A stretch of DNA of 62,883 bases from Meiothermus rufus DSM 22234 (GTDB taxonomy: Bacteria; Deinococcota; Deinococci; Deinococcales; Thermaceae). The translations under genes were made by a program, and so were the position numbers. The stretch covers positions 1-62,883 of the forward strand of contig NZ_AUHY01000011.1 in assembly GCF_000423425.1 (NCBI RefSeq), in the 5' to 3' direction. Under the pieces are notes generated by a model. The model searched no databases and was not told where the DNA came from. It saw only the letters and a list, made by a program, of their open reading frames with translations. Positions 1-62,883 of the stretch are shown here, piece after piece (position 1 is the stretch's first letter; every line of letters begins with the position of its first letter).

Positions 1-1
1 C

Positions 2-340
2 AGGACCCCTTTTCCCATCCGGGCCATCCAGGTGGATGGGGGCAGCGAGTTCATGGCCGAGTTTGAGGAGGCCTGCTGTGCTCTGGGGATTGCCTTGTTT
101 GTGCTGCCGCCGAGGAGTCCTAAACTCAATGGTCACGTGGAGCGGGTGCAACGGACCTTTAGGGAGGAGCTCTATACCCGGCCTCTGCCCCCCCGGCTCA
201 GCGAGCTACAGGCAGAGCTGGATGCCTACCTGGACCACTACAACCGCCGAAGGCCTCACATGGCCCTGGGGGGTCTTGCTCCCTTGGAGTATTTAGCTAA
301 GATGCAGGAGGAGTCGGTTCCCCAGTCTCACATGTGTTGA
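2..340 (+). CDS. IS481/IS3-like transposase, C-terminal fragment
   Basis: The frame is open from the left edge of the window, so this is the 3' end of a longer gene. It encodes the second half of a DDE integrase core: a VDGGSEF motif carries the second catalytic Asp, and NGHVERVQRTFREEL carries the catalytic Glu region. It ends in YNRRRPHMALGG and PLEYL, typical of the C-terminal end of IS481/IS3-superfamily transposases. The stop codon lies inside a 79 bp sequence that is repeated in tandem. The putative right end of the element is just after the stop, where the reverse complement begins TGTAATCGGTCAACAC; a TGT terminus fits IS481-type ends. Family placement is by motif only. Confidence 0.85.
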   Translation, partial: RTPFPIRAIQVDGGSEFMAEFEEACCALGIALFVLPPRSPKLNGHVERVQRTFREELYTRPLPPRLSELQAELDAYLDHYNRRRPHMALGGLAPLEYLAKMQEESVPQSHMC

Positions 341-428
341 CCGATTACAGGGTCTTGCTCCCTTGGAGTATTTAGCTAAGATGCAGGAGGAGTCGGTTCC
401 CCAGTCTCACATGTGTTGACCGATTACA
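271..428. repeat. Perfect 79 bp tandem duplication at the IS right end
   Basis: Positions 271-349 and 350-428 are identical base for base. Each copy holds the last 23 codons of the transposase, its stop codon and the presumed IS terminus. The second copy therefore carries the orphan end of the element with no gene in front of it. It could come from slippage, or from two IS copies in tandem of which one was almost fully deleted. Confidence 0.95.
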
Positions 429-433
429 CAAGC

Positions 434-463
434 TTGACACGGAAGCCTGCACTCCCATACGAT
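434..463 (+). promoter_or_regulatory. Promoter of the thiamine operon
   Basis: A perfect -35 box TTGACA (434-439) is followed after 18 nt by TACGAT (458-463), which fits the TANNNT -10 form. The predicted start near 470 lies just before the riboswitch aptamer. The -35 box is only five bases from the end of the duplicated IS terminus, so the insertion may have replaced the native upstream region. Confidence 0.7.
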
Positions 464-471
464 TGAAGCTG

Positions 472-568
472 ATCGGCTAGGGGTGCCCCAATGGAGGGGC
501 TGAGAGCTGGGTTCTTCCCAGCAACCCTTAGAACCTGATCCGGGTAATGCCGGCGGAGGGAAGCCTAT
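472..568 (+). promoter_or_regulatory. TPP riboswitch (THI element)
   Basis: The conserved thi-box core is present in order: GGGGTGCC, GGCTGAGA, an optional P3a hairpin (GCTGGG/CCCAGC), ACCCTTAGAACCTGATC, then GGGTAATGCCGGCGGAGGGA. The closing helix P1 can be drawn from GGCT (475-478) and AGCC (562-565). Thiamine pyrophosphate binding is expected to switch off the genes downstream, thiE to thiC. Confidence 0.96.
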
Positions 569-602
569 GCGGAAGACCCTAACCCCCCAAAACCCAACCC
601 TT

Positions 603-630
603 CCCCTAGGTCCTTTGGCCGGCCTAGGGG
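603..630 (+). promoter_or_regulatory. Candidate riboswitch expression platform hairpin
   Basis: CCCCTAGG (603-610) pairs perfectly with CCTAGGGG (623-630) over a 12-base loop. The 3' arm includes the only purine-rich ribosome-binding candidate before the GTG start of thiE at 638, and no T-run follows. This suggests control of translation by hiding the ribosome binding site rather than a transcription terminator. The switching partner in the aptamer is not resolved. Confidence 0.5.
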
Positions 631-637
631 GTGAAAG

Positions 638-1258
638 GTGCTAGGCAGGCTTTACCTGGTGGTAACCCCAAGGCCGGGCTGGACCGAGGCCTACACCCTG
701 GACCGCACCGAAAGGGCCCTGGCCGGGGGGGTGGAGGTAGTGCAGCTCCGGGCCAAGGATTGGGAGGCGAGGCCCACCCTAAGCCTGGGGGAAAAGATGA
801 AGGCCCTGGCGGAGCGGTACGGAGTCCCCTTCATCCTGAACGACCGCCCGGATCTCGCGGCCCTTCTGGAGGCGGATGGGGTCCACCTGGGCCAGGGGGA
901 CCTTACCCCTAGGGAGGCCCGCCGCTTCTTCCAGGGGCTTGTTGGCCGCTCCACCCATGCCCCCGGCCAGGCCATGAAGGCCCTGGAGGAGGGGGCGGAT
1001 TACCTCTCCGTGGGCCCCGTCTGGGAGACCCCCACCAAGCCGGGGCGGCAGGCGACGGGGCTAGGCTACGTGCGCTGGGCGGCGGAGAACCTAGAGGAGA
1101 GGCCTTGGTTTGCCATCGGGGGGATTGACCTAGAGAGCCTGGACCAGGTCCTGGAGGCCGGGGCCAGGCGGGTGGTGGTGGTCCGGGCCATCCTGGATGC
1201 CCCCGACCCCGAGGGGGCGGCCCGGGCCTTCCGGAGGAGGCTGGATGCTCTGGGTTAA
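638..1258 (+). CDS. thiE: Thiamine-phosphate synthase ThiE
   Basis: Joins HMP pyrophosphate to the thiazole phosphate to make thiamine phosphate in the cytoplasm. The 206-residue protein has the usual length and the TIM-barrel signatures of ThiE: VQLRAKD near residue 35, NDRPDLAALLEADGVHLGQ for substrate and Mg binding, SVGPVWETPTKPG for the phosphate loop, and AIGGID near the C-terminus. Translation starts at GTG 638, just after the hairpin that can mask its ribosome binding site. It is the first gene of the riboswitch-controlled operon and its end overlaps thiS by 14 bases. Codons are strongly biased to GGG and CCC, unlike the genes from 5942 onward. Confidence 0.95.
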   Translation: MLGRLYLVVTPRPGWTEAYTLDRTERALAGGVEVVQLRAKDWEARPTLSLGEKMKALAERYGVPFILNDRPDLAALLEADGVHLGQGDLTPREARRFFQGLVGRSTHAPGQAMKALEEGADYLSVGPVWETPTKPGRQATGLGYVRWAAENLEERPWFAIGGIDLESLDQVLEAGARRVVVVRAILDAPDPEGAARAFRRRLDALG

Positions 1259-1439
1259 CGGCGAGGCCCGCCCCTGGGCGGGCTGGACCCTGGGGGAGGT
1301 CCTCAAGGAGCTCGGGCTAGACCCCAAGGGGGTGGCGATCCTGATCGGGGAGGAGGCCTTCCCCGCGGAGGCGGTTTTGGACCGGGTCCTGGAGGAAGGG
1401 GAGAGGGTGGAGCTCGTCACGCTGATGCAGGGGGGCTAG
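1245..1439 (+). CDS. thiS: Sulfur carrier protein ThiS
   Basis: A 64-residue ubiquitin-like sulfur carrier. Its C-terminal Gly-Gly is activated to a thiocarboxylate that supplies sulfur to ThiG during thiazole synthesis. The protein begins MLWVNGEARP, has the family's DPKGVAILIG strand and ends MQGG. A longer in-frame start exists upstream at 1197 but lies deep in thiE. ATG 1245 has a strong GGAGGAGG sequence at 1232-1239 at the right distance, so it is chosen. The stop codon touches the ATG of thiG. No thiF adenylyltransferase is seen in the window. Confidence 0.95.
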   Translation: MLWVNGEARPWAGWTLGEVLKELGLDPKGVAILIGEEAFPAEAVLDRVLEEGERVELVTLMQGG

Positions 1440-2225
1440 ATGGACGCCTGGCGGGTGGGCAGTAAGGAGTTGAGGAGCCGGCTCCTCATGGGGAGCGGCA
1501 AGTTCAAGGATCTTGGACTGATGCGGGAGGCCATACGGGCCGCGGGGGCCGAGGTGGTCACGGTCTCGGTGCGGCGGGTGGAGGCGGGGGCCCCGGGGCA
1601 TGTGGGGCTTCTGGAGGCCCTGGAGGGGCTAGGGATCACCCTTCTCCCCAACACCGCGGGGGCCCGGACCGCGGAAGAGGCGGTGCGCCTGGCCCGGTTG
1701 GGCCGGATTCTCACGGGGGAGAGCTGGGTCAAGCTCGAGGTCATCCCCGACCCCACCTACCTCCTCCCGGACCCCGTGGGGACCCTCAGGGCGGCGGAGC
1801 GGCTTTTGGAGGAGGGGTTTACCGTGCTACCCTACATCGGCCCCGACCTGGTCCTGGCGCGGCGGCTCGCCGAGCTTGGCACGGCCACGGTGATGCCCCT
1901 CGCCGCCCCCATCGGCTCGGGCTGGGGGGTGAGGACCAGGGCCCTTTTGGAGCTCTTTGCCCGGGAGAAGGCCAGCCTTTCCCCGGTGGTGGTGGACGCG
2001 GGGCTTGGCCTCCCCTCCCACGCCGCCGAGGTCATGGAGCTGGGTCTGGACGCGGTTTTGGTGAACACCGCCATCGCCGAGGCGGAAGACCCCGTGGGGA
2101 TGGCCTGGGCCTTCGCCCGGGCGGTGGAGGCGGGAAGGCGGGCTTACCTTTCGGGCCCCATGCGGCCTAAGGAGGTGGCGAGTCCCTCTAGCCCCGTGGA
2201 GGGGGTACCCGGAAGGAGCCCATGA
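1440..2225 (+). CDS. thiG: Thiazole synthase ThiG
   Basis: Forms the thiazole phosphate ring from deoxyxylulose phosphate, dehydroglycine and the ThiS thiocarboxylate. The 261-residue TIM barrel shows LLMGSGKF near the N-terminus and the Schiff-base lysine in [11 protein letters not shown] (Lys98), followed by [19 protein letters not shown] and the phosphate-binding [11 protein letters not shown] and [10 protein letters not shown] motifs. The start abuts the thiS stop (TAGATGG) and the end overlaps thiO by 4 bases, so translation is likely coupled. The partner oxidase ThiO lies next, as in glycine-using (aerobic) thiazole pathways. Confidence 0.96.
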
Positions 2226-3148
2226 GGGCCAAGGCCATTGTAGTCGGCGCGGGGATCATCGGAAGCCTCGTGGCCTATGAGCTGAGGAAACGGGGCCTCG
2301 AGGTCCTCCTCCTGGATGCCGGCTTCCCGGGCCGGGCCACGGACGCAAGCGCGGGCATGCTTGCCCCCCACCCCGAGGGGCTAAGGGGGGAGCTCCTGGA
2401 GGCCGCGCTTTGGTCCATCGCGGCCTACCCCGCCCTCCTGGAGGAGCTCAAGCCCTTTGGCCCGGTGGAGGCGGGGTTTTCTGGGGTCTATGTGGCCGCC
2501 CTCTCCCCAAGCGAGGCGGAGCTCTGGGAGGCCCACGACCCCCTTCCCTACCCGGTCCGGGGGGGGCAGGGGGGGAGGCGGTTCCCCGGGGGGTATGTGA
2601 ACCCCAAGGCCCTCCGCCAGGCCCTCCTCAGGGCCCTGTCCGCCCAAGGTGTCCCCCTCCTGGAGGCCCGGGTGGAGGAGATAAGGGAGGGCTGGGTGGG
2701 CTGGGCGGGGGGGGAGGCCCGGGGCCGGTGGACCGTCCTGGCCCTCGGGGCCTGGGGGGGGCGGTTCGGCCTCCCGGTCCGGCCCCTCAAGGGGGAGGCC
2801 CTCCTCCTCCAGGGCCCCCCGCCTCCAGGGCCCCTCTTCGCGGGCGGGGGGTATATCCTTCCCCGGGGGGAAGGGGTTTACCTAGGGGCCACGGAACGGG
2901 AGGGGTGGGCCGAGGGGGTGGACCTTTTCGGCCTTCGGTGGCTTGCGGACTACGCCCACGAGCGGTTTCCCCTCCTGGAGGGGGCCTGGTTCCTGGGGGT
3001 CCTCTGGGGGTTTAGGCCCGCAGGGGAGCTTTTCGTGCGGGAGGTGGCCCCGGGGGTTTTGGCCGCCGGGGGGCACGGGCGGAACGGGGTTCTCCTTGCC
3101 CCCTGGACGGCGCGGCAAGTTTTAAGACTTTTGGGGGTGGAAGGATGA
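2222..3148 (+). CDS. thiO: Glycine oxidase ThiO
   Basis: A flavoprotein of the DAO family that oxidises glycine to dehydroglycine for ThiG. The N-terminus holds the FAD-binding VVGAGIIGS motif (residues 7-15), followed by ASAGMLAPH. The C-terminus has [14 protein letters not shown], where the family closes over the FAD. At 308 residues it is shorter than the roughly 370 of Bacillus ThiO, but all visible FAD motifs are present. Both ends overlap neighbouring genes by 4 bases (ATGA), so it belongs to the same transcript. ThiO rather than a generic D-amino acid oxidase is inferred from position between thiG and thiC. Confidence 0.9.
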
Positions 3149-4452
3149 CGCAGCTGGAAGCGGCAAGGAAGGGCATCGTCACCGAGGAGATGGCCTATGT
3201 GGCCGAGCAGGAAGGGGTTTCCGTGGAGGAGCTCCGGGAAAAGGTGGCCCAGGGCCGGGTGGTCATCCCCAGGAACCCGAACCACAAGACCCTAAAGGAC
3301 TTCAAGGGGATTGGGGAGGGGCTTAGCGTCAAGGTCAACGCCAACCTGGGGACCTCCTACGACTACGTGAACCCCGACGAAGAGGTGGAGAAGGCCCGGG
3401 TGGCCATCCGGTACGGGGCGGACACCATCATGGACCTCTCCACCGGGGGGGACCTTAGGGCCATCCGCCAAAGGATCCTCGAGGTGGCCACTGTCCCCTT
3501 GGGCACCGTCCCCATCTACGAGGCCGAGTTTAGGGCCGCCCGGCGCAAGAACTTCTTTGACATGTCCGCGGATGAGCTCTTAGGGGTCATCGAGGAGCAC
3601 GGGCGGCAGGGGGTGGACTATATCACCGTCCACGTGGGGGTGACCCTGAAGAACCTCGAGGTCTACCGGCATAGCCACCGCACCACCGGGATTGTGAGCC
3701 GGGGCGGGGGGCTTCTCGCCGCTTGGATGCTTCACCGGGGGGAGGAGAACCCCCTCTACGCCCGCTTTGACGATCTCCTGGATATCGCCCGCACCTACGA
3801 TATGACCCTCTCCTTAGGGGACGGGCTTAGGCCCGGCTCCCTCGCCGACAGCAGCGACCGGGCCCAGATCGCCGAGCTCCTCACCATCGGGGAGCTCGCC
3901 GAAAGGGCCCGCCGGGCCGGGGTCCAGGTGATGCTCGAAGGCCCCGGGCATATTCCCCTAAACGAGATCGCGACCAACATCCAGATCCAAAAGAAGCTCA
4001 CGGGCCACGCCCCCTTTTACATCCTGGGGATGCTCCCCGTGGACACCGCCGCGGGGTTTGACCATATCGCCGGGGCCATCGGCGGGGCTATGGCCGGCTG
4101 GCTCGGGGCGGACATGCTCTGCTACCTAACCCCGGCCGAGCACCTGGGCCTGCCTACGGTGGAGCACGTGAAGCAAGGGGTCATCGCCTTCAAGATCGCG
4201 GCCCACGCGGCGGACGTAGCCCGGGGGAACCCGGGGGCCCTCGAGCGGAACCGGAGGATGTCCGAGGCCCGGTACCGGCTGGACTGGGAGGGGCAGTTTG
4301 GTCTTTGCCTTTACCCCGAGGAGGCTAGGCGCATCTACGAGGAGCGGGGTTCCAGGACCAAGGCTTGCAGCATGTGTGGCCCCTTCTGCCCCATGAACCT
4401 GGTGGAGGCGGTTCTGAGGGGCCGGGCCCGGATGGAGCTCCCGGTGGTCTAG
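3145..4452 (+). CDS. thiC: Phosphomethylpyrimidine synthase ThiC
   Basis: A radical SAM-type enzyme that rearranges aminoimidazole ribotide into HMP phosphate, the pyrimidine half of thiamine. The 435-residue protein carries family blocks such as VNANLGTS, GADTIMDLSTGG, MLEGPGHIPLNEI and GMLPVDTAAGFDHI. Its iron-sulfur cysteines sit at the C-terminus as Cys408-X2-Cys411-X3-Cys415. Long bacterial ThiC proteins have CX2CX4C, so this is the short form with one residue fewer. The gene starts on a 4-base overlap with thiO, and its stop overlaps the last 4 bases of the convergent doc gene. Confidence 0.96.
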   Translation: MTQLEAARKGIVTEEMAYVAEQEGVSVEELREKVAQGRVVIPRNPNHKTLKDFKGIGEGLSVKVNANLGTSYDYVNPDEEVEKARVAIRYGADTIMDLSTGGDLRAIRQRILEVATVPLGTVPIYEAEFRAARRKNFFDMSADELLGVIEEHGRQGVDYITVHVGVTLKNLEVYRHSHRTTGIVSRGGGLLAAWMLHRGEENPLYARFDDLLDIARTYDMTLSLGDGLRPGSLADSSDRAQIAELLTIGELAERARRAGVQVMLEGPGHIPLNEIATNIQIQKKLTGHAPFYILGMLPVDTAAGFDHIAGAIGGAMAGWLGADMLCYLTPAEHLGLPTVEHVKQGVIAFKIAAHAADVARGNPGALERNRRMSEARYRLDWEGQFGLCLYPEEARRIYEERGSRTKACSMCGPFCPMNLVEAVLRGRARMELPVV

Positions 4453-4832
4453 GGGGCCTCGAGGTGTTCCGCCAGAACCTGGGCTACCTCCTCCACCTCA
4501 AGCCGGCACTGGGCCACCTCCAGGACCAGGTCAAAGGCTTCTTCGTTGTTAAGGCGGAGGCGGTACCCTTCGATTCGGAGAAAGACTTCGGCTGCAGCAA
4601 AGGCGGTGCGCTTGTTTCCGTCCAGGAAGGGGTGGCCCTTGGCGATGCCCGCCAGGTAAGCGGCGGCCTTCTCGGCTGGGGTAGGGTAAAGCTCCACACC
4701 CCCAAACCCAGCCCAGGGGCGTTCCAAGGCGGCCAGGAGGCGGTTCAAGTCCAGGATGCCCGGGGTGCCGCCGTAGGACCGGACCAAGTCTTCGTGGAGG
4801 GCCAGGATGTCCTCGAGTTCCAGCCTAGGCAT
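4449..4832 (-). CDS. doc: Doc-type Fic toxin (death on curing family)
   Basis: A 127-residue Fic-fold protein with the complete active-site motif HPFLDGNKRTA starting at His67. In phage P1 Doc this fold phosphorylates elongation factor Tu and stops translation. The length and single-domain layout match Doc rather than longer AMP-transferring Fic proteins. The start overlaps the stop of the upstream antitoxin-like gene by 8 bases, typical of a toxin-antitoxin pair. The pair faces against thiC and sits between thiC and thiD. The active residues look intact, so the toxin may be functional; activity is inferred from the motif. Confidence 0.9.
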   Translation of the reverse strand: MPRLELEDILALHEDLVRSYGGTPGILDLNRLLAALERPWAGFGGVELYPTPAEKAAAYLAGIAKGHPFLDGNKRTAFAAAEVFLRIEGYRLRLNNEEAFDLVLEVAQCRLEVEEVAQVLAEHLEAP

Positions 4833-5025
4833 CGGCCAGGCGCCGGTAGAGCTCGTCCCGGTCCTTGAGGGTGAGGAGGTAGGCCATGAGGAACCGGAGC
4901 CTTTCGGGATCCACGCCCTTAGGGACTAAGGCCACCTCCACTTCCTCACCCTCCTCGAGGCCGGGTGGGGCCTCTTCCAGGAGCAGGGCCCACCTTCCTT
5001 CCAGACGGATCACCTTGGCCCTCAT
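4825..5025 (-). CDS. Putative antitoxin partner of Doc
   Basis: A 66-residue protein starting MRAKVIRLEG with an acidic middle (EEGEEVEVALVPKG) and a helical C-terminus (DRDELYRRLADA). The beta-rich N-terminus resembles an AbrB/SpoVT-like DNA-binding swapped hairpin, and the C-terminal helix could be the toxin-neutralising part. It lies directly before doc with an 8-base overlap, which is the main argument for the antitoxin role. A longer frame begins at 5073 but crosses the thiD start. ATG 5025 is preferred because TATACT (5037-5032) lies 6 nt upstream, which suggests a leaderless message. Confidence 0.7.
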   Translation of the reverse strand: MRAKVIRLEGRWALLLEEAPPGLEEGEEVEVALVPKGVDPERLRFLMAYLLTLKDRDELYRRLADA

Positions 5026-5044
5026 AGGCTCAGTATAGGCGAAT
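5026..5044. promoter_or_regulatory. Shared 19 bp divergent start region (antitoxin / thiD)
   Basis: Only 19 bases separate the antitoxin ATG from the thiD ATG. On the minus strand TATACT at 5037-5032 forms a good -10 for a leaderless antitoxin message. On the plus strand TATAGG (5034-5039) lies 5 nt before thiD and could be its -10. The two -10 elements overlap, so an antitoxin bound here would also affect thiD. No clear -35 box is seen for either. Confidence 0.45.
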
Positions 5045-5851
5045 ATGTCAGAGATAAGGGTAGCCCTCACCATCGCCGGCTCCGACTCCGGAGGGGGGGC
5101 TGGGATTCAGGCCGACCTCAAGACCTTCCACCGCTTTGGGGTCTACGGGGCCTCGGCCCTCACCCTCATCACCGCCCAGAACACCCTGGGGGTCCAGGCG
5201 GTGCACCTCCTTCCCCCTGAGCTGGTCTACCGGCAGATCCAGAGCGTGGCCCAGGACCTTCCCGTCCACGCCGCCAAGACCGGGGCCTTGGGGGATGCCC
5301 CCATCATCCGGGCCGTGGCCCAGGGGGTTAGGGATTTTGGGATTGGGCCTTTGGTGGTGGACCCGGTCATGGTGGCCAAGGGGGGGGATAGGCTCCTCGC
5401 GGCGGAGGCGGTCAAGGCCCTGGTAGAGGAGCTCTTCCCCTTGGCGAGCCTCATCACCCCAAACCGCCTCGAGGCCGAGGCCCTCCTAAATAGGCCCATC
5501 CGAAACCTAGAGGAGGCCCAGGAGGCGGCTTTGGCCCTCCTCCGGCTTGGCCCCAAGGCCGTCCTCCTCAAGGGGGGGCATCTGGAGGGGGAGGAGGCCA
5601 TAGACCTCCTCGCCACCCCGGAAGGGGTGGAGGCCTTCCCGGCCCCCCGCATCTCCACCCGAAACACCCACGGCACGGGCTGCACCCTCTCCGCTGGCAT
5701 AACGGCCCTTTTGGCCCAGGAAAGGAAACTGGCCGATGCGGTCAGACAGGCCAAACGCTTCATCAGCCAGGCCATCCAGACCGCCCCCCGCCTCGGACGA
5801 GGCCACGGACCCCTCAACCACTGGGCAGAAGAAGCAGTGGATGACCCATAG
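5045..5851 (+). CDS. thiD: Hydroxymethylpyrimidine/phosphomethylpyrimidine kinase ThiD
   Basis: Phosphorylates HMP and HMP phosphate to give HMP pyrophosphate for ThiE. The 268-residue ribokinase-fold protein begins with [19 protein letters not shown], the family's substrate loop, and has [37 protein letters not shown] and the catalytic anion-hole motif [12 protein letters not shown]. It shares the base composition of the thi operon but is cut off from the riboswitch by the doc pair, which is transcribed the other way, so it needs its own promoter. No second TPP aptamer is visible before it. Confidence 0.95.
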
Positions 5852-5876
5852 GTTCTGAATCTCGTTAGCCATACTG

Positions 5877-5901
5877 CCTACCCTGACTTCGCCAGGCTAG
5901 G
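5877..5901. terminator. Hairpin between convergent thiD and coaBC
   Basis: CCTACCCTG (5877-5885) pairs with CAGGCTAGG (5893-5901) with one C-C mismatch and a 7-base loop. It sits between two converging genes and could stop transcription from either side. There is no T-run on either strand, so termination is only suggested. The rest of 5852-5941 shows no gene. Confidence 0.35.
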
Positions 5902-5941
5902 AATCCCACCCTGGGTAAAGCCATGGCTTCTCCGAAGAAGG

Positions 5942-7168
5942 CTACTGGCTGCCAACTCCTCCCACCAGGAGTCCAACCACCCGGGCCAAAACAGCCTCAG
6001 CAACCTCACCCTTACTCATCAAGGGTAGAGGCTCAACCACTCCCCCCGGCAAAAGCAGGATGACGCGGTTAGTGTCCACAGCAAAACCAGCATCGGAGGC
6101 GGTAATGTCGTTGGCCACAATCATGGAGAGCTGCTTGCGCTCGAGCTTTTCCTGGGCGTTCTTCAGCAAGTCCTCGCTCTCGGCGGCAAAACCCACCACC
6201 ACCGCCGGGCAGCCCACCCGCCGGCGCTGCTCGGCCACGGCCAGCAAGATGTCCTGGGTGTGCTCGAGCTCGATGCGGGGCAAAGCCCCCTTCTTGATCT
6301 TGTGGGCTTGGAGCTGGCGGGGGCGGAAGTCGGCCACCGCGGCGGCCATGATCAGCACGTCGGCCCCGCGGGAGAGCTCCAGGACGGCCTCGGCCATCTG
6401 GGCGGCGGTTTCCACGTCGGTGCGCTCGGCCCCGGTGGGGGTGCGCAGGGCCGCGGCGGTGGCCCCCACCACCAAGCTGACCCTGGCCCCCAGGTCCAGC
6501 GCGGCCTGGGCCAGGGCGAAGCCCTGCTTGCCCGAGGAGCGGTTGCTGAGGTAGCGCACGGGGTCGAGGGGTTCCTGGGTGCCTCCCGCACTCACCACCA
6601 CGTGCTTGCCCACCAGGGGGCCGTTTCGGCTCAGGGCCAGGCGGGCGTGCCCCAGGATTTCGGCGGGCTCGAGCATCCGCCCCAGCCCCACCAAGCCCGA
6701 GGCCATGCGGCCTTGGGCCGGGCCCAGCACCTGCACGCCTCGCTGGCGCAGGGTCTGGAGGTTGGCCTGGGTGGCAGGGTGCTCGAACATGCCCCCGTCC
6801 ATGGCCGGGGCCACCAGCACGGGGCAGCGCGCGGCCAGTGCGGTCAGGGTGAGCAGGTTGTCGGCCTGGCCCGCGGCCAGCTTAGCCAGGGTGTTGGCGC
6901 TGCAGGGGGCGATCAGGAGCAGGTCGGCCCCCTCGCCCAGGCCGACGTGGACCACGTGGGCGTCGCCCTCCCACAGGCTGGTGTGGGCCTTGCGCCCGGT
7001 GAGGGAGGCGAAGGTGAGGGCCGTGACGAAGCGCTCGGCCCCCTCGCTCAGGACCACGTCCACCAGGGCCCCGGCCTGGGTGAGCTTGCTGGCCAGGTCG
7101 GCGGCTTTGTAGGCAGCGACGGAGCCGCTAACGCCTAGCACGATGCGCTTGCCCTGCAGGGGGTTCAC
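5942..7168 (-). CDS. coaBC: Phosphopantothenoylcysteine decarboxylase / synthetase CoaBC
   Basis: A bifunctional enzyme of coenzyme A synthesis: the CoaB half joins cysteine to phosphopantothenate and the FMN-bound CoaC half decarboxylates the product. The 408-residue length is normal. CoaC motifs are GSVAAYKAADL (from residue 15), His74 within HVGLGEGADLLLIAP, and PAMDGGMFEHPAT. CoaB motifs are VVSAGGTQEPLDPVRYLSNRSSGKQG and AAAVADFRP. The loop that holds the reducing cysteine in E. coli CoaC reads ASG here (Ser157), and the usual PAMN reads PAMD. From memory, similar ASGL/PAMD variants occur in some other phyla. It overlaps coaX by 4 bases and forms an operon with it. Confidence 0.94.
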   Translation of the reverse strand: MNPLQGKRIVLGVSGSVAAYKAADLASKLTQAGALVDVVLSEGAERFVTALTFASLTGRKAHTSLWEGDAHVVHVGLGEGADLLLIAPCSANTLAKLAAGQADNLLTLTALAARCPVLVAPAMDGGMFEHPATQANLQTLRQRGVQVLGPAQGRMASGLVGLGRMLEPAEILGHARLALSRNGPLVGKHVVVSAGGTQEPLDPVRYLSNRSSGKQGFALAQAALDLGARVSLVVGATAAALRTPTGAERTDVETAAQMAEAVLELSRGADVLIMAAAVADFRPRQLQAHKIKKGALPRIELEHTQDILLAVAEQRRRVGCPAVVVGFAAESEDLLKNAQEKLERKQLSMIVANDITASDAGFAVDTNRVILLLPGGVVEPLPLMSKGEVAEAVLARVVGLLVGGVGSQ

Positions 7169-7929
7169 CGGTTCATCTCCCAGATGATGCGCAGGCCGTC
7201 GAGGGTCAGCCAGGGGGCGATGATCTCGATGACGGGGGTCTCCCGTGCGATGAGCTCGGCCAGGCCGCCGGTGGCGATGACCTTCATCTGGGGCCCTAGC
7301 TCGGCGCGGAAGCGGGCCACCATGCCCTCGACCAGGCCCACGTAGCCGAACAAAAGCCCCGACTGCATCGAGTGCACGGTGTTGCGCCCGATGGCCGCAG
7401 GGGGCCGTTGCAGCTCGACCTTGGGCAGTTTGGCCGCCCGCTGGAACAAGGCTTCGGCAGCAATCCCGATCCCCGGCGCGATGGCGCCCCCCAGGTAATC
7501 CCCCTCGGCGGTGATGGCGTCGAAGGTGGTGGCGGTGCCGAAGTCCACCACGCAGGCCGGACCGCCGTAGAGCTTGTGCACCGCGGCGGCATCGACGATG
7601 CGGTCGGCGCCCACCTGCGAGGGGTCGTCGTAGCGCACCCGCACCCCGGTCTGGACGCTCGAGTCCACCACCAAAGGCTTCCTCCCCAGGTATGCCTGCA
7701 CGGCCTGGACCAGCGTGCCCGTCAGGGGCGGCACCACCGAGGCCAGGGCCACGGCGTCCACCTGGGCGGGCGAGTGGCCGCTGAAGGCCAGCAGGTTGAG
7801 CAGGCTGATGCCGTACTCGTCGGGCATGCGCTGGGGGTCGGTGGCGATGCGCCAGCGCGGCCCTAGCTTCTCACCCTGGTACAGGCCCAAGGTGATGTTG
7901 GTGTTGCCGATGTCGATGGCCAGTAGCAT
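7165..7929 (-). CDS. coaX: Type III pantothenate kinase CoaX
   Basis: Carries out the first step of coenzyme A synthesis, ATP-dependent phosphorylation of pantothenate. The 254-residue protein begins MLLAIDIGNTNITLG, the actin-like phosphate-binding motif, and contains GADRIVDAAA and VDFGTATTFDAI, diagnostic for CoaX. A start 17 codons upstream is possible, but the family begins at this MLL. ATG 7929 has AGGGGC before it and a TACAAT box at 7958-7953. It is followed directly by coaBC, so two steps of one pathway are co-transcribed. Confidence 0.95.
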   Translation of the reverse strand: MLLAIDIGNTNITLGLYQGEKLGPRWRIATDPQRMPDEYGISLLNLLAFSGHSPAQVDAVALASVVPPLTGTLVQAVQAYLGRKPLVVDSSVQTGVRVRYDDPSQVGADRIVDAAAVHKLYGGPACVVDFGTATTFDAITAEGDYLGGAIAPGIGIAAEALFQRAAKLPKVELQRPPAAIGRNTVHSMQSGLLFGYVGLVEGMVARFRAELGPQMKVIATGGLAELIARETPVIEIIAPWLTLDGLRIIWEMNR

Positions 7930-7952
7930 AAGCCCCTCACACTTCTCCCCAG

Positions 7953-7958
7953 ATTGTA
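7953..7958 (-). promoter_or_regulatory. -10 box of coaX-coaBC
   Basis: TACAAT on the minus strand lies 23 nt before the coaX ATG and fits TANNNT. The matching -35 region (7976-7981) is not close to consensus. Confidence 0.45.
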
Positions 7959-8002
7959 CACACCCCCAGCCACAGGCCATGCCACTTCCTTCCTGGCCCT
8001 AA

Positions 8003-9872
<1,870 letters not shown>

Positions 9873-9876
<4 letters not shown>

Positions 9877-10862
9877 AGCCCCCCCAGATACTCCAGCAGC
9901 ACCCCCAACTCCTCTGCGCTGAGGGGTATGGCTGGCATCTGACCCCGGCCCCTAAGCACAATCTCCCGCACCGCCTCCGGCACCTTGCTGACCGGGTTGC
10001 CCCGCAGGCGGGGGCCGCTACCCCCCTGGGCCTGGGCCCCGTGGCAGGCTGCGCAGCGGCTTAGGTATACCTGCTCCCCCTTGGAGGCCGCGGTGAGCTG
10101 GCCTTTAGCGGTTTCTATAAGACCTTGCACCCGCTCCCGCGCCTCTCCCCCGGCCTTGAGGTAGCCCTCCCAGGCCCGGATAGCCTGGGAAGGCTGGCCC
10201 ATCTGAAAGTACGCATTGCCCAAAAACAACCAGCCCTCCGGCACCTCCGGCTCAGCCTGCACCGCTAGCTCGAGGGCCTGGGCTGCTTCGGCAGGCCTCC
10301 CGCTCATGAACAAAAGGATGCCAATCCGCCGCACCGCAACGGGGTTGCGCGGCTCCAGCTCCACCACCTTCAGATACCCCCGGACCGCCCGCTCGAAGTC
10401 TTGGAGTTCGAAGGCCTGGTTGGCGTAGGCCAGCCAGTCGGCGGCCTGCCCGCTCTGCTCGGCCCGGCGCTCTAGGCGGCCCAGCTCGCGGGCCTCGTTA
10501 CGGCTGGTGATAATGGTCTCCCCCGGTAGCCTGGGCACCGTGTAGGCCCATAGCCCTACTCCTAGAACCAGCAGGCTTAGGCTCACTACGCCCAACGTCC
10601 AGGGGCTCAGGCGGCGTGGGGTGGGGGCCTCGTGACCCAACTCGGCCAGCTGGCGCTCGAGGCGCACCACTTGGGCCAGCAGCCGTTTGCGCTCCTCCCC
10701 TTCGGCCTCCCTGGCCTGGGCCTTGAGCAGTTCTAGCTCGGCCCTGAGCTCCTCGGGACGGGGGCTAGCGGGAAAGGGCTGGGGCGGGGCCACCAGCAGG
10801 GGGCGCAGGGCATAGACCAAGGCCCCCACCAACAGTAAGGCAAGAAATAGATAGGCCAGCAT
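9873..10862 (-). CDS. CcmI-like TPR protein fused to a cytochrome c domain
   Basis: The 329-residue protein starts with a CcmI-like layout: a membrane helix (about 2-24), a charged coiled segment, and a second helix (about 90-108). Several TPR units follow (about 130-250), which in CcmI hold apocytochromes for heme attachment. A monoheme cytochrome c domain is fused on after that: CAACH at 270-274 and a likely Met ligand at 309 in GRGQMPAIP. Standard CcmI has no heme domain. It abuts ccmH and overlaps the Rieske gene. It may hand over apocytochrome and also carry electrons to the Rieske protein; that dual role is inferred from the fusion. Confidence 0.85.
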
Positions 10863-11324
10863 CTAATCTCCATTGGCTGAGCGTTTCAGCTCAGCCTCGA
10901 GGCGGGCGATTTCCTCCTCGGGCACCTCGGCAGCCAAGCGCTGGGCCTGGGCCCGAATACGGGCCTGGTAGCGCCACAAGCCATAGACCAGCAAGCCTAG
11001 GCCCAACAGGGGGGAAAGCCAGACCCACAGGGTGAGGCCCCGGGCGGGCGGCTCGTAGAGAATCCAGTCGCCGTAACGCTCCACAAAGAAGCGGCGAATC
11101 TCCGCCTCGCTTTTGCCCTGGGCTAGCTGCTCGGCGATAATCCGGCGCATCTCCACCGCAATGCCCGCGTTGGACTCCGCCGCCGACTCCCCCTGGCAGA
11201 CCGGGCAACGCAGGGTTTTGGCGATCTCGAAAACCTGGGGGGAAAGGTCGGGCGGTGGGGTGTTGGGAATGGGCTGGGCCAGAGCAAAAAAGAGCAGTCC
11301 TGTCAGAAAAAATAGGCCTCTCAT
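10863..11324 (-). CDS. ccmH: Cytochrome c maturation thiol-reductase CcmH
   Basis: A 153-residue protein with a signal peptide (MRGLFFLTGLLFFALAQ), the diagnostic LRCPVCQ motif (Cys40, Cys43), and one C-terminal membrane helix near residues 100-120. CcmH keeps the CXXCH cysteines of apocytochromes reduced outside the membrane so that heme can be attached. The C-terminal part holds YGDWILYEPP, typical of the family. The TPR half of long CcmH proteins is absent and is supplied by the next gene. It overlaps ccmG by 4 bases. Confidence 0.94.
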   Translation of the reverse strand: MRGLFFLTGLLFFALAQPIPNTPPPDLSPQVFEIAKTLRCPVCQGESAAESNAGIAVEMRRIIAEQLAQGKSEAEIRRFFVERYGDWILYEPPARGLTLWVWLSPLLGLGLLVYGLWRYQARIRAQAQRLAAEVPEEEIARLEAELKRSANGD

Positions 11325-11845
11325 GGCCGCACCTGCCTTAGGTAGGCCTCGAGCTGGGCCTGGTTCAGCTCCCCCGCATGCCGGGCCCGCACGATACCCG
11401 AGCGGTCGATCACGAAGGTCTCGGGTACCCCGTAGTAGCCATACTCGATACCGATGCGCCCCCGACCGTCGTAAACGCTAGGGAAGCTAAGCCCGTACTG
11501 GCGAACAAAGCGCAACGCCTCTTCCTCCCGATCCTGTACGTTGACCCCCAGGAAGAGCACCCGGTCTTTGTACTGCTGGTAGTAGCGCTCCAACAAAGGG
11601 GCCTCGGTGCGGCAGGGAATGCACCAACTGGCCCAGATGTTGAGCAGCACCGGCTTATCCAGGCCTGGGCTTATCCCCATCTCCTCGCCAAAGGTTGGGC
11701 GGTAGGGCTCCAGCAAAGGCAGGCTGAAGCTGGGGGCTGGCTTACCCACCAGCACCGACTTTAGCTCGTTGGGGTTGGGGCGCTGCATGCCCCAGAAAAA
11801 CAACCCACCCAAGAGCAACACCCAGACTGGCCAGAACCTAAGCAC
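11321..11845 (-). CDS. ccmG: Thiol:disulfide interchange protein CcmG (DsbE)
   Basis: A membrane-anchored thioredoxin of 174 residues. An N-terminal helix (about 3-20) is followed by GKPAPSFSLP and the active site WASWCIPCRTE (Cys75, Cys78), then a cis-Pro region near GVPETFVIDR. It passes reducing power to CcmH or to apocytochromes in c-type cytochrome assembly. It lies between ccmF (8-base gap) and ccmH (4-base overlap) in the same operon. Confidence 0.94.
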   Translation of the reverse strand: MLRFWPVWVLLLGGLFFWGMQRPNPNELKSVLVGKPAPSFSLPLLEPYRPTFGEEMGISPGLDKPVLLNIWASWCIPCRTEAPLLERYYQQYKDRVLFLGVNVQDREEEALRFVRQYGLSFPSVYDGRGRIGIEYGYYGVPETFVIDRSGIVRARHAGELNQAQLEAYLRQVRP

Positions 11846-11853
11846 CGCTCACC

Positions 11854-13845
11854 TCAATCACCCGCCACCGGAGCAGCCTTGGAACCGGCCACCCGCACCC
11901 CGCTGGGCCACAGGATGTATAGGGTGCCTAGCACAATGACGAACCCCGCCACCCACAACCACCAGACCATAGGGGTCACGATGAGCTTGAGGGTAGCCCA
12001 CTGGCCTTTCTCCTGGTCGAATTGCATCAGGACGAAGTAATAGTCGTTGTAAGGCGTATAGCGCACCACCGGGGTGGCGATGGGCGAGGCCATCTGGGGG
12101 TAAAAGTTGAGCCGGGTCTGGTAACGCCCGTCCGCCCCCCAACCTTCGCGGCTGGTCGAGCGCACCTCAATTGGGGCCAGTACAGCAAAGCGGTTGGCTT
12201 CTTCCCGGGCCTGGATGGCAAGCAGGCGAACCTCGAGGCCCCGGGTCTGCCAGGTCTCCCCCAGGCTCAGGGTCTTCTGCTCGGTTACCCTATAGGTCTG
12301 GCTAAAAGCGATAGCCAAGGCGGCCAGGGCCACCCCAAAATGCACGATATGCGAACCAAAGCGGCGCTTGTGGCTAGCGGCCAGCTCCAGCAGGGCCTGG
12401 CTCGAGGAAATGCCCAGCGAACGGGCCCGCTCCCGTACCCCCTGGGCCACCATCAGCCAGATGGCGGTCAGATTGTAGGCGAAAAGCCCGATAGCCAGGG
12501 AAACCCCCAGGGTGAGGCCCAGCCCTAGACCAATCAGCAGGCCCACCCCTAAGGCCAGCAACATCGCCAGAAGGTTGCGCTGCACCTGGGCCTGGGTGTG
12601 GCGCCAGGGCAGCACCGGGCCTATCCCCATCAAGAGCAGCATGAAAACGCCCAGTGGCGCGGAGACCTGGTTGAAAAAGGGGGCCCCGATGGAAACCTTG
12701 GCCCCACTCACCGCTTCCACCAGCAAGGGCCAGAGGGTACCCAGCACCACCACAAAGGCAAAGGTGCCAAAGAAGAGGGCCCCTGCCAGCAAAGCCCCCT
12801 CGCGGCTGGCCCAGCGCACCTCACCGGCCTCGCGAATCTCGGCAGAAGAACGGGCCAAAAGACCCAGTCCTCCGGCCAACACCCCCAGCAAAAACAACAA
12901 AAACCAAGCCCCTACCGGCCCACTGGCAAAAGCATGCACCGACTGGATAACCCCCGAGCGGGTAAGGAAGGTACCAAAGACCGTGGCAGCAAAGGCCAGG
13001 GTGATGAAGGCGAAGTTCCAGCCCTTGAACAGCCCCTTGCGCTCTTGCACCTGGGCGGTATGCAAGAAGGCTGTGGCTAAAAGCCAAGGGATGATCGAGG
13101 CGTTTTCCACCGGGTCCCAGGCCCAGTAGCCCCCCCAACCCAGAATCTCGTAGCTCCACCACTTACCGGTGAAGATGGCCGCGGTGAGGAACCCCCAGGC
13201 AACCAGAGTCCACCAGCGGGTCTCGACAATCCAACTCTGGTAGCGCCGGGCCACCATCGCCGCCACCGCATAGGCAAAGGGCACCGAAAGACCCACAAAT
13301 CCCAGGTACATTAGCACTGGGTGCACCGCCATCATCCAGTGGTTCTGCAAAAGAGGGTTGGTGCCGCGGCCATCCGGAGGCGGATTGGGTACCGCATCGA
13401 AGGGATGGGCCACAAAGACCATCACCGCAAAGAAAAATACCTGTACCGCAAACAGCGTACCCAAAGCCGACGGGGCCCGCCAGGAATCTAGACTCTTCCC
13501 CACCCGCAAACCTACCAGCCAGGTGTAGGCGGCCTGGAGCATGGCCCAAAGGAGGATAGAACCTTCTAGGGCGGCCCAGGGGGTAACCAGCTTGACCCAC
13601 AAGGGATTGTGCAGCGAACTATGGCCAGCCACATAGGAAACGCTAAAGTCGTCGGTCAGAATGGCCCATTCCAAAGCAGCAAAGCTCAGCAGAGCTGCGG
13701 CAAAGGTAAGCGCGGAAAGACGCCGGGCGGCCTCGAGGTAGCGCCCATCCCGCAAAAGCTGGGCCAGCACCGCCAGAGCCAGCCCCAGCAGGGAAAAAAT
13801 CAGCGCAGCCAGCAAGGAGAGGCCTCCTAGCAAACCAGGGGTCAT
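11854..13845 (-). CDS. ccmF: Heme lyase subunit CcmF
   Basis: A 663-residue polytopic membrane protein of the heme-handling protein family. It carries the tryptophan-rich WWD segment (GGYWAWDPVENAS) that presents heme, conserved membrane histidines, and many hydrophobic helices. CcmF takes heme from CcmE and joins it to apocytochrome c together with CcmH and CcmI. The start is set at ATG 13845, which has GAGGAGGT in front and lies 10 bases after the ccmE stop; a longer frame would overlap ccmE. The length matches the family (about 640-670). Confidence 0.95.
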   Translation of the reverse strand: MTPGLLGGLSLLAALIFSLLGLALAVLAQLLRDGRYLEAARRLSALTFAAALLSFAALEWAILTDDFSVSYVAGHSSLHNPLWVKLVTPWAALEGSILLWAMLQAAYTWLVGLRVGKSLDSWRAPSALGTLFAVQVFFFAVMVFVAHPFDAVPNPPPDGRGTNPLLQNHWMMAVHPVLMYLGFVGLSVPFAYAVAAMVARRYQSWIVETRWWTLVAWGFLTAAIFTGKWWSYEILGWGGYWAWDPVENASIIPWLLATAFLHTAQVQERKGLFKGWNFAFITLAFAATVFGTFLTRSGVIQSVHAFASGPVGAWFLLFLLGVLAGGLGLLARSSAEIREAGEVRWASREGALLAGALFFGTFAFVVVLGTLWPLLVEAVSGAKVSIGAPFFNQVSAPLGVFMLLLMGIGPVLPWRHTQAQVQRNLLAMLLALGVGLLIGLGLGLTLGVSLAIGLFAYNLTAIWLMVAQGVRERARSLGISSSQALLELAASHKRRFGSHIVHFGVALAALAIAFSQTYRVTEQKTLSLGETWQTRGLEVRLLAIQAREEANRFAVLAPIEVRSTSREGWGADGRYQTRLNFYPQMASPIATPVVRYTPYNDYYFVLMQFDQEKGQWATLKLIVTPMVWWLWVAGFVIVLGTLYILWPSGVRVAGSKAAPVAGD

Positions 13846-13855
13846 GCCCACCTCC

Positions 13856-14287
13856 TCATTGGGTGCCCTCAATCAGCTTGCGCACCTCTTCAGGGGTCCA
13901 GCCTTCCTTGGGGGCCTGGTAGGTCTCGGAGTGCTTTACCAGCAAATTCTGGCTCACGAAAGCCTCCCCCTGGAACCTACCCTCCACCACCACCCCCCGG
14001 TTCTCGCCAAACAGCGCCGGCGGGGTCGCTCCCGAGGAGCGTACCGGCACATCCTTGACCCCATCGGTGACCACAAAGCGCAGCTCGAGGGTCTGAGGGT
14101 TGTACTCCAGGGTTCCTGGCTTAACCAGCCCTCCTAAACGCACCGGGCGGTTTTGGTAGCGGTCTATCTGTTGGTAGTACTCGCTAGGGGTGATGAAGTA
14201 AACCAGGTTCTGCCCCAGTCCGCCGAAGACCAGATAGGCCAGGGCCCCCGCCACCACCACCAGGGCAATCAGGTATTTGGGTTTCAT
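13856..14287 (-). CDS. ccmE: Heme chaperone CcmE
   Basis: A 143-residue periplasmic heme chaperone tethered by one N-terminal helix. It has an OB-fold body (VRLGGLVKPGTL, LRFVVTDG) and the heme-attachment motif HSETY, with His119 as the residue that forms a covalent bond to heme and Tyr123 as its partner. GTG 14293 is a possible earlier start, but ATG 14287 has GAGGTG at the proper distance. Its ribosome binding site follows directly after the tiny ccmD gene. It receives heme from CcmC and passes it to CcmF. Confidence 0.94.
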   Translation of the reverse strand: MKPKYLIALVVVAGALAYLVFGGLGQNLVYFITPSEYYQQIDRYQNRPVRLGGLVKPGTLEYNPQTLELRFVVTDGVKDVPVRSSGATPPALFGENRGVVVEGRFQGEAFVSQNLLVKHSETYQAPKEGWTPEEVRKLIEGTQ

Positions 14288-14294
14288 CCACACC

Positions 14295-14417
14295 TCACTT
14301 GCTCTTCTGGTAGCGCCAGATCAGGTAACCCAGGTAGCCAAACACCGCGGCGTAGACCACCGCGTAGGTCCAGACCACGAAGGGGTTGGCCGGGTTCCAA
14401 AGCGGGTTGTCGGGCAT
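14295..14417 (-). CDS. ccmD: Heme exporter protein CcmD (40 residues)
   Basis: A small gene found by translating the gap between ccmC and ccmE. The product begins MPDNPLWNPANPFVVWTYAV and has a single membrane helix (about residues 13-33) and a basic tail ending RYQKSK, the layout of CcmD. CcmD helps release heme-loaded CcmE from CcmC. The ATG is one base after the ccmC stop, with GAGG sequences upstream, and the stop is 7 bases before ccmE. Identification rests on size, topology and exact position. Confidence 0.85.
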   Translation of the reverse strand: MPDNPLWNPANPFVVWTYAVVYAAVFGYLGYLIWRYQKSK

Positions 14418-14418
14418 C

Positions 14419-15111
14419 TCAGGCCTCCTCCCGGGCAGCCTCGCGGGCCGCTATCAAGGCGCGCAGGCGTATGAGCCCAATAAACACTAGGGTAAAGGCC
14501 GCCAGGTTAATTAGCATAGGGATCAGGATGGCGGCATCCACATTGATCTTGCCGGTGGTCAGGTCGATGGACTGGGTCTGGTGCAGGCTGCGCCACCACT
14601 TCACCGACATGTAGCTGATGGGCACGTTAATGGCCCCCAGAATAGCCACCCCTGCGGCCGCCTTGGCTCGTAGTTCAGGGTCTTCGATGGCCCCCCGCAC
14701 CACCACATACCCCACATAGATGGCAAACAGGATGGCGGTAGTGGTCAGCCGAGGCTCCCAGTCCCAGTACACCCCCCAGGTGGGCCGGGCCCAGAGCATC
14801 CCGGTCAGCAGCGTCAGGGCCATGAAGATAAGCCCCACCTCCACAGTGGCCGCGGCCAGGCGGTCGTGGTGGGCCTTACGCCGCACCAGGTAGGCCACCG
14901 AGTAGCCCAGGGCCACAAAACTAGCCGCGTAGGCCATCCAGGCCATGGGAACATGCAGGTGGAAGATGCGGGCTACGTAACCTTGGCTCTGGTCAGGCGG
15001 GGATGACATGGCAGCAAAAAAGCCCCACACCACTCCTATAATCCCCAAGCCTAGGATGCCCAGGGTCAGGTAGTCTAGGCGATTGGTTGGGCTCGAGCGT
15101 GCGAGTTGCAT
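14419..15111 (-). CDS. ccmC: Heme transporter CcmC
   Basis: A 230-residue membrane protein with about six helices. It has the WWD heme-binding signature in the form WGVYWDWEPRLT and a FHLHVPMAW motif with a conserved His. CcmC binds heme on the outer face and attaches it to CcmE. It is the first gene of the ccmC-D-E-F-G-H run, and 146 bases of non-coding DNA separate it from ccmB. The start has GGGAGG just upstream. Confidence 0.94.
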   Translation of the reverse strand: MQLARSSPTNRLDYLTLGILGLGIIGVVWGFFAAMSSPPDQSQGYVARIFHLHVPMAWMAYAASFVALGYSVAYLVRRKAHHDRLAAATVEVGLIFMALTLLTGMLWARPTWGVYWDWEPRLTTTAILFAIYVGYVVVRGAIEDPELRAKAAAGVAILGAINVPISYMSVKWWRSLHQTQSIDLTTGKINVDAAILIPMLINLAAFTLVFIGLIRLRALIAAREAAREEA

Positions 15112-15191
15112 TTGGCATTTCCTCCCTTGCTTTTACGCTACCGCGTTTTTGGTTAAGTTAGGGTAAACCACCATACCCCTTGGCTTTTACC

Positions 15192-15217
15192 ACTATAAAG
15201 TTACGCCCCGGGGGTAA
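15192..15217 (-). promoter_or_regulatory. Candidate promoter and dyad before ccmC
   Basis: TATAGT on the minus strand (15197-15192) fits a -10 box about 80 nt before ccmC. Immediately upstream is an imperfect inverted repeat, TTAC-CCCC-GGGG-GTAA type, at 15201-15217. It covers the spacer of the promoter and could be an operator. The rest of 15112-15257 shows nothing else clear. Confidence 0.35.
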
Positions 15218-15257
15218 GTGTGGGTATGAGCGCATATAACTTTGTGCCAACTGCCTT

Positions 15258-15923
15258 CTAGCCTTCCAGCATATAGGGGAAGATCACGGCACAAAGCGTT
15301 ACATACACCACATCAAACACCAGCAATAAGCGCAACCAGTCGGCCAGCTCGACGATGGGAAGCCCCTCGGCCAGGCCCTGGGTCAGGCGCACCGCCGCCA
15401 ACACTACTGGAATCACCAAGGGAAACAGCAAAAGCGGCAGTAAGACCTCACGTCCCCGCAGCCGGGCTAGCATACCGGCGTAAAAAGTGGAAATAGCTGC
15501 ATAGCCCAGCGAACCCAGCAGCAAGGTCAGTATGTACCAGGGCCAGCTTTGCATGGGTAGGTAGAAAAGTCCCGCGGTAAGCCCCAGTAGAGCCAGGCCT
15601 ACCCCCAAGAGCAAAGTGAACTGGAACAGCAGCTTACCAAAATAAATCCATTCCCGGCTGCCTGGGGTAAGGAGCAGCTCGTCCAGGGTGCCGTCCTCGA
15701 CCTCGAGGCCAAAAGCCCGCCCAGCCAGAAGGCTACCGGCAAAGGCCAGCGCTACCCACAATACCCCCGGGGCCGCCTGGCGCAGGGCCTGCGGACTGGG
15801 GCCAAAGGCCATAGCCAGGATAAAAAGCATAACCGCCAGGAAGAAAACTGCCGATAAAATGCCGGTGCGCCCACGGAACTCCAGGACCAGATCGCGCCAG
15901 GCCAGCCAAAGGATTCGCTGCAC
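15258..15923 (-). CDS. ccmB: Heme exporter permease CcmB
   Basis: A 221-residue protein with about six membrane helices, starting VQRILWLAWRDLVLEFR and containing SLLAGRAFGLEVEDGTLDELLLTP, a hallmark of CcmB. It is the permease of the CcmAB ABC complex that drives release of heme-bound CcmE from CcmC. No ccmA ATPase gene is found in the window. The GTG start is 12 bases after the tctA stop, so ccmB may be read through from the tct operon. TACCCT lies 6 nt before the GTG, suggesting its own leaderless promoter too. Confidence 0.92.
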   Translation of the reverse strand: MQRILWLAWRDLVLEFRGRTGILSAVFFLAVMLFILAMAFGPSPQALRQAAPGVLWVALAFAGSLLAGRAFGLEVEDGTLDELLLTPGSREWIYFGKLLFQFTLLLGVGLALLGLTAGLFYLPMQSWPWYILTLLLGSLGYAAISTFYAGMLARLRGREVLLPLLLFPLVIPVVLAAVRLTQGLAEGLPIVELADWLRLLLVFDVVYVTLCAVIFPYMLEG

Positions 15924-15929
15924 GGGGCT

Positions 15930-15935
15930 AGGGTA
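15930..15935 (-). promoter_or_regulatory. -10 box before ccmB, leaderless type
   Basis: TACCCT on the minus strand ends 6 nt before the GTG start of ccmB and lies directly after the tctA stop codon. It fits TANNNT; no -35 box is clear. Confidence 0.4.
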
Positions 15936-17444
15936 TCAAATCTCGCTCTCCTGGCCCAACCCCTGTTTGCGGAAACGCGCGATAAGCACCGGGGAAAGCA
16001 GCGACACCGCAGCCAATACCCACAGCAGAGTGGCAATGGGGCTGCTGAAGAGGTAGCCCAGATCACCGTTGCTAATGGTCATGGCCCGGCGCAAGTTAAT
16101 CTCCATCAGATAGCCCAACACCAAACCCAGCAACACCGGGGCCAAAGGAAAATCCAGCTTGCGCATCAAGTAGCCCACCAGGCCAAAAAAGGCCATCAAG
16201 AGCAGGTCGAAGGGGTTGTTGTTGACGGCATAGACCCCGATGAAGCTAATAGCCACCACCGCTGGCAGCAAAAACCAGGTCGGCACGGCCAGCAGACGCA
16301 CGAAAAGGCCAACCAGCGGCAGGTTCAGCATCAGGAGTACGGCGTTACCTACGTACATCGAGGCGATCAGACCCCAGACCACCTCGGGATGTTTCTCGAA
16401 CATCTGGGGGCCAGGGGTGACCCCCAGGCTCATCAGAGCCCCCAGCATGATGGCCGTGGTGCCACTACCAGGCAAACCCAGGGTGAGCAGGGGAATCATG
16501 GCCCCTCCCGCCGCGGCGTTGTTGGCCGACTCCGGGGCGGCCACCCCGCGCAAATCCCCCTCGCCGAAACGCGCTTTGGCCCCCAGCAGGCGCTTCTCGG
16601 TGGTATAGGCCACAAAGCTGGCGATGGAAGCCCCTGCCCCAGGCAGCACCCCAATCAGAAAACCCAGCACGCTGCTACGCAGAATAGTGCCGAGGGAAAG
16701 AAAGAAATCCTTGAGGGAAAGGTAGATGCGCCCCACCTGGGCCCGCACCGCCCCTGGGGTTTTTTCCTCCAGGAGAACCAGCACCTCGCTCACTGCGAAG
16801 AGACCGATGGCCACTACCAGGAAGTCTATCCCGTCCTCGAGCTCCAAAAAACCAAAGGTGTAGCGGGAAATGCCTGACTGGGGGTCCTGGCCCACGGTAG
16901 CTAGCATCAGGCCGAAACCAGTCGCAATCAGGGCTTTGGCCAGGTTTTTACCCGCCAGAGCGGAAAGGGTGGAAAAACCGAAGACCATTAGGGCAAAATA
17001 CTCCGCCGGCCCGAAGCGGATGGCCCACTGGGCCAAAAGGGGCCCTAAGGTCATAAGGCCCACCACCGAGAGGGTACCGGCGATAAAAGAGCCCCAGGCC
17101 GCTACCGCCAGGGCCGGGCCAGCCTGGCCCTTCTGGGTTAGCTTGTGGCCATCGATAGCGGTGACCACCGAGGCGGTCTCGCCTGGGATGTTGAGCAGAA
17201 TACTGGTGGTGGAACCGCCATACATAGCCCCGTAGTAGATGCCAGCCAGCAAAATCAGGGCTGACTCGGGCGGCATCTTGAGGGCAAAGGTCAGGGGCAC
17301 CAGCAAGGCTACCCCGCTGATGGGGCCTAAGCCCGGCAGCACCCCAATAAGGGTACCCACCAGGCAGCCCAACACGACCAGCAGCAAGTTGAGGGGCTGA
17401 AAGGCCACCCCAAAACCATTCCAAAGCGCTTGCAAAATATCCAT
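15936..17444 (-). CDS. tctA: Tripartite tricarboxylate transporter, large membrane subunit TctA
   Basis: A 502-residue polytopic membrane protein. It has the TctA signatures GVLPGLGPISGVALLVPLTF near the N-terminus, and ATSLIGs-type GGSTTSILLNIPGE and GVLPGAGASIASFVAYTTEKR further on. It moves tricarboxylates or related carboxylic acids across the membrane together with TctB and the binding protein TctC. ATG 17444 is preferred over an upstream TTG because AAGGGGAG lies just before it. It follows tctB with an 11-base gap. Substrate is not fixed by sequence; a neighbouring CitA-type sensor suggests citrate or a similar acid. Confidence 0.94.
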   Translation of the reverse strand: MDILQALWNGFGVAFQPLNLLLVVLGCLVGTLIGVLPGLGPISGVALLVPLTFALKMPPESALILLAGIYYGAMYGGSTTSILLNIPGETASVVTAIDGHKLTQKGQAGPALAVAAWGSFIAGTLSVVGLMTLGPLLAQWAIRFGPAEYFALMVFGFSTLSALAGKNLAKALIATGFGLMLATVGQDPQSGISRYTFGFLELEDGIDFLVVAIGLFAVSEVLVLLEEKTPGAVRAQVGRIYLSLKDFFLSLGTILRSSVLGFLIGVLPGAGASIASFVAYTTEKRLLGAKARFGEGDLRGVAAPESANNAAAGGAMIPLLTLGLPGSGTTAIMLGALMSLGVTPGPQMFEKHPEVVWGLIASMYVGNAVLLMLNLPLVGLFVRLLAVPTWFLLPAVVAISFIGVYAVNNNPFDLLLMAFFGLVGYLMRKLDFPLAPVLLGLVLGYLMEINLRRAMTISNGDLGYLFSSPIATLLWVLAAVSLLSPVLIARFRKQGLGQESEI

Positions 17445-17454
17445 GCGGCTCCCC

Positions 17455-17898
17455 TTAGCCAAAAACCCGACCCACAGGCAGGCTCACGCCCAGCCCCTCG
17501 GTGAAAAGGAAGTAAACCACCAGGGTAAAGGCCAATGCCCCCCCTAAGCCCGGCCAGAAGCGGGCTCCAAACAGGTAGGAAAGCAGGGCCATCTCCAGCG
17601 TGGTGGTCAGAATGAAACCCAGCGGCACCACCAGATAGGCGTAGGCCACCAGGCTCAAAAGCACCAGGGCAAAAGACCGCCAAGCGGAACGGGGCGGCCA
17701 GGTGGGGTTGGGGTCGGGTCTGAAAAGCAACCAAAAGGCCGACAACCCCAGCAAAGCCGCGATCAGATAGGGAAAGGGCCGGGGTCCCAGGGGATCGGAG
17801 AGGAAGCCCACCTGCATCCGGCTGGCCTCCCAGGCATAGCCTAGGGTCAGCAACAAAACCACAGTACCCACCACACGGTCAACCATAGTGACGTCCAT
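17455..17898 (-). CDS. tctB: Tripartite tricarboxylate transporter, small membrane subunit TctB
   Basis: A 147-residue protein with four predicted membrane helices and the TctB-type opening DRVVGTVVLLLTLGYAWEASR followed by GPRPFPYLIA. It partners TctA in the TTT-family secondary transporter. It lies between tctC and tctA in the usual order. An internal ATG at 17886 is possible, but 17898 has a GAAGGGG sequence upstream. Confidence 0.9.
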   Translation of the reverse strand: MDVTMVDRVVGTVVLLLTLGYAWEASRMQVGFLSDPLGPRPFPYLIAALLGLSAFWLLFRPDPNPTWPPRSAWRSFALVLLSLVAYAYLVVPLGFILTTTLEMALLSYLFGARFWPGLGGALAFTLVVYFLFTEGLGVSLPVGRVFG

Positions 17899-17944
17899 AA
17901 AGCGGGCCGGCCCCTTCCTGCCACCCTGGGGCCGGCTCGTCCGA

Positions 17945-18902
17945 CTAGCGGATGATCCCCAGCTCGCGGGAGAGGTTGCGGAACTGGTTAACTTGGCGGT
18001 CGATGAAGACTTGGAACTCAGCCCCTACCATGAAGAACTGGCCCAAGCTGTTTTGCTCGCGCACCTTGGCCCATTCTGGGCTGCGCTCGAGCTGGCGCAG
18101 GGCCCGGGCCCAGAACTCGTAGGCTTCTGCAGGCATGTTTTTGGGTACATAAAAGCCCCGCCAAACCACCCACTCCACGTTGTAGCCCAGCTCCTTGAGG
18201 GTAGGCACGTTGGCGTAGGGGCCGTCTAGCCGCCGCGGGGCCATAACCCCCACGCACGGTACCGGCCTCGAGCTGCGTCCTAAGCTCGGAAGCATCGCCA
18301 GCAAAAACCTGGATGAACCCGCCCAAAAGCGCGGTTAGGGCCTGTCCTCCCCCGTCGAAGGGCACGTACTTGATGGCACGGGGCTCGAGGCCGACTGACC
18401 GGCCCAGCAACAGCACCTTCATATGGTCCTGCCCCCCTACCGCGCTACCACCACCCACCGCGATTTTGCTAGGGTCGGCCTTCCAGGCCGCCACTAGCTC
18501 CTGCAGGGTCTTCCAAGGCGCATCGGCCTTCACCGCCACCAGTCCAAAGTCGGCGGCGACCGCACCCAACCAGCGCACATCCCGCTCGGTGAAGCGGCTA
18601 AACTGCCCCTGGGCCAGCCGCACCGTGGTGGCCGGGCTGGCCGCCACAATCAGGTTGGCGTCGCTATTGCGCTGGGTAACCACGTTGGCATAGGCCACCC
18701 CTCCACCCCCACCGGTCAGGTTGGTTACCTTAATGGGCTGGTTGACGATCTTCAGCTCCAACAAAACCTGGGCCACGCTGCGGCAGGTGAAGTCCCAACC
18801 TCCCCCAGGCGCCGCTGGCGCGATGCATTCGGGGTTGCGCGGGGTGAACTGGGCCAGGGCAAGACCACTGGCCACTAGGGCAAAGTAGAGCCACTTTCTC
18901 AT
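17945..18902 (-). pseudogene. tctC: Solute-binding protein TctC, broken by a one-base frameshift
   Basis: The intact N-terminal part starts MRKWLYFALVASGLALAQ, a signal peptide, followed by APAAPGGGWDFTCR, the TctC/Bug-family motif, and runs to EAGTVR. There the frame is lost. The C-terminal part (GVMAPRRLDGPYANVPTLKELGYN to RNLSRELGIIR) continues in the next frame. Dropping one base from a run of five C on the plus strand (18247-18251) restores one 318-residue protein of normal length. This protein would bind the substrate outside the membrane for TctAB. It may be a true mutation, a phase-variable tract or a sequencing error. RBS AAGGAGGA precedes the ATG. Confidence 0.88.
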
Positions 18903-18995
18903 GCTCAGTCCTCCTTCGCTGCCAAAACGCCACCAACCCGCCGGAACAGGCCTAAACCTTGTTGCCGACAAAACCAGGCTGGTACGTGCCCTCAG

Positions 18996-19023
18996 ATTCT
19001 AGCCACAACCCCGCCGGCGTCAA
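18996..19023 (-). promoter_or_regulatory. Promoter of tctCBA
   Basis: On the minus strand TTGACG (19023-19018) and TAGAAT (19001-18996) are 16 nt apart, a good fit to the consensus. The predicted start lies about 90 nt before tctC. The tandem TTTTGTTCA repeats lie right upstream of the -35 box. Confidence 0.65.
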
Positions 19024-19025
19024 GT

Positions 19026-19043
19026 TTTTGTTCATTTTGTTCA
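19026..19043. promoter_or_regulatory. Tandem 9 bp direct repeat, candidate response regulator site
   Basis: TTTTGTTCA occurs twice head to tail (19026-19034, 19035-19043). It is AT-rich in a GC-rich region and sits between the tctC -35 box and the sensor kinase promoter. CitB/DcuR-type regulators use AT-rich sites. The position is right for activating tctCBA, and it overlaps the kinase -35. Confidence 0.5.
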
Positions 19044-19066
19044 CGGGAAGGCAACCCTGCTATGCT
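19037..19066 (+). promoter_or_regulatory. Promoter of the sensor kinase operon
   Basis: TATGCT (19061-19066) fits TANNNT and lies 17 nt before the ATG. TTGTTC (19037-19042) is 18 nt upstream as a weak -35 and lies within the direct repeat. Confidence 0.45.
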
Positions 19067-19083
19067 GGTGTTCTCGAGGCCCC

Positions 19084-20694
19084 ATGAGCGTTGCTCGGCC
19101 CCTACCCCACCTGTTGCCCCGCCGCCAGCCCCGCACTCGGCTGGGCATCCAGGCCCGTTTGTTTTTGTGGCAGGTCTCGCTTTTCAGTGGCCTGATGCTG
19201 ATTCTAGCCGGCATCCAGGTGTATACCCTCTACCAGTCGGTGCGCAAAGAGTACGGCCAGCGGGCCTTGCTCATCTCCCGCACCGTGGCCCAGATTCCCA
19301 GCCTGATCGAGGCCTTCGACCACCCCGACCCCAGCCAGCTCATCAACCCTCTGGTAAACCGCATCCGGGCCCAAGTCGGCGCCGACTACATCGTGGTAGG
19401 CGACCATCAGGGTATCCGGCTAGCCCACCCCCTACCCGACCGCCTGGGCAAGCCCATGGTGGGAGGGGACAACCATGAACCCCTGGCGGGGCGGGAGATC
19501 ATCAGCCTGGCCACCGGAAGCATGGGTACCGCCATTCGGGGCAAGGTACCGATCTTCGATGCAACAGGCCGGGTACGGGGGGTGGTCTCGACTGGCTATC
19601 TGCTACCTACCCTGCAAAGCCTGGCTGCGCGGGTCATCCTAGGCCTGCTGCCTTGGTACGGGCTGGGTCTGGGCTTTGCCCTGTTGAGCAGTGTCTGGCT
19701 GAGCCAGCGCATCAAACGGGAGATGCTCAACCTCGAGCCCGAGCAGATTGCCGCCCTGGTCCTGCAACACCAGAGCGTGCTCGAGGCCTTGCAGGAAGGG
19801 GTACTGGTGGTGAACGCCAAGGGCCAGATAGAGCTGGCCAACCCCCGGGCCTTGCAGATGCTCGGCCTTCCCCTTGAAGCCCAAGGCCACTACGCCTTGC
19901 TGGAGGCCTGGCCAGAGCTATCCCACAGCGGCCTGCTGGGGGAGGGCCCGGTGGTCAACGCACCGCTGCGCCTGGGCAGCCTGCCGGTGCTGGTGGGGAT
20001 TATCCGCATGAGCGATGGGCAGTGGGTGGTGACCTTCCGCGACCGGGCCGAGATCATGCAGATGGCCGAGGAGCTAACCCAAACCAAGCGCTATGCCGAT
20101 CTGTTGCGGGCGCAAAACCACGAGTTCATGAACCGCTTGCACACCATCGCCGGGCTGATTCAGTTAGGGCAAAGCGGCGAGGCCTTGGCCCTAATCCGCG
20201 GGGAGGTAGCCCAGACCCAAGCGGTGCGTAGCCTGATTTCCTCCATCGAGGTACCGCGCCTGGCCGCCTTACTCATCGGCAAGTACGAGCGGGCTAAGGA
20301 GCTGGGTCTTTGCTTTGAACTCGAGGCCGGCTCGAGCCTGCAAGCTGGCTGGGAGCGGGTATCGGAAAGCCTCGAGCTCATCCTGGGCAACCTGGTGGAA
20401 AACGCCTTCGAGGCAGTGCAGGCCCTGCCCCTAGGCGCCTCCCGCCAGGTAACCGTGATGATCGGCGAGGACCCCGAAGGACTTCAGCTCGAGGTACGAG
20501 ACAACGGGCCCGGGGTTCCAGAGGCCCTGGGAAGCCGGGTATTTGAGCGGGGGGCCTCGAGCAAAGGGGCAGGCCGCGGCCTGGGACTATACCTGGTAAA
20601 GCAACAGGCCGAGGGACTGGGCGGCCAGGTACGCTACTTCCGCCGGGGAGGCCTGACGGTCTTCCAGGTCAGCCTGCCCCCCATTGGCGAATGA
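19084..20694 (+). CDS. CitA/DcuS-type sensor histidine kinase
   Basis: A 536-residue membrane sensor. It has a first helix (about 24-52), an extracytoplasmic PASTA-free PAS-like domain (about 53-185) with motifs such as ADYIVVGD, GIRLAHPLPDRLGKPMVGGD and GKVPIFDATGRVRGVVSTGY typical of citrate and C4-dicarboxylate sensors, and a second helix (about 186-206). A cytoplasmic PAS follows, then the SpoOB-like H-box QNHEFMNRLHTIAGL with His346, and an ATPase end with NLVENAFEA and GRGLGLYLVKQ. It is divergent from tctCBA and overlaps the response regulator gene by 4 bases, so it probably senses the acid that TctCBA imports. Confidence 0.92.
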   Translation: MSVARPLPHLLPRRQPRTRLGIQARLFLWQVSLFSGLMLILAGIQVYTLYQSVRKEYGQRALLISRTVAQIPSLIEAFDHPDPSQLINPLVNRIRAQVGADYIVVGDHQGIRLAHPLPDRLGKPMVGGDNHEPLAGREIISLATGSMGTAIRGKVPIFDATGRVRGVVSTGYLLPTLQSLAARVILGLLPWYGLGLGFALLSSVWLSQRIKREMLNLEPEQIAALVLQHQSVLEALQEGVLVVNAKGQIELANPRALQMLGLPLEAQGHYALLEAWPELSHSGLLGEGPVVNAPLRLGSLPVLVGIIRMSDGQWVVTFRDRAEIMQMAEELTQTKRYADLLRAQNHEFMNRLHTIAGLIQLGQSGEALALIRGEVAQTQAVRSLISSIEVPRLAALLIGKYERAKELGLCFELEAGSSLQAGWERVSESLELILGNLVENAFEAVQALPLGASRQVTVMIGEDPEGLQLEVRDNGPGVPEALGSRVFERGASSKGAGRGLGLYLVKQQAEGLGGQVRYFRRGGLTVFQVSLPPIGE

Positions 20695-21365
20695 ACGGGG
20701 TTATGGAGGCGGTGCGGGTCTTGCTGGTAGAAGACGACCCCTGGGTGCTCCAGGTCAACCGCGGCTTGGTGGAAACCGTGGAGGGCTTCAAAGTGGTGGG
20801 CGAGGCCCGGAGTCTGGCCCAGGGGCAGGCCCTGGCCCTCTCGCTGAAACCCGACCTACTACTGGTGGATGTGTACCTACCCGACGGCACCGGCCTGGGC
20901 CTAATCCGAACCCTACGCAGCCAGGGGCTGCCCTTCGAGGCGGTCATGATTACCGCAGCCAACGATGTCCACACCGTACAACAAGCGCTGTACGATGGGG
21001 TGCTGGACTTCCTCATCAAACCCTTCCAGCGGCCCCGGCTGGAGCGGGCTTTAGCACGCTATTTGCAGCGCCGACAGGCCACCCAGGCCCCCACCTTCAC
21101 CCAGCGCCGGCTGGACCGGCTACTGGGCGTGACCTCTGCGGAGACCCTGCCCAAAGGCATCGATGAGGAAACCCTGGAGCAAATCCGGCAGCTTTTGGAG
21201 AAAGCCCCCGCTCCCTTGAGCGCCGAGGAGGTAGGCGAGCAGGTGGGGGTTAGCCGGGTGACCGCCTGGCGTTACCTGGAGTACCTGTGCCAGTCTGGCT
21301 TAGCCGAACTCCAGGTGGGCTACGGTGGTGTGGGCCGCCCTATTAAGCGCTACCGGGTTCGCTAG
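20691..21365 (+). CDS. CitB/DcuR-type response regulator
   Basis: A 224-residue two-domain regulator. The receiver domain has EDDP near residue 15, the phosphoacceptor Asp60 in LLLVDVYLPDGT and the lysine of FLIKPF. The C-terminal half carries a helix-turn-helix (SAEEVGEQVGVSRVTAWRYLEYL) like the CitB/DpiA class. The ATG overlaps the kinase stop (ATGA), so the two are translated together. The likely targets are the tctCBA promoter and its own promoter through the TTTTGTTCA repeats. It converges on the GntR gene with a 4-base overlap. Confidence 0.92.
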   Translation: MNGVMEAVRVLLVEDDPWVLQVNRGLVETVEGFKVVGEARSLAQGQALALSLKPDLLLVDVYLPDGTGLGLIRTLRSQGLPFEAVMITAANDVHTVQQALYDGVLDFLIKPFQRPRLERALARYLQRRQATQAPTFTQRRLDRLLGVTSAETLPKGIDEETLEQIRQLLEKAPAPLSAEEVGEQVGVSRVTAWRYLEYLCQSGLAELQVGYGGVGRPIKRYRVR

Positions 21366-22015
21366 GGGTTGCCTAGCAGGATGGAGCCCAAGCGGGTGCC
21401 CTCGAGGCTTTCCAGCAAGGCCTGGCGCGAGCGCTCGAGGTGGCGCTCTATAAGGGCGGCGGCTTCCTCGCCCTTGCCCTGCTGCACCAGCTCGAGCAGC
21501 GCAGCGTGGTCGAGGTGGGCCTGGTTGGCCCCCTGGGGGCGGGTAATTTCCAGGTAGCGGGCCCGGTAGATGCGCTGCAAAACCTGGGCTAGCGAGGCCA
21601 CCACAAAGCGGTTGCCGGTAAGCCGGGCCAGGGCCAGGTGGAAGTCGGTGGCCTTTTCCAGCTCCACCTCGGGGTCGAGATCGGCATCCACCGCAGCCAG
21701 CAGCTCCTTGAGGTCGCGGTGCTTGGGAGGACGGGCCGCGGCCACCCGCACGACGTGGGCCTCGAGCCAGCTACGAAACTCGAAGGCCTCCTCGAGCTCG
21801 GCCAAATCAATAGGGGCCACGGTGTAGACCCGCCCCTTGCGCTCCACCAACCCTTCGCGGAAAAGCTGTTGGATCGCGGCACGAATGGGTGTACGGGAAA
21901 CCGCCAGGAGTTCCTCGAGCCGCCGTTCCACCAAAGGCTCTCCCGGCCTAAGCTCTAGGGACAGAATCAGCCGGCGCAACCGGCGGTAGGCTTCTTCAGT
22001 CTGCGGTGCTGTCAT
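21362..22015 (-). CDS. GntR-family regulator, FCD type
   Basis: A 217-residue transcription factor with an N-terminal winged helix (LILSLELRPGEPLVERRLEELLAVSRTPIRAAI) and an FCD ligand-binding domain rich in His and Asp (EFRSWLEAHVVRVAA, DADLDPEVELEKATDFHLALARLTGNR, AHLDHAALLELV). FCD regulators usually sense organic acids. Its own upstream region holds the perfect palindrome ATGGTATACCAT (22038-22049), the typical operator shape for this class, so autoregulation is likely. Its location after the tct sensor system suggests carboxylic acid metabolism, but no target gene besides itself can be shown. Confidence 0.9.
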   Translation of the reverse strand: MTAPQTEEAYRRLRRLILSLELRPGEPLVERRLEELLAVSRTPIRAAIQQLFREGLVERKGRVYTVAPIDLAELEEAFEFRSWLEAHVVRVAAARPPKHRDLKELLAAVDADLDPEVELEKATDFHLALARLTGNRFVVASLAQVLQRIYRARYLEITRPQGANQAHLDHAALLELVQQGKGEEAAALIERHLERSRQALLESLEGTRLGSILLGNP

Positions 22016-22031
22016 AATTCAGACAAAAGTC

Positions 22032-22049
22032 ATCCTAATGGTATACCAT
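22032..22049 (-). promoter_or_regulatory. GntR operator palindrome and -10 box
   Basis: ATGGTATACCAT (22038-22049) is a perfect 12 bp palindrome matching the TGGTNNNACCA-like operators of FCD regulators. TAGGAT (22037-22032, minus strand) is a fitting -10 box directly beside it, 16 nt before the start codon. A bound dimer would block the promoter. The palindrome also lies 9 bp past the hisZ stop. Confidence 0.65.
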
Positions 22050-22058
22050 CTCAACCGC

Positions 22059-23165
22059 CTAGCCCAAAGGCTCCAACCGCCCTTCGTAGGCCAGCCAGCG
22101 GATGCCTTTTGCCTGGGCATACGCGCGCAGGTCGTTTAGATTTTGGGTCCAGGCCAGCTCCACCCGCCGCCCTTCTGCCCGCAAACGGCGGGCCATGGCC
22201 CGATCCAGGGCCAAAACCTCGGGCGGGGCCTCGGTAAGGGGTAGGCGCAACGCCTCCATCACCCGCTCCAGCCCCAAGGCAAACCCCGCGGCGTAGGGCA
22301 ACAAGGCCCCATCGTAGCGGCCTCCACCCAGCAAGGGCAGGCCGAAGTCGGGGGTATAGGCCTGGAAGTTGAGGCCGGTGTAGAAGCCCAGCAGGCGGGC
22401 CCGGCCCAGATCGAGGAGCAAAGGCACCTCGGGCAGCAACGCCAGCACCGCCTCGAGCCAGTCCAGGTCGGCCTGAGCCTTGTCTGAAAGGGGTAGCCGG
22501 CGCGCCTCCTTGAGCACCTCGCGCCCTCCATACAGGTCGGGTAGGGCCAGGATAACCCGTTGGAGGGTGGGGTGAACCTGATACGCTTGCAATAAAGCCG
22601 CCAGCTCCGGACTGTTTTTGCGGTGAATGGCTAGGCGCAAGCGCTCCTTTGCGGGCTGGGTTAGGCCGGTCGTATCCAGCAAATCCCGCACCAAAGCGGG
22701 TAGGCCCACCTCTATTTTGGCCTCGGGGAAGCCGATTAGCCTAAGGGCCTCCCAGGCCAGCTCGAGCACCTCGGCATCCGCCTGGGGGCTAGAAACCCCC
22801 ACCAGCTCGGCCCCCACCTGGGTGAACTCCCGGCTACGCCCCAGCTCGGCGTTGGCCTCGCGCAGCCAAAGGCTACCCGCGTACTGCAACCGCACCGGCT
22901 GGCCGGATAGAAAAAGGCCCTGGCTCTGCAAAAGCCCCGCCACCGCGGTGGTGAACTCCGAGCGCAAGGCCAGCACCTCCCCGGTTTTGTCTACCAGTTT
23001 GAAAGCCCGCTCGGCCAAAGCGTGCTGGGGGTCGTAGAGCTCCAGCGCGGGCAGCTCCACTGGCTCATAGCCCCAGGTATACAACAGCCGGGCTAAACGC
23101 TCCTGGAACTCCCGCCGTAAGCGGGCCTCAGGAGGCAGGAAGTAGCGCGTACCCTCGGGGATCAC
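22059..23165 (-). CDS. hisZ: ATP phosphoribosyltransferase regulatory subunit HisZ
   Basis: A 368-residue protein like the catalytic core of histidyl-tRNA synthetase, with [18 protein letters not shown] at the N-terminus and motif 2-like [16 protein letters not shown] and [28 protein letters not shown]. It lacks the anticodon-binding domain and full synthetase motifs, as expected for HisZ, which activates the short form of HisG in the first step of histidine synthesis. The GTG start has GGAGAG before it and follows the cyclophilin gene by 30 bases. hisG is not in this window; hisC-hisB-hisH lie far away at 47417-49645. Confidence 0.87.
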
Positions 23166-23195
23166 CAGAAGCTCTCCTGGGGGGCAGAACCTGGC

Positions 23196-23828
23196 CTACT
23201 TGCTTTTGACCAAGATTTTCACCGATAGAATCCGGTCGCGCTCCCGCTGGGCCTGGGGGCCTTCGGTGGGGTTGATGCGCTCGAGAACCTCCATCCCTTC
23301 TTGCACCTGGCCGAAGATGGTGTACTGCTGGTTGAGGTTGGGGGTGGGGCCATAGGTGATGAAAAACTGACTGCCGTTGGAGTTGGGGTCCATGGTACGG
23401 GCCATGCCCACCACCCCCTTTTTGTCGTAGTTGAGCCTAGGCGTGACCTCGAGGCCAAACTGGTAACCAGGCCCCCCCATCCCCGTCCCGGTGGGGTCAC
23501 CGGTCTGGGCCACGAAGCCGGGGATCACCCGGTGAAAAGGCACCCCCTCGAAGTAGCGGTGCAAAGCCAAAAAAACAAAGGAGTTGACCGTGATGGGGGC
23601 CTCCTCCTCGAAGAGGTCCAAAAGCACCCGGCCCTTGCTGGTTTCCAGCTCAGCGTAGTAGTCGTAGCGGGCCGGGTCTATCACCTGCTCGGGCTGGGCA
23701 AAGCGGGTTACGGGTTTATCCGAACGGTAAGGCAAGGTTTCCATCTTTCCTCCATCGCTGCGCGACCAGAGCATCCATCCAGCCGCCAGCAAGGCCAGCA
23801 AAACGGCAAGCGTTAGGGCCAGGCGCAT
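23196..23828 (-). CDS. Exported cyclophilin-type peptidyl-prolyl isomerase
   Basis: A 210-residue protein with an N-terminal membrane anchor or signal ([19 protein letters not shown]) and a full cyclophilin domain from about residue 58. Active-site blocks are [19 protein letters not shown], with the catalytic Arg in FHRV, and [18 protein letters not shown]. It should speed proline isomerisation in proteins outside the membrane. TAGACT lies 7 nt before the ATG (23841-23836), suggesting a leaderless message of its own even though dcd ends just upstream. hisZ follows on the same strand. Confidence 0.93.
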
Positions 23829-23835
23829 CCAAGAC

Positions 23836-23841
23836 AGTCTA
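23836..23841 (-). promoter_or_regulatory. -10 box of the cyclophilin gene, leaderless type
   Basis: TAGACT on the minus strand ends 7 nt before ATG 23828. It lies in the 13-base gap after the dcd stop, so the gene can have its own start site. Confidence 0.45.
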
Positions 23842-24390
23842 CTAGATGCGGGGCAGGGTGATGCCCCGCTGGCCTTGATACTTGCCCTGGCGGTCGCGGT
23901 AGGTTACCTCAGGCCGTTCCCCCTCGAAAAAGACCAACTGCACCACCCCTTCCCCCGCGTACATCTTGGCCGGCAGGGGGGTGGTATTGGAAAACTCCAG
24001 GGTCACGTGGCCCTCCCAACCCGGCTCGAGCGGGGTGATATTGGCCACGATGCCCACCCGGGCATAGGTGCTCTTGCCGATGGCAATGGCCATCACGTTT
24101 TCCGGCATGCGGATGTACTCCATGCTGCGGGCCAACACAAAGGAGTTGGGGGGGATGATGACCTCATCGCCCTCGTAATCCACGAAGCTCTTGGGGTCGA
24201 GGCCCTTGGGGTCGGCAATGGTGTGGAATACGTTGGCGAAGATTTTCCACTCCCGCGCAGCGCGCAAATCGTAGCCAAAGCTGGAAAGCCCGTAGCTGAT
24301 CACGCCCTCGCGCACCAGGCGTTCCTCGAAGGGCTCGATCATGCCTTGTTTGGCCTTTTCCCGTATCCACCAGTCGGGCTTGATGCTCAT
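23842..24390 (-). CDS. dcd: dCTP deaminase
   Basis: Converts dCTP to dUTP, or directly to dUMP in bifunctional members, in thymidylate synthesis. The 182-residue protein has the trimeric dUTPase-like fold with [14 protein letters not shown], the phosphate-binding GKSTYARVG, and [34 protein letters not shown] containing the catalytic Glu. ATG 24390 is preferred to a start 13 codons upstream because TATAGT lies 7 nt before it and the family starts MSIKPDWWI. It is divergent from the lipoprotein gene. Confidence 0.93.
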
Positions 24391-24397
24391 GCCCCTC

Positions 24398-24403
24398 ACT
24401 ATA
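24398..24403 (-). promoter_or_regulatory. -10 box of dcd, leaderless type
   Basis: TATAGT (minus strand) ends 7 nt before ATG 24390; the intervening GAGGGG could also serve as a ribosome site if a short leader exists. Confidence 0.5.
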
Positions 24404-24451
24404 CCCTCCACCTCAAGGCCCTTTCTCACAACCTGGCCTCATCCGGCAGGC

Positions 24452-24457
24452 TAAACT
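24452..24457 (+). promoter_or_regulatory. -10 box of the lipoprotein gene, leaderless type
   Basis: TAAACT ends exactly 7 nt before ATG 24465 and no ribosome binding sequence is present, so a leaderless message is likely. Confidence 0.5.
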
Positions 24458-24464
24458 ATAGCTC

Positions 24465-25538
24465 ATGCGCACGCCTTCGGGTTGGCTCCTGTTGCTGCTA
24501 TTGGGCCTAGGGCTGGCCGCCTGTGGGGCGGATAGCCAGAACAACCAAAGCCGCCAGCCGCTGCGCCTGACCCTGCGCCTCGAGCCCGGCTACATCGACG
24601 AGCCCTACAACGCCACCCTCACCGCCGATGGAGGGGTACGGCCCTACCGCTTCAGCCTCGAGGGCACCTTGCCTAAGGGGCTCAGCTACAGCAACGGGCG
24701 CATCAGCGGGGTTCCTCAGGAAAAAGGGAGCTTTGAACTTATCGTAAGCGTGGAGGACGCCAACCTCTCCAGCCGCAGCCAGAAGGCTACCCTCACCATC
24801 GGCGAGACCCCACCCCCCCGGCTGGACCAGGTCTTCCCTCTAGCCGAGGTGGCCGACCCCTTCCCCTATCTCTTCCGGGTGCGCAACCGCGAGGCTAGGG
24901 GCTTCCAGGCCCAGATTCCCCTCAAAAACCTCACCTTCAACCTGGAGAGCTTCAAAGCCGATAGTGCTCTACTCTACGTCCTGCGCTACGACCAGGAAAG
25001 GGGCCTACTGGACATAGACGCGGTCTTCCTAAGCCCTCGCAAGGACGTGGAGGCCTTCCGTTTCACCGCCACCCCCCTGCCTGAGCAGAAGGTACGGCCC
25101 GAGCTGAGCTTCCGCGAAACCCGGGTGGCCTTCTACGACCGCAACGGCAAGCTGGCCCTGGGTGCTCCAGCCATCCCCCGTACCCCCAGCGAGGGGCGGT
25201 ACCGCTACAGCGACCTCGAGGCCCTGGCGCGCAACTGGGGCCGCCGCCTAAGCCCAGCCCAACCCAGCCCTTCCCAGGGCCAGGCCGAGGAAGAAAAAGA
25301 CCCTAGCGAGAACAAAGCTCCCTCCAACCCAAACCAGGCCCCACCTGCCCAGGGGCTGGAGGGCGACCTCAACGGCGACGGCGTGGTGGATCAAAAGGAC
25401 CTCGAGCTTCTGCGCAGTTCCTACGCCTGGGTCAGCGTGAACACCAATGCAACCCCTCCGCCACCCCCAGCCGCCCCAGGCCCTAGCGATACCCCGCCCA
25501 GCAACCCGGAGAACCCCGAGGACGCCCAAGCCCCCTAG
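24465..25538 (+). CDS. Putative lipoprotein with Ig-like and dockerin-like segments
   Basis: The 357-residue product has a lipoprotein signal ending LGLAAC, with Cys20 as the lipid site. Residues about 35-112 (YIDEPYNATLTADGGVRPYRFSL, GLSYSNGRISGVPQEKGSFELIVSV) look like a He_PIG/cadherin-type Ig fold found in bacterial surface proteins. The C-terminal region has a low-complexity Pro/Gln/Glu-rich linker and then DLNGDGVVDQKDLELL, a calcium-binding loop of the dockerin/EF-hand type, before a proline-rich tail. It is probably on the cell surface. No binding partner or function can be named. Translation seems leaderless. Confidence 0.75.
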   Translation: MRTPSGWLLLLLLGLGLAACGADSQNNQSRQPLRLTLRLEPGYIDEPYNATLTADGGVRPYRFSLEGTLPKGLSYSNGRISGVPQEKGSFELIVSVEDANLSSRSQKATLTIGETPPPRLDQVFPLAEVADPFPYLFRVRNREARGFQAQIPLKNLTFNLESFKADSALLYVLRYDQERGLLDIDAVFLSPRKDVEAFRFTATPLPEQKVRPELSFRETRVAFYDRNGKLALGAPAIPRTPSEGRYRYSDLEALARNWGRRLSPAQPSPSQGQAEEEKDPSENKAPSNPNQAPPAQGLEGDLNGDGVVDQKDLELLRSSYAWVSVNTNATPPPPPAAPGPSDTPPSNPENPEDAQAP

Positions 25539-25553
25539 CCCCCCAGCTGGCCC

Positions 25554-25559
25554 TATACT
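25554..25559 (+). promoter_or_regulatory. -10 box before GTG 25566, leaderless type
   Basis: TATACT ends 6 nt before the GTG of the small membrane protein gene, and the gene has no other start signal. Confidence 0.5.
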
Positions 25560-25565
25560 GAGGCT

Positions 25566-25775
25566 GTGGGCAGGGCACTTTTAGTTCTAGCCCTACTGTG
25601 GCTGGTTGGCCTGGCTGGCTTCCTGCTGCTGCGCCACACCCCCAAAACCTCGCCCCTTTGGGGGCTACGCTCGTTCTTCTGGCTGTTCCTCCAGGCGTTG
25701 GGGATAGCGACCCTGCTTTTCCTCGTTGCCCTGGCTACTGGCCTCTTCTCCCTGCGGCACACCCCCTTTGGCTAG
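25566..25775 (+). CDS. Small two-helix membrane protein
   Basis: A 69-residue protein made of two hydrophobic helices (about 4-22 and 36-62) joined by LRHTPKTSPLWGLRS. The phrase LRHTP occurs twice, after each helix. GTG 25566 has TATACT 6 nt upstream, so it probably has a leaderless message. The stop is two bases before the phosphoesterase ATG, so the two genes are likely translated from one transcript. Not recognised; function unknown. Confidence 0.65.
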   Translation: MGRALLVLALLWLVGLAGFLLLRHTPKTSPLWGLRSFFWLFLQALGIATLLFLVALATGLFSLRHTPFG

Positions 25776-25777
25776 CT

Positions 25778-26689
25778 ATGCGCATCGCCATCCTAGCGGA
25801 CATCCACGCCAACCTTCCGGCCCTCGAGGCCGTGCTGGCCGACTTGCGCCAGGTGAAGACTGGCCTGGTCATCGTCAACGGGGATATAGTCAACCGCGGA
25901 CCCTCCAACCGCGAGGTGCTGGAACGGCTACTGGAGCTGGCCAGCTCCAAGGAAGGCCAGGCCTTGGCCCCTGGAGGGTTTTGGTTTACTCTAGGCAACC
26001 ACGACGACCTGCTGGTTAAGTGGGCCCAGCGCGACCCCATGCTGGCCGAGCTTTACCACGATCCGTTGTTCGCGCCCACCGCCTGGTCGGTGGCCCAGCT
26101 CCCCCAGGCCCACCTGGACTGGCTGGGTCGCCTGCCCTTCCAAGTGGCCATTGCTGAGCTCTCGCAGCAGGCCTTCGGGCTGGATAAGGCCCAGGGGATG
26201 GGGGAACGGATGCTGCTGCGGGCCACCCACGGTTCCCCCCGGCACTACCGCGAAGGCTACGACGAGCACCAGTTAGGCACCCTGGACGAGATTAGCCAGA
26301 GCTTCCCTGCCCGTCTGCTGGTGGGCGCACACACCCACCGGCCCTTCCTCCACCAGCTCGAGCAGGCCCTGGTGCTCAACAGCGGAGCGGTAGGGGCTCC
26401 CTTCAACGGGGATGTACGGGCCCAGTATGCGGTGGTGGAAATAGAGCCAAACCGCCTACAGGTAGAGTTTCGCCAGGTACCCTACGACCTGCAAGCCGCC
26501 CTCCAGGCCTACTACGACACAGGCTTGATGGAGGAAGGGGGCCTGGGAGCGGAGATCTTCTACCACGAGACCCGCACCGCCCGCTCGCTTCTAATGCCCT
26601 TTTGGTTCTGGGCCGAGGCCCAGGGCCGCCCCCGCGACTGGGAGGCCTGGCGGTTGTACCAGGCCACCCACCCCGAACGCTTTGCCTGA
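25778..26689 (+). CDS. Metallophosphoesterase (calcineurin-like)
   Basis: A 303-residue enzyme with the full set of two-metal phosphoesterase motifs: ILADIHANLPALEAV at the N-terminus, NGDIVNRGP, TLGNHDDLL and VGAHTHRPF. It lacks membrane helices. The substrate is not evident; the GDIVNRG plus GNHD pattern resembles the YfcE/Ser-Thr phosphatase-like group with nucleotide or phosphoprotein substrates. ATG 25778 is chosen because the motif starts directly after it and the upstream extension lies within the small membrane protein in another frame. Confidence 0.88.
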   Translation: MRIAILADIHANLPALEAVLADLRQVKTGLVIVNGDIVNRGPSNREVLERLLELASSKEGQALAPGGFWFTLGNHDDLLVKWAQRDPMLAELYHDPLFAPTAWSVAQLPQAHLDWLGRLPFQVAIAELSQQAFGLDKAQGMGERMLLRATHGSPRHYREGYDEHQLGTLDEISQSFPARLLVGAHTHRPFLHQLEQALVLNSGAVGAPFNGDVRAQYAVVEIEPNRLQVEFRQVPYDLQAALQAYYDTGLMEEGGLGAEIFYHETRTARSLLMPFWFWAEAQGRPRDWEAWRLYQATHPERFA

Positions 26690-26715
26690 GCTTTCCTCAC
26701 TAGCGGGGCCTGCGG

Positions 26716-26721
26716 TAACCT
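26716..26721 (+). promoter_or_regulatory. -10 box of the ankyrin gene, leaderless type
   Basis: TAACCT ends 6 nt before ATG 26728. Confidence 0.4.
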
Positions 26722-26727
26722 ACAGGC

Positions 26728-27291
26728 ATGGGCCCCTCCACCGAGCGCCTCCGTGCTTTTGTGATGGCAGCCCACGGCGACTTGGAACAGGTGCGGGCCT
26801 TGCTCGAGGAAACCCCCGCGCTGCTCCATCTGGCCTACGAGTGGCGGCCCGGCGACCAAGAAAGCGCCATCCAGGCTGCGGCCCATACCGGTCAGCGGGC
26901 CATCGCCCTCTACCTGCTGGCCCGAGGTGCCCCCCTATCCAGCCCTACAGCGGCCATGTTGGGTCTGGAGCAAAGCCTGCGGGCCATGCTCCAGGCCGAC
27001 CCCCGGCAGGCCCAGGCCAGAGGGGCCCATGGCATCCCGCTGTTACCCCATGCCGCCCTGTCTGGCCGGGAGGCCCTAGTGGCCCTGGTCTACGAATACG
27101 GCGCGCGCGAGGGCAGCGGCTTAGCGTTGGGCCTGGCGGCCCAGCGGGGCTACCTGGAGGTGGTACGCTGGCTACTGGCCGAGGCCCAGCCCGACCTGAG
27201 CTGGACCAACCCCCAGGGCAAAACCGCCTTAGCCTTGGCCCTCGAGGGTGGCCATAAGGCTGTTGCGGAGCTGCTGCAGCGCTACAGCTGA
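26728..27291 (+). CDS. Ankyrin repeat protein
   Basis: A 187-residue soluble protein built of ankyrin-like helix pairs. Recognisable repeats are FVMAAHGDLEQVRALLEETP, AIQAAAHTGQRAIALYLLARGA, LAAQRGYLEVVRWLLAEA and TALALALEGGHKAVAELL. No signal peptide or catalytic domain is seen. Such proteins act as binding scaffolds. The start has TAACCT 6 nt upstream. It is separate from the phosphoesterase by 38 bases, so a functional link is only a guess. Confidence 0.85.
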   Translation: MGPSTERLRAFVMAAHGDLEQVRALLEETPALLHLAYEWRPGDQESAIQAAAHTGQRAIALYLLARGAPLSSPTAAMLGLEQSLRAMLQADPRQAQARGAHGIPLLPHAALSGREALVALVYEYGAREGSGLALGLAAQRGYLEVVRWLLAEAQPDLSWTNPQGKTALALALEGGHKAVAELLQRYS

Positions 27292-27315
27292 TATGGAAAA
27301 CCTACCCGCTTTTCT

Positions 27316-27340
27316 GCTCGAGGCCCCGCCGCCCTCGAGC
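27316..27340. terminator. Inverted repeat after the ankyrin gene
   Basis: GCTCGAGG (27316-27323) and CCTCGAGC (27333-27340) form a perfect 8 bp stem with a 9-base loop, 25 bases after the stop codon. No T-run follows, so it may aid termination or RNA stability only. The remaining gap to mutY at 27438 holds TACACT (27417-27422), a possible -10 box. Confidence 0.35.
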
Positions 27341-27437
27341 GTCACCCATTCTAGCTTCGCTGTCCAATCGCAGTACGCTAGGATTCCAGTGATGCAGAAG
27401 CGCCGCTTGATGGTGATACACTGGCAGCTTTTTTAAT

Positions 27438-28445
27438 ATGGCCCCCACTCTGCAAGAGGCCCTTCTGGCCTGGTACACCCAACACCAGCGCCGGCTACCC
27501 TGGCGGGAGGCTGCCGACCCCTACCGGGTGTTGCTGGCCGAAGTACTGTTGCAGCAAACCCGGGTAGCCCAGGCCATCCCCTACTACCAGCGCTTTCTAG
27601 AGCGCTTTCCCACCCTAGAGGCCCTGGCCCAGGCTAGCTTAGAGGAGGTGCTCGAGGTCTGGCAGGGCTGCGGCTACTACGCCCGGGCCCGCCACCTGCA
27701 CCAACTGGCCCGCCAAGTGGTCGCCCGTGGCCAACCCCTGCCCCACACCGCCAGCGGGCTGCAAGCCCTACCCGGGGTGGGCCCCTATACCGCCGCAGCG
27801 GTGGCCTCCATTGCCTTTGGCCAGGCTATAGCCGCCGTAGACGGCAACGTGCGACGGGTGCTGGCCCGCCTGCAAGCCTGGGAACACCCCAGGCCAAAGC
27901 AGGTGCAGGCCCAGGCCCAAGCCCTTCTGGATGCGCTAAAAGGCCAGGTTCATCCTGGAATCTGGAACCAGGCCCTGATGGAACTGGGGGCCACGGTCTG
28001 TACCCCGAGAAAACCCAACTGCCCGGGCTGTCCCCTGGTCACCTTCTGCCGGGGGCAAGGCCAACCCGAACGCTACCCAGCGGCCAGGCCACGCCCACAA
28101 CGAAGCCTCGAGGTTGTAGCGCTGGTACTGCAAGGCCCCTTGGGTTTCCACCTGGAACCCCGCCAAGGCCGGTGGCTAGGGGGGCTGTGGGGGGTTCCCC
28201 TGGAAGAGGAACCCGGTGGCCTGGCCCGGCTGCTGGCCCGCTTTGGCCTGCAAAAAGCCGAGCTTTTGGGCACCCTGCGCCACGACCTCACCCACCGTAG
28301 GCTTTGGGTGCGGGTCTATCGGGCCTGGGGGGAGGGTCGGGAAAATCCAGCCGAACGCCCTTTATCCAGGCTAGATCGCAAAATCCTGGCCCTGGCTACC
28401 GCCCCAGCCGCCGGGGCGGCCAGACCACCTTGGCCTCCTTCCTAA
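27438..28445 (+). CDS. mutY: A/G-specific adenine glycosylase MutY
   Basis: Removes adenine paired with 8-oxoguanine during base excision repair. The 335-residue protein has the helix-hairpin-helix LPGVGPYTAAAVASIAFG, catalytic Glu35 in LLAEVLLQQTRV and Asp135 in AAVDGNVRR. The [4Fe-4S] cluster cysteines are Cys188, Cys195, Cys198 and Cys204. The C-terminal Nudix-like domain (EVVALVLQGPLGFHLEPRQG onwards) recognises the oxidised base. The last 50 bases overlap the convergent hypothetical gene. The end is rich in Ala/Pro, which may reflect a frame drift or simply a tail. Confidence 0.94.
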   Translation: MAPTLQEALLAWYTQHQRRLPWREAADPYRVLLAEVLLQQTRVAQAIPYYQRFLERFPTLEALAQASLEEVLEVWQGCGYYARARHLHQLARQVVARGQPLPHTASGLQALPGVGPYTAAAVASIAFGQAIAAVDGNVRRVLARLQAWEHPRPKQVQAQAQALLDALKGQVHPGIWNQALMELGATVCTPRKPNCPGCPLVTFCRGQGQPERYPAARPRPQRSLEVVALVLQGPLGFHLEPRQGRWLGGLWGVPLEEEPGGLARLLARFGLQKAELLGTLRHDLTHRRLWVRVYRAWGEGRENPAERPLSRLDRKILALATAPAAGAARPPWPPS

Positions 28446-28731
28446 AAGCGGTAAGCACCACCATGCGCAACCGGCCCAGCCGGAAAACCTGGGTTATGGC
28501 CAAGCGCAATCCCTCAAACTCGTCGTAGGCAAAAACCCGCTTGCCGCCCCACAGCCGATCCAACCCGCTTTGGCTCTGATCGAAAACGCGCACGCTTCGC
28601 TTGAGCTCCCCTTTGGGGAAAAGGTAAAGATGATAGGCCATCTCGTCTTCCGAGCGGCGCATCGAGCGAACCTCGACCAGATCGTTGGCGTAGCGCACGA
28701 GTTTTTCCCACACCGGATTGACCTCGCTCAT
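28396..28731 (-). CDS. Conserved-looking hypothetical protein
   Basis: A 111-residue soluble protein, MSEVNPVWEKLVRYANDLVE onwards, with a mixed alpha/beta pattern and a basic C-terminus. I do not recognise a domain. It overlaps the mutY 3' end by 50 bases in the opposite direction. TATCTT lies 7 nt before the ATG (28744-28739, minus), the leaderless pattern seen for other genes here, which supports it as a real gene. It is also followed by no same-strand partner. It is located just downstream of the GntR gene on the same strand, with 24 bases between. Confidence 0.65.
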   Translation of the reverse strand: MSEVNPVWEKLVRYANDLVEVRSMRRSEDEMAYHLYLFPKGELKRSVRVFDQSQSGLDRLWGGKRVFAYDEFEGLRLAITQVFRLGRLRMVVLTAFRKEAKVVWPPRRLGR

Positions 28732-28755
28732 AGCGCCTAAGATACCCCAAGGGGC

Positions 28756-29493
28756 TCACTGCTTGCCCAATAGCTCCGCCACAAAATCGTAGCGGTCGCC
28801 CCGGTAGTGGCTGCGGGTGAACTCGAGTACACTCCCATCGGCCAGGTAGCTGAGCCGCTCAATGTAAAGCAAGGGCTCGCCGCTGCGGAGGCCTAACAGC
28901 TCAGCCTCCTGGCGGCTGGCGGCCACCGCACGGAGCCGCTGTAGAGCCCGGGCTGGGCGCAGGCCACGCGCCTCTAGGTAGGCATACAGCGAATCCTGTA
29001 CTTGCTCGGGCTGGGGCAACCGATGGGCGGGTAGGGCAGCCCGTTCCACCGCCACCGGTTCACCCTGGGCACTGCGCACCCGTTCAAGCCGGGCCACCTT
29101 CTCCCCAGGGGAGAGGGATAAGGCCAGTACCTCCTCCGGGGTAGCCGTAAAAAGCCCTCGCTTGAGCCAGCGGGTGCCAGGCTCGAGGCCCCTTGCACGC
29201 ATATCCTCACTGAAACCGGTCAGAAGGGAAAGGGGCTGCTCCAAGCGGGGGGCCACATAGGTACCCGAACCCTGGCGGCGCCGCACCAGCCCCTGGGCCT
29301 CGAGGCGCTCCAGAGCCTTGCGCAGGGTCAGGCGGGAGACCCCAAACTGTTCGGCCAAAGCCCGTTCGGGCGGCAAGGCTTCGCCCGCCTTCCAGGTCTG
29401 GGCGGCCAGGGCCTCGCGCAAAAGGGCCTCGAGCTGCAAATACAAAGGGGTAGCTGAACGCGCATCTAACTTGGTCTGCATAGGCGTGGGCAT
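28756..29493 (-). CDS. GntR-family regulator, HutC/UTRA type
   Basis: A 245-residue factor with an N-terminal winged helix (LPPERALAEQFGVSRLTLRKALERLEAQGLVRRRQGSGTYV) and a UTRA ligand-binding domain ending in LEFTRSHYRGDRYDF, characteristic of the HutC subfamily. These regulators sense small metabolites such as sugars or amino acid derivatives. It is divergent from a peptide-type ABC transporter operon, which it likely controls through the TGGTAT repeats in the gap. The ATG at 29493 lies 10 nt after TATAAT, so the leader would be very short; ATG 29481 is a possible alternative. Confidence 0.92.
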   Translation of the reverse strand: MPTPMQTKLDARSATPLYLQLEALLREALAAQTWKAGEALPPERALAEQFGVSRLTLRKALERLEAQGLVRRRQGSGTYVAPRLEQPLSLLTGFSEDMRARGLEPGTRWLKRGLFTATPEEVLALSLSPGEKVARLERVRSAQGEPVAVERAALPAHRLPQPEQVQDSLYAYLEARGLRPARALQRLRAVAASRQEAELLGLRSGEPLLYIERLSYLADGSVLEFTRSHYRGDRYDFVAELLGKQ

Positions 29494-29503
29494 ATTTTAA
29501 GCT

Positions 29504-29509
29504 ATTATA
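29504..29509 (-). promoter_or_regulatory. -10 box of the GntR/UTRA gene
   Basis: TATAAT on the minus strand is a perfect -10, 10 nt before ATG 29493. It overlaps the operator region for the divergent transporter, so autoregulation is likely. Confidence 0.55.
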
Positions 29510-29542
29510 CCACTTGCATACCATTATAGCCTACCGTATACT
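29506..29542 (+). promoter_or_regulatory. Promoter and operator of the peptide ABC operon
   Basis: TTGCAT (29514-29519) and TATACT (29537-29542) are 17 nt apart, a strong promoter. Around its -35 lies ATACCA-CTTGC-ATACCA, a direct repeat (11 bp apart) inside a wider imperfect dyad CTAT...ATAG (29502-29529). The repeats read TGGTAT on the other strand, the half-site form of HutC/GntR operators. It overlaps both divergent promoters. Confidence 0.65.
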
Positions 29543-29590
29543 CCCCAAAGAGGCCGCATGTAGGTCAAGGGGTTTCTGCAGGAGGAGGAG

Positions 29591-31324
29591 ATGAATAGGC
29601 AGCTTTGGTTTGCAATCTGTTTACTGGTGGCTGGGTTGGCCTGGGCCCAACCCAAAACCCTACCCGCCTACACCAACCTCGGGGTGAGTACGGGCAAGGC
29701 TGGAGGGAGCCTTACCCTAGCCTTGGCCAGTGCGCCCCAGACGTTTTTCTACTACGGGGCGATCGACGCGGCTATACAAAACCTAGCCAACCAGATGTTC
29801 GACGGCCTGATCGAGTACAACCTGGCCAACTACCAGATCGAACCCGCTCTGGCTACCCGCTGGAGCATTAGCGAAAACCGCATCTACACCTTCGAGCTGC
29901 GTCGCAACGTGCGCTGGCACGATGGGCGGCCCTTCACCGCCGACGATGTGGTCTTCACCTACACCCAAATTGTGGCTAACCCTGAGGCCCGCGGAGGCGA
30001 TGCCGCCAACTTCGAGGGGGTAAGGGTCGAAAAGCTGGGCGACTTCCGGGTGCGCTTTACCCTGCCCAAGCCAGCCCCGGCCTTTATCCACTACATGCGC
30101 CTGCCCATCATGCCCAAGCACAAGCTGCTGCCCTTCAGCCAGGAAGGAGGGAAACCTCGAGCCGAGATCAACACCGCCTGGCCCACCAACGTCAACCCTG
30201 AGGAAGTGGTGGGCACCGGGCCCTTCCGCCTGCGCAGCTACACCCCCGGCCAGCAGGTCACCTTGGTGAAAAACCCCAACTACTGGAAGCGCGACGCCGC
30301 GGGGAACCCCCTGCCCTACCTCGACCAGGTACAGTACCTAATCATCCCCGACTCCCAGGCCCGGGTGGCCCAATTCCTGGCGGGCAACCTAGGGCAGATT
30401 AATATCACGGGGGCCGAGTTCCCCGACCTCAAGCGGCGGGAAACCCAGGGGGGCCCTTTCCGGGTAGTGCAGTTTAGGGCCCTGTTCGGCTCGCCTCCTC
30501 ATATCGGCTTCAACTACAACGCCAAGAACCCCGAGCTAGCCCGGCTTTTTAGCAACAGCGAGTTCCGGCGGGCTTTGCAGTTTGCGGTCAACCGCGAGCG
30601 TATCATCGAGGACGTCTACAACGGCCTGGCTGAGCGAGCCAGCTACGGGGTGGCCCCCATTTCGGAGTGGTTCTATCCCGAGGTAGTCCGGCTGCAAGGC
30701 CGCTATGACTTGAACGCAGCCAACGCCGCTTTGGACCGGCTGGGCCTAGCCCGGGGGCCAGACGGCATCCGGCGGCTGCCCAGTGGACGCCCCCTCGAGT
30801 TCACCCTAACCTACGGCTCCAACTCGGCGGTCTTTAGCGCTATCGCCACCATCCTGCAAAACGACTTCCAGCGCGTGGGGGTTAAGGTCAACCTGCAGGG
30901 CATCCTAGCCGCCAACCTGCTGGCCACAGGCCGGGGAAGCGACTGGGAGGCCATTTTGCTAGCCCTGGGCGACCAACCCGACCCCGAGCTGCGCACCCCT
31001 ATCTGGAAACCGGGCGGGGCGCTGTACTACTGGCACCAGGCCACCCAGCCTACTACCCCTGGGGGCCCACCCCAGTTCAACAACTTCCTGCCCTGGGAAC
31101 GGGAAATCTACGACCTTTGGGAGCGTGCTGCCAGCACCACCAACTTTACCCAACGCAAGGCCCTCTATGACCGCTGGCAGGCCATTGCCGCCCGTGAGGC
31201 CCAGGTCATCATGATCGCCAAGGAGTATGCGGTGGGCGCTGTCTCCAACCGCTACGGCAACTACATCTACAGCCTAGGGGTAATCCCCGGCTACAACCCG
31301 CTGGTGCTTTTGTTCCAGCGGTAA
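29591..31324 (+). CDS. Peptide-type ABC transporter solute-binding protein
   Basis: A 577-residue exported protein with a signal peptide (MNRQLWFAICLLVAGLAWAQ) and the SBP_bac_5 fold of oligopeptide or oligosaccharide binding proteins. Signs are FDGLIEYN, LATRWSISENRIYTFELRRNVRWHDGRPFTADDVVFTY, GTGPFRL and the C-terminal YNPLVLLFQR. GGAGGAGGAG gives a strong ribosome site. It is followed by two permease genes, but no ATPase gene, so the transporter must use ATPases encoded elsewhere. The ligand cannot be told from sequence. Confidence 0.92.
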   Translation: MNRQLWFAICLLVAGLAWAQPKTLPAYTNLGVSTGKAGGSLTLALASAPQTFFYYGAIDAAIQNLANQMFDGLIEYNLANYQIEPALATRWSISENRIYTFELRRNVRWHDGRPFTADDVVFTYTQIVANPEARGGDAANFEGVRVEKLGDFRVRFTLPKPAPAFIHYMRLPIMPKHKLLPFSQEGGKPRAEINTAWPTNVNPEEVVGTGPFRLRSYTPGQQVTLVKNPNYWKRDAAGNPLPYLDQVQYLIIPDSQARVAQFLAGNLGQINITGAEFPDLKRRETQGGPFRVVQFRALFGSPPHIGFNYNAKNPELARLFSNSEFRRALQFAVNRERIIEDVYNGLAERASYGVAPISEWFYPEVVRLQGRYDLNAANAALDRLGLARGPDGIRRLPSGRPLEFTLTYGSNSAVFSAIATILQNDFQRVGVKVNLQGILAANLLATGRGSDWEAILLALGDQPDPELRTPIWKPGGALYYWHQATQPTTPGGPPQFNNFLPWEREIYDLWERAASTTNFTQRKALYDRWQAIAAREAQVIMIAKEYAVGAVSNRYGNYIYSLGVIPGYNPLVLLFQR

Positions 31325-31347
31325 TACCCCTCCTGCATCAGGGTGGG

Positions 31348-31363
31348 CTGCGGCCCTCCGCAG
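31348..31363 (+). terminator. Hairpin between binding protein and permease genes
   Basis: CTGCGG (31348-31353) and CCGCAG (31358-31363) form a perfect stem with a 4-base loop, followed by AGCTTTTCTTG. It resembles a partial terminator that lowers permease expression relative to the binding protein. Just after it, TGTAGGTCAAG (31375-31385) precedes the permease ATG and also occurs at 29559-29569 upstream of the binding protein. Confidence 0.5.
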
Positions 31364-31385
31364 AGCTTTTCTTGTGTAGGTCAAG

Positions 31386-32360
31386 ATGGGCATAGGTGTG
31401 TTCATTCTGCGCCGGGCGCTGGTAGCCCTGCCCACCCTGCTTTTAATCTCCCTTCTGGTCTTTACCGTCATCCAGCTTCAACCCGGAGGGTTCCTGGAAA
31501 ACATGCTGGAAGACCCCCGGGTAAGCCGCGAAACGGTGGAACATATCCGTCGGCAGTACTTACTGGATCAGCCGGCCTGGGTGCAGTACCTACACTGGCT
31601 GAGGGGCATCCTGCAGGGCGACTTTGGCTTTTCCTTTCTCAATGGCCGCCCCGTCTCCGAACTCATCTGGGAGCGCCTGGGCTGGACGGTCTTCTTGGCC
31701 GCTCTGACCCTTTGGGTCACCTGGTTGATCGCCATCCCCTTGGGTATCTACACCGCACTAAACCGCTACAGCCCTACTTCAACCGCGCTGAACTTCGTGG
31801 GTTACTTCGGGCTAGCCACTCCCGACTTCCTGTTGGCTTTGCTGCTCATCTACCTGGTGCTGGCCAGCGGCGGTACCAACGTAGGGGGCCTGTTCAGTCC
31901 GCAATACATCGATGCCCCTTGGAGCTGGGCCAAGTTCAAAGATCTGCTGGCTCACCTGTGGATTCCCCTGGTGGTCATTGGGCTGGACGGCACCGCCAAC
32001 ATCATGCGCCAGATGCGGGCCAACCTGCTGGACGCGCTCAGCCAGGACTACATCCGCACCGCACGGGCCAAAGGGCTGGCCGAGCGCGTAGTGCTCTGGA
32101 AACACGCTGTGCGCAACGCCATTAACCCCCTAATCAGCCTGGCCGGGCTTCAGCTGCCTACCCTGATCTCCTCCACCATCATTGCCTCCATCGTCCTGAG
32201 CCTGCCTACCATCGGCCCTTTCCTTTACGACGCCCTTCTCAACAAAGACCAATACGTGGTGATGGCCCTGCTGATGCTTTCGGCACTGCTTTTAATGGTG
32301 GGGAATCTGCTGGCCGATATCCTGCTCGCCTGGGTAGACCCCCGCATCCGCTACGAGTAG
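31386..32360 (+). CDS. ABC permease, DppB type
   Basis: A 324-residue protein with six membrane helices. The DppB-family opening is FILRRALVALPTLLLISLLVFTVIQLQPGG, and the EAA motif is DYIRTARAKGLAERVVLWKHAVRNAINPL, which docks the ATPase. It ends DILLAWVDPRIRYE, as usual in this family. It lies 8 bases before the second permease. The ATG has no strong Shine-Dalgarno in front. Confidence 0.93.
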   Translation: MGIGVFILRRALVALPTLLLISLLVFTVIQLQPGGFLENMLEDPRVSRETVEHIRRQYLLDQPAWVQYLHWLRGILQGDFGFSFLNGRPVSELIWERLGWTVFLAALTLWVTWLIAIPLGIYTALNRYSPTSTALNFVGYFGLATPDFLLALLLIYLVLASGGTNVGGLFSPQYIDAPWSWAKFKDLLAHLWIPLVVIGLDGTANIMRQMRANLLDALSQDYIRTARAKGLAERVVLWKHAVRNAINPLISLAGLQLPTLISSTIIASIVLSLPTIGPFLYDALLNKDQYVVMALLMLSALLLMVGNLLADILLAWVDPRIRYE

Positions 32361-32368
32361 GAGGCCCC

Positions 32369-33451
32369 GTGGATAGGCGCAATCATCCCCTCTACCTGGC
32401 TTGGCGGCGCTTTTTGCGCTCCAAACCAGGCGTGTTTAGTGGCCTAGTGCTGGCTTTGCTCTACTTAATGGCCCTTTTCGCCGGTTTCATAGCCCCCAAC
32501 AACATGACCGTGCAGCACCCCAGCGCCAGCTACCAGCCACCCCAGCGGGTCTACTTCTGGCGGGAGGGTCGCCTGGTGCGCCCTTACGTCTACCAGCTCC
32601 GGCGGGAACGCGACCCCATTACGTTTATCAGCAGCTACAAAGAAGACCGCAACCAGCCCACCCCCATTCGCTTTTTTATCGCCCAGGGGGAACCCTACCG
32701 CTTTTTGGGCCTCAAGACCAACTGGCACCTTTTTGGGGTAGCCCAGGCCGAGGGCTACTTCTTCCCCCTAGGCACCGACCAGTTTGGCCGATGCCTTTTC
32801 TCGCGCATTTTGGTAGGCTCGCAGGTCTCGCTTACGGTGGGAGTGATTGGGGTGTTGATCTCTTTTGCCCTTGGCATTCTGCTGGGGGGCATCTCGGGGT
32901 ACTACGGCGGCTGGGTGGATACCCTCATCCAGCGCACTACTGAGGTGCTGCTTTCGATTCCCCGGTTGCCCATTCTGATGGCCCTCTCCACCGTTATTCC
33001 GACCAGTTGGCCTAGCACCTATGTCTACCTGGGGATTATTGCCGTACTATCCTTTATCGGCTGGGCTGGGTTGGCCCGGGTGGTGCGGGGCCAGGTGCTG
33101 GCTTTGCGCGAGATGGAATACGTCACCGCAGCCGTAGCCCAGGGAGCCTCTAACCTGCGTATTATTCTTCGCCACCTCGTGCCCAACCTGAGCAGTTACC
33201 TGATTGTGACCGCCACCCTAGCCCTACCGGGTTACATCATCGGGGAGTCGGCCCTCTCCTTCCTGGGGCTAGGCATCAAGGAGCCCATGGCCAGCTGGGG
33301 GCTTTTGCTTAAGGATGCGCAGAACTTTCAATCGCTGAGTCTGTACCCCTGGCTCCTAACCCCAGGCCTGCTGATTTTTGTTTCGGTACTGGCCTACAAC
33401 TTCTTCGGCGACGCCTTACGCGATGCTGCCGACGTGCGCTCGAGGGACTGA
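32369..33451 (+). CDS. ABC permease, DppC type
   Basis: A 360-residue protein with an N-terminal helix (GVFSGLVLALLYLMALFAGFIAPNN), a long extracytoplasmic insert (about residues 50-130), and then the transport domain with LGTDQFGRCLFSRIL and EAA motif EMEYVTAAVAQGASNLRIILRHLVPN. It ends ALRDAADVRSRD. The GTG start follows TACGAGTAGGAGG, a good ribosome site. The insert is longer than in typical DppC (about 280-300 residues total). It converges with the STAND regulator gene. Confidence 0.92.
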   Translation: MDRRNHPLYLAWRRFLRSKPGVFSGLVLALLYLMALFAGFIAPNNMTVQHPSASYQPPQRVYFWREGRLVRPYVYQLRRERDPITFISSYKEDRNQPTPIRFFIAQGEPYRFLGLKTNWHLFGVAQAEGYFFPLGTDQFGRCLFSRILVGSQVSLTVGVIGVLISFALGILLGGISGYYGGWVDTLIQRTTEVLLSIPRLPILMALSTVIPTSWPSTYVYLGIIAVLSFIGWAGLARVVRGQVLALREMEYVTAAVAQGASNLRIILRHLVPNLSSYLIVTATLALPGYIIGESALSFLGLGIKEPMASWGLLLKDAQNFQSLSLYPWLLTPGLLIFVSVLAYNFFGDALRDAADVRSRD

Positions 33452-33452
33452 G

Positions 33453-36050
33453 TCAGACCTCCAATTCTTCTAGGGCAGCCTGGTGGATACGCCGGGCCTC
33501 AGCGGCCAGGGGGGTCTTTTCCAGCCGGGAGAGCAGTTCGGCATCGAGCGGCTCGAGCCGCAGCCCAGTTAGCCAGTCGGCAGGGTGGGGGCTGGCCCGG
33601 CAGGCCTCGAGCCGCCTTTGCAGCCAGGTTACCTGGAAGCGCTCGAGCTCGGGGTGGTCGAGGTCGGTCAGAGGGGGGGTCTCGCCAAGGCTTTCCTCCC
33701 ACAAATCCACCCATAGCTCCGGGCGGGGTACCAGCCGGTAAGCCTCCAGGAAGTAAGCTGGGGCCCGGGGAGGCCGGCCCGGTTCAAGGGTGTTGAGCAG
33801 CTCCGACCAGAGCACGCGGAACTCGCCATCCGAGACCCCCATCTGCTCGAGCAAAGCCTCCTTACTCCAGCGCTGACGCACCAGCAGTAGCCCCAGCAAT
33901 AGACGGGTTTTTTCCCGCTTGAAGCGCACCTCCTGGTGGTTGACCCAGACCCGCAGCCCCCCATAAGCCCGCACCTCCACCCAGGCCCCTGGGTGGTAGG
34001 GCAGCTCGAGCCGGCCCATCTCCCAAAGCAAACGGCGGCTGCGGTGAAGGGGGGGCGCAAAAAGGGTGGGCCGGGCCAGAAAGGGGTAGCGCAACAGGAG
34101 CCTCTGGGGGTCGGCCCCCCAAGGGTAGGTCTCGGCCAAAGCCCGCAGGAAGGGGTCGTCGAGGCCCACCAGGGCCGGTAGGGCGAAGGGCTGGCCCCGG
34201 CGCAAGTGGGCCTGGGCCGCTACCAAGGTCATAAAGGCCTCCACCCAGGCATCCCCCGCCTCACGGGCTTGGCGCACCATCTCTTCAAAGGCCCCAGCCT
34301 CACCCAAGGCGGCCAGCCCCCCCAGGGGCTCTACCCGTAGCCTCGAGGGCCCCCCCTCGGAAAGCCAAAGCGCCCGCCGGTAGGCCTGGCCAGCCTCGGC
34401 CCAACGGTTCTGGGCCAATAGGGCGTGGCCCAACCGGGCCTCGGCTAAGGCCACCACAAAGGGGCTGCCTAGGGTCTCACCTTCCCGCCGCCCCCGCTGG
34501 GCCGCCGCCTCGGCCACCGAGGCCTCGCCCGCCACCGCCTCTAAGAGCGCGCAGAGCAGGGTGCCCTCGCGGTGGTTCTGGGGCACCCTAGGGCCGCTAT
34601 CCCCCCCTTGGCGGCGCAAGAGTTCCAGGGCTTTTTCCGGCTGGCCGCTGCGTAGCAGCACCCGGGGGCCGGTGAGGCCCAGTGCCTGGGCTTCCTGCAC
34701 CCGACCTGCGTTGAGCAGGTTCTCGGCCCACAAAGGGGCCACCTCCTCGGGATAGCGGGCTCGAGCCGCCAGCAAATACCCTTGGGCCTTGGCCGGCTCC
34801 ACCGTATCCAGGTGCAAGCGGGCCAGGCCCAGCAAAGCCCGATCCACCCCCTCATCCAGGGCCTGGCGGTAGGCCTGCTCGGCCTCGGCGTAGCGACCGG
34901 CCTGGCGCAGGCTTTCCCCGTGTAAGTAGTGCAGGGCTGGACGAGCCTGGCGCAAAGCCTGGGGCAGACGCTCGAGCAAGGCCAGCACGCTGTAGGTAAG
35001 CCCCTGGGCCAACCAGGCCTCCCCCCGCTGCAATACCAGGTCGGCAGCATGCCCCAAACGGCCCGCCTCGAGCAAATAGCCCGCGGCCCGCACCTCCTCG
35101 CCCTGGGCCAACGCCCGGTCTGCCGCCGCGGAAAGCAGCCGACGGGCCTCGTCGGGGTGCATCTGGGTCAGAAGAGCCTGGCGCACCAAAGGATGAAAGC
35201 GCAGGCGCTCCCCCACCTGCTCCAGCAGCAGATCAGCAGCGTAGGGTTGGAGCAAGGCCCAAGCCTCCTCCTCTGGCCCCACCTCCCCCAGCACGCTGGC
35301 CTGAACCGCACACTGCTGGAGGGCTTCTGGCAAAGCCGGCAGCAGATAGGCCAGCAACCCCTTGGGGTCTGGGTAGGCGTAAAAGGCCTCCTCTGGCTTG
35401 GCTCCCCGCCGCATAGCTCGCAGAAGCAAGCGCAAACCCAAAGGCCAGCCCCGTACCAGGCTGTGCGCCTGCTCCACCTCAAACGCCGGCAGCTCGGGGG
35501 CAATGGCCCGGGCCAGCTGCAAGGCCTCAGCCGGATCAAAGGCCAGCTCAGCCTCGGCCAGCACCCGCCCCAGCACCTCCCAGGGGGCGGCCCGGCGGCT
35601 CAGAATGGCCAACTGCAGGTTGGGCACCTGGATCAGGGTTCGCAGTAAAGCCACCACTGCCCGGCTGTCGGCCCGCTGGGCTTCGTCCAGCACCAGGCGA
35701 TGGGGCGGCAGCGCACCCAGGCTTTCCAGCAAAGCCTCTCCCGCCGCTGCCCAAGCCCCCCGTTCCAAGGCTTCTTCCATCCGGGCCAACCCCAGGCCCA
35801 GCCCCTGCCGGTAGACCTCGAGCAGGTGCCAACCCAGTACTACCGGGTCGGAACAGTCCTCTCCCAGGGTAATCCAGAGCGCCGGCCGGCTCGAGAGCAG
35901 GGTGGACTTGCCGTAGCCAGCCCCTGCCGCCAACACCAACACCGGGCTTTTGGCAAAACTGCACTCCAGCAGGACCCAAAGCCGCTCCCGCTCCACCTCC
36001 CGCGCGGTACGAGGAGGCAGCAGGCGGCTTTTGGGTACCCGGTAGGGCAT
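33453..36050 (-). CDS. STAND-ATPase regulator with SARP/BTAD-like C-terminus
   Basis: A protein of about 865 residues. The N-terminal third is a MalT-like STAND ATPase with Walker A GAGYGKST (Lys48 from this start), a Walker B-like HRLVLDEAQRAD and QLAILSRR. The middle is a long TPR superhelix (ALHYLHGESLRQAGRYAEAEQAY, then GHALLAQNRWAEAGQAYRRAL). The C-terminal part (VEVRAYGGLRVWVNHQEVRFKREKTRLLLGLLLV) resembles the winged helix of SARP/AfsR regulators followed by helical repeats. ATG 36050 follows TAAACT by 7 nt; a GTG six codons upstream is also in frame. It is divergent from the KAS III operon and is its probable activator. Confidence 0.85.
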   Translation of the reverse strand: MPYRVPKSRLLPPRTAREVERERLWVLLECSFAKSPVLVLAAGAGYGKSTLLSSRPALWITLGEDCSDPVVLGWHLLEVYRQGLGLGLARMEEALERGAWAAAGEALLESLGALPPHRLVLDEAQRADSRAVVALLRTLIQVPNLQLAILSRRAAPWEVLGRVLAEAELAFDPAEALQLARAIAPELPAFEVEQAHSLVRGWPLGLRLLLRAMRRGAKPEEAFYAYPDPKGLLAYLLPALPEALQQCAVQASVLGEVGPEEEAWALLQPYAADLLLEQVGERLRFHPLVRQALLTQMHPDEARRLLSAAADRALAQGEEVRAAGYLLEAGRLGHAADLVLQRGEAWLAQGLTYSVLALLERLPQALRQARPALHYLHGESLRQAGRYAEAEQAYRQALDEGVDRALLGLARLHLDTVEPAKAQGYLLAARARYPEEVAPLWAENLLNAGRVQEAQALGLTGPRVLLRSGQPEKALELLRRQGGDSGPRVPQNHREGTLLCALLEAVAGEASVAEAAAQRGRREGETLGSPFVVALAEARLGHALLAQNRWAEAGQAYRRALWLSEGGPSRLRVEPLGGLAALGEAGAFEEMVRQAREAGDAWVEAFMTLVAAQAHLRRGQPFALPALVGLDDPFLRALAETYPWGADPQRLLLRYPFLARPTLFAPPLHRSRRLLWEMGRLELPYHPGAWVEVRAYGGLRVWVNHQEVRFKREKTRLLLGLLLVRQRWSKEALLEQMGVSDGEFRVLWSELLNTLEPGRPPRAPAYFLEAYRLVPRPELWVDLWEESLGETPPLTDLDHPELERFQVTWLQRRLEACRASPHPADWLTGLRLEPLDAELLSRLEKTPLAAEARRIHQAALEELEV

Positions 36051-36057
36051 CGGTTTT

Positions 36058-36063
36058 AGTTTA
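36058..36063 (-). promoter_or_regulatory. -10 box of the STAND regulator gene, leaderless type
   Basis: TAAACT on the minus strand ends 7 nt before ATG 36050. Confidence 0.5.
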
Positions 36064-36087
36064 CCCACTCAACCGAGACCCGCGCAG

Positions 36088-36120
36088 TGTAACAAGGTTG
36101 TAACAACCCACCGGTAGACT
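36088..36120 (+). promoter_or_regulatory. Direct repeat operator and -10 box of the KAS III-LIV operon
   Basis: TGTAACAA occurs twice, 11 bp apart (36088-36095, 36099-36106), so both copies face the same side of the helix. TAGACT (36115-36120) is a -10 box 28 nt before the ATG of the KAS III gene, and the -35 position falls within the repeats. No standard -35 is visible, which fits an activator-dependent promoter driven by the divergent STAND regulator. Confidence 0.5.
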
Positions 36121-36148
36121 GACCCCCAATCGAGTTCTGGGGTTTGAC

Positions 36149-37156
36149 ATGACATACCTTCGTGGCCTAGGGGTCTACCTACCTACTGCGCGCATGACCA
36201 GCGGGGAAATTGCAGCAGCCAGCGGGCTGCCGGAGTGGGTCGTGCGGGAAAAGCTGGGCATCGAGCAAAAACCCATCCCCGGCCCCCAGGATCATCCAGC
36301 CCAGATGGGCGCCTGGGCAGCCCAGCAGGCCCTGGCCGAGGCGGGCCTCGAGGCCCAGGCGGTGGATGTGGTCATCAGCATCACCGATGAGCACAAAGAC
36401 TATCCGGTCTGGAGCAGCGCCCCCTTCATCGCCCAACAGGTGGGGGCCAGCCGGGCCTGGGCCTTCGACCTGAACCAGAAGTGTGCCAGTTTTATAAGCG
36501 CGCTGGCGGTGGCTGAAGGGCTCCTGGCCAGCCAGCCTGAGCTACGGCATATCCTGGTGGCCGGCGGCTACCGCAACGGCGACCTCATCGACTACACCGA
36601 CCCAGCGGTGCGCTTCATGTACGACCTGGCCGCAGGGGGCGGGGCGGCGGTGCTGAGCCGGGAAGGCCCCGGGCTGCGGCTGCTGTCCAGCCAGCTCAAG
36701 ACCGATGCCAGCCTGGCCACCGCGGTGCGGGTGCCGGTAGGGGGCACAGTAGAGCCCCTGAACCCCCACAACCTAGGGGCCTACCGGCTACGAGTGGCCG
36801 AGCCGGAGCAGATGAAGGCCCGCCTCGAGCGGGTCTCGCTGCCGGGATTTCTGGAAGTCATCCAAGGGGCCCTGGCCCGGGCCGGCTACACTGCTGCCGA
36901 CCTCGACTACCTGGCCCTGTTGCACATGAAGCCCTCAGCCCACAAGGCGGTGCTGGAGGGGCTGGGTCTGGCGGAAGAACGCTCGATCTACCTGAGCCAG
37001 TACGGCCACCTGGGCCAGCTCGACCCCATCCTCTCGGTGTGGTTGGCCCGCCAGGCTGGCCGGATTGGCCCTGGCAGCCTGCTGGCCCTAGCCGCCGCGG
37101 GAGTGGGCTACCACTGGGGGGCTGCCGTCCTGCGCTGGGAGGGGAGATGGAACTGA
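36149..37156 (+). CDS. KAS III-like 3-oxoacyl synthase family protein
   Basis: A 335-residue thiolase-fold protein of the FabH/HMG-CoA synthase-like group. The nucleophile Cys112 lies in NQKCASFISAL and the active His259 in ALLHMKPSAHK. The third residue of the triad is normally an Asn in NYGN; here the motif is QYGHLGQLD with His287, so condensation chemistry may differ. The protein could form or cleave an acyl-CoA C-C bond, or act as an acyl transferase. It is the first gene in an overlapping operon; its stop overlaps the acyl-CoA ligase start by 10 bases. Confidence 0.85.
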   Translation: MTYLRGLGVYLPTARMTSGEIAAASGLPEWVVREKLGIEQKPIPGPQDHPAQMGAWAAQQALAEAGLEAQAVDVVISITDEHKDYPVWSSAPFIAQQVGASRAWAFDLNQKCASFISALAVAEGLLASQPELRHILVAGGYRNGDLIDYTDPAVRFMYDLAAGGGAAVLSREGPGLRLLSSQLKTDASLATAVRVPVGGTVEPLNPHNLGAYRLRVAEPEQMKARLERVSLPGFLEVIQGALARAGYTAADLDYLALLHMKPSAHKAVLEGLGLAEERSIYLSQYGHLGQLDPILSVWLARQAGRIGPGSLLALAAAGVGYHWGAAVLRWEGRWN

Positions 37157-38619
37157 ACGCCAACTGGCTAGCCCGCCTGGCGGATTACCACCCTACCCGC
37201 CCGGCCGTGTATTGGCGCGGGCACTGGCTGAGCTACGGCGAGCTGTACCAGCGGGCCCGCCGAGCCGCAGAAGCCCTGGCCGGGCTCGGGGTGGGCCAAG
37301 GCCAGCGGGTGGGGGTGCTGAGCACCAATCATCTGGGCTACCTCGAGCTCTACTTTGCCGCCCCCCTGCTGGGCTTCATCCCTACCTTGTTTAATCACCG
37401 CCTGAGCCAGACCGAGCTGGCTGGCCTGGTGGCCTACACCCAGCCCACGGTGCTGTTTTTCAGCCAGGAGCTGGCCCAAACCGCCCAAGCCCTGCACCCC
37501 GTCACCTACCCGCTGGAGGCGCTGCAAAGCCTACCCCCGGGCCCTCTGCCACCCTACCAGCCCGACCTCGAGGACACCGCCCTACTGCTCTTCACCGGCG
37601 GCACCACTGGCCTACCCAAAGCCGCCCAGATTCCCTACCGCCAGCTCCTCACCAACGCCTTCCAGACCTGCATGAGCTGGGGCCTTCGCCCCGAAGACCG
37701 CTACATCGTGGCCACCCCCATGTTCCATGCTGCCCTCAATGCCCTAGCCACCCCGCTGCTCTACCTGGGAGGCAGCGTAATCATCCAGGAAAAGTTCGAC
37801 CCCGCCGAGTACCTGCACTGGGTGCAACACCAGGGGGTGAGCCTGCTTTTCCTGGTGCCCACCATGTACCAGATGCTGGCCCAGCACCCCGATTTCGCCC
37901 AGGCCGACCTGCGCGGTGTGCGTTGGGCCATCTCGGGTGGGGCCCCCTGTCCGGCCCCAGTGCGGGAGGCTTTCCGGGCCAAAGGGGTGCGCTTCAAACA
38001 GGGCTACGGCCTCACCGAGTGCGGGGTCAACTGCTTTACCCTGGATGTGCTCGAGGCCGAGCATTTTCCCGAATCGGTGGGTCGGCCCATGCCCCACCTG
38101 TGGGCCCGCCTGGTAGGCCCCGATGGCCTCGAGGCTGCCGAGGAGGGCGAGCTTTGGCTGGCCGGGCCTACCCTAATGTCGGGTTACTATCAGCGGCCCG
38201 AGGAAACCGCCAAAGCCCTGGTGGAGCAAGAGGGTCGGCGCTGGCTGCGCACCGGCGATCTGGCCCGGCGCGACGCCGCCGGGCGCTACTACATCGTGGG
38301 CCGGGCCAAGGAGATGTTCATCTCGGGGGGGGAAAACGTCTACCCCCTCGAGGTTGAGCGGGCCCTGTACGAACACCCCGCGGTGCTGGAGTGCGCGGTG
38401 CTGGGTGTGCCCGACGCCCGCTGGGGAGAGGTGGGGCTGGCCGCGGTGGTGCTCAAAAGCCCGGCCTCTGCGGAGGAGCTAAAGGCCTTCCTGCGGACCC
38501 GGCTGGCCGGCTATAAGGTGCCCAAGCACTTTCTCTTCCTCGAGGCCCTGCCCAAAAGCGGCCCCGGCAAAATCCTAAAAAACCAACTGGCCGAACACTT
38601 CCGGAGGGGGCATGCCTAA
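37147..38619 (+). CDS. Acyl-CoA ligase (AMP-forming)
   Basis: A 490-residue adenylate-forming enzyme. It has the P-loop LLLFTGGTTGLPKAAQ, FKQGYGLTECG, WLRTGDLARRDAAGRYYIVGRAKEMFISGGENVYPLEVE, and the catalytic lysine in LPKSGPGKILKN. It makes a CoA thioester from a carboxylic acid. Motifs fit the short/medium/aryl acid group rather than acetyl-CoA synthetase (which is about 650 residues). ATG 37147 is used; upstream codons lie inside the KAS III gene. It probably activates the acid imported by the LIV-type transporter encoded further down. Confidence 0.93.
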   Translation: MELNANWLARLADYHPTRPAVYWRGHWLSYGELYQRARRAAEALAGLGVGQGQRVGVLSTNHLGYLELYFAAPLLGFIPTLFNHRLSQTELAGLVAYTQPTVLFFSQELAQTAQALHPVTYPLEALQSLPPGPLPPYQPDLEDTALLLFTGGTTGLPKAAQIPYRQLLTNAFQTCMSWGLRPEDRYIVATPMFHAALNALATPLLYLGGSVIIQEKFDPAEYLHWVQHQGVSLLFLVPTMYQMLAQHPDFAQADLRGVRWAISGGAPCPAPVREAFRAKGVRFKQGYGLTECGVNCFTLDVLEAEHFPESVGRPMPHLWARLVGPDGLEAAEEGELWLAGPTLMSGYYQRPEETAKALVEQEGRRWLRTGDLARRDAAGRYYIVGRAKEMFISGGENVYPLEVERALYEHPAVLECAVLGVPDARWGEVGLAAVVLKSPASAEELKAFLRTRLAGYKVPKHFLFLEALPKSGPGKILKNQLAEHFRRGHA

Positions 38620-39412
38620 GGTTGCGCTGGGAGACCTCGAGCTTTTCTACCGGCTGGATGGGCCCCAAGAAGCCCCCCTGCTGGTGCTGGCCAACGGCAT
38701 CTTCCAACGCACCGAGGCCTGGGATGGGCTGCTGCCCTACCTGGAGGGCTTCCGTGTGCTGCGCTACGACATGCGGGGGCAGGGCCAAAGCCAGGTACCC
38801 CCCAAGCCCTACACCCCCGAGGTCCACGCCGACGACCTGGCCGCTTTACTGCAAGCCTTGGGGCTAGAGGACTACACCCTGCTGGGTCTTTCCAACGGTG
38901 GGGTGGTAGCCCAGGTGTATGCCACCCGACAGCCTTCAGGGTTACAGCGGCTGATCCTGCTCTGCACCACCCCCCGGCTCGACCCCCTGCTGCGGGCCAA
39001 GGTGGAAAGCTGGCGCTGGGCCCTCGAGGAGGGGGGAACCCTGGGGCGTCTGCAGGTGGCCTTGCCCTGGGTCTGGGGCCGGGCCTACCTGGAAGCCCAC
39101 CCCGAGCTCACCAGCCAGGAGGCCCTGGCCCAGATGCTGGCCAGCGCCCCAGGCCTCGAGGCCCAACACAACCTACTGGAAGGCTTCCTCGCTCTGGAGG
39201 ATCTGCGACCCCGGCTGGCTCAGATCCACACCCCCACCCTGGTGCTCAGCGGCGAGGAGGATCTGCTCTTCCCTCCCCGCTATGGTCAGGAGATTGCCCA
39301 GGCTATGCCCAACGCCCATTTCCGGGTGCTGCCCCAGGTGGGCCATGTGGCCCCGCTGGAAAACCCGGCTTTGCTCGCGGCGGAAATCCGCTCGTTTATG
39401 GAGGCTGTATGA
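38612..39412 (+). CDS. Alpha/beta hydrolase
   Basis: A 266-residue enzyme of the 3-oxoadipate enol-lactonase/esterase group. It has an oxyanion-hole segment near LVLANGI, the nucleophile elbow GLSNGG (Ser94), an acid near LVLSGEEDLL and the catalytic His245 in QVGHVAPLENP. No signal peptide, so it works in the cytoplasm. It could hydrolyse a lactone, a hydroxyacid oligomer or an acyl-CoA product. The gene overlaps the ligase by 8 bases and maoC by 4 bases. Confidence 0.9.
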   Translation: MPKVALGDLELFYRLDGPQEAPLLVLANGIFQRTEAWDGLLPYLEGFRVLRYDMRGQGQSQVPPKPYTPEVHADDLAALLQALGLEDYTLLGLSNGGVVAQVYATRQPSGLQRLILLCTTPRLDPLLRAKVESWRWALEEGGTLGRLQVALPWVWGRAYLEAHPELTSQEALAQMLASAPGLEAQHNLLEGFLALEDLRPRLAQIHTPTLVLSGEEDLLFPPRYGQEIAQAMPNAHFRVLPQVGHVAPLENPALLAAEIRSFMEAV

Positions 39413-39834
39413 GGTTCAAAGTCGGCGACAGCGCCAGCTATACCCAGACCATCGGCGAAGCCCAGGTGGCTTTGTTCATCGGGGCAGTGGGGGATACCAA
39501 CCCCCTGCACACCGATGTCCAGTACGCCCAGAAAACCCGCTTCAAAGCTCGTATTGCCCAGGGCATCCTGGTAGCCGGTCTGATCTCCACCGCCATTGGC
39601 ACCAAGCTACCGGGGGTAGGGGCGGTCTACCTGGGCCAGAACCTGCGCTTCGTGCGCCCGACCTATCTGGGCGACACCATCACCGCCACCGTAACCGTAA
39701 CCGCCATCCGCGAGGACAAGCCCATCCTAACCTTGCAGACGGTCTGCACCAACCAGCACGGACAGGAGGTCATCGTGGGGGAGGCTACGGTGCTTTACGA
39801 AGAAGCCCTCGAGGGCGAAGGAGGTAAGAGATGA
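39409..39834 (+). CDS. MaoC-like (R)-enoyl-CoA hydratase
   Basis: A 141-residue hotdog-fold protein with the hydratase-2 motif DTNPLH (Asp29, Asn31, His34) within VGDTNPLHTDVQYAQKT. Such enzymes add water to trans-2-enoyl-CoA to give (R)-3-hydroxyacyl-CoA, or the reverse. In this operon it points to an (R)-3-hydroxyacyl-CoA as substrate, which fits the downstream hydroxybutyrate dehydrogenase-like gene. It overlaps genes on both sides by 4 bases. Confidence 0.92.
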   Translation: MRFKVGDSASYTQTIGEAQVALFIGAVGDTNPLHTDVQYAQKTRFKARIAQGILVAGLISTAIGTKLPGVGAVYLGQNLRFVRPTYLGDTITATVTVTAIREDKPILTLQTVCTNQHGQEVIVGEATVLYEEALEGEGGKR

Positions 39835-40988
39835 AGAAAGTCTTGGTTCTGTGGGTACTGCTTCTAGCCGGACTAGCTCTGGCCCAGACCACGGTGCGGG
39901 TGGGGGTGTTGCTGCCCATCAGCACGGTTGCAGGGAAAGCTGCCCTAAACGGGGTGCAACTCGGCGTGGAACAGGTCAACGCCGGCGGCAAGGTGAAGAT
40001 CGAACTGGTGGTGGTGGACGATGGCAACACCCCGGCCACCGCGGTTCCCGCGCTGACCAAGCTGATGACGGTGGATCGGGTAGACATCGTCATCGGGGGG
40101 CTGGCCTCGGGGGTAACCTTTGCCCTTTCAGGGCCGGTCAAGCAGTACCAGCCGCTGTTTTTATGCATAGGAGCCGCCAGCAGTGTAGTAGAGCAGGCCT
40201 TTAGCGATTATGGCCGTTTCTTCCACTATCACCCTTGGGACTACCACAACGTGGCCGCTGCCCTGGAGTTCTTCAAATACCTCTACGAAAACGGGGCCCG
40301 GCGGGTGGCCATCCTCTACGAAGATGGCCCCTTTGGCTCAGCCGGCATCCAAACCTACCGCGCTCAACTACAAAACCAGGGCTACACCGTACAAGCCGAA
40401 CCCTTCAAGACCGGCTCGGGCAACTTTACCGCTATCCTGACTCGTTTCAAGGCCTTCCGCCCCGACATCCTGTACTGGATTGGCTACGACGTGGACGCCC
40501 TGCCCATCGCAGCCCAGACCCGGCAGGTGGGCCTCGAGCCCAAGCTCATCTATGGAGCCCCCCCGGCTTGGCCGGTAGGCTTCGAGAAAAACCGACTCTC
40601 CAACGACGTGGCGGGCATGACCGCCTGGCTACCTTCGGTAGCCAACAACGAAAGCCGCCGCTTCGTCAACCTCTATCGCCGCAAGTTTGGTGAGGTCACC
40701 GACGAGTACATGGCCCCCATGGGCTATGTAATCGCCCTCAGCCTGGGCCGGGCCGTGGAAGCAGCCAGCTCAGCCGACAAAGACCGGATCGCTACCGAAC
40801 TGGCCAAGGTGCAGATGGACACCCCCTTCGGCCCTCTCTCCTTCAAACCTTCGGACACCGGTAGAACCCGCTTCCAGGGCTTCAACCAGAGCATCTGGTT
40901 GCAGTTCCAGTACCTCGAGGGCAGCCGACGCCCGGTCTTCCCCGCTAACCGCGCAGCCCGCCCACTGCGCTACCCCGGCAACTACTGA
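39831..40988 (+). CDS. LIV-type ABC transporter substrate-binding protein
   Basis: A 385-residue exported protein with a signal peptide (MKKVLVLWVLLLAGLALAQ) and the periplasmic-binding type 1 fold: VRVGVLLPISTVAGKAALNGVQLGVEQVNAGG and VDDGNTPATAVPALTKLM. This family binds branched-chain amino acids, amides, aromatic acids or hydroxyacids. Because the operon begins with acyl-CoA enzymes, the ligand is more likely a carboxylic acid than leucine. It overlaps maoC by 4 bases and the next permease by 1 base. Confidence 0.9.
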   Translation: MKKVLVLWVLLLAGLALAQTTVRVGVLLPISTVAGKAALNGVQLGVEQVNAGGKVKIELVVVDDGNTPATAVPALTKLMTVDRVDIVIGGLASGVTFALSGPVKQYQPLFLCIGAASSVVEQAFSDYGRFFHYHPWDYHNVAAALEFFKYLYENGARRVAILYEDGPFGSAGIQTYRAQLQNQGYTVQAEPFKTGSGNFTAILTRFKAFRPDILYWIGYDVDALPIAAQTRQVGLEPKLIYGAPPAWPVGFEKNRLSNDVAGMTAWLPSVANNESRRFVNLYRRKFGEVTDEYMAPMGYVIALSLGRAVEAASSADKDRIATELAKVQMDTPFGPLSFKPSDTGRTRFQGFNQSIWLQFQYLEGSRRPVFPANRAARPLRYPGNY

Positions 40989-41845
40989 TGGAACTACTGC
41001 TGCAAACCCTAATCAACGGCATCCTGGCCGCCGGCCTCTACGCCCTGGTGGCCAGCGGCCTGGCCCTGGCCGTCGGTGTAGTGGGCATCGTCAACTTCGC
41101 CCACGGTGAGTTTTCCATGATTGGGGCCTTTGTTTCCTATCTGCTTTTCGTAGGGGCTGGCATCGACCCAATCCTCTCGCTGGGCCTGGCTGCTGTGGTG
41201 TTGTTCGTGGTGGGGGCCCTTACCTACTATGGCCTCATCCGCCCGGTGCTGGCCGCCCCCGAACTCAACCAGATGCTCCTAACTTTTGGCCTCTCGGTGG
41301 CACTGCAAAACCTCGCCCTGCTTCTCTTCGGAGCCGATACCCGGGTACTCTTTACCCCCTACCAGGGCGCTACCTTAGCCCTGGGGGGGGTTTCCTTTGG
41401 TCTGCCCCCCTTCGCCGCCTTCGTGCTCTCGGTGGGCCTGCTGGTAGGGTTGTACGCCTTCTTAGGCCGCACCCGGCTGGGCTTCGCCGTGCGGGCAGTG
41501 GCCCAGAACCGCCTGGCCCCCGGGCTTCTAGGCATTGAGACTCAGCGGATATACCTCTTGGCCTTCGGTCTTTCGGCAGCATTGGCCGGAATGGCCGGGG
41601 TGATGCTCTCGGTAATGCTCTATACCAGCCCTACAGTGGGCTTCGCCTACACCCTCAAAGCCTTTGCCATCATCGTAATGGCTGGCCTGGGCAACCTGCG
41701 GGGGGTGATCCCTGCGGCCATTGTTCTGGCCTTGGCCGAAGCCTTGGTCAGCACCTACGTGCCCGGGGGTGGAGGCTGGGTCGAAGCGGTTTTTTTCCTA
41801 GTCATCTTCCTGGCCCTGACCTGGCGTAGCTGGAGAACCCGATGA
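40988..41845 (+). CDS. LIV-type ABC permease, LivH type
   Basis: A 285-residue membrane protein with about eight helices. The family signature GIVNFAHGEFSMIGAF follows helix 1, and IVMAGLGNLRG forms part of the ATPase contact. It pairs with the LivM-type permease in the next gene. TGATG fuses its start with the stop of the binding protein gene. Confidence 0.93.
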   Translation: MELLLQTLINGILAAGLYALVASGLALAVGVVGIVNFAHGEFSMIGAFVSYLLFVGAGIDPILSLGLAAVVLFVVGALTYYGLIRPVLAAPELNQMLLTFGLSVALQNLALLLFGADTRVLFTPYQGATLALGGVSFGLPPFAAFVLSVGLLVGLYAFLGRTRLGFAVRAVAQNRLAPGLLGIETQRIYLLAFGLSAALAGMAGVMLSVMLYTSPTVGFAYTLKAFAIIVMAGLGNLRGVIPAAIVLALAEALVSTYVPGGGGWVEAVFFLVIFLALTWRSWRTR

Positions 41846-42753
41846 TACTGGTAGGGGGAGTACTGTTGCTGGCCTTGCTGCTGCCAGGGCTGCCGCTAGG
41901 AGAGTGGCGGGCCTTTGTACTAGACACCGCCCAGTTCGCCTTCCTGATCAGCGGGCTGGCCCTGGCCTGGGACCTGCTGGCCCGCACTGGCCAGCTTTCC
42001 CTAGCCCATGGGGCTTTTTTTGGCCTAGGAGCCTACAGCGCAGCCCTTTTGGCCCCAGGCCTGGGCACCCTTCCCGCCCTCCTGCTGGGGGGAGCGGTTG
42101 CGGCATTATTTAGCCTTTTGCTGGGACTTTCCACCCTACGGTTACAGGGGATGTACTTTGCCATTGCCACCCTGGCCTTCAGCGAGGTCATACGCACCCT
42201 GGTGCTCAAAGCCCAGTTCACCGGTGGCTCGATTGGCCTACCGGTACAGCCGGCCTTCGCTGGGGCCTACCCCTTGGGAGGCTACTATCTGGCGGTGGCC
42301 GTGCTAGCTATTTGCGCCATGGTGAGCCTGCTCCTGGGCCGTAGCCGGCTGCACTACGCCATGGCCGCCACCCGCCAGGGCGAGGCGGTGGCCCGGGTGC
42401 TGGGGGTCTCGGTGGTGCGGGTCAAACTGCTTGCTTTCATGATCTCGGCCTTCCTGGCCGGGCTGGCCGGCGGGGTATACGCCATGAAGACCCTGTTTCT
42501 CACCCCCTACGACGCCTTTGGTCTGGGCCGGGCAGTAGAGGCTTTGGTGATTCCCATCTTTGGCGGGCTTTACACCACCGCCGGGCCACTGCTGGGCGGC
42601 CTGATCGTAGTGAGCCTCGAGACCTGGCTGCGCCTGCGCATCGGCGAGGGGTATCTGGTGGTGTATGGGCTGATTCTGATTCTAACCATCCTGTTCCTGC
42701 CCAAAGGGCTCATGGGGCTGCTGGCCCGCCGCAAGGGGGGGCGCCATGCTTAG
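41842..42753 (+). CDS. LIV-type ABC permease, LivM type
   Basis: A 303-residue membrane protein with the LivM signature SLAHGAFFGLGAYSAALL and the AYFLTP-like ending YLVVYGLILILTILFLPKGLMGLL. The ATPase-docking segment is near VKLLAFMISAFLAGLAGGVYA. Start and stop overlap neighbours by 4 and 8 bases. Confidence 0.93.
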   Translation: MILVGGVLLLALLLPGLPLGEWRAFVLDTAQFAFLISGLALAWDLLARTGQLSLAHGAFFGLGAYSAALLAPGLGTLPALLLGGAVAALFSLLLGLSTLRLQGMYFAIATLAFSEVIRTLVLKAQFTGGSIGLPVQPAFAGAYPLGGYYLAVAVLAICAMVSLLLGRSRLHYAMAATRQGEAVARVLGVSVVRVKLLAFMISAFLAGLAGGVYAMKTLFLTPYDAFGLGRAVEALVIPIFGGLYTTAGPLLGGLIVVSLETWLRLRIGEGYLVVYGLILILTILFLPKGLMGLLARRKGGRHA

Positions 42754-43462
42754 GGTGAGGGGGTTGTCCAAGCGCTTTGGCGGGGTGGTGGCCGCCAGTG
42801 GGATCGACCTCGAGGTAGAACCGGGGGAAATCCTGGCCGTGATTGGCCCCAACGGGGCGGGCAAAAGCACCTTGTTGAACCTGCTTTCTGGTCTGATCCG
42901 CCCCGATGCCGGAGAGATTACCTTCCTGGGGCAAGACCTCACCTACGCCCCCCCGGAGGTACGCACCTGGAAAGGGTTGGGGCGGGCCTTCCAAATCGTG
43001 CAGCCCTTTCCCGAGATGACCGTGCGGGAAAACCTGCTGGTAGGGGCCCTTTATGGCAAGCCGGGCACCCCTGTGCAAACCGCCCATCGGGTGGTGGAAC
43101 AGGTGCTCGAGCTCACCGGCCTGGCCCCCAAGGCCGAAACCGAGGCGGGCGAACTGACCCTCCTGGAGGACAAACGCCTGGAGCTGGCCCGGGCTCTGGC
43201 TACCCAGCCCAAGCTGCTGCTTTTAGACGAGGTGATGGCTGGCCTGCGCCCCGCCGAGGCCCTGGAGGCGGTGGCACTGGTTCAGCGCATCCGAACCAGC
43301 GGGGTAACGGTGCTGTTCATCGAACACCTGATGCCGGTGGTGCGGGCCTTAGCCGACCGGGTGGTGGTGATGGACTACGGCCAGGTAATCGCCCAAGGCT
43401 CCTACGCGGAGGTGGCCGCCCACCCCAAGGTGCGCCAGGCCTATCTGGGGAGGAGCGCGTGA
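42746..43462 (+). CDS. LIV-type ABC ATPase, LivG type
   Basis: A 238-residue ATPase with Walker A GPNGAGKSTLLNLLSG, the LivG-specific GRAFQIVQPFPEMTVRENLLVG, a signature region TLLEDKRLELARALATQP and Walker B KLLLLDEVMAG. The normal LSGGQ signature reads TLLEDKR here, a form often seen in LivG relatives. It overlaps LivM by 8 bases and LivF by 4 bases. Confidence 0.93.
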   Translation: MLRVRGLSKRFGGVVAASGIDLEVEPGEILAVIGPNGAGKSTLLNLLSGLIRPDAGEITFLGQDLTYAPPEVRTWKGLGRAFQIVQPFPEMTVRENLLVGALYGKPGTPVQTAHRVVEQVLELTGLAPKAETEAGELTLLEDKRLELARALATQPKLLLLDEVMAGLRPAEALEAVALVQRIRTSGVTVLFIEHLMPVVRALADRVVVMDYGQVIAQGSYAEVAAHPKVRQAYLGRSA

Positions 43463-44163
43463 AGCTTACGGTTGACCAACTCACCGCAGGATATGGCAAA
43501 GCCCAGGTGTTGTTTGGCCTCACCCTCGAGGTAGCTGAAGGCGAGCTGGTGGCTCTTCTGGGGGCCAACGGCGCGGGCAAGACCACCGCTTTGCGGGTTC
43601 TTTCCGGCCTGATCAAGCCCTGGGGGGGCCAGGTTGCCCTAGATGGGCAGAGCCTGCTGGGCCTTTCCGCCGCCCGGCGGGCCCGCCTGGGGCTGGGGCA
43701 TGTACCCGAAGGACGCCAGCTTTTTCCCTTGATGAGCGTAGAGGAAAACCTGTTATTGGGTGCCGCCTTCTTAGCCTGGGAGAGCCGGGCTGAAGGACTA
43801 GAGCGGGTCTACCGGCTCTTCCCCCGCCTGGCCGAACGCCGCCGACAACTGGCGGGTACCCTTTCTGGAGGTGAGCAGCAGATGCTGGCCATTGGCCGGG
43901 CTCTGATGGGCCGGCCCCGCATCCTAATGGTGGATGAGCCCAGCCTGGGCCTCTCCCCCCGCCTGGCCGAGGAAGTGCTCGCCACCTTAGCCCAGGTACG
44001 GGCTGAAGGGGTGGGGGTGCTGCTGGTCGAGCAAAACGTGGCCCTGAGCCTCGAGGTGGCCGACCGGGGCTACGTGGTGGAACATGGCCGGGTGGTACTG
44101 CAAGGCCAGGCCAAGGAGCTGATCCAAAACCAAGCGGTACAGAAAGCCTACCTGGCCCTGTGA
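43459..44163 (+). CDS. LIV-type ABC ATPase, LivF type
   Basis: A 234-residue ATPase with Walker A GANGAGKTTALRVLSG, signature LSGGEQQMLAIGRALM, Walker B ILMVDEPSLGLSPRLAEEV and the LivF VPEGRQLFPLMSVEENL. It starts with GTG on a GTGA overlap and ends the overlapping run of nine genes that began at 36149. Confidence 0.93.
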   Translation: MKLTVDQLTAGYGKAQVLFGLTLEVAEGELVALLGANGAGKTTALRVLSGLIKPWGGQVALDGQSLLGLSAARRARLGLGHVPEGRQLFPLMSVEENLLLGAAFLAWESRAEGLERVYRLFPRLAERRRQLAGTLSGGEQQMLAIGRALMGRPRILMVDEPSLGLSPRLAEEVLATLAQVRAEGVGVLLVEQNVALSLEVADRGYVVEHGRVVLQGQAKELIQNQAVQKAYLAL

Positions 44164-44180
44164 ACTCGTGGGGTTTAGCG

Positions 44181-44186
44181 GATAAT
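44181..44186 (+). promoter_or_regulatory. -10 box of the SDR gene, leaderless type
   Basis: GATAAT ends 6 nt before ATG 44193, so this gene may have its own start as well as read-through. Confidence 0.35.
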
Positions 44187-44192
44187 AAAGCC

Positions 44193-44951
44193 ATGCTACT
44201 ACAAGGCAAGACAGCCCTCATCACGGGTGCGGCCAGCGGCATCGGCAAGGCCATCGCAACGGTGTTTGCCCGGGAAGGGGCCCGCCTTCTCCTCAACGAC
44301 CGGGCCGAAAGCGGCGCTGAAGTGGCCCAGGCTTTAGGTGGGGTTTTTTTGCAGGCCGACCTTTCCCGTCAGGAGGAGGTGCGGGCCTTGGCCCTGTGGG
44401 CCCTCGAGCAGGGACCTGTAGACATCCTGGTCAACAACGCTGGCCTACAGCGCATCCACCCGGTGGAAGAGTTCCCCGAGGAAACCTGGAACCTGATGCT
44501 CCAGGTGCTCCTCACCGCCCCCTTCCAGCTCATCAAATACACCCTGCCCAGCATGAAAGCCCGCCACTGGGGGCGCATCCTCAACATCGCCTCGCTGCAC
44601 GGCCTGGTGGCCAGCCCCTACAAGTCGGCCTACATCTCGGCCAAGCACGGTCTTCTAGGGCTGACCAAGACCGTGGCCCTCGAGGCCGCCGAGTACGGCA
44701 TCACCTGCAACGCCATCTGCCCGGCCTACGTCAAGACCGGCATTGTGGAGGCCCAGATCGCCGATCAGGCCCGCACCCTGGGCATCCGCGAGGAGGAGGT
44801 TATCGAGAAGGTCATGCTGGCCCCCGCAGCCATCAAACGCCTGATCGAACCAGAGGAGGTGGCCGAGCTGGCCCTTTTCCTGGCCTCGGACAAGGCCAGC
44901 GCGATCACCGGCTCGGCCCAACTCATCGACCTAGGCTGGACGGCACGCTAA
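44193..44951 (+). CDS. Short-chain dehydrogenase, 3-hydroxybutyrate dehydrogenase-like
   Basis: A 252-residue SDR with NAD-binding GAASGIGKAIA, the NNAG motif and the active site SLHGLVASPYKSAYISAKHG. Features like NNAGLQRIHPVEEFPEETWN and CPAYVKTGIVEAQIADQAR match the D-3-hydroxybutyrate dehydrogenase (BdhA) group, which oxidises (R)-3-hydroxybutyrate to acetoacetate. It follows livF by 29 bases on the same strand, so it closes the KAS III-LIV operon functionally. The longer frame starting at GTG 44160 is rejected because it overlaps livF and the family starts MLLQGK. It converges with dnaG by 4 bases. Confidence 0.88.
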   Translation: MLLQGKTALITGAASGIGKAIATVFAREGARLLLNDRAESGAEVAQALGGVFLQADLSRQEEVRALALWALEQGPVDILVNNAGLQRIHPVEEFPEETWNLMLQVLLTAPFQLIKYTLPSMKARHWGRILNIASLHGLVASPYKSAYISAKHGLLGLTKTVALEAAEYGITCNAICPAYVKTGIVEAQIADQARTLGIREEEVIEKVMLAPAAIKRLIEPEEVAELALFLASDKASAITGSAQLIDLGWTAR

Positions 44952-46726
44952 CCCCGCCGGTAGACCCGTCGCTCGGCCTCGATGGCCTGGAGCACCTCCT
45001 GAATCTCTTTGGTCAGGCTGCGAATCTCCTCGAGGTCGCCGGTAGCCTTGAGCTGGGTTTTGAGCTTATCCAGGCGCATCTCGTAGTAGACCTCGCGCAC
45101 CCGGGCCATGGCCACGTTCAGGTGGGCCTCGAGCTGGGCCCGCTCAAAGCTGGGGCTCTTCATCAGGGCGTCGATAAGCCGAGCCCCCTCCCCCCGCTGT
45201 TCAAACTGCCTAAGGATGCGGCTTTTGCCCTGGGCCTTATGGGCCAGCTGCATAAACTCAGCCAGCAAGCTACCCTCGGGGGGCCAGGTGTGGTCCTCTA
45301 CATACAGCGCCCACTGCACAAACTCCTCCTCGGGCACCGCGTACAACAGGGCGATCACATCCAGCTCACGCAACAGCCGTTTCTCGGTGAGGTCAGGCTG
45401 ACTCAGGCCAATATAGGCCGAGGGGTCGGAGTGTTTTCTCCCCTGGGAGGCACGGTCTTTGGCTAGGTAGTCTTCCAGCGCCCGGGGCGGGATGGCCAGG
45501 GCACCGATGACCTTGGCCTTCAGCGCCTCCACCACCCGGTCAAAAGGTTCGCTGGAGACCAATCGGGGGCGCAGGGCCTCGAGGACGCGCTGCTTGTGCT
45601 CCGGACGGCTCAGGTCTAGTCCTTGGGCCGCCCTCTCGAAGCGGTACTCCACTTCAGGCAAAGCCGTAGCTAAAGCCGCCTCGAAGCGCTCCCGGCCATC
45701 GGGCAACAACAAAAGGTCGCCGGGGTCGCGCCCCTCCTCGAGCAAGACCGCATATACCAAGAACCGGCGGACAACCTCTAGGTTCAGACTCTGCAGGGTG
45801 GCCTTGCGCCCGGCCTCATCGGCGTCAAAGGCCAAATAAAGCTCCGCTGCTTCGGCCCGCTTAAGCAGGTGGGCCTGCTCCGAGGACAGCGAGGAACCCA
45901 GCACCCCCACCGCCTCGCCAAAGCCAAGCTGGTGCAGGGCAATCACATCGAACAACCCCTCCACCACCACCGCCCGCTGCTTGGCGCGAATCTGAGTGCG
46001 GGCCTGAGGATAGCCATACAGCAGGAGGCTCTTCTTGAACCAAGCCGTCTCGGGGGAGTTGAGGTATTTAGGCTGCTGATCGCCCAAAGCTCGAGCGGTA
46101 AAGGCTACGGTACGGCCCAGCGGATCCTGAATGGGAAAGGTAATACGGTGGCGGAAGCGGTCGAAAAAGCGCCCCTCCCGCTCCACCAACACCCCGGCCT
46201 GAACCCCCTCCTGAGGGCTTACCCCGTGGCGGTGCAGGTACTGGAGCAGGCCATCCCAGCTTTCTGGGGCGTAACCCAGACCAAACTGCTCGATAGAGGC
46301 GGAACTCAGGCCACGCTGCTGTAGGTAGTCCAGGGCCTCCCCCCCCAGGTTGGCCCGAAAGTAGGCCTGGGCCAGCTCGAGCACCTGCAGCAACTCCCGG
46401 CGGGCTGAGCTCCGGCCCCGCTGCTGCGGCAGTTCAACTCCGGTCTCCTGAGCCAGCCGCTGGAGCACCTCGTCGAACTCCAGGCCCTCGATTTTCTCCA
46501 GAAAGGTGAAGAGATCCCCCCCGGCCTTGCAACCGAAGCAGTAGTACAACCCCCTGACCTCGTCGACGTGAAAGGAGGGGGTTTTCTCTTGGTGAAAGGG
46601 GCATAGACCCTTCCAGGTACCCCTGCCGCTGGGCCTAAGCGCCACATACCGCCCCACCAGCTCCTTTAGAGGCATCCGGGCGCGGATTAGCTCAATGGCT
46701 TGGGCCGTCTGGGCATCCATAGGCAT
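44948..46726 (-). CDS. dnaG: DNA primase DnaG
   Basis: Makes RNA primers for DNA replication. The 592-residue protein has an N-terminal zinc finger of the CHC2 type (Cys42, His45, Cys63, Cys66), the RNA polymerase domain motif near DRFRHRITFPIQDPLGRTVAF, and TOPRIM residues VVVEGLFDVIAL and LYLAFDADEAG. The C-terminal helicase-binding part is short and charged. ATG 46726 has TATTTT 7 nt upstream; a second ATG two codons later is also possible. It converges with the SDR gene. Confidence 0.95.
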   Translation of the reverse strand: MPMDAQTAQAIELIRARMPLKELVGRYVALRPSGRGTWKGLCPFHQEKTPSFHVDEVRGLYYCFGCKAGGDLFTFLEKIEGLEFDEVLQRLAQETGVELPQQRGRSSARRELLQVLELAQAYFRANLGGEALDYLQQRGLSSASIEQFGLGYAPESWDGLLQYLHRHGVSPQEGVQAGVLVEREGRFFDRFRHRITFPIQDPLGRTVAFTARALGDQQPKYLNSPETAWFKKSLLLYGYPQARTQIRAKQRAVVVEGLFDVIALHQLGFGEAVGVLGSSLSSEQAHLLKRAEAAELYLAFDADEAGRKATLQSLNLEVVRRFLVYAVLLEEGRDPGDLLLLPDGRERFEAALATALPEVEYRFERAAQGLDLSRPEHKQRVLEALRPRLVSSEPFDRVVEALKAKVIGALAIPPRALEDYLAKDRASQGRKHSDPSAYIGLSQPDLTEKRLLRELDVIALLYAVPEEEFVQWALYVEDHTWPPEGSLLAEFMQLAHKAQGKSRILRQFEQRGEGARLIDALMKSPSFERAQLEAHLNVAMARVREVYYEMRLDKLKTQLKATGDLEEIRSLTKEIQEVLQAIEAERRVYRRG

Positions 46727-46733
46727 ACCCCAG

Positions 46734-46739
46734 AAAATA
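46734..46739 (-). promoter_or_regulatory. -10 box of dnaG, leaderless type
   Basis: TATTTT on the minus strand ends 7 nt before ATG 46726. Confidence 0.45.
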
Positions 46740-46902
46740 GACCCCTATTTTACGTTCCCCCACCTCCGGCTGGTTCAATGCGCATCCCGGTTTATACCCA
46801 AGCGGTGTAGAAAAGCCTCCCACTCTCCTAGCACGACCCCTACACCACCCCCTATCCGCTTCGATAAATAGTCGTCCCGGGGCAGCCGCCTGTGCACTCT
46901 AA

Positions 46903-47271
46903 TCACTTCTTCAGGGCATCGCGGATTTCCCGAAGCAACACAATCTCTTCTGGCGGGGCCGCCGGTACGTCAGGGGCCTCGGTCTTCTTACGCATTTCTT
47001 GTAGCTTGTTCATCGGTGTAACCACGAAAAAATAAAGGGCAAAGCCAATCATCAAAAAACTCACCACCGCATTGAGGAACTTACCCACGTTCAAGGGGCC
47101 CAGCTTTAAGGCCGAGAAGTCGGGAGCACCAAACACCAGGCCAATGAGAGGGGTCAGGATGTCAACCACCAACGAGTTGACAATCGCACCGAAAGCCCCG
47201 CCGATAATCACCCCTACAGCCAGGTCGATCACGTTTCCCCGCAGGATGAATTGCCTGAATCCTTCCCACAT
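46903..47271 (-). CDS. mscL: Large-conductance mechanosensitive channel MscL
   Basis: Releases solutes from the cell under osmotic downshock. The 122-residue protein starts MWEGFRQFILRGNVIDLAVGVIIGGAFG, the highly conserved N-terminus and first helix, and has a second helix (NAVVSFLMIGFALYFFVV) and a charged C-terminal bundle. ATG 47271 is chosen over an ATG four codons upstream because the family starts MWxGF and GAGGG lies just upstream. Region 46727-46902 downstream shows no gene, only a 7 bp inverted repeat (GGTGTAG 46804-46810, CTACACC 46840-46846). Confidence 0.95.
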   Translation of the reverse strand: MWEGFRQFILRGNVIDLAVGVIIGGAFGAIVNSLVVDILTPLIGLVFGAPDFSALKLGPLNVGKFLNAVVSFLMIGFALYFFVVTPMNKLQEMRKKTEAPDVPAAPPEEIVLLREIRDALKK

Positions 47272-47363
47272 ACAACCCTCCAAACGAATAAGGCCGTCCT
47301 TGGTGCTGAGGGGATTTTTCTTTTTCTGGGCGACCCAGAGCCAATCTAAGCCTAGGGTGTTTA

Positions 47364-47410
47364 GGCGTCAAGCCCCGCCCTTGACGCCAGGCCCTTTTAC
47401 TCCCCACAAT
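47364..47410 (+). promoter_or_regulatory. Promoter of hisC with a palindrome over its -35 box
   Basis: TTGACG (47381-47386) and CACAAT (47405-47410) are 18 nt apart; GTG 47417 follows 6 nt after the -10, so the message is probably leaderless. GGCGTCAAG (47364-47372) and CTTGACGCC (47380-47388) form a perfect 9 bp inverted repeat whose right arm is the -35 box. A repressor binding here would block the promoter. It could also be an RNA hairpin only if transcribed from further upstream. Confidence 0.6.
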
Positions 47411-47416
47411 CGGGGG

Positions 47417-48475
47417 GTGAAGGCCTTTAAGCCCCATCTTCAAAAACTGCCTAGCTACCCCTATCAGAAAAGCGAAGCCCCCATCAAGCTCGACCAAAAC
47501 GAAAGCCCCTACGACCTACCCCTCGAGCTCAAAAAGCGGGTTTTGCAGCGCTTGCAAGAGCTGGACTTCAACCGCTACCCCGACTTGCACGCCGAGGAGG
47601 TGCGCCAGCGGCTGGCAGCTTTTTTAGACTGGCCTGCAGAAGGGCTGGTGGTGGCCCCGGGCTCCAACCTGCTCATTCAAATTCTGGCCCAAGCCGCAGA
47701 GCAGGTGCTGGACACCGCACCCTCTTTCCCCCACTATGCCTTTTCCGCCCGGGTAGCAGCCACACCCTACCGGGCAATTCCCTTAGGGGCCGACTTTGCC
47801 CTGCCGCTAGAGGCTTTGCTCGAGGCCCTCGAGGCTGGCCCGGGGGTGCTGTTTTTGCCCAACCCCCACGCCCCCACAGCCCGGCTCTTCAGTGAAGGGG
47901 AGGTTCGGTGCCTGGCCAAAAAAGCAGCCCAGACCGGCTGGCTCTTGGTGCTCGACGAGGCCTACCACCAGTTCGCCGGAACCGACAGCCTACCACTGGC
48001 CCGAACTAACCCCCACGTAGCCCTTTTGCGCACCTTCTCCAAGGCTTGGGGTCTGGGGGGAATTCGGGCGGGGTACCTAGTGGCCGCCCCCGAGGTTTGC
48101 CGGGTAGTGCAAAACTTTGTACCCCCTTTCGGCCTGCCCGCGCATACCGCCCAGGTTCTGCTAACGGTGTTGGAATCGCCTACATATGTGCAAAATATCG
48201 TGCAGACCTTGGTGGCCGAGCGGGAAAAGCTTTTGCGCGCTCTGCAAACCCACCCTACCTGGCAGGCCTACCCCAGCCAGACCAACTTTATTTTGCTGCG
48301 CACCCCAGATGCCGAGGCCGCCTATCAGGGGCTCTTACGTCAGGGCATTTTGGTGCGGCGGCAGGATCGCTACCCCGGCCTGGAAGGCTGTATTCGGGTC
48401 TCGGTAGGCACCCCGGAGGAAAACCAGCGTTTTTTGCAAGCCGCCTTTGCCCTAGCCGAGGTACCCCATGCGTAG
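47417..48475 (+). CDS. hisC: Histidinol-phosphate aminotransferase HisC
   Basis: Transfers an amino group to imidazole acetol phosphate in histidine synthesis. The 352-residue PLP enzyme has IKLDQNESPYDLP near the N-terminus, VAPGSNLLIQI, VLDEAYHQFAG, and the PLP-lysine segment LRTFSKAWGLGGIRAGY. GTG 47417 is chosen as it follows GGGG and the promoter, and the family begins at this point; a longer frame starts at 47072 inside mscL. It overlaps hisB by 8 bases. Confidence 0.94.
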   Translation: MKAFKPHLQKLPSYPYQKSEAPIKLDQNESPYDLPLELKKRVLQRLQELDFNRYPDLHAEEVRQRLAAFLDWPAEGLVVAPGSNLLIQILAQAAEQVLDTAPSFPHYAFSARVAATPYRAIPLGADFALPLEALLEALEAGPGVLFLPNPHAPTARLFSEGEVRCLAKKAAQTGWLLVLDEAYHQFAGTDSLPLARTNPHVALLRTFSKAWGLGGIRAGYLVAAPEVCRVVQNFVPPFGLPAHTAQVLLTVLESPTYVQNIVQTLVAEREKLLRALQTHPTWQAYPSQTNFILLRTPDAEAAYQGLLRQGILVRRQDRYPGLEGCIRVSVGTPEENQRFLQAAFALAEVPHA

Positions 48476-49052
48476 CGCCAGTGTAGAACGCCACACCGCT
48501 GAAACCCAGATTCGCCTGCGCTTAGACCTGGATGGCCCTGTGGAAGGGGTTATCCACACTGGGCTGGGCTTTCTGGATCACCTGCTGCTGGCCCTACAGC
48601 GGCATGGGCGGCTGGGGCTGGCGGTGGAAGCCCAAGGCGACTTAGAGGTGGACGTGCACCACCTGGTGGAGGATGTGGGCATCGTGTTGGGCATGGCCTT
48701 ACGCCAGGTGGTAGGAGAGGGAAAAGGCCTCGAGCGCTACGGCGAGGCCACTGTGCCCATGGACGAGACCCTGGTGCAGGCGGTGCTGGATATCTCGGGC
48801 CGGCCTCACCTGGCTTTCGTCCCGGAGGAGTTACCCATCGCGGGCAGCGCAGGAGGACTCAACGCCTATCACCTGCGGGAGTTTCTGCGCGGGCTGTGCA
48901 ATCACGCGGGCCTTACCCTACACCTGCGCCTGCTGGCGGGGCGGGAAGCCCACCACGTCCTCGAGGCTAGCTTCAAGGCCCTGGCCCGAGCCCTTTACCA
49001 GGCCACCCGCCTGACCCGCGATGACCTCCCCAGTACCAAGGAGCTGTTGTGA
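48468..49052 (+). CDS. hisB: Imidazoleglycerol-phosphate dehydratase HisB
   Basis: Catalyses the dehydration of imidazoleglycerol phosphate. The 194-residue single-domain enzyme shows GLGFLDHLLLALQRHG and DVHHLVEDVGIVLG, the two metal-binding His-rich motifs, and a second half with PMDETLVQAVLDISGRPHL and HHVLEASFKALARAL. The phosphatase domain found in E. coli HisB is absent, as usual outside enterobacteria. It lies between hisC and hisH with overlaps on both sides. Confidence 0.96.
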   Translation: MRSASVERHTAETQIRLRLDLDGPVEGVIHTGLGFLDHLLLALQRHGRLGLAVEAQGDLEVDVHHLVEDVGIVLGMALRQVVGEGKGLERYGEATVPMDETLVQAVLDISGRPHLAFVPEELPIAGSAGGLNAYHLREFLRGLCNHAGLTLHLRLLAGREAHHVLEASFKALARALYQATRLTRDDLPSTKELL

Positions 49053-49645
49053 AAACCCTGCTCATCGACTACGGCTCGGGCAACCTGCATAGTGCGGCCA
49101 AGGCCCTGCAGGCTACCGGCTATGCGGTGACGGTTTCCGCCGACCCGGGTGAGGTGGCCCGCCACGACCTACTGGTGCTACCCGGCCAGGGCCACTTTGG
49201 CCAGGTTATGCGCTCGTTTCAGACCTCGGGCTTTGAGGAAGGGGTACGCCGGCACATCGCTTTGGGCAAGCCCTTTCTGGGGATCTGCGTGGGCATGCAG
49301 ATCCTCTTTGCCGGTTCGGAAGAAGCCCCCGGCGTGGCCGGGTTGGGGCTGGCCCCAGGCCGCCTAGTGCGCTTCCAGGCCCGCCGGGTTCCCCAGATGG
49401 GCTGGAATACGGTGGCCTACCCGGCTTTGTTTGCCCACCTCTCGGGCCGCTACTTCTACTTCGTCCACTCCTACTACGCCCCTGTGGGGGAGGGCAGCCT
49501 CGGCCTAGCCGAGTACGAGGGCACCCGCTTTACCGCCCTTTACGCCCGGGAAAATCTGGTTGCGCCACAGTTCCACCCAGAAAAAAGCGGGGCGGCGGGG
49601 CTGGCCTTGCTCGAGGCCATCCGGGCCTACTTCCGCACCCTCTAG
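49049..49645 (+). CDS. hisH: Imidazole glycerol phosphate synthase glutaminase HisH
   Basis: Supplies ammonia from glutamine to HisF. The 198-residue class I amidotransferase has the nucleophile Cys80 in FLGICVGMQILF and the His-Glu pair in PQFHPEKSG. It starts LLIDYGSGNLHS, typical of HisH. The GTG overlaps the hisB stop (GTGA). hisF and hisA are not in the window, so the histidine genes are dispersed. Its stop abuts the convergent kinase gene. Confidence 0.95.
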   Translation: MKTLLIDYGSGNLHSAAKALQATGYAVTVSADPGEVARHDLLVLPGQGHFGQVMRSFQTSGFEEGVRRHIALGKPFLGICVGMQILFAGSEEAPGVAGLGLAPGRLVRFQARRVPQMGWNTVAYPALFAHLSGRYFYFVHSYYAPVGEGSLGLAEYEGTRFTALYARENLVAPQFHPEKSGAAGLALLEAIRAYFRTL

Positions 49646-50563
49646 CTAGCGGGCCTGGAGCAAATCCTCTTCGGTGATCAGCCGCCCCTGCCCCCCCACC
49701 GCGGTAGCCGCCAAAGAGCCGGCCAGGTTGCCCAGACGGGCCGCGGTGAAGGGGTCTTTGCCCTGCAGGATGGCATGGGCAAACACTGCGGTAAAGGCAT
49801 CCCCCGAGCCGGTGGTGTCTACCACCTCCTCCAGCGGGTAGGGCTCGATGAGTTCCTGGCGGGCCGGGGTCACCACAATGGAGCCCAAAGCCCCCACCTT
49901 AACGATAACGGTCTCGAGGCCCCAGCCCCTGAGGGCACTCACCCCGTCGCTAATGGAGGAGGCCCCGGTCAGGGCCAGCAGCTCTACCTGGTTCATCAGC
50001 AGATACGGAACCCCCCGCAGGATGCTCAGCAGTTCTTTACCCGCAGCCCGCACCGCTCCGGTTCCCAAATCAACGAAAATGGGCAGCTCGCGCTTTCGGG
50101 CCGCGTCCAGCACATGGATGGCGTACTGTCGCTGAGGCCCCCCCACAAAAGCGTAGGCCGAGATGACCACCCCGTCGACCGGATCGAGCATGCGGGCCTT
50201 AAACTCGGCGGCATCCAGGTAGCGGCTGGCCCCTCCGGTGGCAATCATGGCCCGTTCACCGCCCGGCACCAGCAGAATCAGAATAGACGAGGTGGTCTGT
50301 TCGGGGTCGGTTTGCAAATACTTGAGGTCGACCCCCACCCGCTCCACCTGGGACAAAGCCACGCTGCGGAAGGGGTCGTCACCCACCCGGCTAGCCAGGT
50401 AAACCTTGTTACCCAAGCTGGCCAGGTGGGCGGCCAGGGTGCCCCCCGCTCCACCGGGCTTCATCAGGGCCCGCTGGGCCGAAACCTCCTCCCCCGGCTC
50501 CGGGATTCGCTCGAGAAAATAGATTAGGTCAACCGATACATCCCCTACGACAAAGAACCGCAT
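49646..50563 (-). CDS. PfkB-family sugar kinase
   Basis: A 305-residue ribokinase-like enzyme. N-terminal VGDVSVDLIYFLERIPEPGEE and KPGGAGGTLAAHLASLGNKV mark the sugar side, and VVDTTGSGDAFTAVF holds the catalytic Asp and anion hole. It phosphorylates a sugar or nucleoside using ATP; candidates are ribose, fructose or keto-deoxygluconate, but the sequence does not settle it. AGGAGGC lies before the ATG. Region 50564-50675 upstream shows TAAACT (50612-50607, minus) as a possible -10 box. Confidence 0.88.
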   Translation of the reverse strand: MRFFVVGDVSVDLIYFLERIPEPGEEVSAQRALMKPGGAGGTLAAHLASLGNKVYLASRVGDDPFRSVALSQVERVGVDLKYLQTDPEQTTSSILILLVPGGERAMIATGGASRYLDAAEFKARMLDPVDGVVISAYAFVGGPQRQYAIHVLDAARKRELPIFVDLGTGAVRAAGKELLSILRGVPYLLMNQVELLALTGASSISDGVSALRGWGLETVIVKVGALGSIVVTPARQELIEPYPLEEVVDTTGSGDAFTAVFAHAILQGKDPFTAARLGNLAGSLAATAVGGQGRLITEEDLLQAR

Positions 50564-50675
50564 TCAGGCCTCCCAGCCTCCTCTACCGGCTTGCAGGATT
50601 GGTCTAAGTTTAGCCGCTTGCCCTGCTGGTTGGGTAGTAGCCTACCCCAACCTTATGAGAAATCGCTAACAAAGC

Positions 50676-51485
<810 letters not shown>

Positions 51486-52247
51486 CTAAAGGCCGGTACC
51501 CACCGGCGGGATTTCCACAATTTCCCACTCCAGCTTATCCTCGTCCAGGATGAGCTCGAGGTACTGGTTTTGATCCAAAGCATCGATCAGCGCCAGCTTA
51601 TCTTTGACCAGGATACCGTTTTTCATCACGGTATGGCCATACACCCCGAAGCGGTAGCCCATGCGCTCCACATAATCCGCATTGTGAAACCACCACTCCT
51701 TGGCCTCGCGCCCGCTGTAAAACAGCTCATCGTAGGTTTGCAGCCAGGGCACCGGCCCCACGTGGGCGAAATTGACCCTGTAGAGATTGAGCTCAGTGGG
51801 AAAGCTGCGGAACCAGTTCTTCAGCTCCTCCGGCAGTTCCACACCGCCTAGCTCGGGGTGGAACTCCTTGTGCTCGAGGTGGGCATTCCCTAGGACCATT
51901 TCCCCAGTAAGAACGGCGTGGTCGTGGTTGCCCAGCAGAATGGTGATATGCTCGGGAGCGGCTTCCTGAAAACGCTTGATGCGCATGAGCTCGCGTATTT
52001 GGGCTCGAGCCGCCATGCGTAGGTGGTCGGGGTTATCGGGGTCGTAGTCTTCCAGACCGGTCAGGCGGCGGTAATCGGCCAGCAGCTTAGGGTGCACCAG
52101 GTCGCCCATCAGCACCACCCGGTAAACACCCCGTCGCAACGGGTCGGAAGGCAACCAGTCCTCCCCCACCGCGTAGGAATTCTTCAAGGCCCGCCACAGC
52201 TTGGCGAACTCGGCATGCAGGTCTCCGATAGCGATGACTTTAATCAC
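51486..52247 (-). CDS. Metallophosphoesterase (PPP-like)
   Basis: A 253-residue phosphatase-like enzyme with complete two-metal motifs: IAIGDLHAEFAKLW, VLMGDLVHPKL, LLGNHDHAVL and YGHTVMKNGIL. The GDLH/GDxVH/GNHD layout is like serine/threonine or bis-nucleoside tetraphosphatase proteins. It lies between a DNA repair gene and rsmA; AGAGGG precedes its GTG. The substrate is unknown. It differs from the other phosphoesterase at 25778-26689. Confidence 0.87.
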   Translation of the reverse strand: MIKVIAIGDLHAEFAKLWRALKNSYAVGEDWLPSDPLRRGVYRVVLMGDLVHPKLLADYRRLTGLEDYDPDNPDHLRMAARAQIRELMRIKRFQEAAPEHITILLGNHDHAVLTGEMVLGNAHLEHKEFHPELGGVELPEELKNWFRSFPTELNLYRVNFAHVGPVPWLQTYDELFYSGREAKEWWFHNADYVERMGYRFGVYGHTVMKNGILVKDKLALIDALDQNQYLELILDEDKLEWEIVEIPPVGTGL

Positions 52248-52260
52248 AAATACCCTCTGC

Positions 52261-52902
52261 TCACGAGGTCTGCCCCTTTAGCAAAGCCCGCAGCTCGCCG
52301 TAGAGTTTACGGGTTTCGTCGGGGTTTTTGCCATACCCCCCATACTTCATCACAATCTGGGCGGCCTGTTTGCCCAGCCCGGCCTCCTTGAGGCGCTCGA
52401 GCAAGCGGTCAATCAGCTCCTGAGGTTCGGGCTTGCCCTCGGCAGGAGGCGGGCTTTCCCTGCGGCTAGGCTCGCGCGGGGAAGGAGTGGCCTCGAGGCT
52501 CACCTCTGGCCGTTCGAACCGGCCCGTCTCGGGGTCGTGGTTCACCCACTGCTTGTCCAAACGGTACAAAAAGCGGCCAATACCGAATTTGACCGCAGCC
52601 CGCTTGAGAGCGTCGGAAAAAGCCGCCTTTAAGCTATCTCCCTCACCCACATCCTCTTTGGTCACGTCCATCACTGTTAGTCGGCACTTGACCGCGAAGT
52701 TGCCCTCGTGGGCATAGAGCACCTCGTAACTGTCCTGCCAACCGTGGGTGCCCACCACCTCATCGAGGCGATCCAAAACCGCTCGAGCATCCACGTAGGG
52801 CACCACCAAAGCCCGTTTCTTATCCTTGGAAAGTGCCTCCACCCGCCATTGCAGCTCCTCAGGGGGGAAGGGCTCGCCGAGCATCTCCCAGATATCGTTC
52901 AT
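52261..52902 (-). CDS. ddrA: DdrA/Rad52-family DNA end-binding protein
   Basis: A 213-residue protein with the Rad52-like core: QWRVEALSKDKKRALVVPYVDARAVLDRLDEVVG and SDALKRAAVKFGIGRFLYRLDKQWV. In Deinococcus, DdrA binds single-stranded 3' ends and protects them after radiation damage; annealing activity is the family theme. The last third is a Pro/Glu-rich linker and a small helical C-terminal domain. TAAAAT lies 8 nt before the ATG. It heads the operon with a phosphoesterase and rsmA. The symbol is by homology pattern; function here is inferred. Confidence 0.85.
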   Translation of the reverse strand: MNDIWEMLGEPFPPEELQWRVEALSKDKKRALVVPYVDARAVLDRLDEVVGTHGWQDSYEVLYAHEGNFAVKCRLTVMDVTKEDVGEGDSLKAAFSDALKRAAVKFGIGRFLYRLDKQWVNHDPETGRFERPEVSLEATPSPREPSRRESPPPAEGKPEPQELIDRLLERLKEAGLGKQAAQIVMKYGGYGKNPDETRKLYGELRALLKGQTS

Positions 52903-52910
52903 TGGGAGTT

Positions 52911-52916
52911 ATTTTA
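52911..52916 (-). promoter_or_regulatory. -10 box of ddrA, near-leaderless type
   Basis: TAAAAT on the minus strand ends 8 nt before ATG 52902; no Shine-Dalgarno stands out other than AACTCCC, which does not match. Confidence 0.45.
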
Positions 52917-52982
52917 GCAGTTAAGGCTGTTCTTAAGCTTCCTCACATGCCTATTGGACAGGAAACAAGTACGGTAAAAATC

Positions 52983-53351
52983 ATGAAGAGATGGCTTGCG
53001 CTGTTGGTGTTGGCTTCGGTAGCCCTGGCCCAGATTCGTGTCACCGTGGAAACCCCTCCCCCACCCACCCTGGTGGTGGGAGCGGAGGTGCGCATTGGGC
53101 TGGTGCCAGGGGTAGTGGTGCTGGAGCGGGTACCCGAACCCCAGGGAATTCTAGTGGTCTACCGCGGCAGCCGGGTGGCCGAGGTGTATGCTCACCACCA
53201 CCGTGACCTGGTGGCCCGGGGTTGGACAAGGGTCAAGTATCAGGTGAAGGATGGCCGCCACCAGGCAGAGTATCGCCGGGGCCGGGCTAAGGCTAAGCTG
53301 GAGGTGCGAGAGCACAAGGGCCGTATTGAGGTTCGGGTGAAGGAAGGCTAG
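52983..53351 (+). CDS. Exported basic protein of unknown function
   Basis: A 122-residue protein with a signal peptide (MKRWLALLVLASVALAQ). The mature part starts with beta-type sequence containing PPPPTLVVGAEVRIGLVPG and ends with a highly basic stretch (YRRGRAKAKLEVREHKGRIEVRVKEG). No domain is recognised. ATG 52983 is used because the signal peptide begins there and TACGGT lies 7 nt upstream. It is divergent from ddrA and lies just upstream of a tRNA gene. Confidence 0.75.
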   Translation: MKRWLALLVLASVALAQIRVTVETPPPPTLVVGAEVRIGLVPGVVVLERVPEPQGILVVYRGSRVAEVYAHHHRDLVARGWTRVKYQVKDGRHQAEYRRGRAKAKLEVREHKGRIEVRVKEG

Positions 53352-53377
53352 ACATGGGGAGCGGCCCCGGCTACACT
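53349..53377 (+). promoter_or_regulatory. Promoter of tRNA-Ala
   Basis: TAGACA (53349-53354) and TACACT (53372-53377) are 17 nt apart, with the tRNA starting 12 nt after the -10. The -35 overlaps the stop codon of the upstream gene. Confidence 0.7.
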
Positions 53378-53388
53378 ATCTAAGGCCT

Positions 53389-53464
53389 GGGGCCGTGGCG
53401 CAGCTGGGAGCGCGCTTGAATCGCACTCAAGAGGTCGGGGGTTCGAGTCCCCTCGGCTCCACCA
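53389..53464 (+). tRNA. tRNA-Ala (anticodon CGC)
   Basis: A full cloverleaf can be drawn. The acceptor stem is GGGGCCG/CGGCTCC with one G-T pair, the D-stem GCGC/GCGC, the anticodon stem CTTGA/TCAAG around loop ATCGCAC (anticodon CGC), and the T-arm GGGGG-TTCGAGT-CCCCT. CCA is encoded. It reads GCG alanine codons, which are common in this GC-rich genome. Confidence 0.96.
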
Positions 53465-53470
53465 ACGCAG

Positions 53471-53502
53471 AATCCGGGGGCAAAAACCCGGATTTTGTTT
53501 TT
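53471..53502 (+). terminator. Intrinsic terminator after tRNA-Ala
   Basis: AATCCGGG (53471-53478) pairs perfectly with CCCGGATT (53487-53494) over an 8-base loop and is followed by TTGTTTTT. A textbook Rho-independent terminator. The following 53503-53628 shows no gene. Confidence 0.93.
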
Positions 53503-53628
53503 GTCCTGAAGGGCTTTTCATCCCCTAGAGTCAACCGTCAACAACACTGCGAACTAGCCTGAACAGGCCAACAACCCCGAAGGGTTCATGGTCACAGCCA
53601 TGACGAAACCCCCGGCTTTGGTCTATGC

Positions 53629-54693
53629 TCAAAAAACCGAGCTCGCCCACCCAGTCCAGGTACGCCAGAGCGCACCCCCCAGGGCAAATAAGCCCAGCAG
53701 GGGAAGAGGGGGCAATCTAGCCAGCAGGAGTCCCAACGCCAGGAGGGCGACGAGGACCTCGGCCCACCCCACCAGGGTTTCGCGCCCCAGCAGCCATAGC
53801 GCCCAGGCGATGAGGCCCAGTGCGGCCCCGGAAGCCCCCCTCAGAAAAGCATCGGCCAGGGGATGCCCCTCCAGGCGATGCAGGAGGCCAGCCGCCAGAA
53901 AGGTAAACCCGAACGACGGCAGAAAAATGCCCAGGGTTGCAAGGGTTGCTCCGGGAATACCCGCGGCCAGGTAGCCGGCGGCTGTGGCGGTGGTCAGGAG
54001 GGGGCCCGGTGTCACCTGGCCCAGGGCCAGGGCATGCAGGAGTTCATCGGAGCGGAGCCAGCCCTGGCGAACCATTTCCTGCATCAAGCCAATCAACACA
54101 TACCCCGAGCCAAACAGGGTGGAGCCTACCAGCAAAAAGAACCAGAACAGGCTGAGGGGCTCGAGGCTCAGTAACCTGGTGGCCTTACCCAGCATGACCA
54201 GTAAGCCCACCAGCAGCACCACCGCCCATTCCACCAGGCCCAGTCCGGCCAGCCCAAACCCTGCCAGGGCCAGCACCCAGGTCAGGGGGTTTTGGCGTGG
54301 ATGCGGCAGCAAATCCCCCAGGGCCTGGGCAATCAGGGCCACCACGGCCAGCTTAAGCCCCAGAAACGCGCCTTGCACCAGCGGGAGCGAGGCGGTCTCC
54401 TGGTACAAGGCTACCAGCGCCAGGGTGACCAGCGCCGCAGGCACAATGAAGCCCAACCCGGCCAGCAGCAAGCCCCAGCGCCCACCCCTGGCGTAGCCCA
54501 ACAGCATCGCGGTTTCGGTGGAGTTGGGGCCAGGAATCAGGTTTACCGCCGCCAGCATTTTCAGGTACTGCTCCTTACTCACCCACTTGCCCTGGCCCAC
54601 CAGCAAGCGTTGAAAAATGGCCAGGTGGGCAGCAGGGCCGCCAAATGCGGTCAGGCCCAGCCAGGCAAAGGTTCTCAGGATTAACCAGGGCAT
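53629..54693 (-). CDS. chrA: Chromate transporter family protein ChrA
   Basis: A 354-residue membrane protein of the CHR superfamily with two homologous halves. The first half has FAWLGLTAFGGPAAHLAIF and NLIPGPNSTETAMLLGY; the second has GYVLIGLMQEMVRQGW and LGQVTPGPLLTTATAAGYLAAG. The paired GGP and PGP motifs mark the transporter core. It exports chromate or a related oxyanion, or may handle sulfate. It stands alone in front of a divergent ABC operon. Confidence 0.9.
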   Translation of the reverse strand: MPWLILRTFAWLGLTAFGGPAAHLAIFQRLLVGQGKWVSKEQYLKMLAAVNLIPGPNSTETAMLLGYARGGRWGLLLAGLGFIVPAALVTLALVALYQETASLPLVQGAFLGLKLAVVALIAQALGDLLPHPRQNPLTWVLALAGFGLAGLGLVEWAVVLLVGLLVMLGKATRLLSLEPLSLFWFFLLVGSTLFGSGYVLIGLMQEMVRQGWLRSDELLHALALGQVTPGPLLTTATAAGYLAAGIPGATLATLGIFLPSFGFTFLAAGLLHRLEGHPLADAFLRGASGAALGLIAWALWLLGRETLVGWAEVLVALLALGLLLARLPPLPLLGLFALGGALWRTWTGWASSVF

Positions 54694-54728
54694 GGCCCTA
54701 GTGTATGCCCTAGAGTCAGCGCGTTGTC

Positions 54729-54758
54729 TTGACCCACAGCGGTCTCAGTCGGTATTGT
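54729..54758 (+). promoter_or_regulatory. Promoter of the second peptide ABC operon
   Basis: TTGACC (54729-54734) and TATTGT (54753-54758) are 18 nt apart, 25 nt before the ATG. Confidence 0.6.
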
Positions 54759-54783
54759 TGGCAGCGTATCGAAAGGAGGTTTC

Positions 54784-56355
54784 ATGAATCCTATAAAAGC
54801 AGTGGGCCTTATAGCGGCACTAAGCCTGGGCAGTGCCCTAGCCCAAGACCGCACCCAGACCCTGATATACGGTGGGGACTGGTCGGATCTGATCACCATG
54901 GACCCCCAGATCTCCTACGAGTTCTCCGGGGGCTTGGTAACCGACAACCTGTATGAAACCCTGGTCAAGTACGAAGGGGCCGATCTCTCCACCCTGAAGC
55001 CGGGGCTGGCCGAAAGCTGGAAGGTGGAGCGGGGCAAGGATACCTGGGAGATCACCTTCCGTCTGCGCCGGGGCAGCAAGTTCTCCAGCGGCAACGAGGT
55101 GACCGCCAAGGATGTGGTCTACACCTTTGAGCGGGCTTTGGCGTTGAAGGGGCCGGGTTCCTTCCTCTTCACCGAGATTGCCCAGCTCAAACCAGGGGCC
55201 ACCCGCGCAGTGGACAACTACACGGTGGTGGTCAGCATTCCCAAGACCGCTTCTCCGGGCTCCTTCCTTTCGATTCTGACCTTCAACATCGGTGGCATTG
55301 TGGACTCCGAGACGGTGCAGAAGAACGCTAAGGGCAACGACTATGGCCGGGAGTGGCTCACCAACAACTCGGCCGGCTCGGGGCCTTTCCGCCTGGTGCG
55401 CTGGGATCGGGGCTCGCAGGTGTTGCTGGAAGCCAACCCCAATGCCCGCATCAAGCCCAAGCTGCAGCGGGTTATCCTGCGCGAGATCAAAGAGCCTGCG
55501 GTTTTGCGCACGGCCCTCGAGTCGGGCGAAATCGACATCGCTGAGGGCCTGACCCCTGAGGCCCTGCGGGCGCTGGCCGGCAACCCGCGCTTCCGCACCC
55601 TCAAGGCCGACAGCCTGCGGCTCAACTACCTGGGTATGAACGTCAAGGAGGGGAGCCCCTTCGCCAACAAGCTGGTGCGCGAGGCGGTTCGCTACAGCAT
55701 CAACCAGGATGAGCTGGTGAATGGGCTGGTGCAGGGCAACGGCACCAAGATTCAAACCATCATCCCCAAAGGGCTGCTGGGCTACGACCCCCGCACGCCC
55801 TACAACTTCGACCCGGCTCGAGCCCGCCGCTTGCTGGCCCAGGCTGGCTACCCCAATGGCCTCGAGTTCGAACTCCTGGTGAGCACCGGTATCTGCGGCG
55901 GCGGCATTCCCTGTGCCGATATCGCTGCCAAGGTGCAGGCCGACCTGGCCAAAGGGGGCTTTAAAGCCAATGTGAGGGCCATCGCCAACGCCGAAGTGCT
56001 TCGTACCTACCGGGCACAAAACCACCAGATGGTGCTGGTTGGCTGGAGCCCCGACTTCCCCGACCCTGACGGCAACGCCACCCCCTGGGCCGACTTTGCC
56101 GCCCGCAGCATTGCCTGGCGTAACTCCTGGAACGACCCCACTGCGGCCCGCCTGGCTAACCAGGCTGCACTGGAAACCGACCCGACCAAGCGGGTTGCCC
56201 TTTACCGGCTTCTGACCGACTACGTGCTGAAGAATGGCCCCTACGCGGTACTCTATCAGCCCGCCGTACCGCTGGGCCTTTCGGCCAAGGTAGAGGGTTA
56301 CGTGCGTAACGCCCAGGGCCAGGTGCGCTTCGAAAACATTAGCAAGCTGCCCTAA
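54784..56355 (+). CDS. Peptide-type ABC transporter solute-binding protein
   Basis: A 523-residue exported protein of the SBP_bac_5 family. The signal peptide is MNPIKAVGLIAALSLGSALAQ. Family features are YETLVKYEGADL, LAESWKVERGKDTWEITFRLRRGSKFSSGNEVTAKDVVYTFERAL and GWSPDFPDPDGNATPWADF. AAAGGAGGT gives a strong ribosome site. It is followed by a large intergenic hairpin and two permease genes, with no ATPase genes. Ligand: peptides or another oligomer, not settled. Confidence 0.93.
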   Translation: MNPIKAVGLIAALSLGSALAQDRTQTLIYGGDWSDLITMDPQISYEFSGGLVTDNLYETLVKYEGADLSTLKPGLAESWKVERGKDTWEITFRLRRGSKFSSGNEVTAKDVVYTFERALALKGPGSFLFTEIAQLKPGATRAVDNYTVVVSIPKTASPGSFLSILTFNIGGIVDSETVQKNAKGNDYGREWLTNNSAGSGPFRLVRWDRGSQVLLEANPNARIKPKLQRVILREIKEPAVLRTALESGEIDIAEGLTPEALRALAGNPRFRTLKADSLRLNYLGMNVKEGSPFANKLVREAVRYSINQDELVNGLVQGNGTKIQTIIPKGLLGYDPRTPYNFDPARARRLLAQAGYPNGLEFELLVSTGICGGGIPCADIAAKVQADLAKGGFKANVRAIANAEVLRTYRAQNHQMVLVGWSPDFPDPDGNATPWADFAARSIAWRNSWNDPTAARLANQAALETDPTKRVALYRLLTDYVLKNGPYAVLYQPAVPLGLSAKVEGYVRNAQGQVRFENISKLP

Positions 56356-56369
56356 AGAAGCACCACAGA

Positions 56370-56424
56370 GGATAGCTGGTAGGGGCCGTGCTGTATTGCC
56401 GGTACACGCACTTACCAGCTATCC
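56370..56424 (+). repeat. Long perfect intergenic hairpin before the permease genes
   Basis: GGATAGCTGGTA (56370-56381) pairs perfectly with TACCAGCTATCC (56413-56424). Inside the 31-base loop a second stem is possible: GTGCTGTA (56388-56395) with TACA (56403-56406), a bulged C and GCAC (56408-56411). There is no T-run, so this is more like a processing or stabilising structure. It lies 15 bases after the binding protein stop and 42 bases before the permease ATG. Confidence 0.9.
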
Positions 56425-56465
56425 AAAGTTCGGTAGTTCCAACCTCGAGGCCTTGAGTAGCCTTT

Positions 56466-57473
56466 ATGTTTTCTTATCTGATCCGCCGCCTCTTCTTCGT
56501 AGTTTTTGTTGTTTGGGGGGTAACTTTTGCCACTTTCTTTATCGCCAATGTGGTGCCGATTGACCCGGCGATAGCCGCTTTGGGCGATAATGCCCGTGAA
56601 GAACAAATCCGGGAATTCCGTGAGCGCTACGGTCTAGACAAGCCCATCTGGCAGCAGTACCTCATCTACATGGGCCGCTTGCTCTCCGGCGATCTGGGCA
56701 ACTCCCTGCGTACCCAGCGGGCCGTGGCCGAAGACTTGAAGGAGTTTTTTCCAGCTACCCTCGAGCTTTCTGTAGCTGCTTTTCTGGTTACCCTGTTGCT
56801 GGGTGTGCCCGCTGGCATTCTGGCTGCTCTCCAACAAAACAGGGCCACCGATGTGGCGGTGCGCGTGCTGGCTTTGATTGGCGGAGCCACGCCGGTTTTT
56901 TTCCTGGCCGTATTGCTGCAGTATGTGCTGGCCCGCCAACTCGACCTGCTGCCGGTGCAGGGGCGGCTGGACGGTTTTTCCATTCCCCCACCGCGGGTAA
57001 CGGGGCTGGTGGGGCTCGATGCCTTGCTGGCCCACGATTGGTCGGTTTTTGTAGACTCCCTACGTCACCTAGTTCTGCCAGCTTTTGTCTTGGGCTCCTT
57101 CTCGGCAGCGGTGCTGGCCCGCATGACCCGCGCGACCATGCTCGAGGTGCTCGCACAAGACTACATCCGTACCGCCCGGGCCAAAGGGGTAGGGCCTCGA
57201 GCAGTGATCCTGCGCCATGCCCTAAAGAATGCCTCCCTGCCCATCCTGACCCTTTTGGGAAGCCTGCTAGGGGGGCTGCTCTCCGGGGCAGTGCTCACCG
57301 AGACCATCTTTAGCTGGCCAGGCATCGGCCGCTACGTAACCCAGTCGGCCACCAGCCTGGATTTTCCGGCGGTGATGGGGGTAACACTGCTGGTGGGTCT
57401 GGTCTATGCCCTTATCAATCTGGTGGTAGACCTGCTTTATGCCTTCCTCGACCCGAGGATTCGCTACGCCTGA
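56466..57473 (+). CDS. ABC permease, DppB type
   Basis: A 335-residue protein with six membrane helices. It begins MFSYLIRRLFFVVFVVWGVTFATFFIANVVPIDPA. The EAA motif is DYIRTARAKGVGPRAVILRHALKNASLPIL and the end is LYAFLDPRIRYA. It follows the long hairpin and pairs with the next gene. No strong ribosome site stands out before the ATG. Confidence 0.93.
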   Translation: MFSYLIRRLFFVVFVVWGVTFATFFIANVVPIDPAIAALGDNAREEQIREFRERYGLDKPIWQQYLIYMGRLLSGDLGNSLRTQRAVAEDLKEFFPATLELSVAAFLVTLLLGVPAGILAALQQNRATDVAVRVLALIGGATPVFFLAVLLQYVLARQLDLLPVQGRLDGFSIPPPRVTGLVGLDALLAHDWSVFVDSLRHLVLPAFVLGSFSAAVLARMTRATMLEVLAQDYIRTARAKGVGPRAVILRHALKNASLPILTLLGSLLGGLLSGAVLTETIFSWPGIGRYVTQSATSLDFPAVMGVTLLVGLVYALINLVVDLLYAFLDPRIRYA

Positions 57474-57476
57474 ACC

Positions 57477-58328
57477 ATGTCTCCTGCAATCAAAAACCCC
57501 TCCCTACGCCCACTTAGGCGCTTCATGCGAAACCCCGGTGGGCTTTTGGGCCTAGGTCTACTGCTTTTGTTGATGGCGGTGGCCCTCCTGGCCCCGGTTA
57601 TTGCTCCCGATCCCATCCAGCAAAACATCGCCCAGCGCCTCCAGCCCCCCTCAGCTGAACACTGGCTGGGCACCGACCAGCTCGGGCGGGATGTGTGGGC
57701 CCGGGTGGCCCATGGAGCGGGTATCTCGCTGCGGGTGGGGTTTGGGGTGGTCTTGCTGGCGGTGTTGCTGGGGGTAACAGTCGGCCTGTTGGCGGGCACC
57801 CTGGGTGGGGCCTGGGATAACCTGCTGATGCGCCTGACCGACATCTTTTTTGCCTTTCCCTCCCTGATTCTGGCCATGGCTATCGCGGCAGCGCTGGGGC
57901 CCAACCTCAACAACACCATTATTGCCGTGGCCCTGGTGAGCTGGCCCATCTATGCGCGGCTGGTGCGGGCCAACGTGCTGGCTTTGCGCGAGCGGGAGTT
58001 TGTGGAGGCGGCCCGGGCTTTAGGGGCCTCGAGGATCCGGCTCATGCTGCGCCACCTGTTACCCAATACCCTTACGCCCATTTTTGTCCAGGCTAGCTTC
58101 GACGTGGGCGGGGCCATCCTGACTGCGGCTGGGTTGTCCTTCATCGGGTTTGGGGCCCAACCCCCCACCCCCGAGTGGGGAGCCATGGTCTCCGAAACCC
58201 GTAGCTACATCGCCGAGGCCATCTGGGCCCCCACTGCACCGGCCATGGGCATTTTGCTTACCGTGCTGGCTTTCAACCTGCTGGGCGATGCGCTGCGCGA
58301 CGTGTTAGACCCTAGGGCCAGGGACTAA
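57477..58328 (+). CDS. ABC permease, DppC type
   Basis: A 283-residue protein with LGTDQLGRDVWARVAHGAGISLRVGF and EAA motif FVEAARALGASRIRLMLRHLLPNTLTPIF, ending ALRDVLDPRARD. It has the usual DppC length, unlike the longer one at 32369-33451. The ATG follows the previous stop by 3 bases. It converges on a hypothetical gene. Confidence 0.94.
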   Translation: MSPAIKNPSLRPLRRFMRNPGGLLGLGLLLLLMAVALLAPVIAPDPIQQNIAQRLQPPSAEHWLGTDQLGRDVWARVAHGAGISLRVGFGVVLLAVLLGVTVGLLAGTLGGAWDNLLMRLTDIFFAFPSLILAMAIAAALGPNLNNTIIAVALVSWPIYARLVRANVLALREREFVEAARALGASRIRLMLRHLLPNTLTPIFVQASFDVGGAILTAAGLSFIGFGAQPPTPEWGAMVSETRSYIAEAIWAPTAPAMGILLTVLAFNLLGDALRDVLDPRARD

Positions 58329-58332
58329 AGGG

Positions 58333-58752
58333 CTAGAGCCCACCACAACCCAGGGGAAGCCTGGGGGTTTGTGTTACGTGCCACTCTCCTGAGGAAAGCT
58401 GCTGGGCCTGATAGTAGATGTGACCCGGGTTTTGCTGGTCCCCTGAGGCTAGGGCCACCTCGAGGGCCACGCACTGCTCAGGGCTGGCCCGCAGCGTGTA
58501 GACCTGGCCCCGCTGGGGTATCTCTGCCAGGGTAAAGCCGTCGCTCAGGCTGACCCACTGGTGTAGCCGGATTTCTACCCGACAGCCCTCGGTGCCTAAG
58601 GGTTGCAGGGCCGTGACCTGGCCCGTAGCCGTGTAGCTTAGGTAGGGCACAGATTTCTCGGCGTGAGCCCGCTGGTGCAGCCACCAGCTACCCAACGCCA
58701 GTAGCGCCAGGACAGCAATACCCCCCAGCTTCCAGCTTGTGGACAAGGTCAC
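58333..58752 (-). CDS. Hypothetical membrane-anchored protein
   Basis: A 139-residue protein with one N-terminal helix (about 9-26, GGIAVLALLALGSWWL) and a presumably extracytoplasmic domain with two cysteines (EGCRVEIRLHQ, SPEQCVALEV). I do not recognise a family. It begins with GTG. It lies between the ABC operon (convergent) and mcmA (same strand, upstream by 88 bases); no link is evident. Confidence 0.6.
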   Translation of the reverse strand: MTLSTSWKLGGIAVLALLALGSWWLHQRAHAEKSVPYLSYTATGQVTALQPLGTEGCRVEIRLHQWVSLSDGFTLAEIPQRGQVYTLRASPEQCVALEVALASGDQQNPGHIYYQAQQLSSGEWHVTQTPRLPLGCGGL

Positions 58753-58840
58753 GCTTCCATCAAACCGTACCGAGGCGCAAAAAAAGTGTGTACGGGTTAA
58801 AGCCAGGCTTCATCTCCAGGGGCCAGCAGGACAACCCCAT

Positions 58841-60397
58841 TCAATACGAGGGTTGATATTCCCCCCACTCCTCCCGCAGCACACCGCAGATCTCTCCCAG
58901 GGTGGCTAGGCGGCGGAAACTTTCCAGGATGTAGGGCATCAAGTTTTCCCGACCCCTAGCAGCCTGACGCAGGGCCTCGAGGGCGTTTTGCACCGACTGC
59001 CCATCGCGCTTGGCCCGGAAGGCTTGAATCTGGGCTTTGCGCCGTTGGGCCAGCTCGTCGCTGATGCGCTGGACGGGTGTCGGTTCGTTGAGGGGGGAGT
59101 GCGGGTTGTTGAAGCGGTTGACCCCCACGATAATCCGCTTGCCGCTTTCCACCTGGCGCTGGAACTCCCAGGCCGACTCCTCGATCTCCTTCTGGAAAAA
59201 GCCAGCCTCCACCGCGGCTACCGCGCCGCCCAGCTTGGCAATCTGATCCAGATAATCCTGCGCCTCGGCCTCGAGCTTATCGGTCAGGTGTTCCACATAG
59301 AAACTGCCTCCCAGAGGGTCGATGGCCTGGGTAATGCCCGACTCATAGGCCAGAATCTGCTGGGTACGCAGGGCCAGCAGGGCGCTTTTCTCGGTGGGGA
59401 GGCCCAGGGCCTCGTCGTAGGCGTTGGTGTGCAGGCTCTGGGTGCCGCCCAGCACCGCAGCCAGGGCCTGGTAGGCCGTGCGCACCACGTTGTTGAGGGG
59501 CTCCTGGGCGGTGAGGGTGGAACCGCCAGTCTGGGTGTGGAAGCGCAGCATCCAGCTTTTAGGGTCGCGGGCCTTGAACTCGTGGCGCATGATGCGGGCC
59601 CACATACGGCGGGCCGCACGGAACTTGGCCGCTTCTTCCAGAATGTCGTTGTGGGCGGCAAAGAAAAAGGAAAGGCGCGGGGCAAAAACATCCACATCCA
59701 AGCCAGCCTCGATGGCCGCCCGCACGTAGGCGATGCCGTTGGCTAGGGTAAAGGCAATTTCCTGGGCCGCAGTCGAGCCCGCTTCGCGAATATGGTAGCC
59801 GGAGATGCTAATGGTATTCCAGCGGGGCACTTTCTCCGCACAAAAGGCGAACACATCGGTAATAAGCCGCATGGAGGGGCCTGGGGGGAAGATATAGGTA
59901 CCACGGGCGATGTACTCCTTGAGAATATCGTTCTGGATGGTTCCCCCCACCTTGTCCCAGCTCACCCCCTGCTCTTCGGCCACCAACAGGTACAAAGCCA
60001 GCAACATGTTGGCTGGGGCGTTAATGGTCATGCTGGTCGTAACCCGGTCGAGAGGAATGCCCTCCAGCAAGGTGCGCATGTCCTCGAGGCTGGCGATGGA
60101 AACCCCAACCTTGCCCACCTCGCCCACACTCAGGGGGTGGTCGGGATCCAGCCCTAGCTGGGTGGGCAGATCGAAGGCTACCGAAAGCCCGGTCTGGCCT
60201 TGCGAGAGCAGGTAGCGGTAGCGAGCATTCGACTCCTCGGCGCTGCTAAAACCCGCGTATTGGCGCATGGTCCAAGGGCGCTCGGTATACATTCGAGGGT
60301 AGACCCCCCGGGTAAAGGGGTACTCCCCAGGGCGGCCCAAGCGTTCCTGGTAGCCCTCGGGCAGCGATTCAAAAAGAGCTTCAGCCACGGCCTGCAT
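58841..60397 (-). CDS. mcmA1: Methylmalonyl-CoA mutase, large subunit (substrate-binding part)
   Basis: A 518-residue protein equal to the N-terminal catalytic half of methylmalonyl-CoA mutase. It starts around [20 protein letters not shown] and [17 protein letters not shown], with [36 protein letters not shown] and [15 protein letters not shown]. The cobalamin-binding domain (DxHxxG) is not present, so a separate small subunit must supply B12, as in many Thermus-type mutases. It converts methylmalonyl-CoA and succinyl-CoA in propionate or branched acid breakdown. A 51-residue membrane protein gene precedes it by 9 bases. Confidence 0.93.
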
Positions 60398-60406
60398 ACA
60401 CCCTCC

Positions 60407-60562
60407 TCAGAAGATCAGGTACAGCAACACCAACACCAGCGCGGCCACCCCAAAGATAAGCAGCAGAGGAGGTAGCAGAAGAGAGTAGGCCGCAATCACC
60501 AGGGCAACAAAATCCTTCCAGTCTGGCTTTATTTCGCCAGAAGATGGTTTGGGGTCTTGCAT
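60407..60562 (-). CDS. 51-residue membrane protein upstream of the mutase gene
   Basis: Found by translating the gap. The product begins MQDPKPSSGEIKPDWKDFVA, has one long hydrophobic stretch (about residues 19-51) that could be two short helices broken by PP, and ends LVLVLLYLIF. TACAAT lies 7 nt before the ATG (60575-60570, minus), so it is probably leaderless. The stop is followed by AGGAGGG and the mutase ATG, which suggests one transcript. Function unknown. Confidence 0.6.
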   Translation of the reverse strand: MQDPKPSSGEIKPDWKDFVALVIAAYSLLLPPLLLIFGVAALVLVLLYLIF

Positions 60563-60569
60563 GCTTTAG

Positions 60570-60575
60570 ATTGTA
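60570..60575 (-). promoter_or_regulatory. -10 box of the small protein-mutase operon
   Basis: TACAAT on the minus strand ends 7 nt before ATG 60562. It is the only clear promoter element for the mutase. Confidence 0.5.
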
Positions 60576-60654
60576 GCTCTTCGATAACCCCTGGCCTAGT
60601 CCTGTAAAATGGGGTTTCTGTGGGCTCTATTCTTCCATAGTTCCTGATTCACAC

Positions 60655-60684
60655 CTGACACCGTGTGCTTTTTGCGCGTATACT
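60655..60684 (+). promoter_or_regulatory. Promoter of minD-minE
   Basis: CTGACA (60655-60660) and TATACT (60679-60684) are 18 nt apart, about 43 nt before the minD GTG, which has AGGAGG at 60715-60720. Confidence 0.7.
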
Positions 60685-60726
60685 AGTCCCAGTGTTTAGC
60701 GGCCCAAGCCAACAGGAGGATTCAGC

Positions 60727-61530
60727 GTGAAGGCCCGTGCAATTGTGGTGACTTCGGGAAAAGGTGGCGTAGGGAAGACCACCACTACAGCCAATGTGGG
60801 AGCAGCATTAGCTAAGTTGGGCGAGAAAGTGGCCGTGGTGGACGTGGACGTGGGGTTGCGCAACCTGGATGTGGTGATGGGCCTCGAGGGCCGGGTGGTC
60901 TACGACCTGATCGACGTGATCGAGGGCAAGTGCAAGCTGCGCCAGGCCCTCATCCGCGACAAGCGCATCGAAGGGCTGGCTTTGCTGGCGGCCTCACAGA
61001 CCCGGGACAAGGAGGCCCTGGATGCGGAAAAGTTTCGTCAGATCGTGAAGGCCTTGCTGGAAGAAGAGGGCTTCGACCGGGTCTTGATCGACTCACCCGC
61101 GGGCATCGAGAAAGGCTTCCAGACTGCGGCTACGCCAGCCGAGGGGGCTTTGGTGGTGGTAAACCCGGAGGTCTCGAGCGTGCGCGATGCCGACCGGATC
61201 ATCGGGATGTTGGAAGCCCGGGAGATTCGGGAAAACTATCTGGTCATCAACCGCCTGCGCCCCAAGATGGTACAGCGGGGCGACATGCTCTCGGTAGAGG
61301 ACGTGGTAGAGATTCTAGGCATCAAGCCTATCGGCATCGTACCCGAAGACGAAGCTGTGCTGATTGCCTCCAACCAGGGCGAACCTCTCGTGCTCAAAAA
61401 CGGCTCGGCAGCAGGCAAGGCTTTCCTCGAAATTGCCCAGCGGGTGCGGGGCGAGGAAGTGCCCTTCGCCCCTCTGAGCGACTCCCCCGGGTTTCTGGGC
61501 ACGCTGCGCCGGCTTTTTGGGGGTAGGTGA
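60727..61530 (+). CDS. minD: Septum site-determining ATPase MinD
   Basis: Positions the division site by oscillating on the membrane with MinE. The 267-residue ATPase has the deviant Walker A TSGKGGVGKTTTTANVG (Lys17), NLDVVMGLEGRVVYDL, VLIDSPAGIEKGFQ, and a C-terminal amphipathic tail GTLRRLFGGR for membrane binding. It starts with GTG 60727 after AGGAGG. minC is not beside it; upstream is the divergent mutase operon. Confidence 0.96.
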   Translation: MKARAIVVTSGKGGVGKTTTTANVGAALAKLGEKVAVVDVDVGLRNLDVVMGLEGRVVYDLIDVIEGKCKLRQALIRDKRIEGLALLAASQTRDKEALDAEKFRQIVKALLEEEGFDRVLIDSPAGIEKGFQTAATPAEGALVVVNPEVSSVRDADRIIGMLEAREIRENYLVINRLRPKMVQRGDMLSVEDVVEILGIKPIGIVPEDEAVLIASNQGEPLVLKNGSAAGKAFLEIAQRVRGEEVPFAPLSDSPGFLGTLRRLFGGR

Positions 61531-61754
61531 TGTGGCCCTGGCAACGCAAAAGCAAAGACACCCTAAAAGAACGCTTGAAGCTGGTGCTGGCCTACGACCG
61601 TGCCCAGCTTAGCCCGGGCCTGGTGGAGCAGCTTAAACAGGATTTGTTGGCGGTGCTGAAACGCTATTTCCCTGACGAAGAAAACATCTCTGTTCAAGTG
61701 GAAACCATGGACGACAAAATGAAGCTTCAGGCCGATGTGCCTATTCACAAGTAG
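61530..61754 (+). CDS. minE: Cell division topological factor MinE
   Basis: Stimulates the MinD ATPase and moves MinCD off midcell. The 74-residue protein starts MWPWQRKSKDTLKERLKLVLAYDRAQL, the MinD-binding helix, and continues with the dimer domain ending VETMDDKMKLQADVPI. ATG 61530 overlaps the minD stop (TGATG); a GTG one codon earlier is also possible. Confidence 0.94.
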   Translation: MWPWQRKSKDTLKERLKLVLAYDRAQLSPGLVEQLKQDLLAVLKRYFPDEENISVQVETMDDKMKLQADVPIHK

Positions 61755-61762
61755 GCAAGGCT

Positions 61763-62476
61763 TTACGTCGCGCCTTTGCGCACCAACCACCTGAATAGTG
61801 CCAGGAAGCGGAGGTCCTGCTCGAGCAGCCACTCAGGGTGGAACTGCACCCCTACCCCAAGACCCTCCTGCGATTCCATCGCTTCCACCATCCCGTCCAC
61901 GGCCCAGGCCACTGCCTGCCAGCCGCGAGGTACCTGGCGCACCCCCTGCCGGTGAAAGCTATTGACCTGTGTGGGGTACTGTAGGGTGGCCCCAAGCCAG
62001 CTTTCGGCGGCCCACTTCAGGGGGTGGGTGGGGTGATGTGGCGCTTCGGTCTGGTCATGCTGCACCGTGCCAGGCTCTAGGAGTTCTACCGGAGGTCCTC
62101 CTTCGGCTTCGACCAGGGTCTGGAAACCCCGGCAGATGCCCAGCAGCGGCAGGCCAGCGGCCCGCGCGGCCTGGATGAGCGCCACCTCGTAGTCGTAGCG
62201 GGGGGGGTTGGTCTCCCGCAGGCTGGGGCGGGCTCCCTGGGCGAAGAAGGTGGCCCGATTCCCACCCCCACCGCTCAGCAGAAGCCCGTCCAGGCCCTCC
62301 AGCACAGCCCAGGGTTCGGCGGCATACTCGGGGTGGGTGGGCAGCAGCACCGGCACCCCCCCGGCTTCCCGCACGGCTCGGGTGTACTGCGCGGTCAGGC
62401 GGTAGTGCACCTCGAGGGCCTGGGAGGACGCGGGCTCGAGGCCGGTGTGCACAGTGATACCGATAAAGCGCCTCAT
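61763..62476 (-). CDS. Class I glutamine amidotransferase-like hydrolase (peptidase C26, PuuD type)
   Basis: A 237-residue protein with the amidase Cys115 in LLGICRGFQTL and the His-Glu pair in FHPEWLLEQD. The early motif LDGLLLSGGGGN and ITVHTGLEPAS match the gamma-glutamyl-GABA hydrolase group (PuuD). It may cleave a gamma-glutamyl amide. ATG 62476 is used, since MRRFIGIT is the typical start and a longer frame to 62575 lacks family sequence. It converges on minE. Confidence 0.87.
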   Translation of the reverse strand: MRRFIGITVHTGLEPASSQALEVHYRLTAQYTRAVREAGGVPVLLPTHPEYAAEPWAVLEGLDGLLLSGGGGNRATFFAQGARPSLRETNPPRYDYEVALIQAARAAGLPLLGICRGFQTLVEAEGGPPVELLEPGTVQHDQTEAPHHPTHPLKWAAESWLGATLQYPTQVNSFHRQGVRQVPRGWQAVAWAVDGMVEAMESQEGLGVGVQFHPEWLLEQDLRFLALFRWLVRKGAT

Positions 62477-62591
62477 GAACTGGAAGCCAGCAAATGGCAG
62501 GCGGCCTGGTGGCTTGGGCTGAGGGCCACCCAGGGCGGGGCCTCTTCCTCGCAAATCCGACCTAAGTACACTCACGATAGACTTTTACAGT

Positions 62592-62883
62592 GGGAAACTT
62601 TCGGTACATTGAGTTGAGCCAAGAAGAGGATGAACAACTGCGGGCTATCGAGCAAAGCCCCCACATGAACAAGAAGGTGAGGCTGCGCAGTCAGATGATT
62701 CGGTTGTCGAACCAGCGTTGGGAGATGAGCCGGATTGCCGGGTATGTCGGATGCCACGTGCGGACGGTTGGCGCAGCGCTGAATGCCTGGGTAAGCCGGA
62801 AGTTCGAGGGACTGGCGGATCGTCCCCAGAAAGGCAATCGGCGCAAACTCCACGCAGAGGCCTTGCAGTTTATGCGGGATAAG
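62592..62883 (+). CDS. IS630-type transposase, N-terminal part (runs off the window)
   Basis: Reading from GTG 62592, the first 97 residues are open to the edge. MNKKVRLRSQMIRLSNQRWEMSRIAGYVGC and HVRTVGAALNAWVSRKFEGLADRPQKG are the N-terminal helix-turn-helix and linker of IS630/Tc1-type transposases (GLxDRPxxG). The catalytic DDE part lies beyond the window. The GTG start is inferred and has no strong ribosome site. An upstream IS end may lie in 62477-62591, where nothing else is seen. Confidence 0.8.

Follow-up and report, generated by a model that had tools for sequence, protein, structure and literature searches.

A stem-loop between the binding-protein and permease genes of a Meiothermus ABC importer operon, a candidate stabiliser of the binding-protein messenger RNA

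The hairpin at 56370-56424 in the 62,883-nucleotide stretch of Meiothermus DNA analysed here (the window; source genome 2.74 Mb) lies between the binding-protein gene and the first permease gene of an ABC importer operon and most likely raises the output of binding protein above that of permease. The best explanation, to which we assign a probability of roughly 55%, is that it acts in cis as a stem-loop in the messenger RNA of the operon, blocking 3'-to-5' decay and raising the binding protein. Directly observed parts of this explanation are the anatomy of the hairpin, its conserved position, the rule found for junctions of this kind, the compensatory changes and the exonuclease genes of the genome. 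A structure favouring binding protein over permease had been proposed in the first-pass annotation of this DNA, and that proposal is supported by hairpins in 34 of 35 orthologous gaps, by enrichment at such junctions, by compensatory changes and by unequal Shine-Dalgarno sites. The features of the locus are collected in Table 1.

Table 1. Coordinates of the hairpin and its flanking genes in the window
Feature	Position	Strand	Basis and remarks
Strong Shine-Dalgarno site (AAAGGAGG) of the binding-protein gene	54772..54779	+	duplex energy
Binding-protein gene, dipeptide-type (DppA/SBP_bac_5-like), 523 aa	54784..56355	+	ORF
Outer stem, 5' arm	56370..56383	+	12 Watson-Crick pairs 56370-56381, then G-U, G-C
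Inner stem, 2+6 pairs, 6-nt loop 56394-56399	56385..56409	+	fold
Outer stem, 3' arm	56411..56424	+	then AAAGTTCGGT, without T-run
Permease gene, DppB/OppB-like, 335 aa	56466..57473	+	ORF; start 41 nt past hairpin
Second permease gene, DppC/OppC-like, 283 aa	57477..58328	+	ORF

The DppA/SBP_bac_5-like assignment of the binding protein appears to hold at the level of the family only, the top NCBIfam match being DppA at 1e-44, under the curated cut-off. The first permease matched Opp2B (6e-86) and DppB (3e-83), both under the curated cut-offs, and the second permease matched Opp2C with 303.9 bits, above the cut-off of 300. No ATPase gene follows the two permeases in 58329-58760, where the next ORFs lie on the opposite strand, and the ATPase of the importer must therefore be encoded elsewhere. 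The promoter scan of 54400-58600 gave a single promoter-like site, at 54729-54758 ahead of the binding-protein gene (0.8 expected by chance), and none within the hairpin gap, and a promoter inside the gap was rejected on this ground. The window holds a second binding-protein-to-permease junction at 31325-31385, flanked by genes at 29591-31324 and 31386-32360, and a stem-loop is found there too (-23.6 kcal/mol, 3/60 shuffles equally good).

The anatomy of the hairpin agrees in most respects with its first description. The gap of 110 nt (56356-56465), the perfect 12-bp stem and the missing T-run after it were all borne out by the sequence, the arms 56370-56381 and 56413-56424 pairing fully, and the predicted fold carries the outer stem on to 14 pairs, 56370-56383 with 56411-56424. 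The further claim of an inner stem of 8 bp holds for the number of pairs and not for their continuity, as the fold places two pairs (56385-56386 with 56408-56409) and six pairs (56388-56393 with 56400-56405) in separate pieces. The longest T-run in the tail behind the stem, AAAGTTCGGT, is 2. For the 63-nt element the fold has an energy of -34.2 kcal/mol (z -6.5), a value equalled by 0/200 shuffles, whereas the 131-nt stretch around the hairpin gives a z of only -2.1 with 3/200 shuffles equally good. The opposite strand of the hairpin region has a weaker fold (-26.9 kcal/mol).

The window has no other perfect hairpin whose arms reach 11 and whose loop does not exceed 45. Ten dinucleotide-shuffled windows contained 14 such hairpins in total (1.4 each), the arms being 12 or 13 long in 6 cases; about one is expected per 63 kb, and the window overall shows no excess. 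For a perfect hairpin in precisely this 110-nt gap the chance is about 1 in 1000 (0.6 x 110/62883), uncorrected for the number of gaps inspected. Taken by itself the stem is moderately beyond chance, and the comparison with relatives carries far more weight. That the stem is a functionless by-product or a remnant of a dispersed repeat would accord with the expectation of about one such hairpin in a window of this size and with the unconserved letters; it is highly improbable in view of the hairpins at the same place in 34/35 orthologues and the enrichment at such junctions. The search of the genome for whole copies of the hairpin elsewhere gave none, the next best match being 17 nt, and a search of 17 congeners with the gap of the window gave no hit at E 0.01, despite permeases up to 93% identical. 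Present as one whole copy in its own genome and unmatched in the 17 congeners, the hairpin is not a REP, a MITE or another mobile element, and the same result speaks against an origin from a dispersed repeat. The suggestion that the hairpin could be a source of small RNA was not sustained: Rfam gave no family at the gathering score in 55500-57500 (five sub-threshold matches, none overlapping the hairpin), and the letters are unconserved even within the genus.

Orthologous gaps were collected from 61 genomes, 32 of which had a permease match at E 1e-100 or better (two of the 32 without a locus), the congeners with the same operon being Meiothermus. The binding protein gave 35 named loci, the first 12 of which were used (L051-L073 left out). 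Among 42 gaps 35 were counted, those dropped being L039-L044, copies of included gaps, and L050, a distant and partial match. A single hairpin at -20 kcal/mol or better was found in 34 of the 35 distinct gaps, an uninterrupted helix of at least 9 pairs in 29, and 27 gaps were more stable than 95% or more of their own 200 shuffled versions. The gap lacking a hairpin, L031, is 28 nt long and is followed by a GTG start; L017, L021, L029, L030, L032, L038 and L045 did not beat 95% of their shuffles. The collection extends to L048 and L049, from two MAGs titled Oscillochloris and Caldilineaceae with a binding protein 43% identical, and both gaps passed. What is conserved is the presence of a hairpin at that place, the letters differing between lineages.

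Compensatory changes were sought in alignments that exclude the window's own hairpin and rest on the other lineages. The hairpin class common to ten congeners had 97.9% of cells paired and 3/19 pairs changed on both sides, a number of both-side changes reached by 14/500 shuffles, the covariation score being reached by 3/500. Seven Thermus-type gaps (five from Thermus and one each from the genera g1 and g3) had 92.9% of cells paired and 4/12 pairs changed on both sides (0/500 shuffles); a sliding control on this alignment likewise gave 3 both-side-changed pairs when shifted by +2, which makes the count indecisive by itself. The tree built from coding sequence does not resolve the branch of the window near the base of the congeners and therefore gives no count of hairpin replacements. 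Directly ahead of the hairpin in most Thermus-type gaps (L028, L030, L046, L047 and others), and again at the binding-protein junction L158, stands GGTATAGT, which may be a promoter -10 box or a part of the element. With GCCC following within 8 nt, it was counted 8 times in the Thermus-genus genome G036 and 10 times in that of the window, and its reversed control in neither.

A hairpin is the rule for binding-protein-to-permease junctions generally. The junction sample comprised the window, loci of its own genome, and stretches and loci of G016, G008 and G036, with genes and starts taken from a home-made gene caller; after the removal of 15 duplicate pairs, 41 of 54 binding-protein-to-permease pairs were used (gap 40-200 nt). 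A hairpin at -20 or better was found in 37/41 of these gaps and in 61/133 other codirectional gaps of 40-200 nt (Fisher 1.5e-7), and a helix of at least 10 uninterrupted pairs in 29/41 versus 18/133 (8e-12). The z-scores against shuffles differed as well between the two kinds of gap (1e-9), these tests treating rows as independent while some rows are orthologues of each other. Some hairpins were missed by the single-hairpin filter, as in L117, where a visible hairpin scored -10.2. The window's own genome alone carries a hairpin in 11/12 binding-protein-to-permease gaps. The median gap is 80.5 nt between binding-protein and permease genes, 39 between other codirectional pairs and -1 between permeases.

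Translation initiation sites are unequal in the operon. The Shine-Dalgarno duplex of the binding-protein gene was scored at -12.8 kcal/mol, where 163 ATG-start genes had a median of -6.4, using anti-Shine-Dalgarno letters that were not taken from this genome. The permease start of the window (56446-56465 region) scored -5.9 by way of a distant upstream match at about -18 to -15. The unequal sites would push the protein ratio in the same direction as the hairpin. A duplex above -4 kcal/mol was found at 19/22 orthologous permease starts and at 55/163 reference genes, so that most orthologous permease starts lack a Shine-Dalgarno, and in most relatives only about 50-75 nt hold the stop, the stem and the start; both observations would suit a stem that governs permease initiation, for instance through coupling to the end of binding-protein translation. 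Such a translational role is nevertheless improbable, as the permease start of the window scores -5.9, albeit through its distant match, and lies 41 nt past the stem, and as 16/33 other permease starts at binding-protein-to-permease junctions have a duplex of -5 or better despite the hairpin-bearing kind of gap.

If the hairpin protects the messenger RNA, RNA polymerase would transcribe the binding-protein gene, the hairpin and the permease genes in one read-through, and the permease part downstream would be cut or degraded. Exonucleases moving 3' to 5' would halt at the 14-bp stem, and the binding-protein messenger RNA ending at the hairpin would outlast that of the permeases and give far more binding protein. 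PNPase and two RNB-type exonucleases are encoded in the genome. We infer that the RNA ends at the stem, that its two parts decay differently and that decay dominates over termination. The lack of a T-run after the stem, here and in all but 2/35 orthologues (run of at least 4), was counted in favour of decay. Counted against it were the modest stability of the whole gap relative to shuffles in long context (z -2.1), the hairpin-less L031, the seven gaps short of 95% of their shuffles and the search for RNase E/G, of which no homologue was found in the genome.

Protection of the 3' end at the stem is plausible, and partial termination would fit nearly as well. A GC-rich stem may stop some of the polymerases without a U-tract and also stabilise the shortened transcript, an alternative that we regard as a tentative but serious one. 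In the portions of Wu et al. 2022 that bear on this, stem-loops after Ruminiclostridium binding-protein genes terminate at 20.7-96.1%, and one terminating type has a long paired stem, a middle unpaired region and hardly any U, which is the shape of the window's hairpin (PMC9045158). In addition 4/35 orthologues have at least 5 T within 8 nt, and Thermus L028 has a six-T run at the end of its stem. Set against partial termination are the lack of a T-run here and in the majority of orthologues and the terminator scan, which made no call at 56370-56424, although its loop limit of 3-8 and its T rule exclude the element by construction. A classical intrinsic terminator was rejected for its lack of a T-tract, yet this criterion is non-discriminating, a T-run of at least 4 being present in just 1/12 hairpins of convergent gaps in this group, where true operon ends may lack T-runs too, and the missing T-run is for this reason no argument against termination. 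Partial termination is a close rival to protection from decay because it was measured for the same place and shape by Wu et al. (PMC9045158) and because the missing T-run means little here.

The arms of the hairpins in 13 Meiothermus gaps of this junction match themselves at a lag of 7 nt (z 8.3), a value from gaps that have common ancestry and for the most part a single motif. At other binding-protein junctions the lag-7 signal had a z of 3.5 when three hairpins of this junction were included, 2.3 without them (27 arms) and 1.2 when restricted to G016 and the genome of the window (19 arms), and no lag-7 signal was found for the arms in other gaps (z -2.0). Tandem arrays of 7 nt were uncommon in the window and 400 kb of G016, with 10 at period 7 versus 27 at period 6 and 46 at period 9. 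The sequence GATAGCYGATAGC is present in 13/18 congeneric genomes, two of which have 33 and 25 matches (9 and 15 for its reversed control), and is absent from the window's genome. Of 30 places inspected 28 were intergenic according to the home-made gene caller, several of them in hairpins, and four loci (two places) fall at further gaps between likely transporter genes, for example L207/L219. Degenerate GATAGCY units form both arms of the intergenic hairpins L207/L219 (G008 C1 near 327376), L205/L217 (G004), L208/L220 (G002) and L224 (G009). A broader reading, which we consider rather unlikely, is that in Deinococcota and perhaps their neighbours the hairpin behind binding-protein genes is kept for its structure alone, and that lineages repeatedly recruit fresh hairpins with unrelated letters as RNA stabilisers, in Meiothermus often inverted units of about 7 nt (AGGGTTC, GATAGCY, GGAAGCT). 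It stays a bold reading because the signal of period 7, though strong here, is weak away from this junction.

The kind of element is already known from malE-malF and from Clostridial ABC operons, and what is less usual is the free change of letters under a kept hairpin and, in several Meiothermus orthologues, the make-up of the arms from 7-nt units. As the structure persists and the letters vary, elements of this kind would escape searches by sequence. The hairpin of this operon can be traced through many species, and the series from Meiothermus to Thermus lends itself to studying how RNA hairpins are replaced in evolution. The present case would extend to a thermophilic phylum the rule from E. 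coli and Clostridia that the subunit ratio is set by a hairpin behind the binding-protein gene. No account of such a hairpin in Meiothermus or Thermus was found in a limited search of open-licence papers.

The malE element is a repeated REP sequence, and the letters of the present hairpin are by contrast single-copy. Protective hairpins without a uridine tract are described for malE-malF and four other E. coli ABC operons in passages of Dar and Sorek 2018 (PMC5927463), and as in malE-malF a stable hairpin without such a tract stands here right behind the gene of an ABC-importer binding protein, which is needed in excess. In contrast to E. coli, RNase E, the entry enzyme there, has no homologue found here. 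The Type IV elements in the part of Wu et al. 2022 that describes them (PMC9045158) share the place, the kind of operon, the long GC-rich stem, the middle unpaired region and the scarcity of U, a match by shape only; those terminators belong to cellulolytic Clostridia, another phylum, and the U-rich tail is still weaker here. The same source proposes that such internal elements after binding-protein genes are widespread (PMC9045158). In operons with selective RNA processing and stabilisation the energy of the 3'-end stem-loop is taken, in the sections of the SLOFE paper concerned (PMC8219983), as setting operon stoichiometry, ABC transporters included, as may be the case here; unlike those operons the present one has no known processing site. 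The inverted heptameric repeats of Xanthomonas and Nostoc, as far as they are covered by the relevant portions of PMC4692102, resemble several Meiothermus orthologues (AGGGTTC, GATAGCY) in being intergenic hairpins with arms of 7-nt units, but they form a dispersed G-rich repeat family, whereas the arm in the window is at best degenerate and the period-7 signal is weak outside the junction. Common to the present hairpin and the known stabiliser hairpins are the place after a binding-protein gene, the lack of a uridine tract and a structure conserved in relatives.
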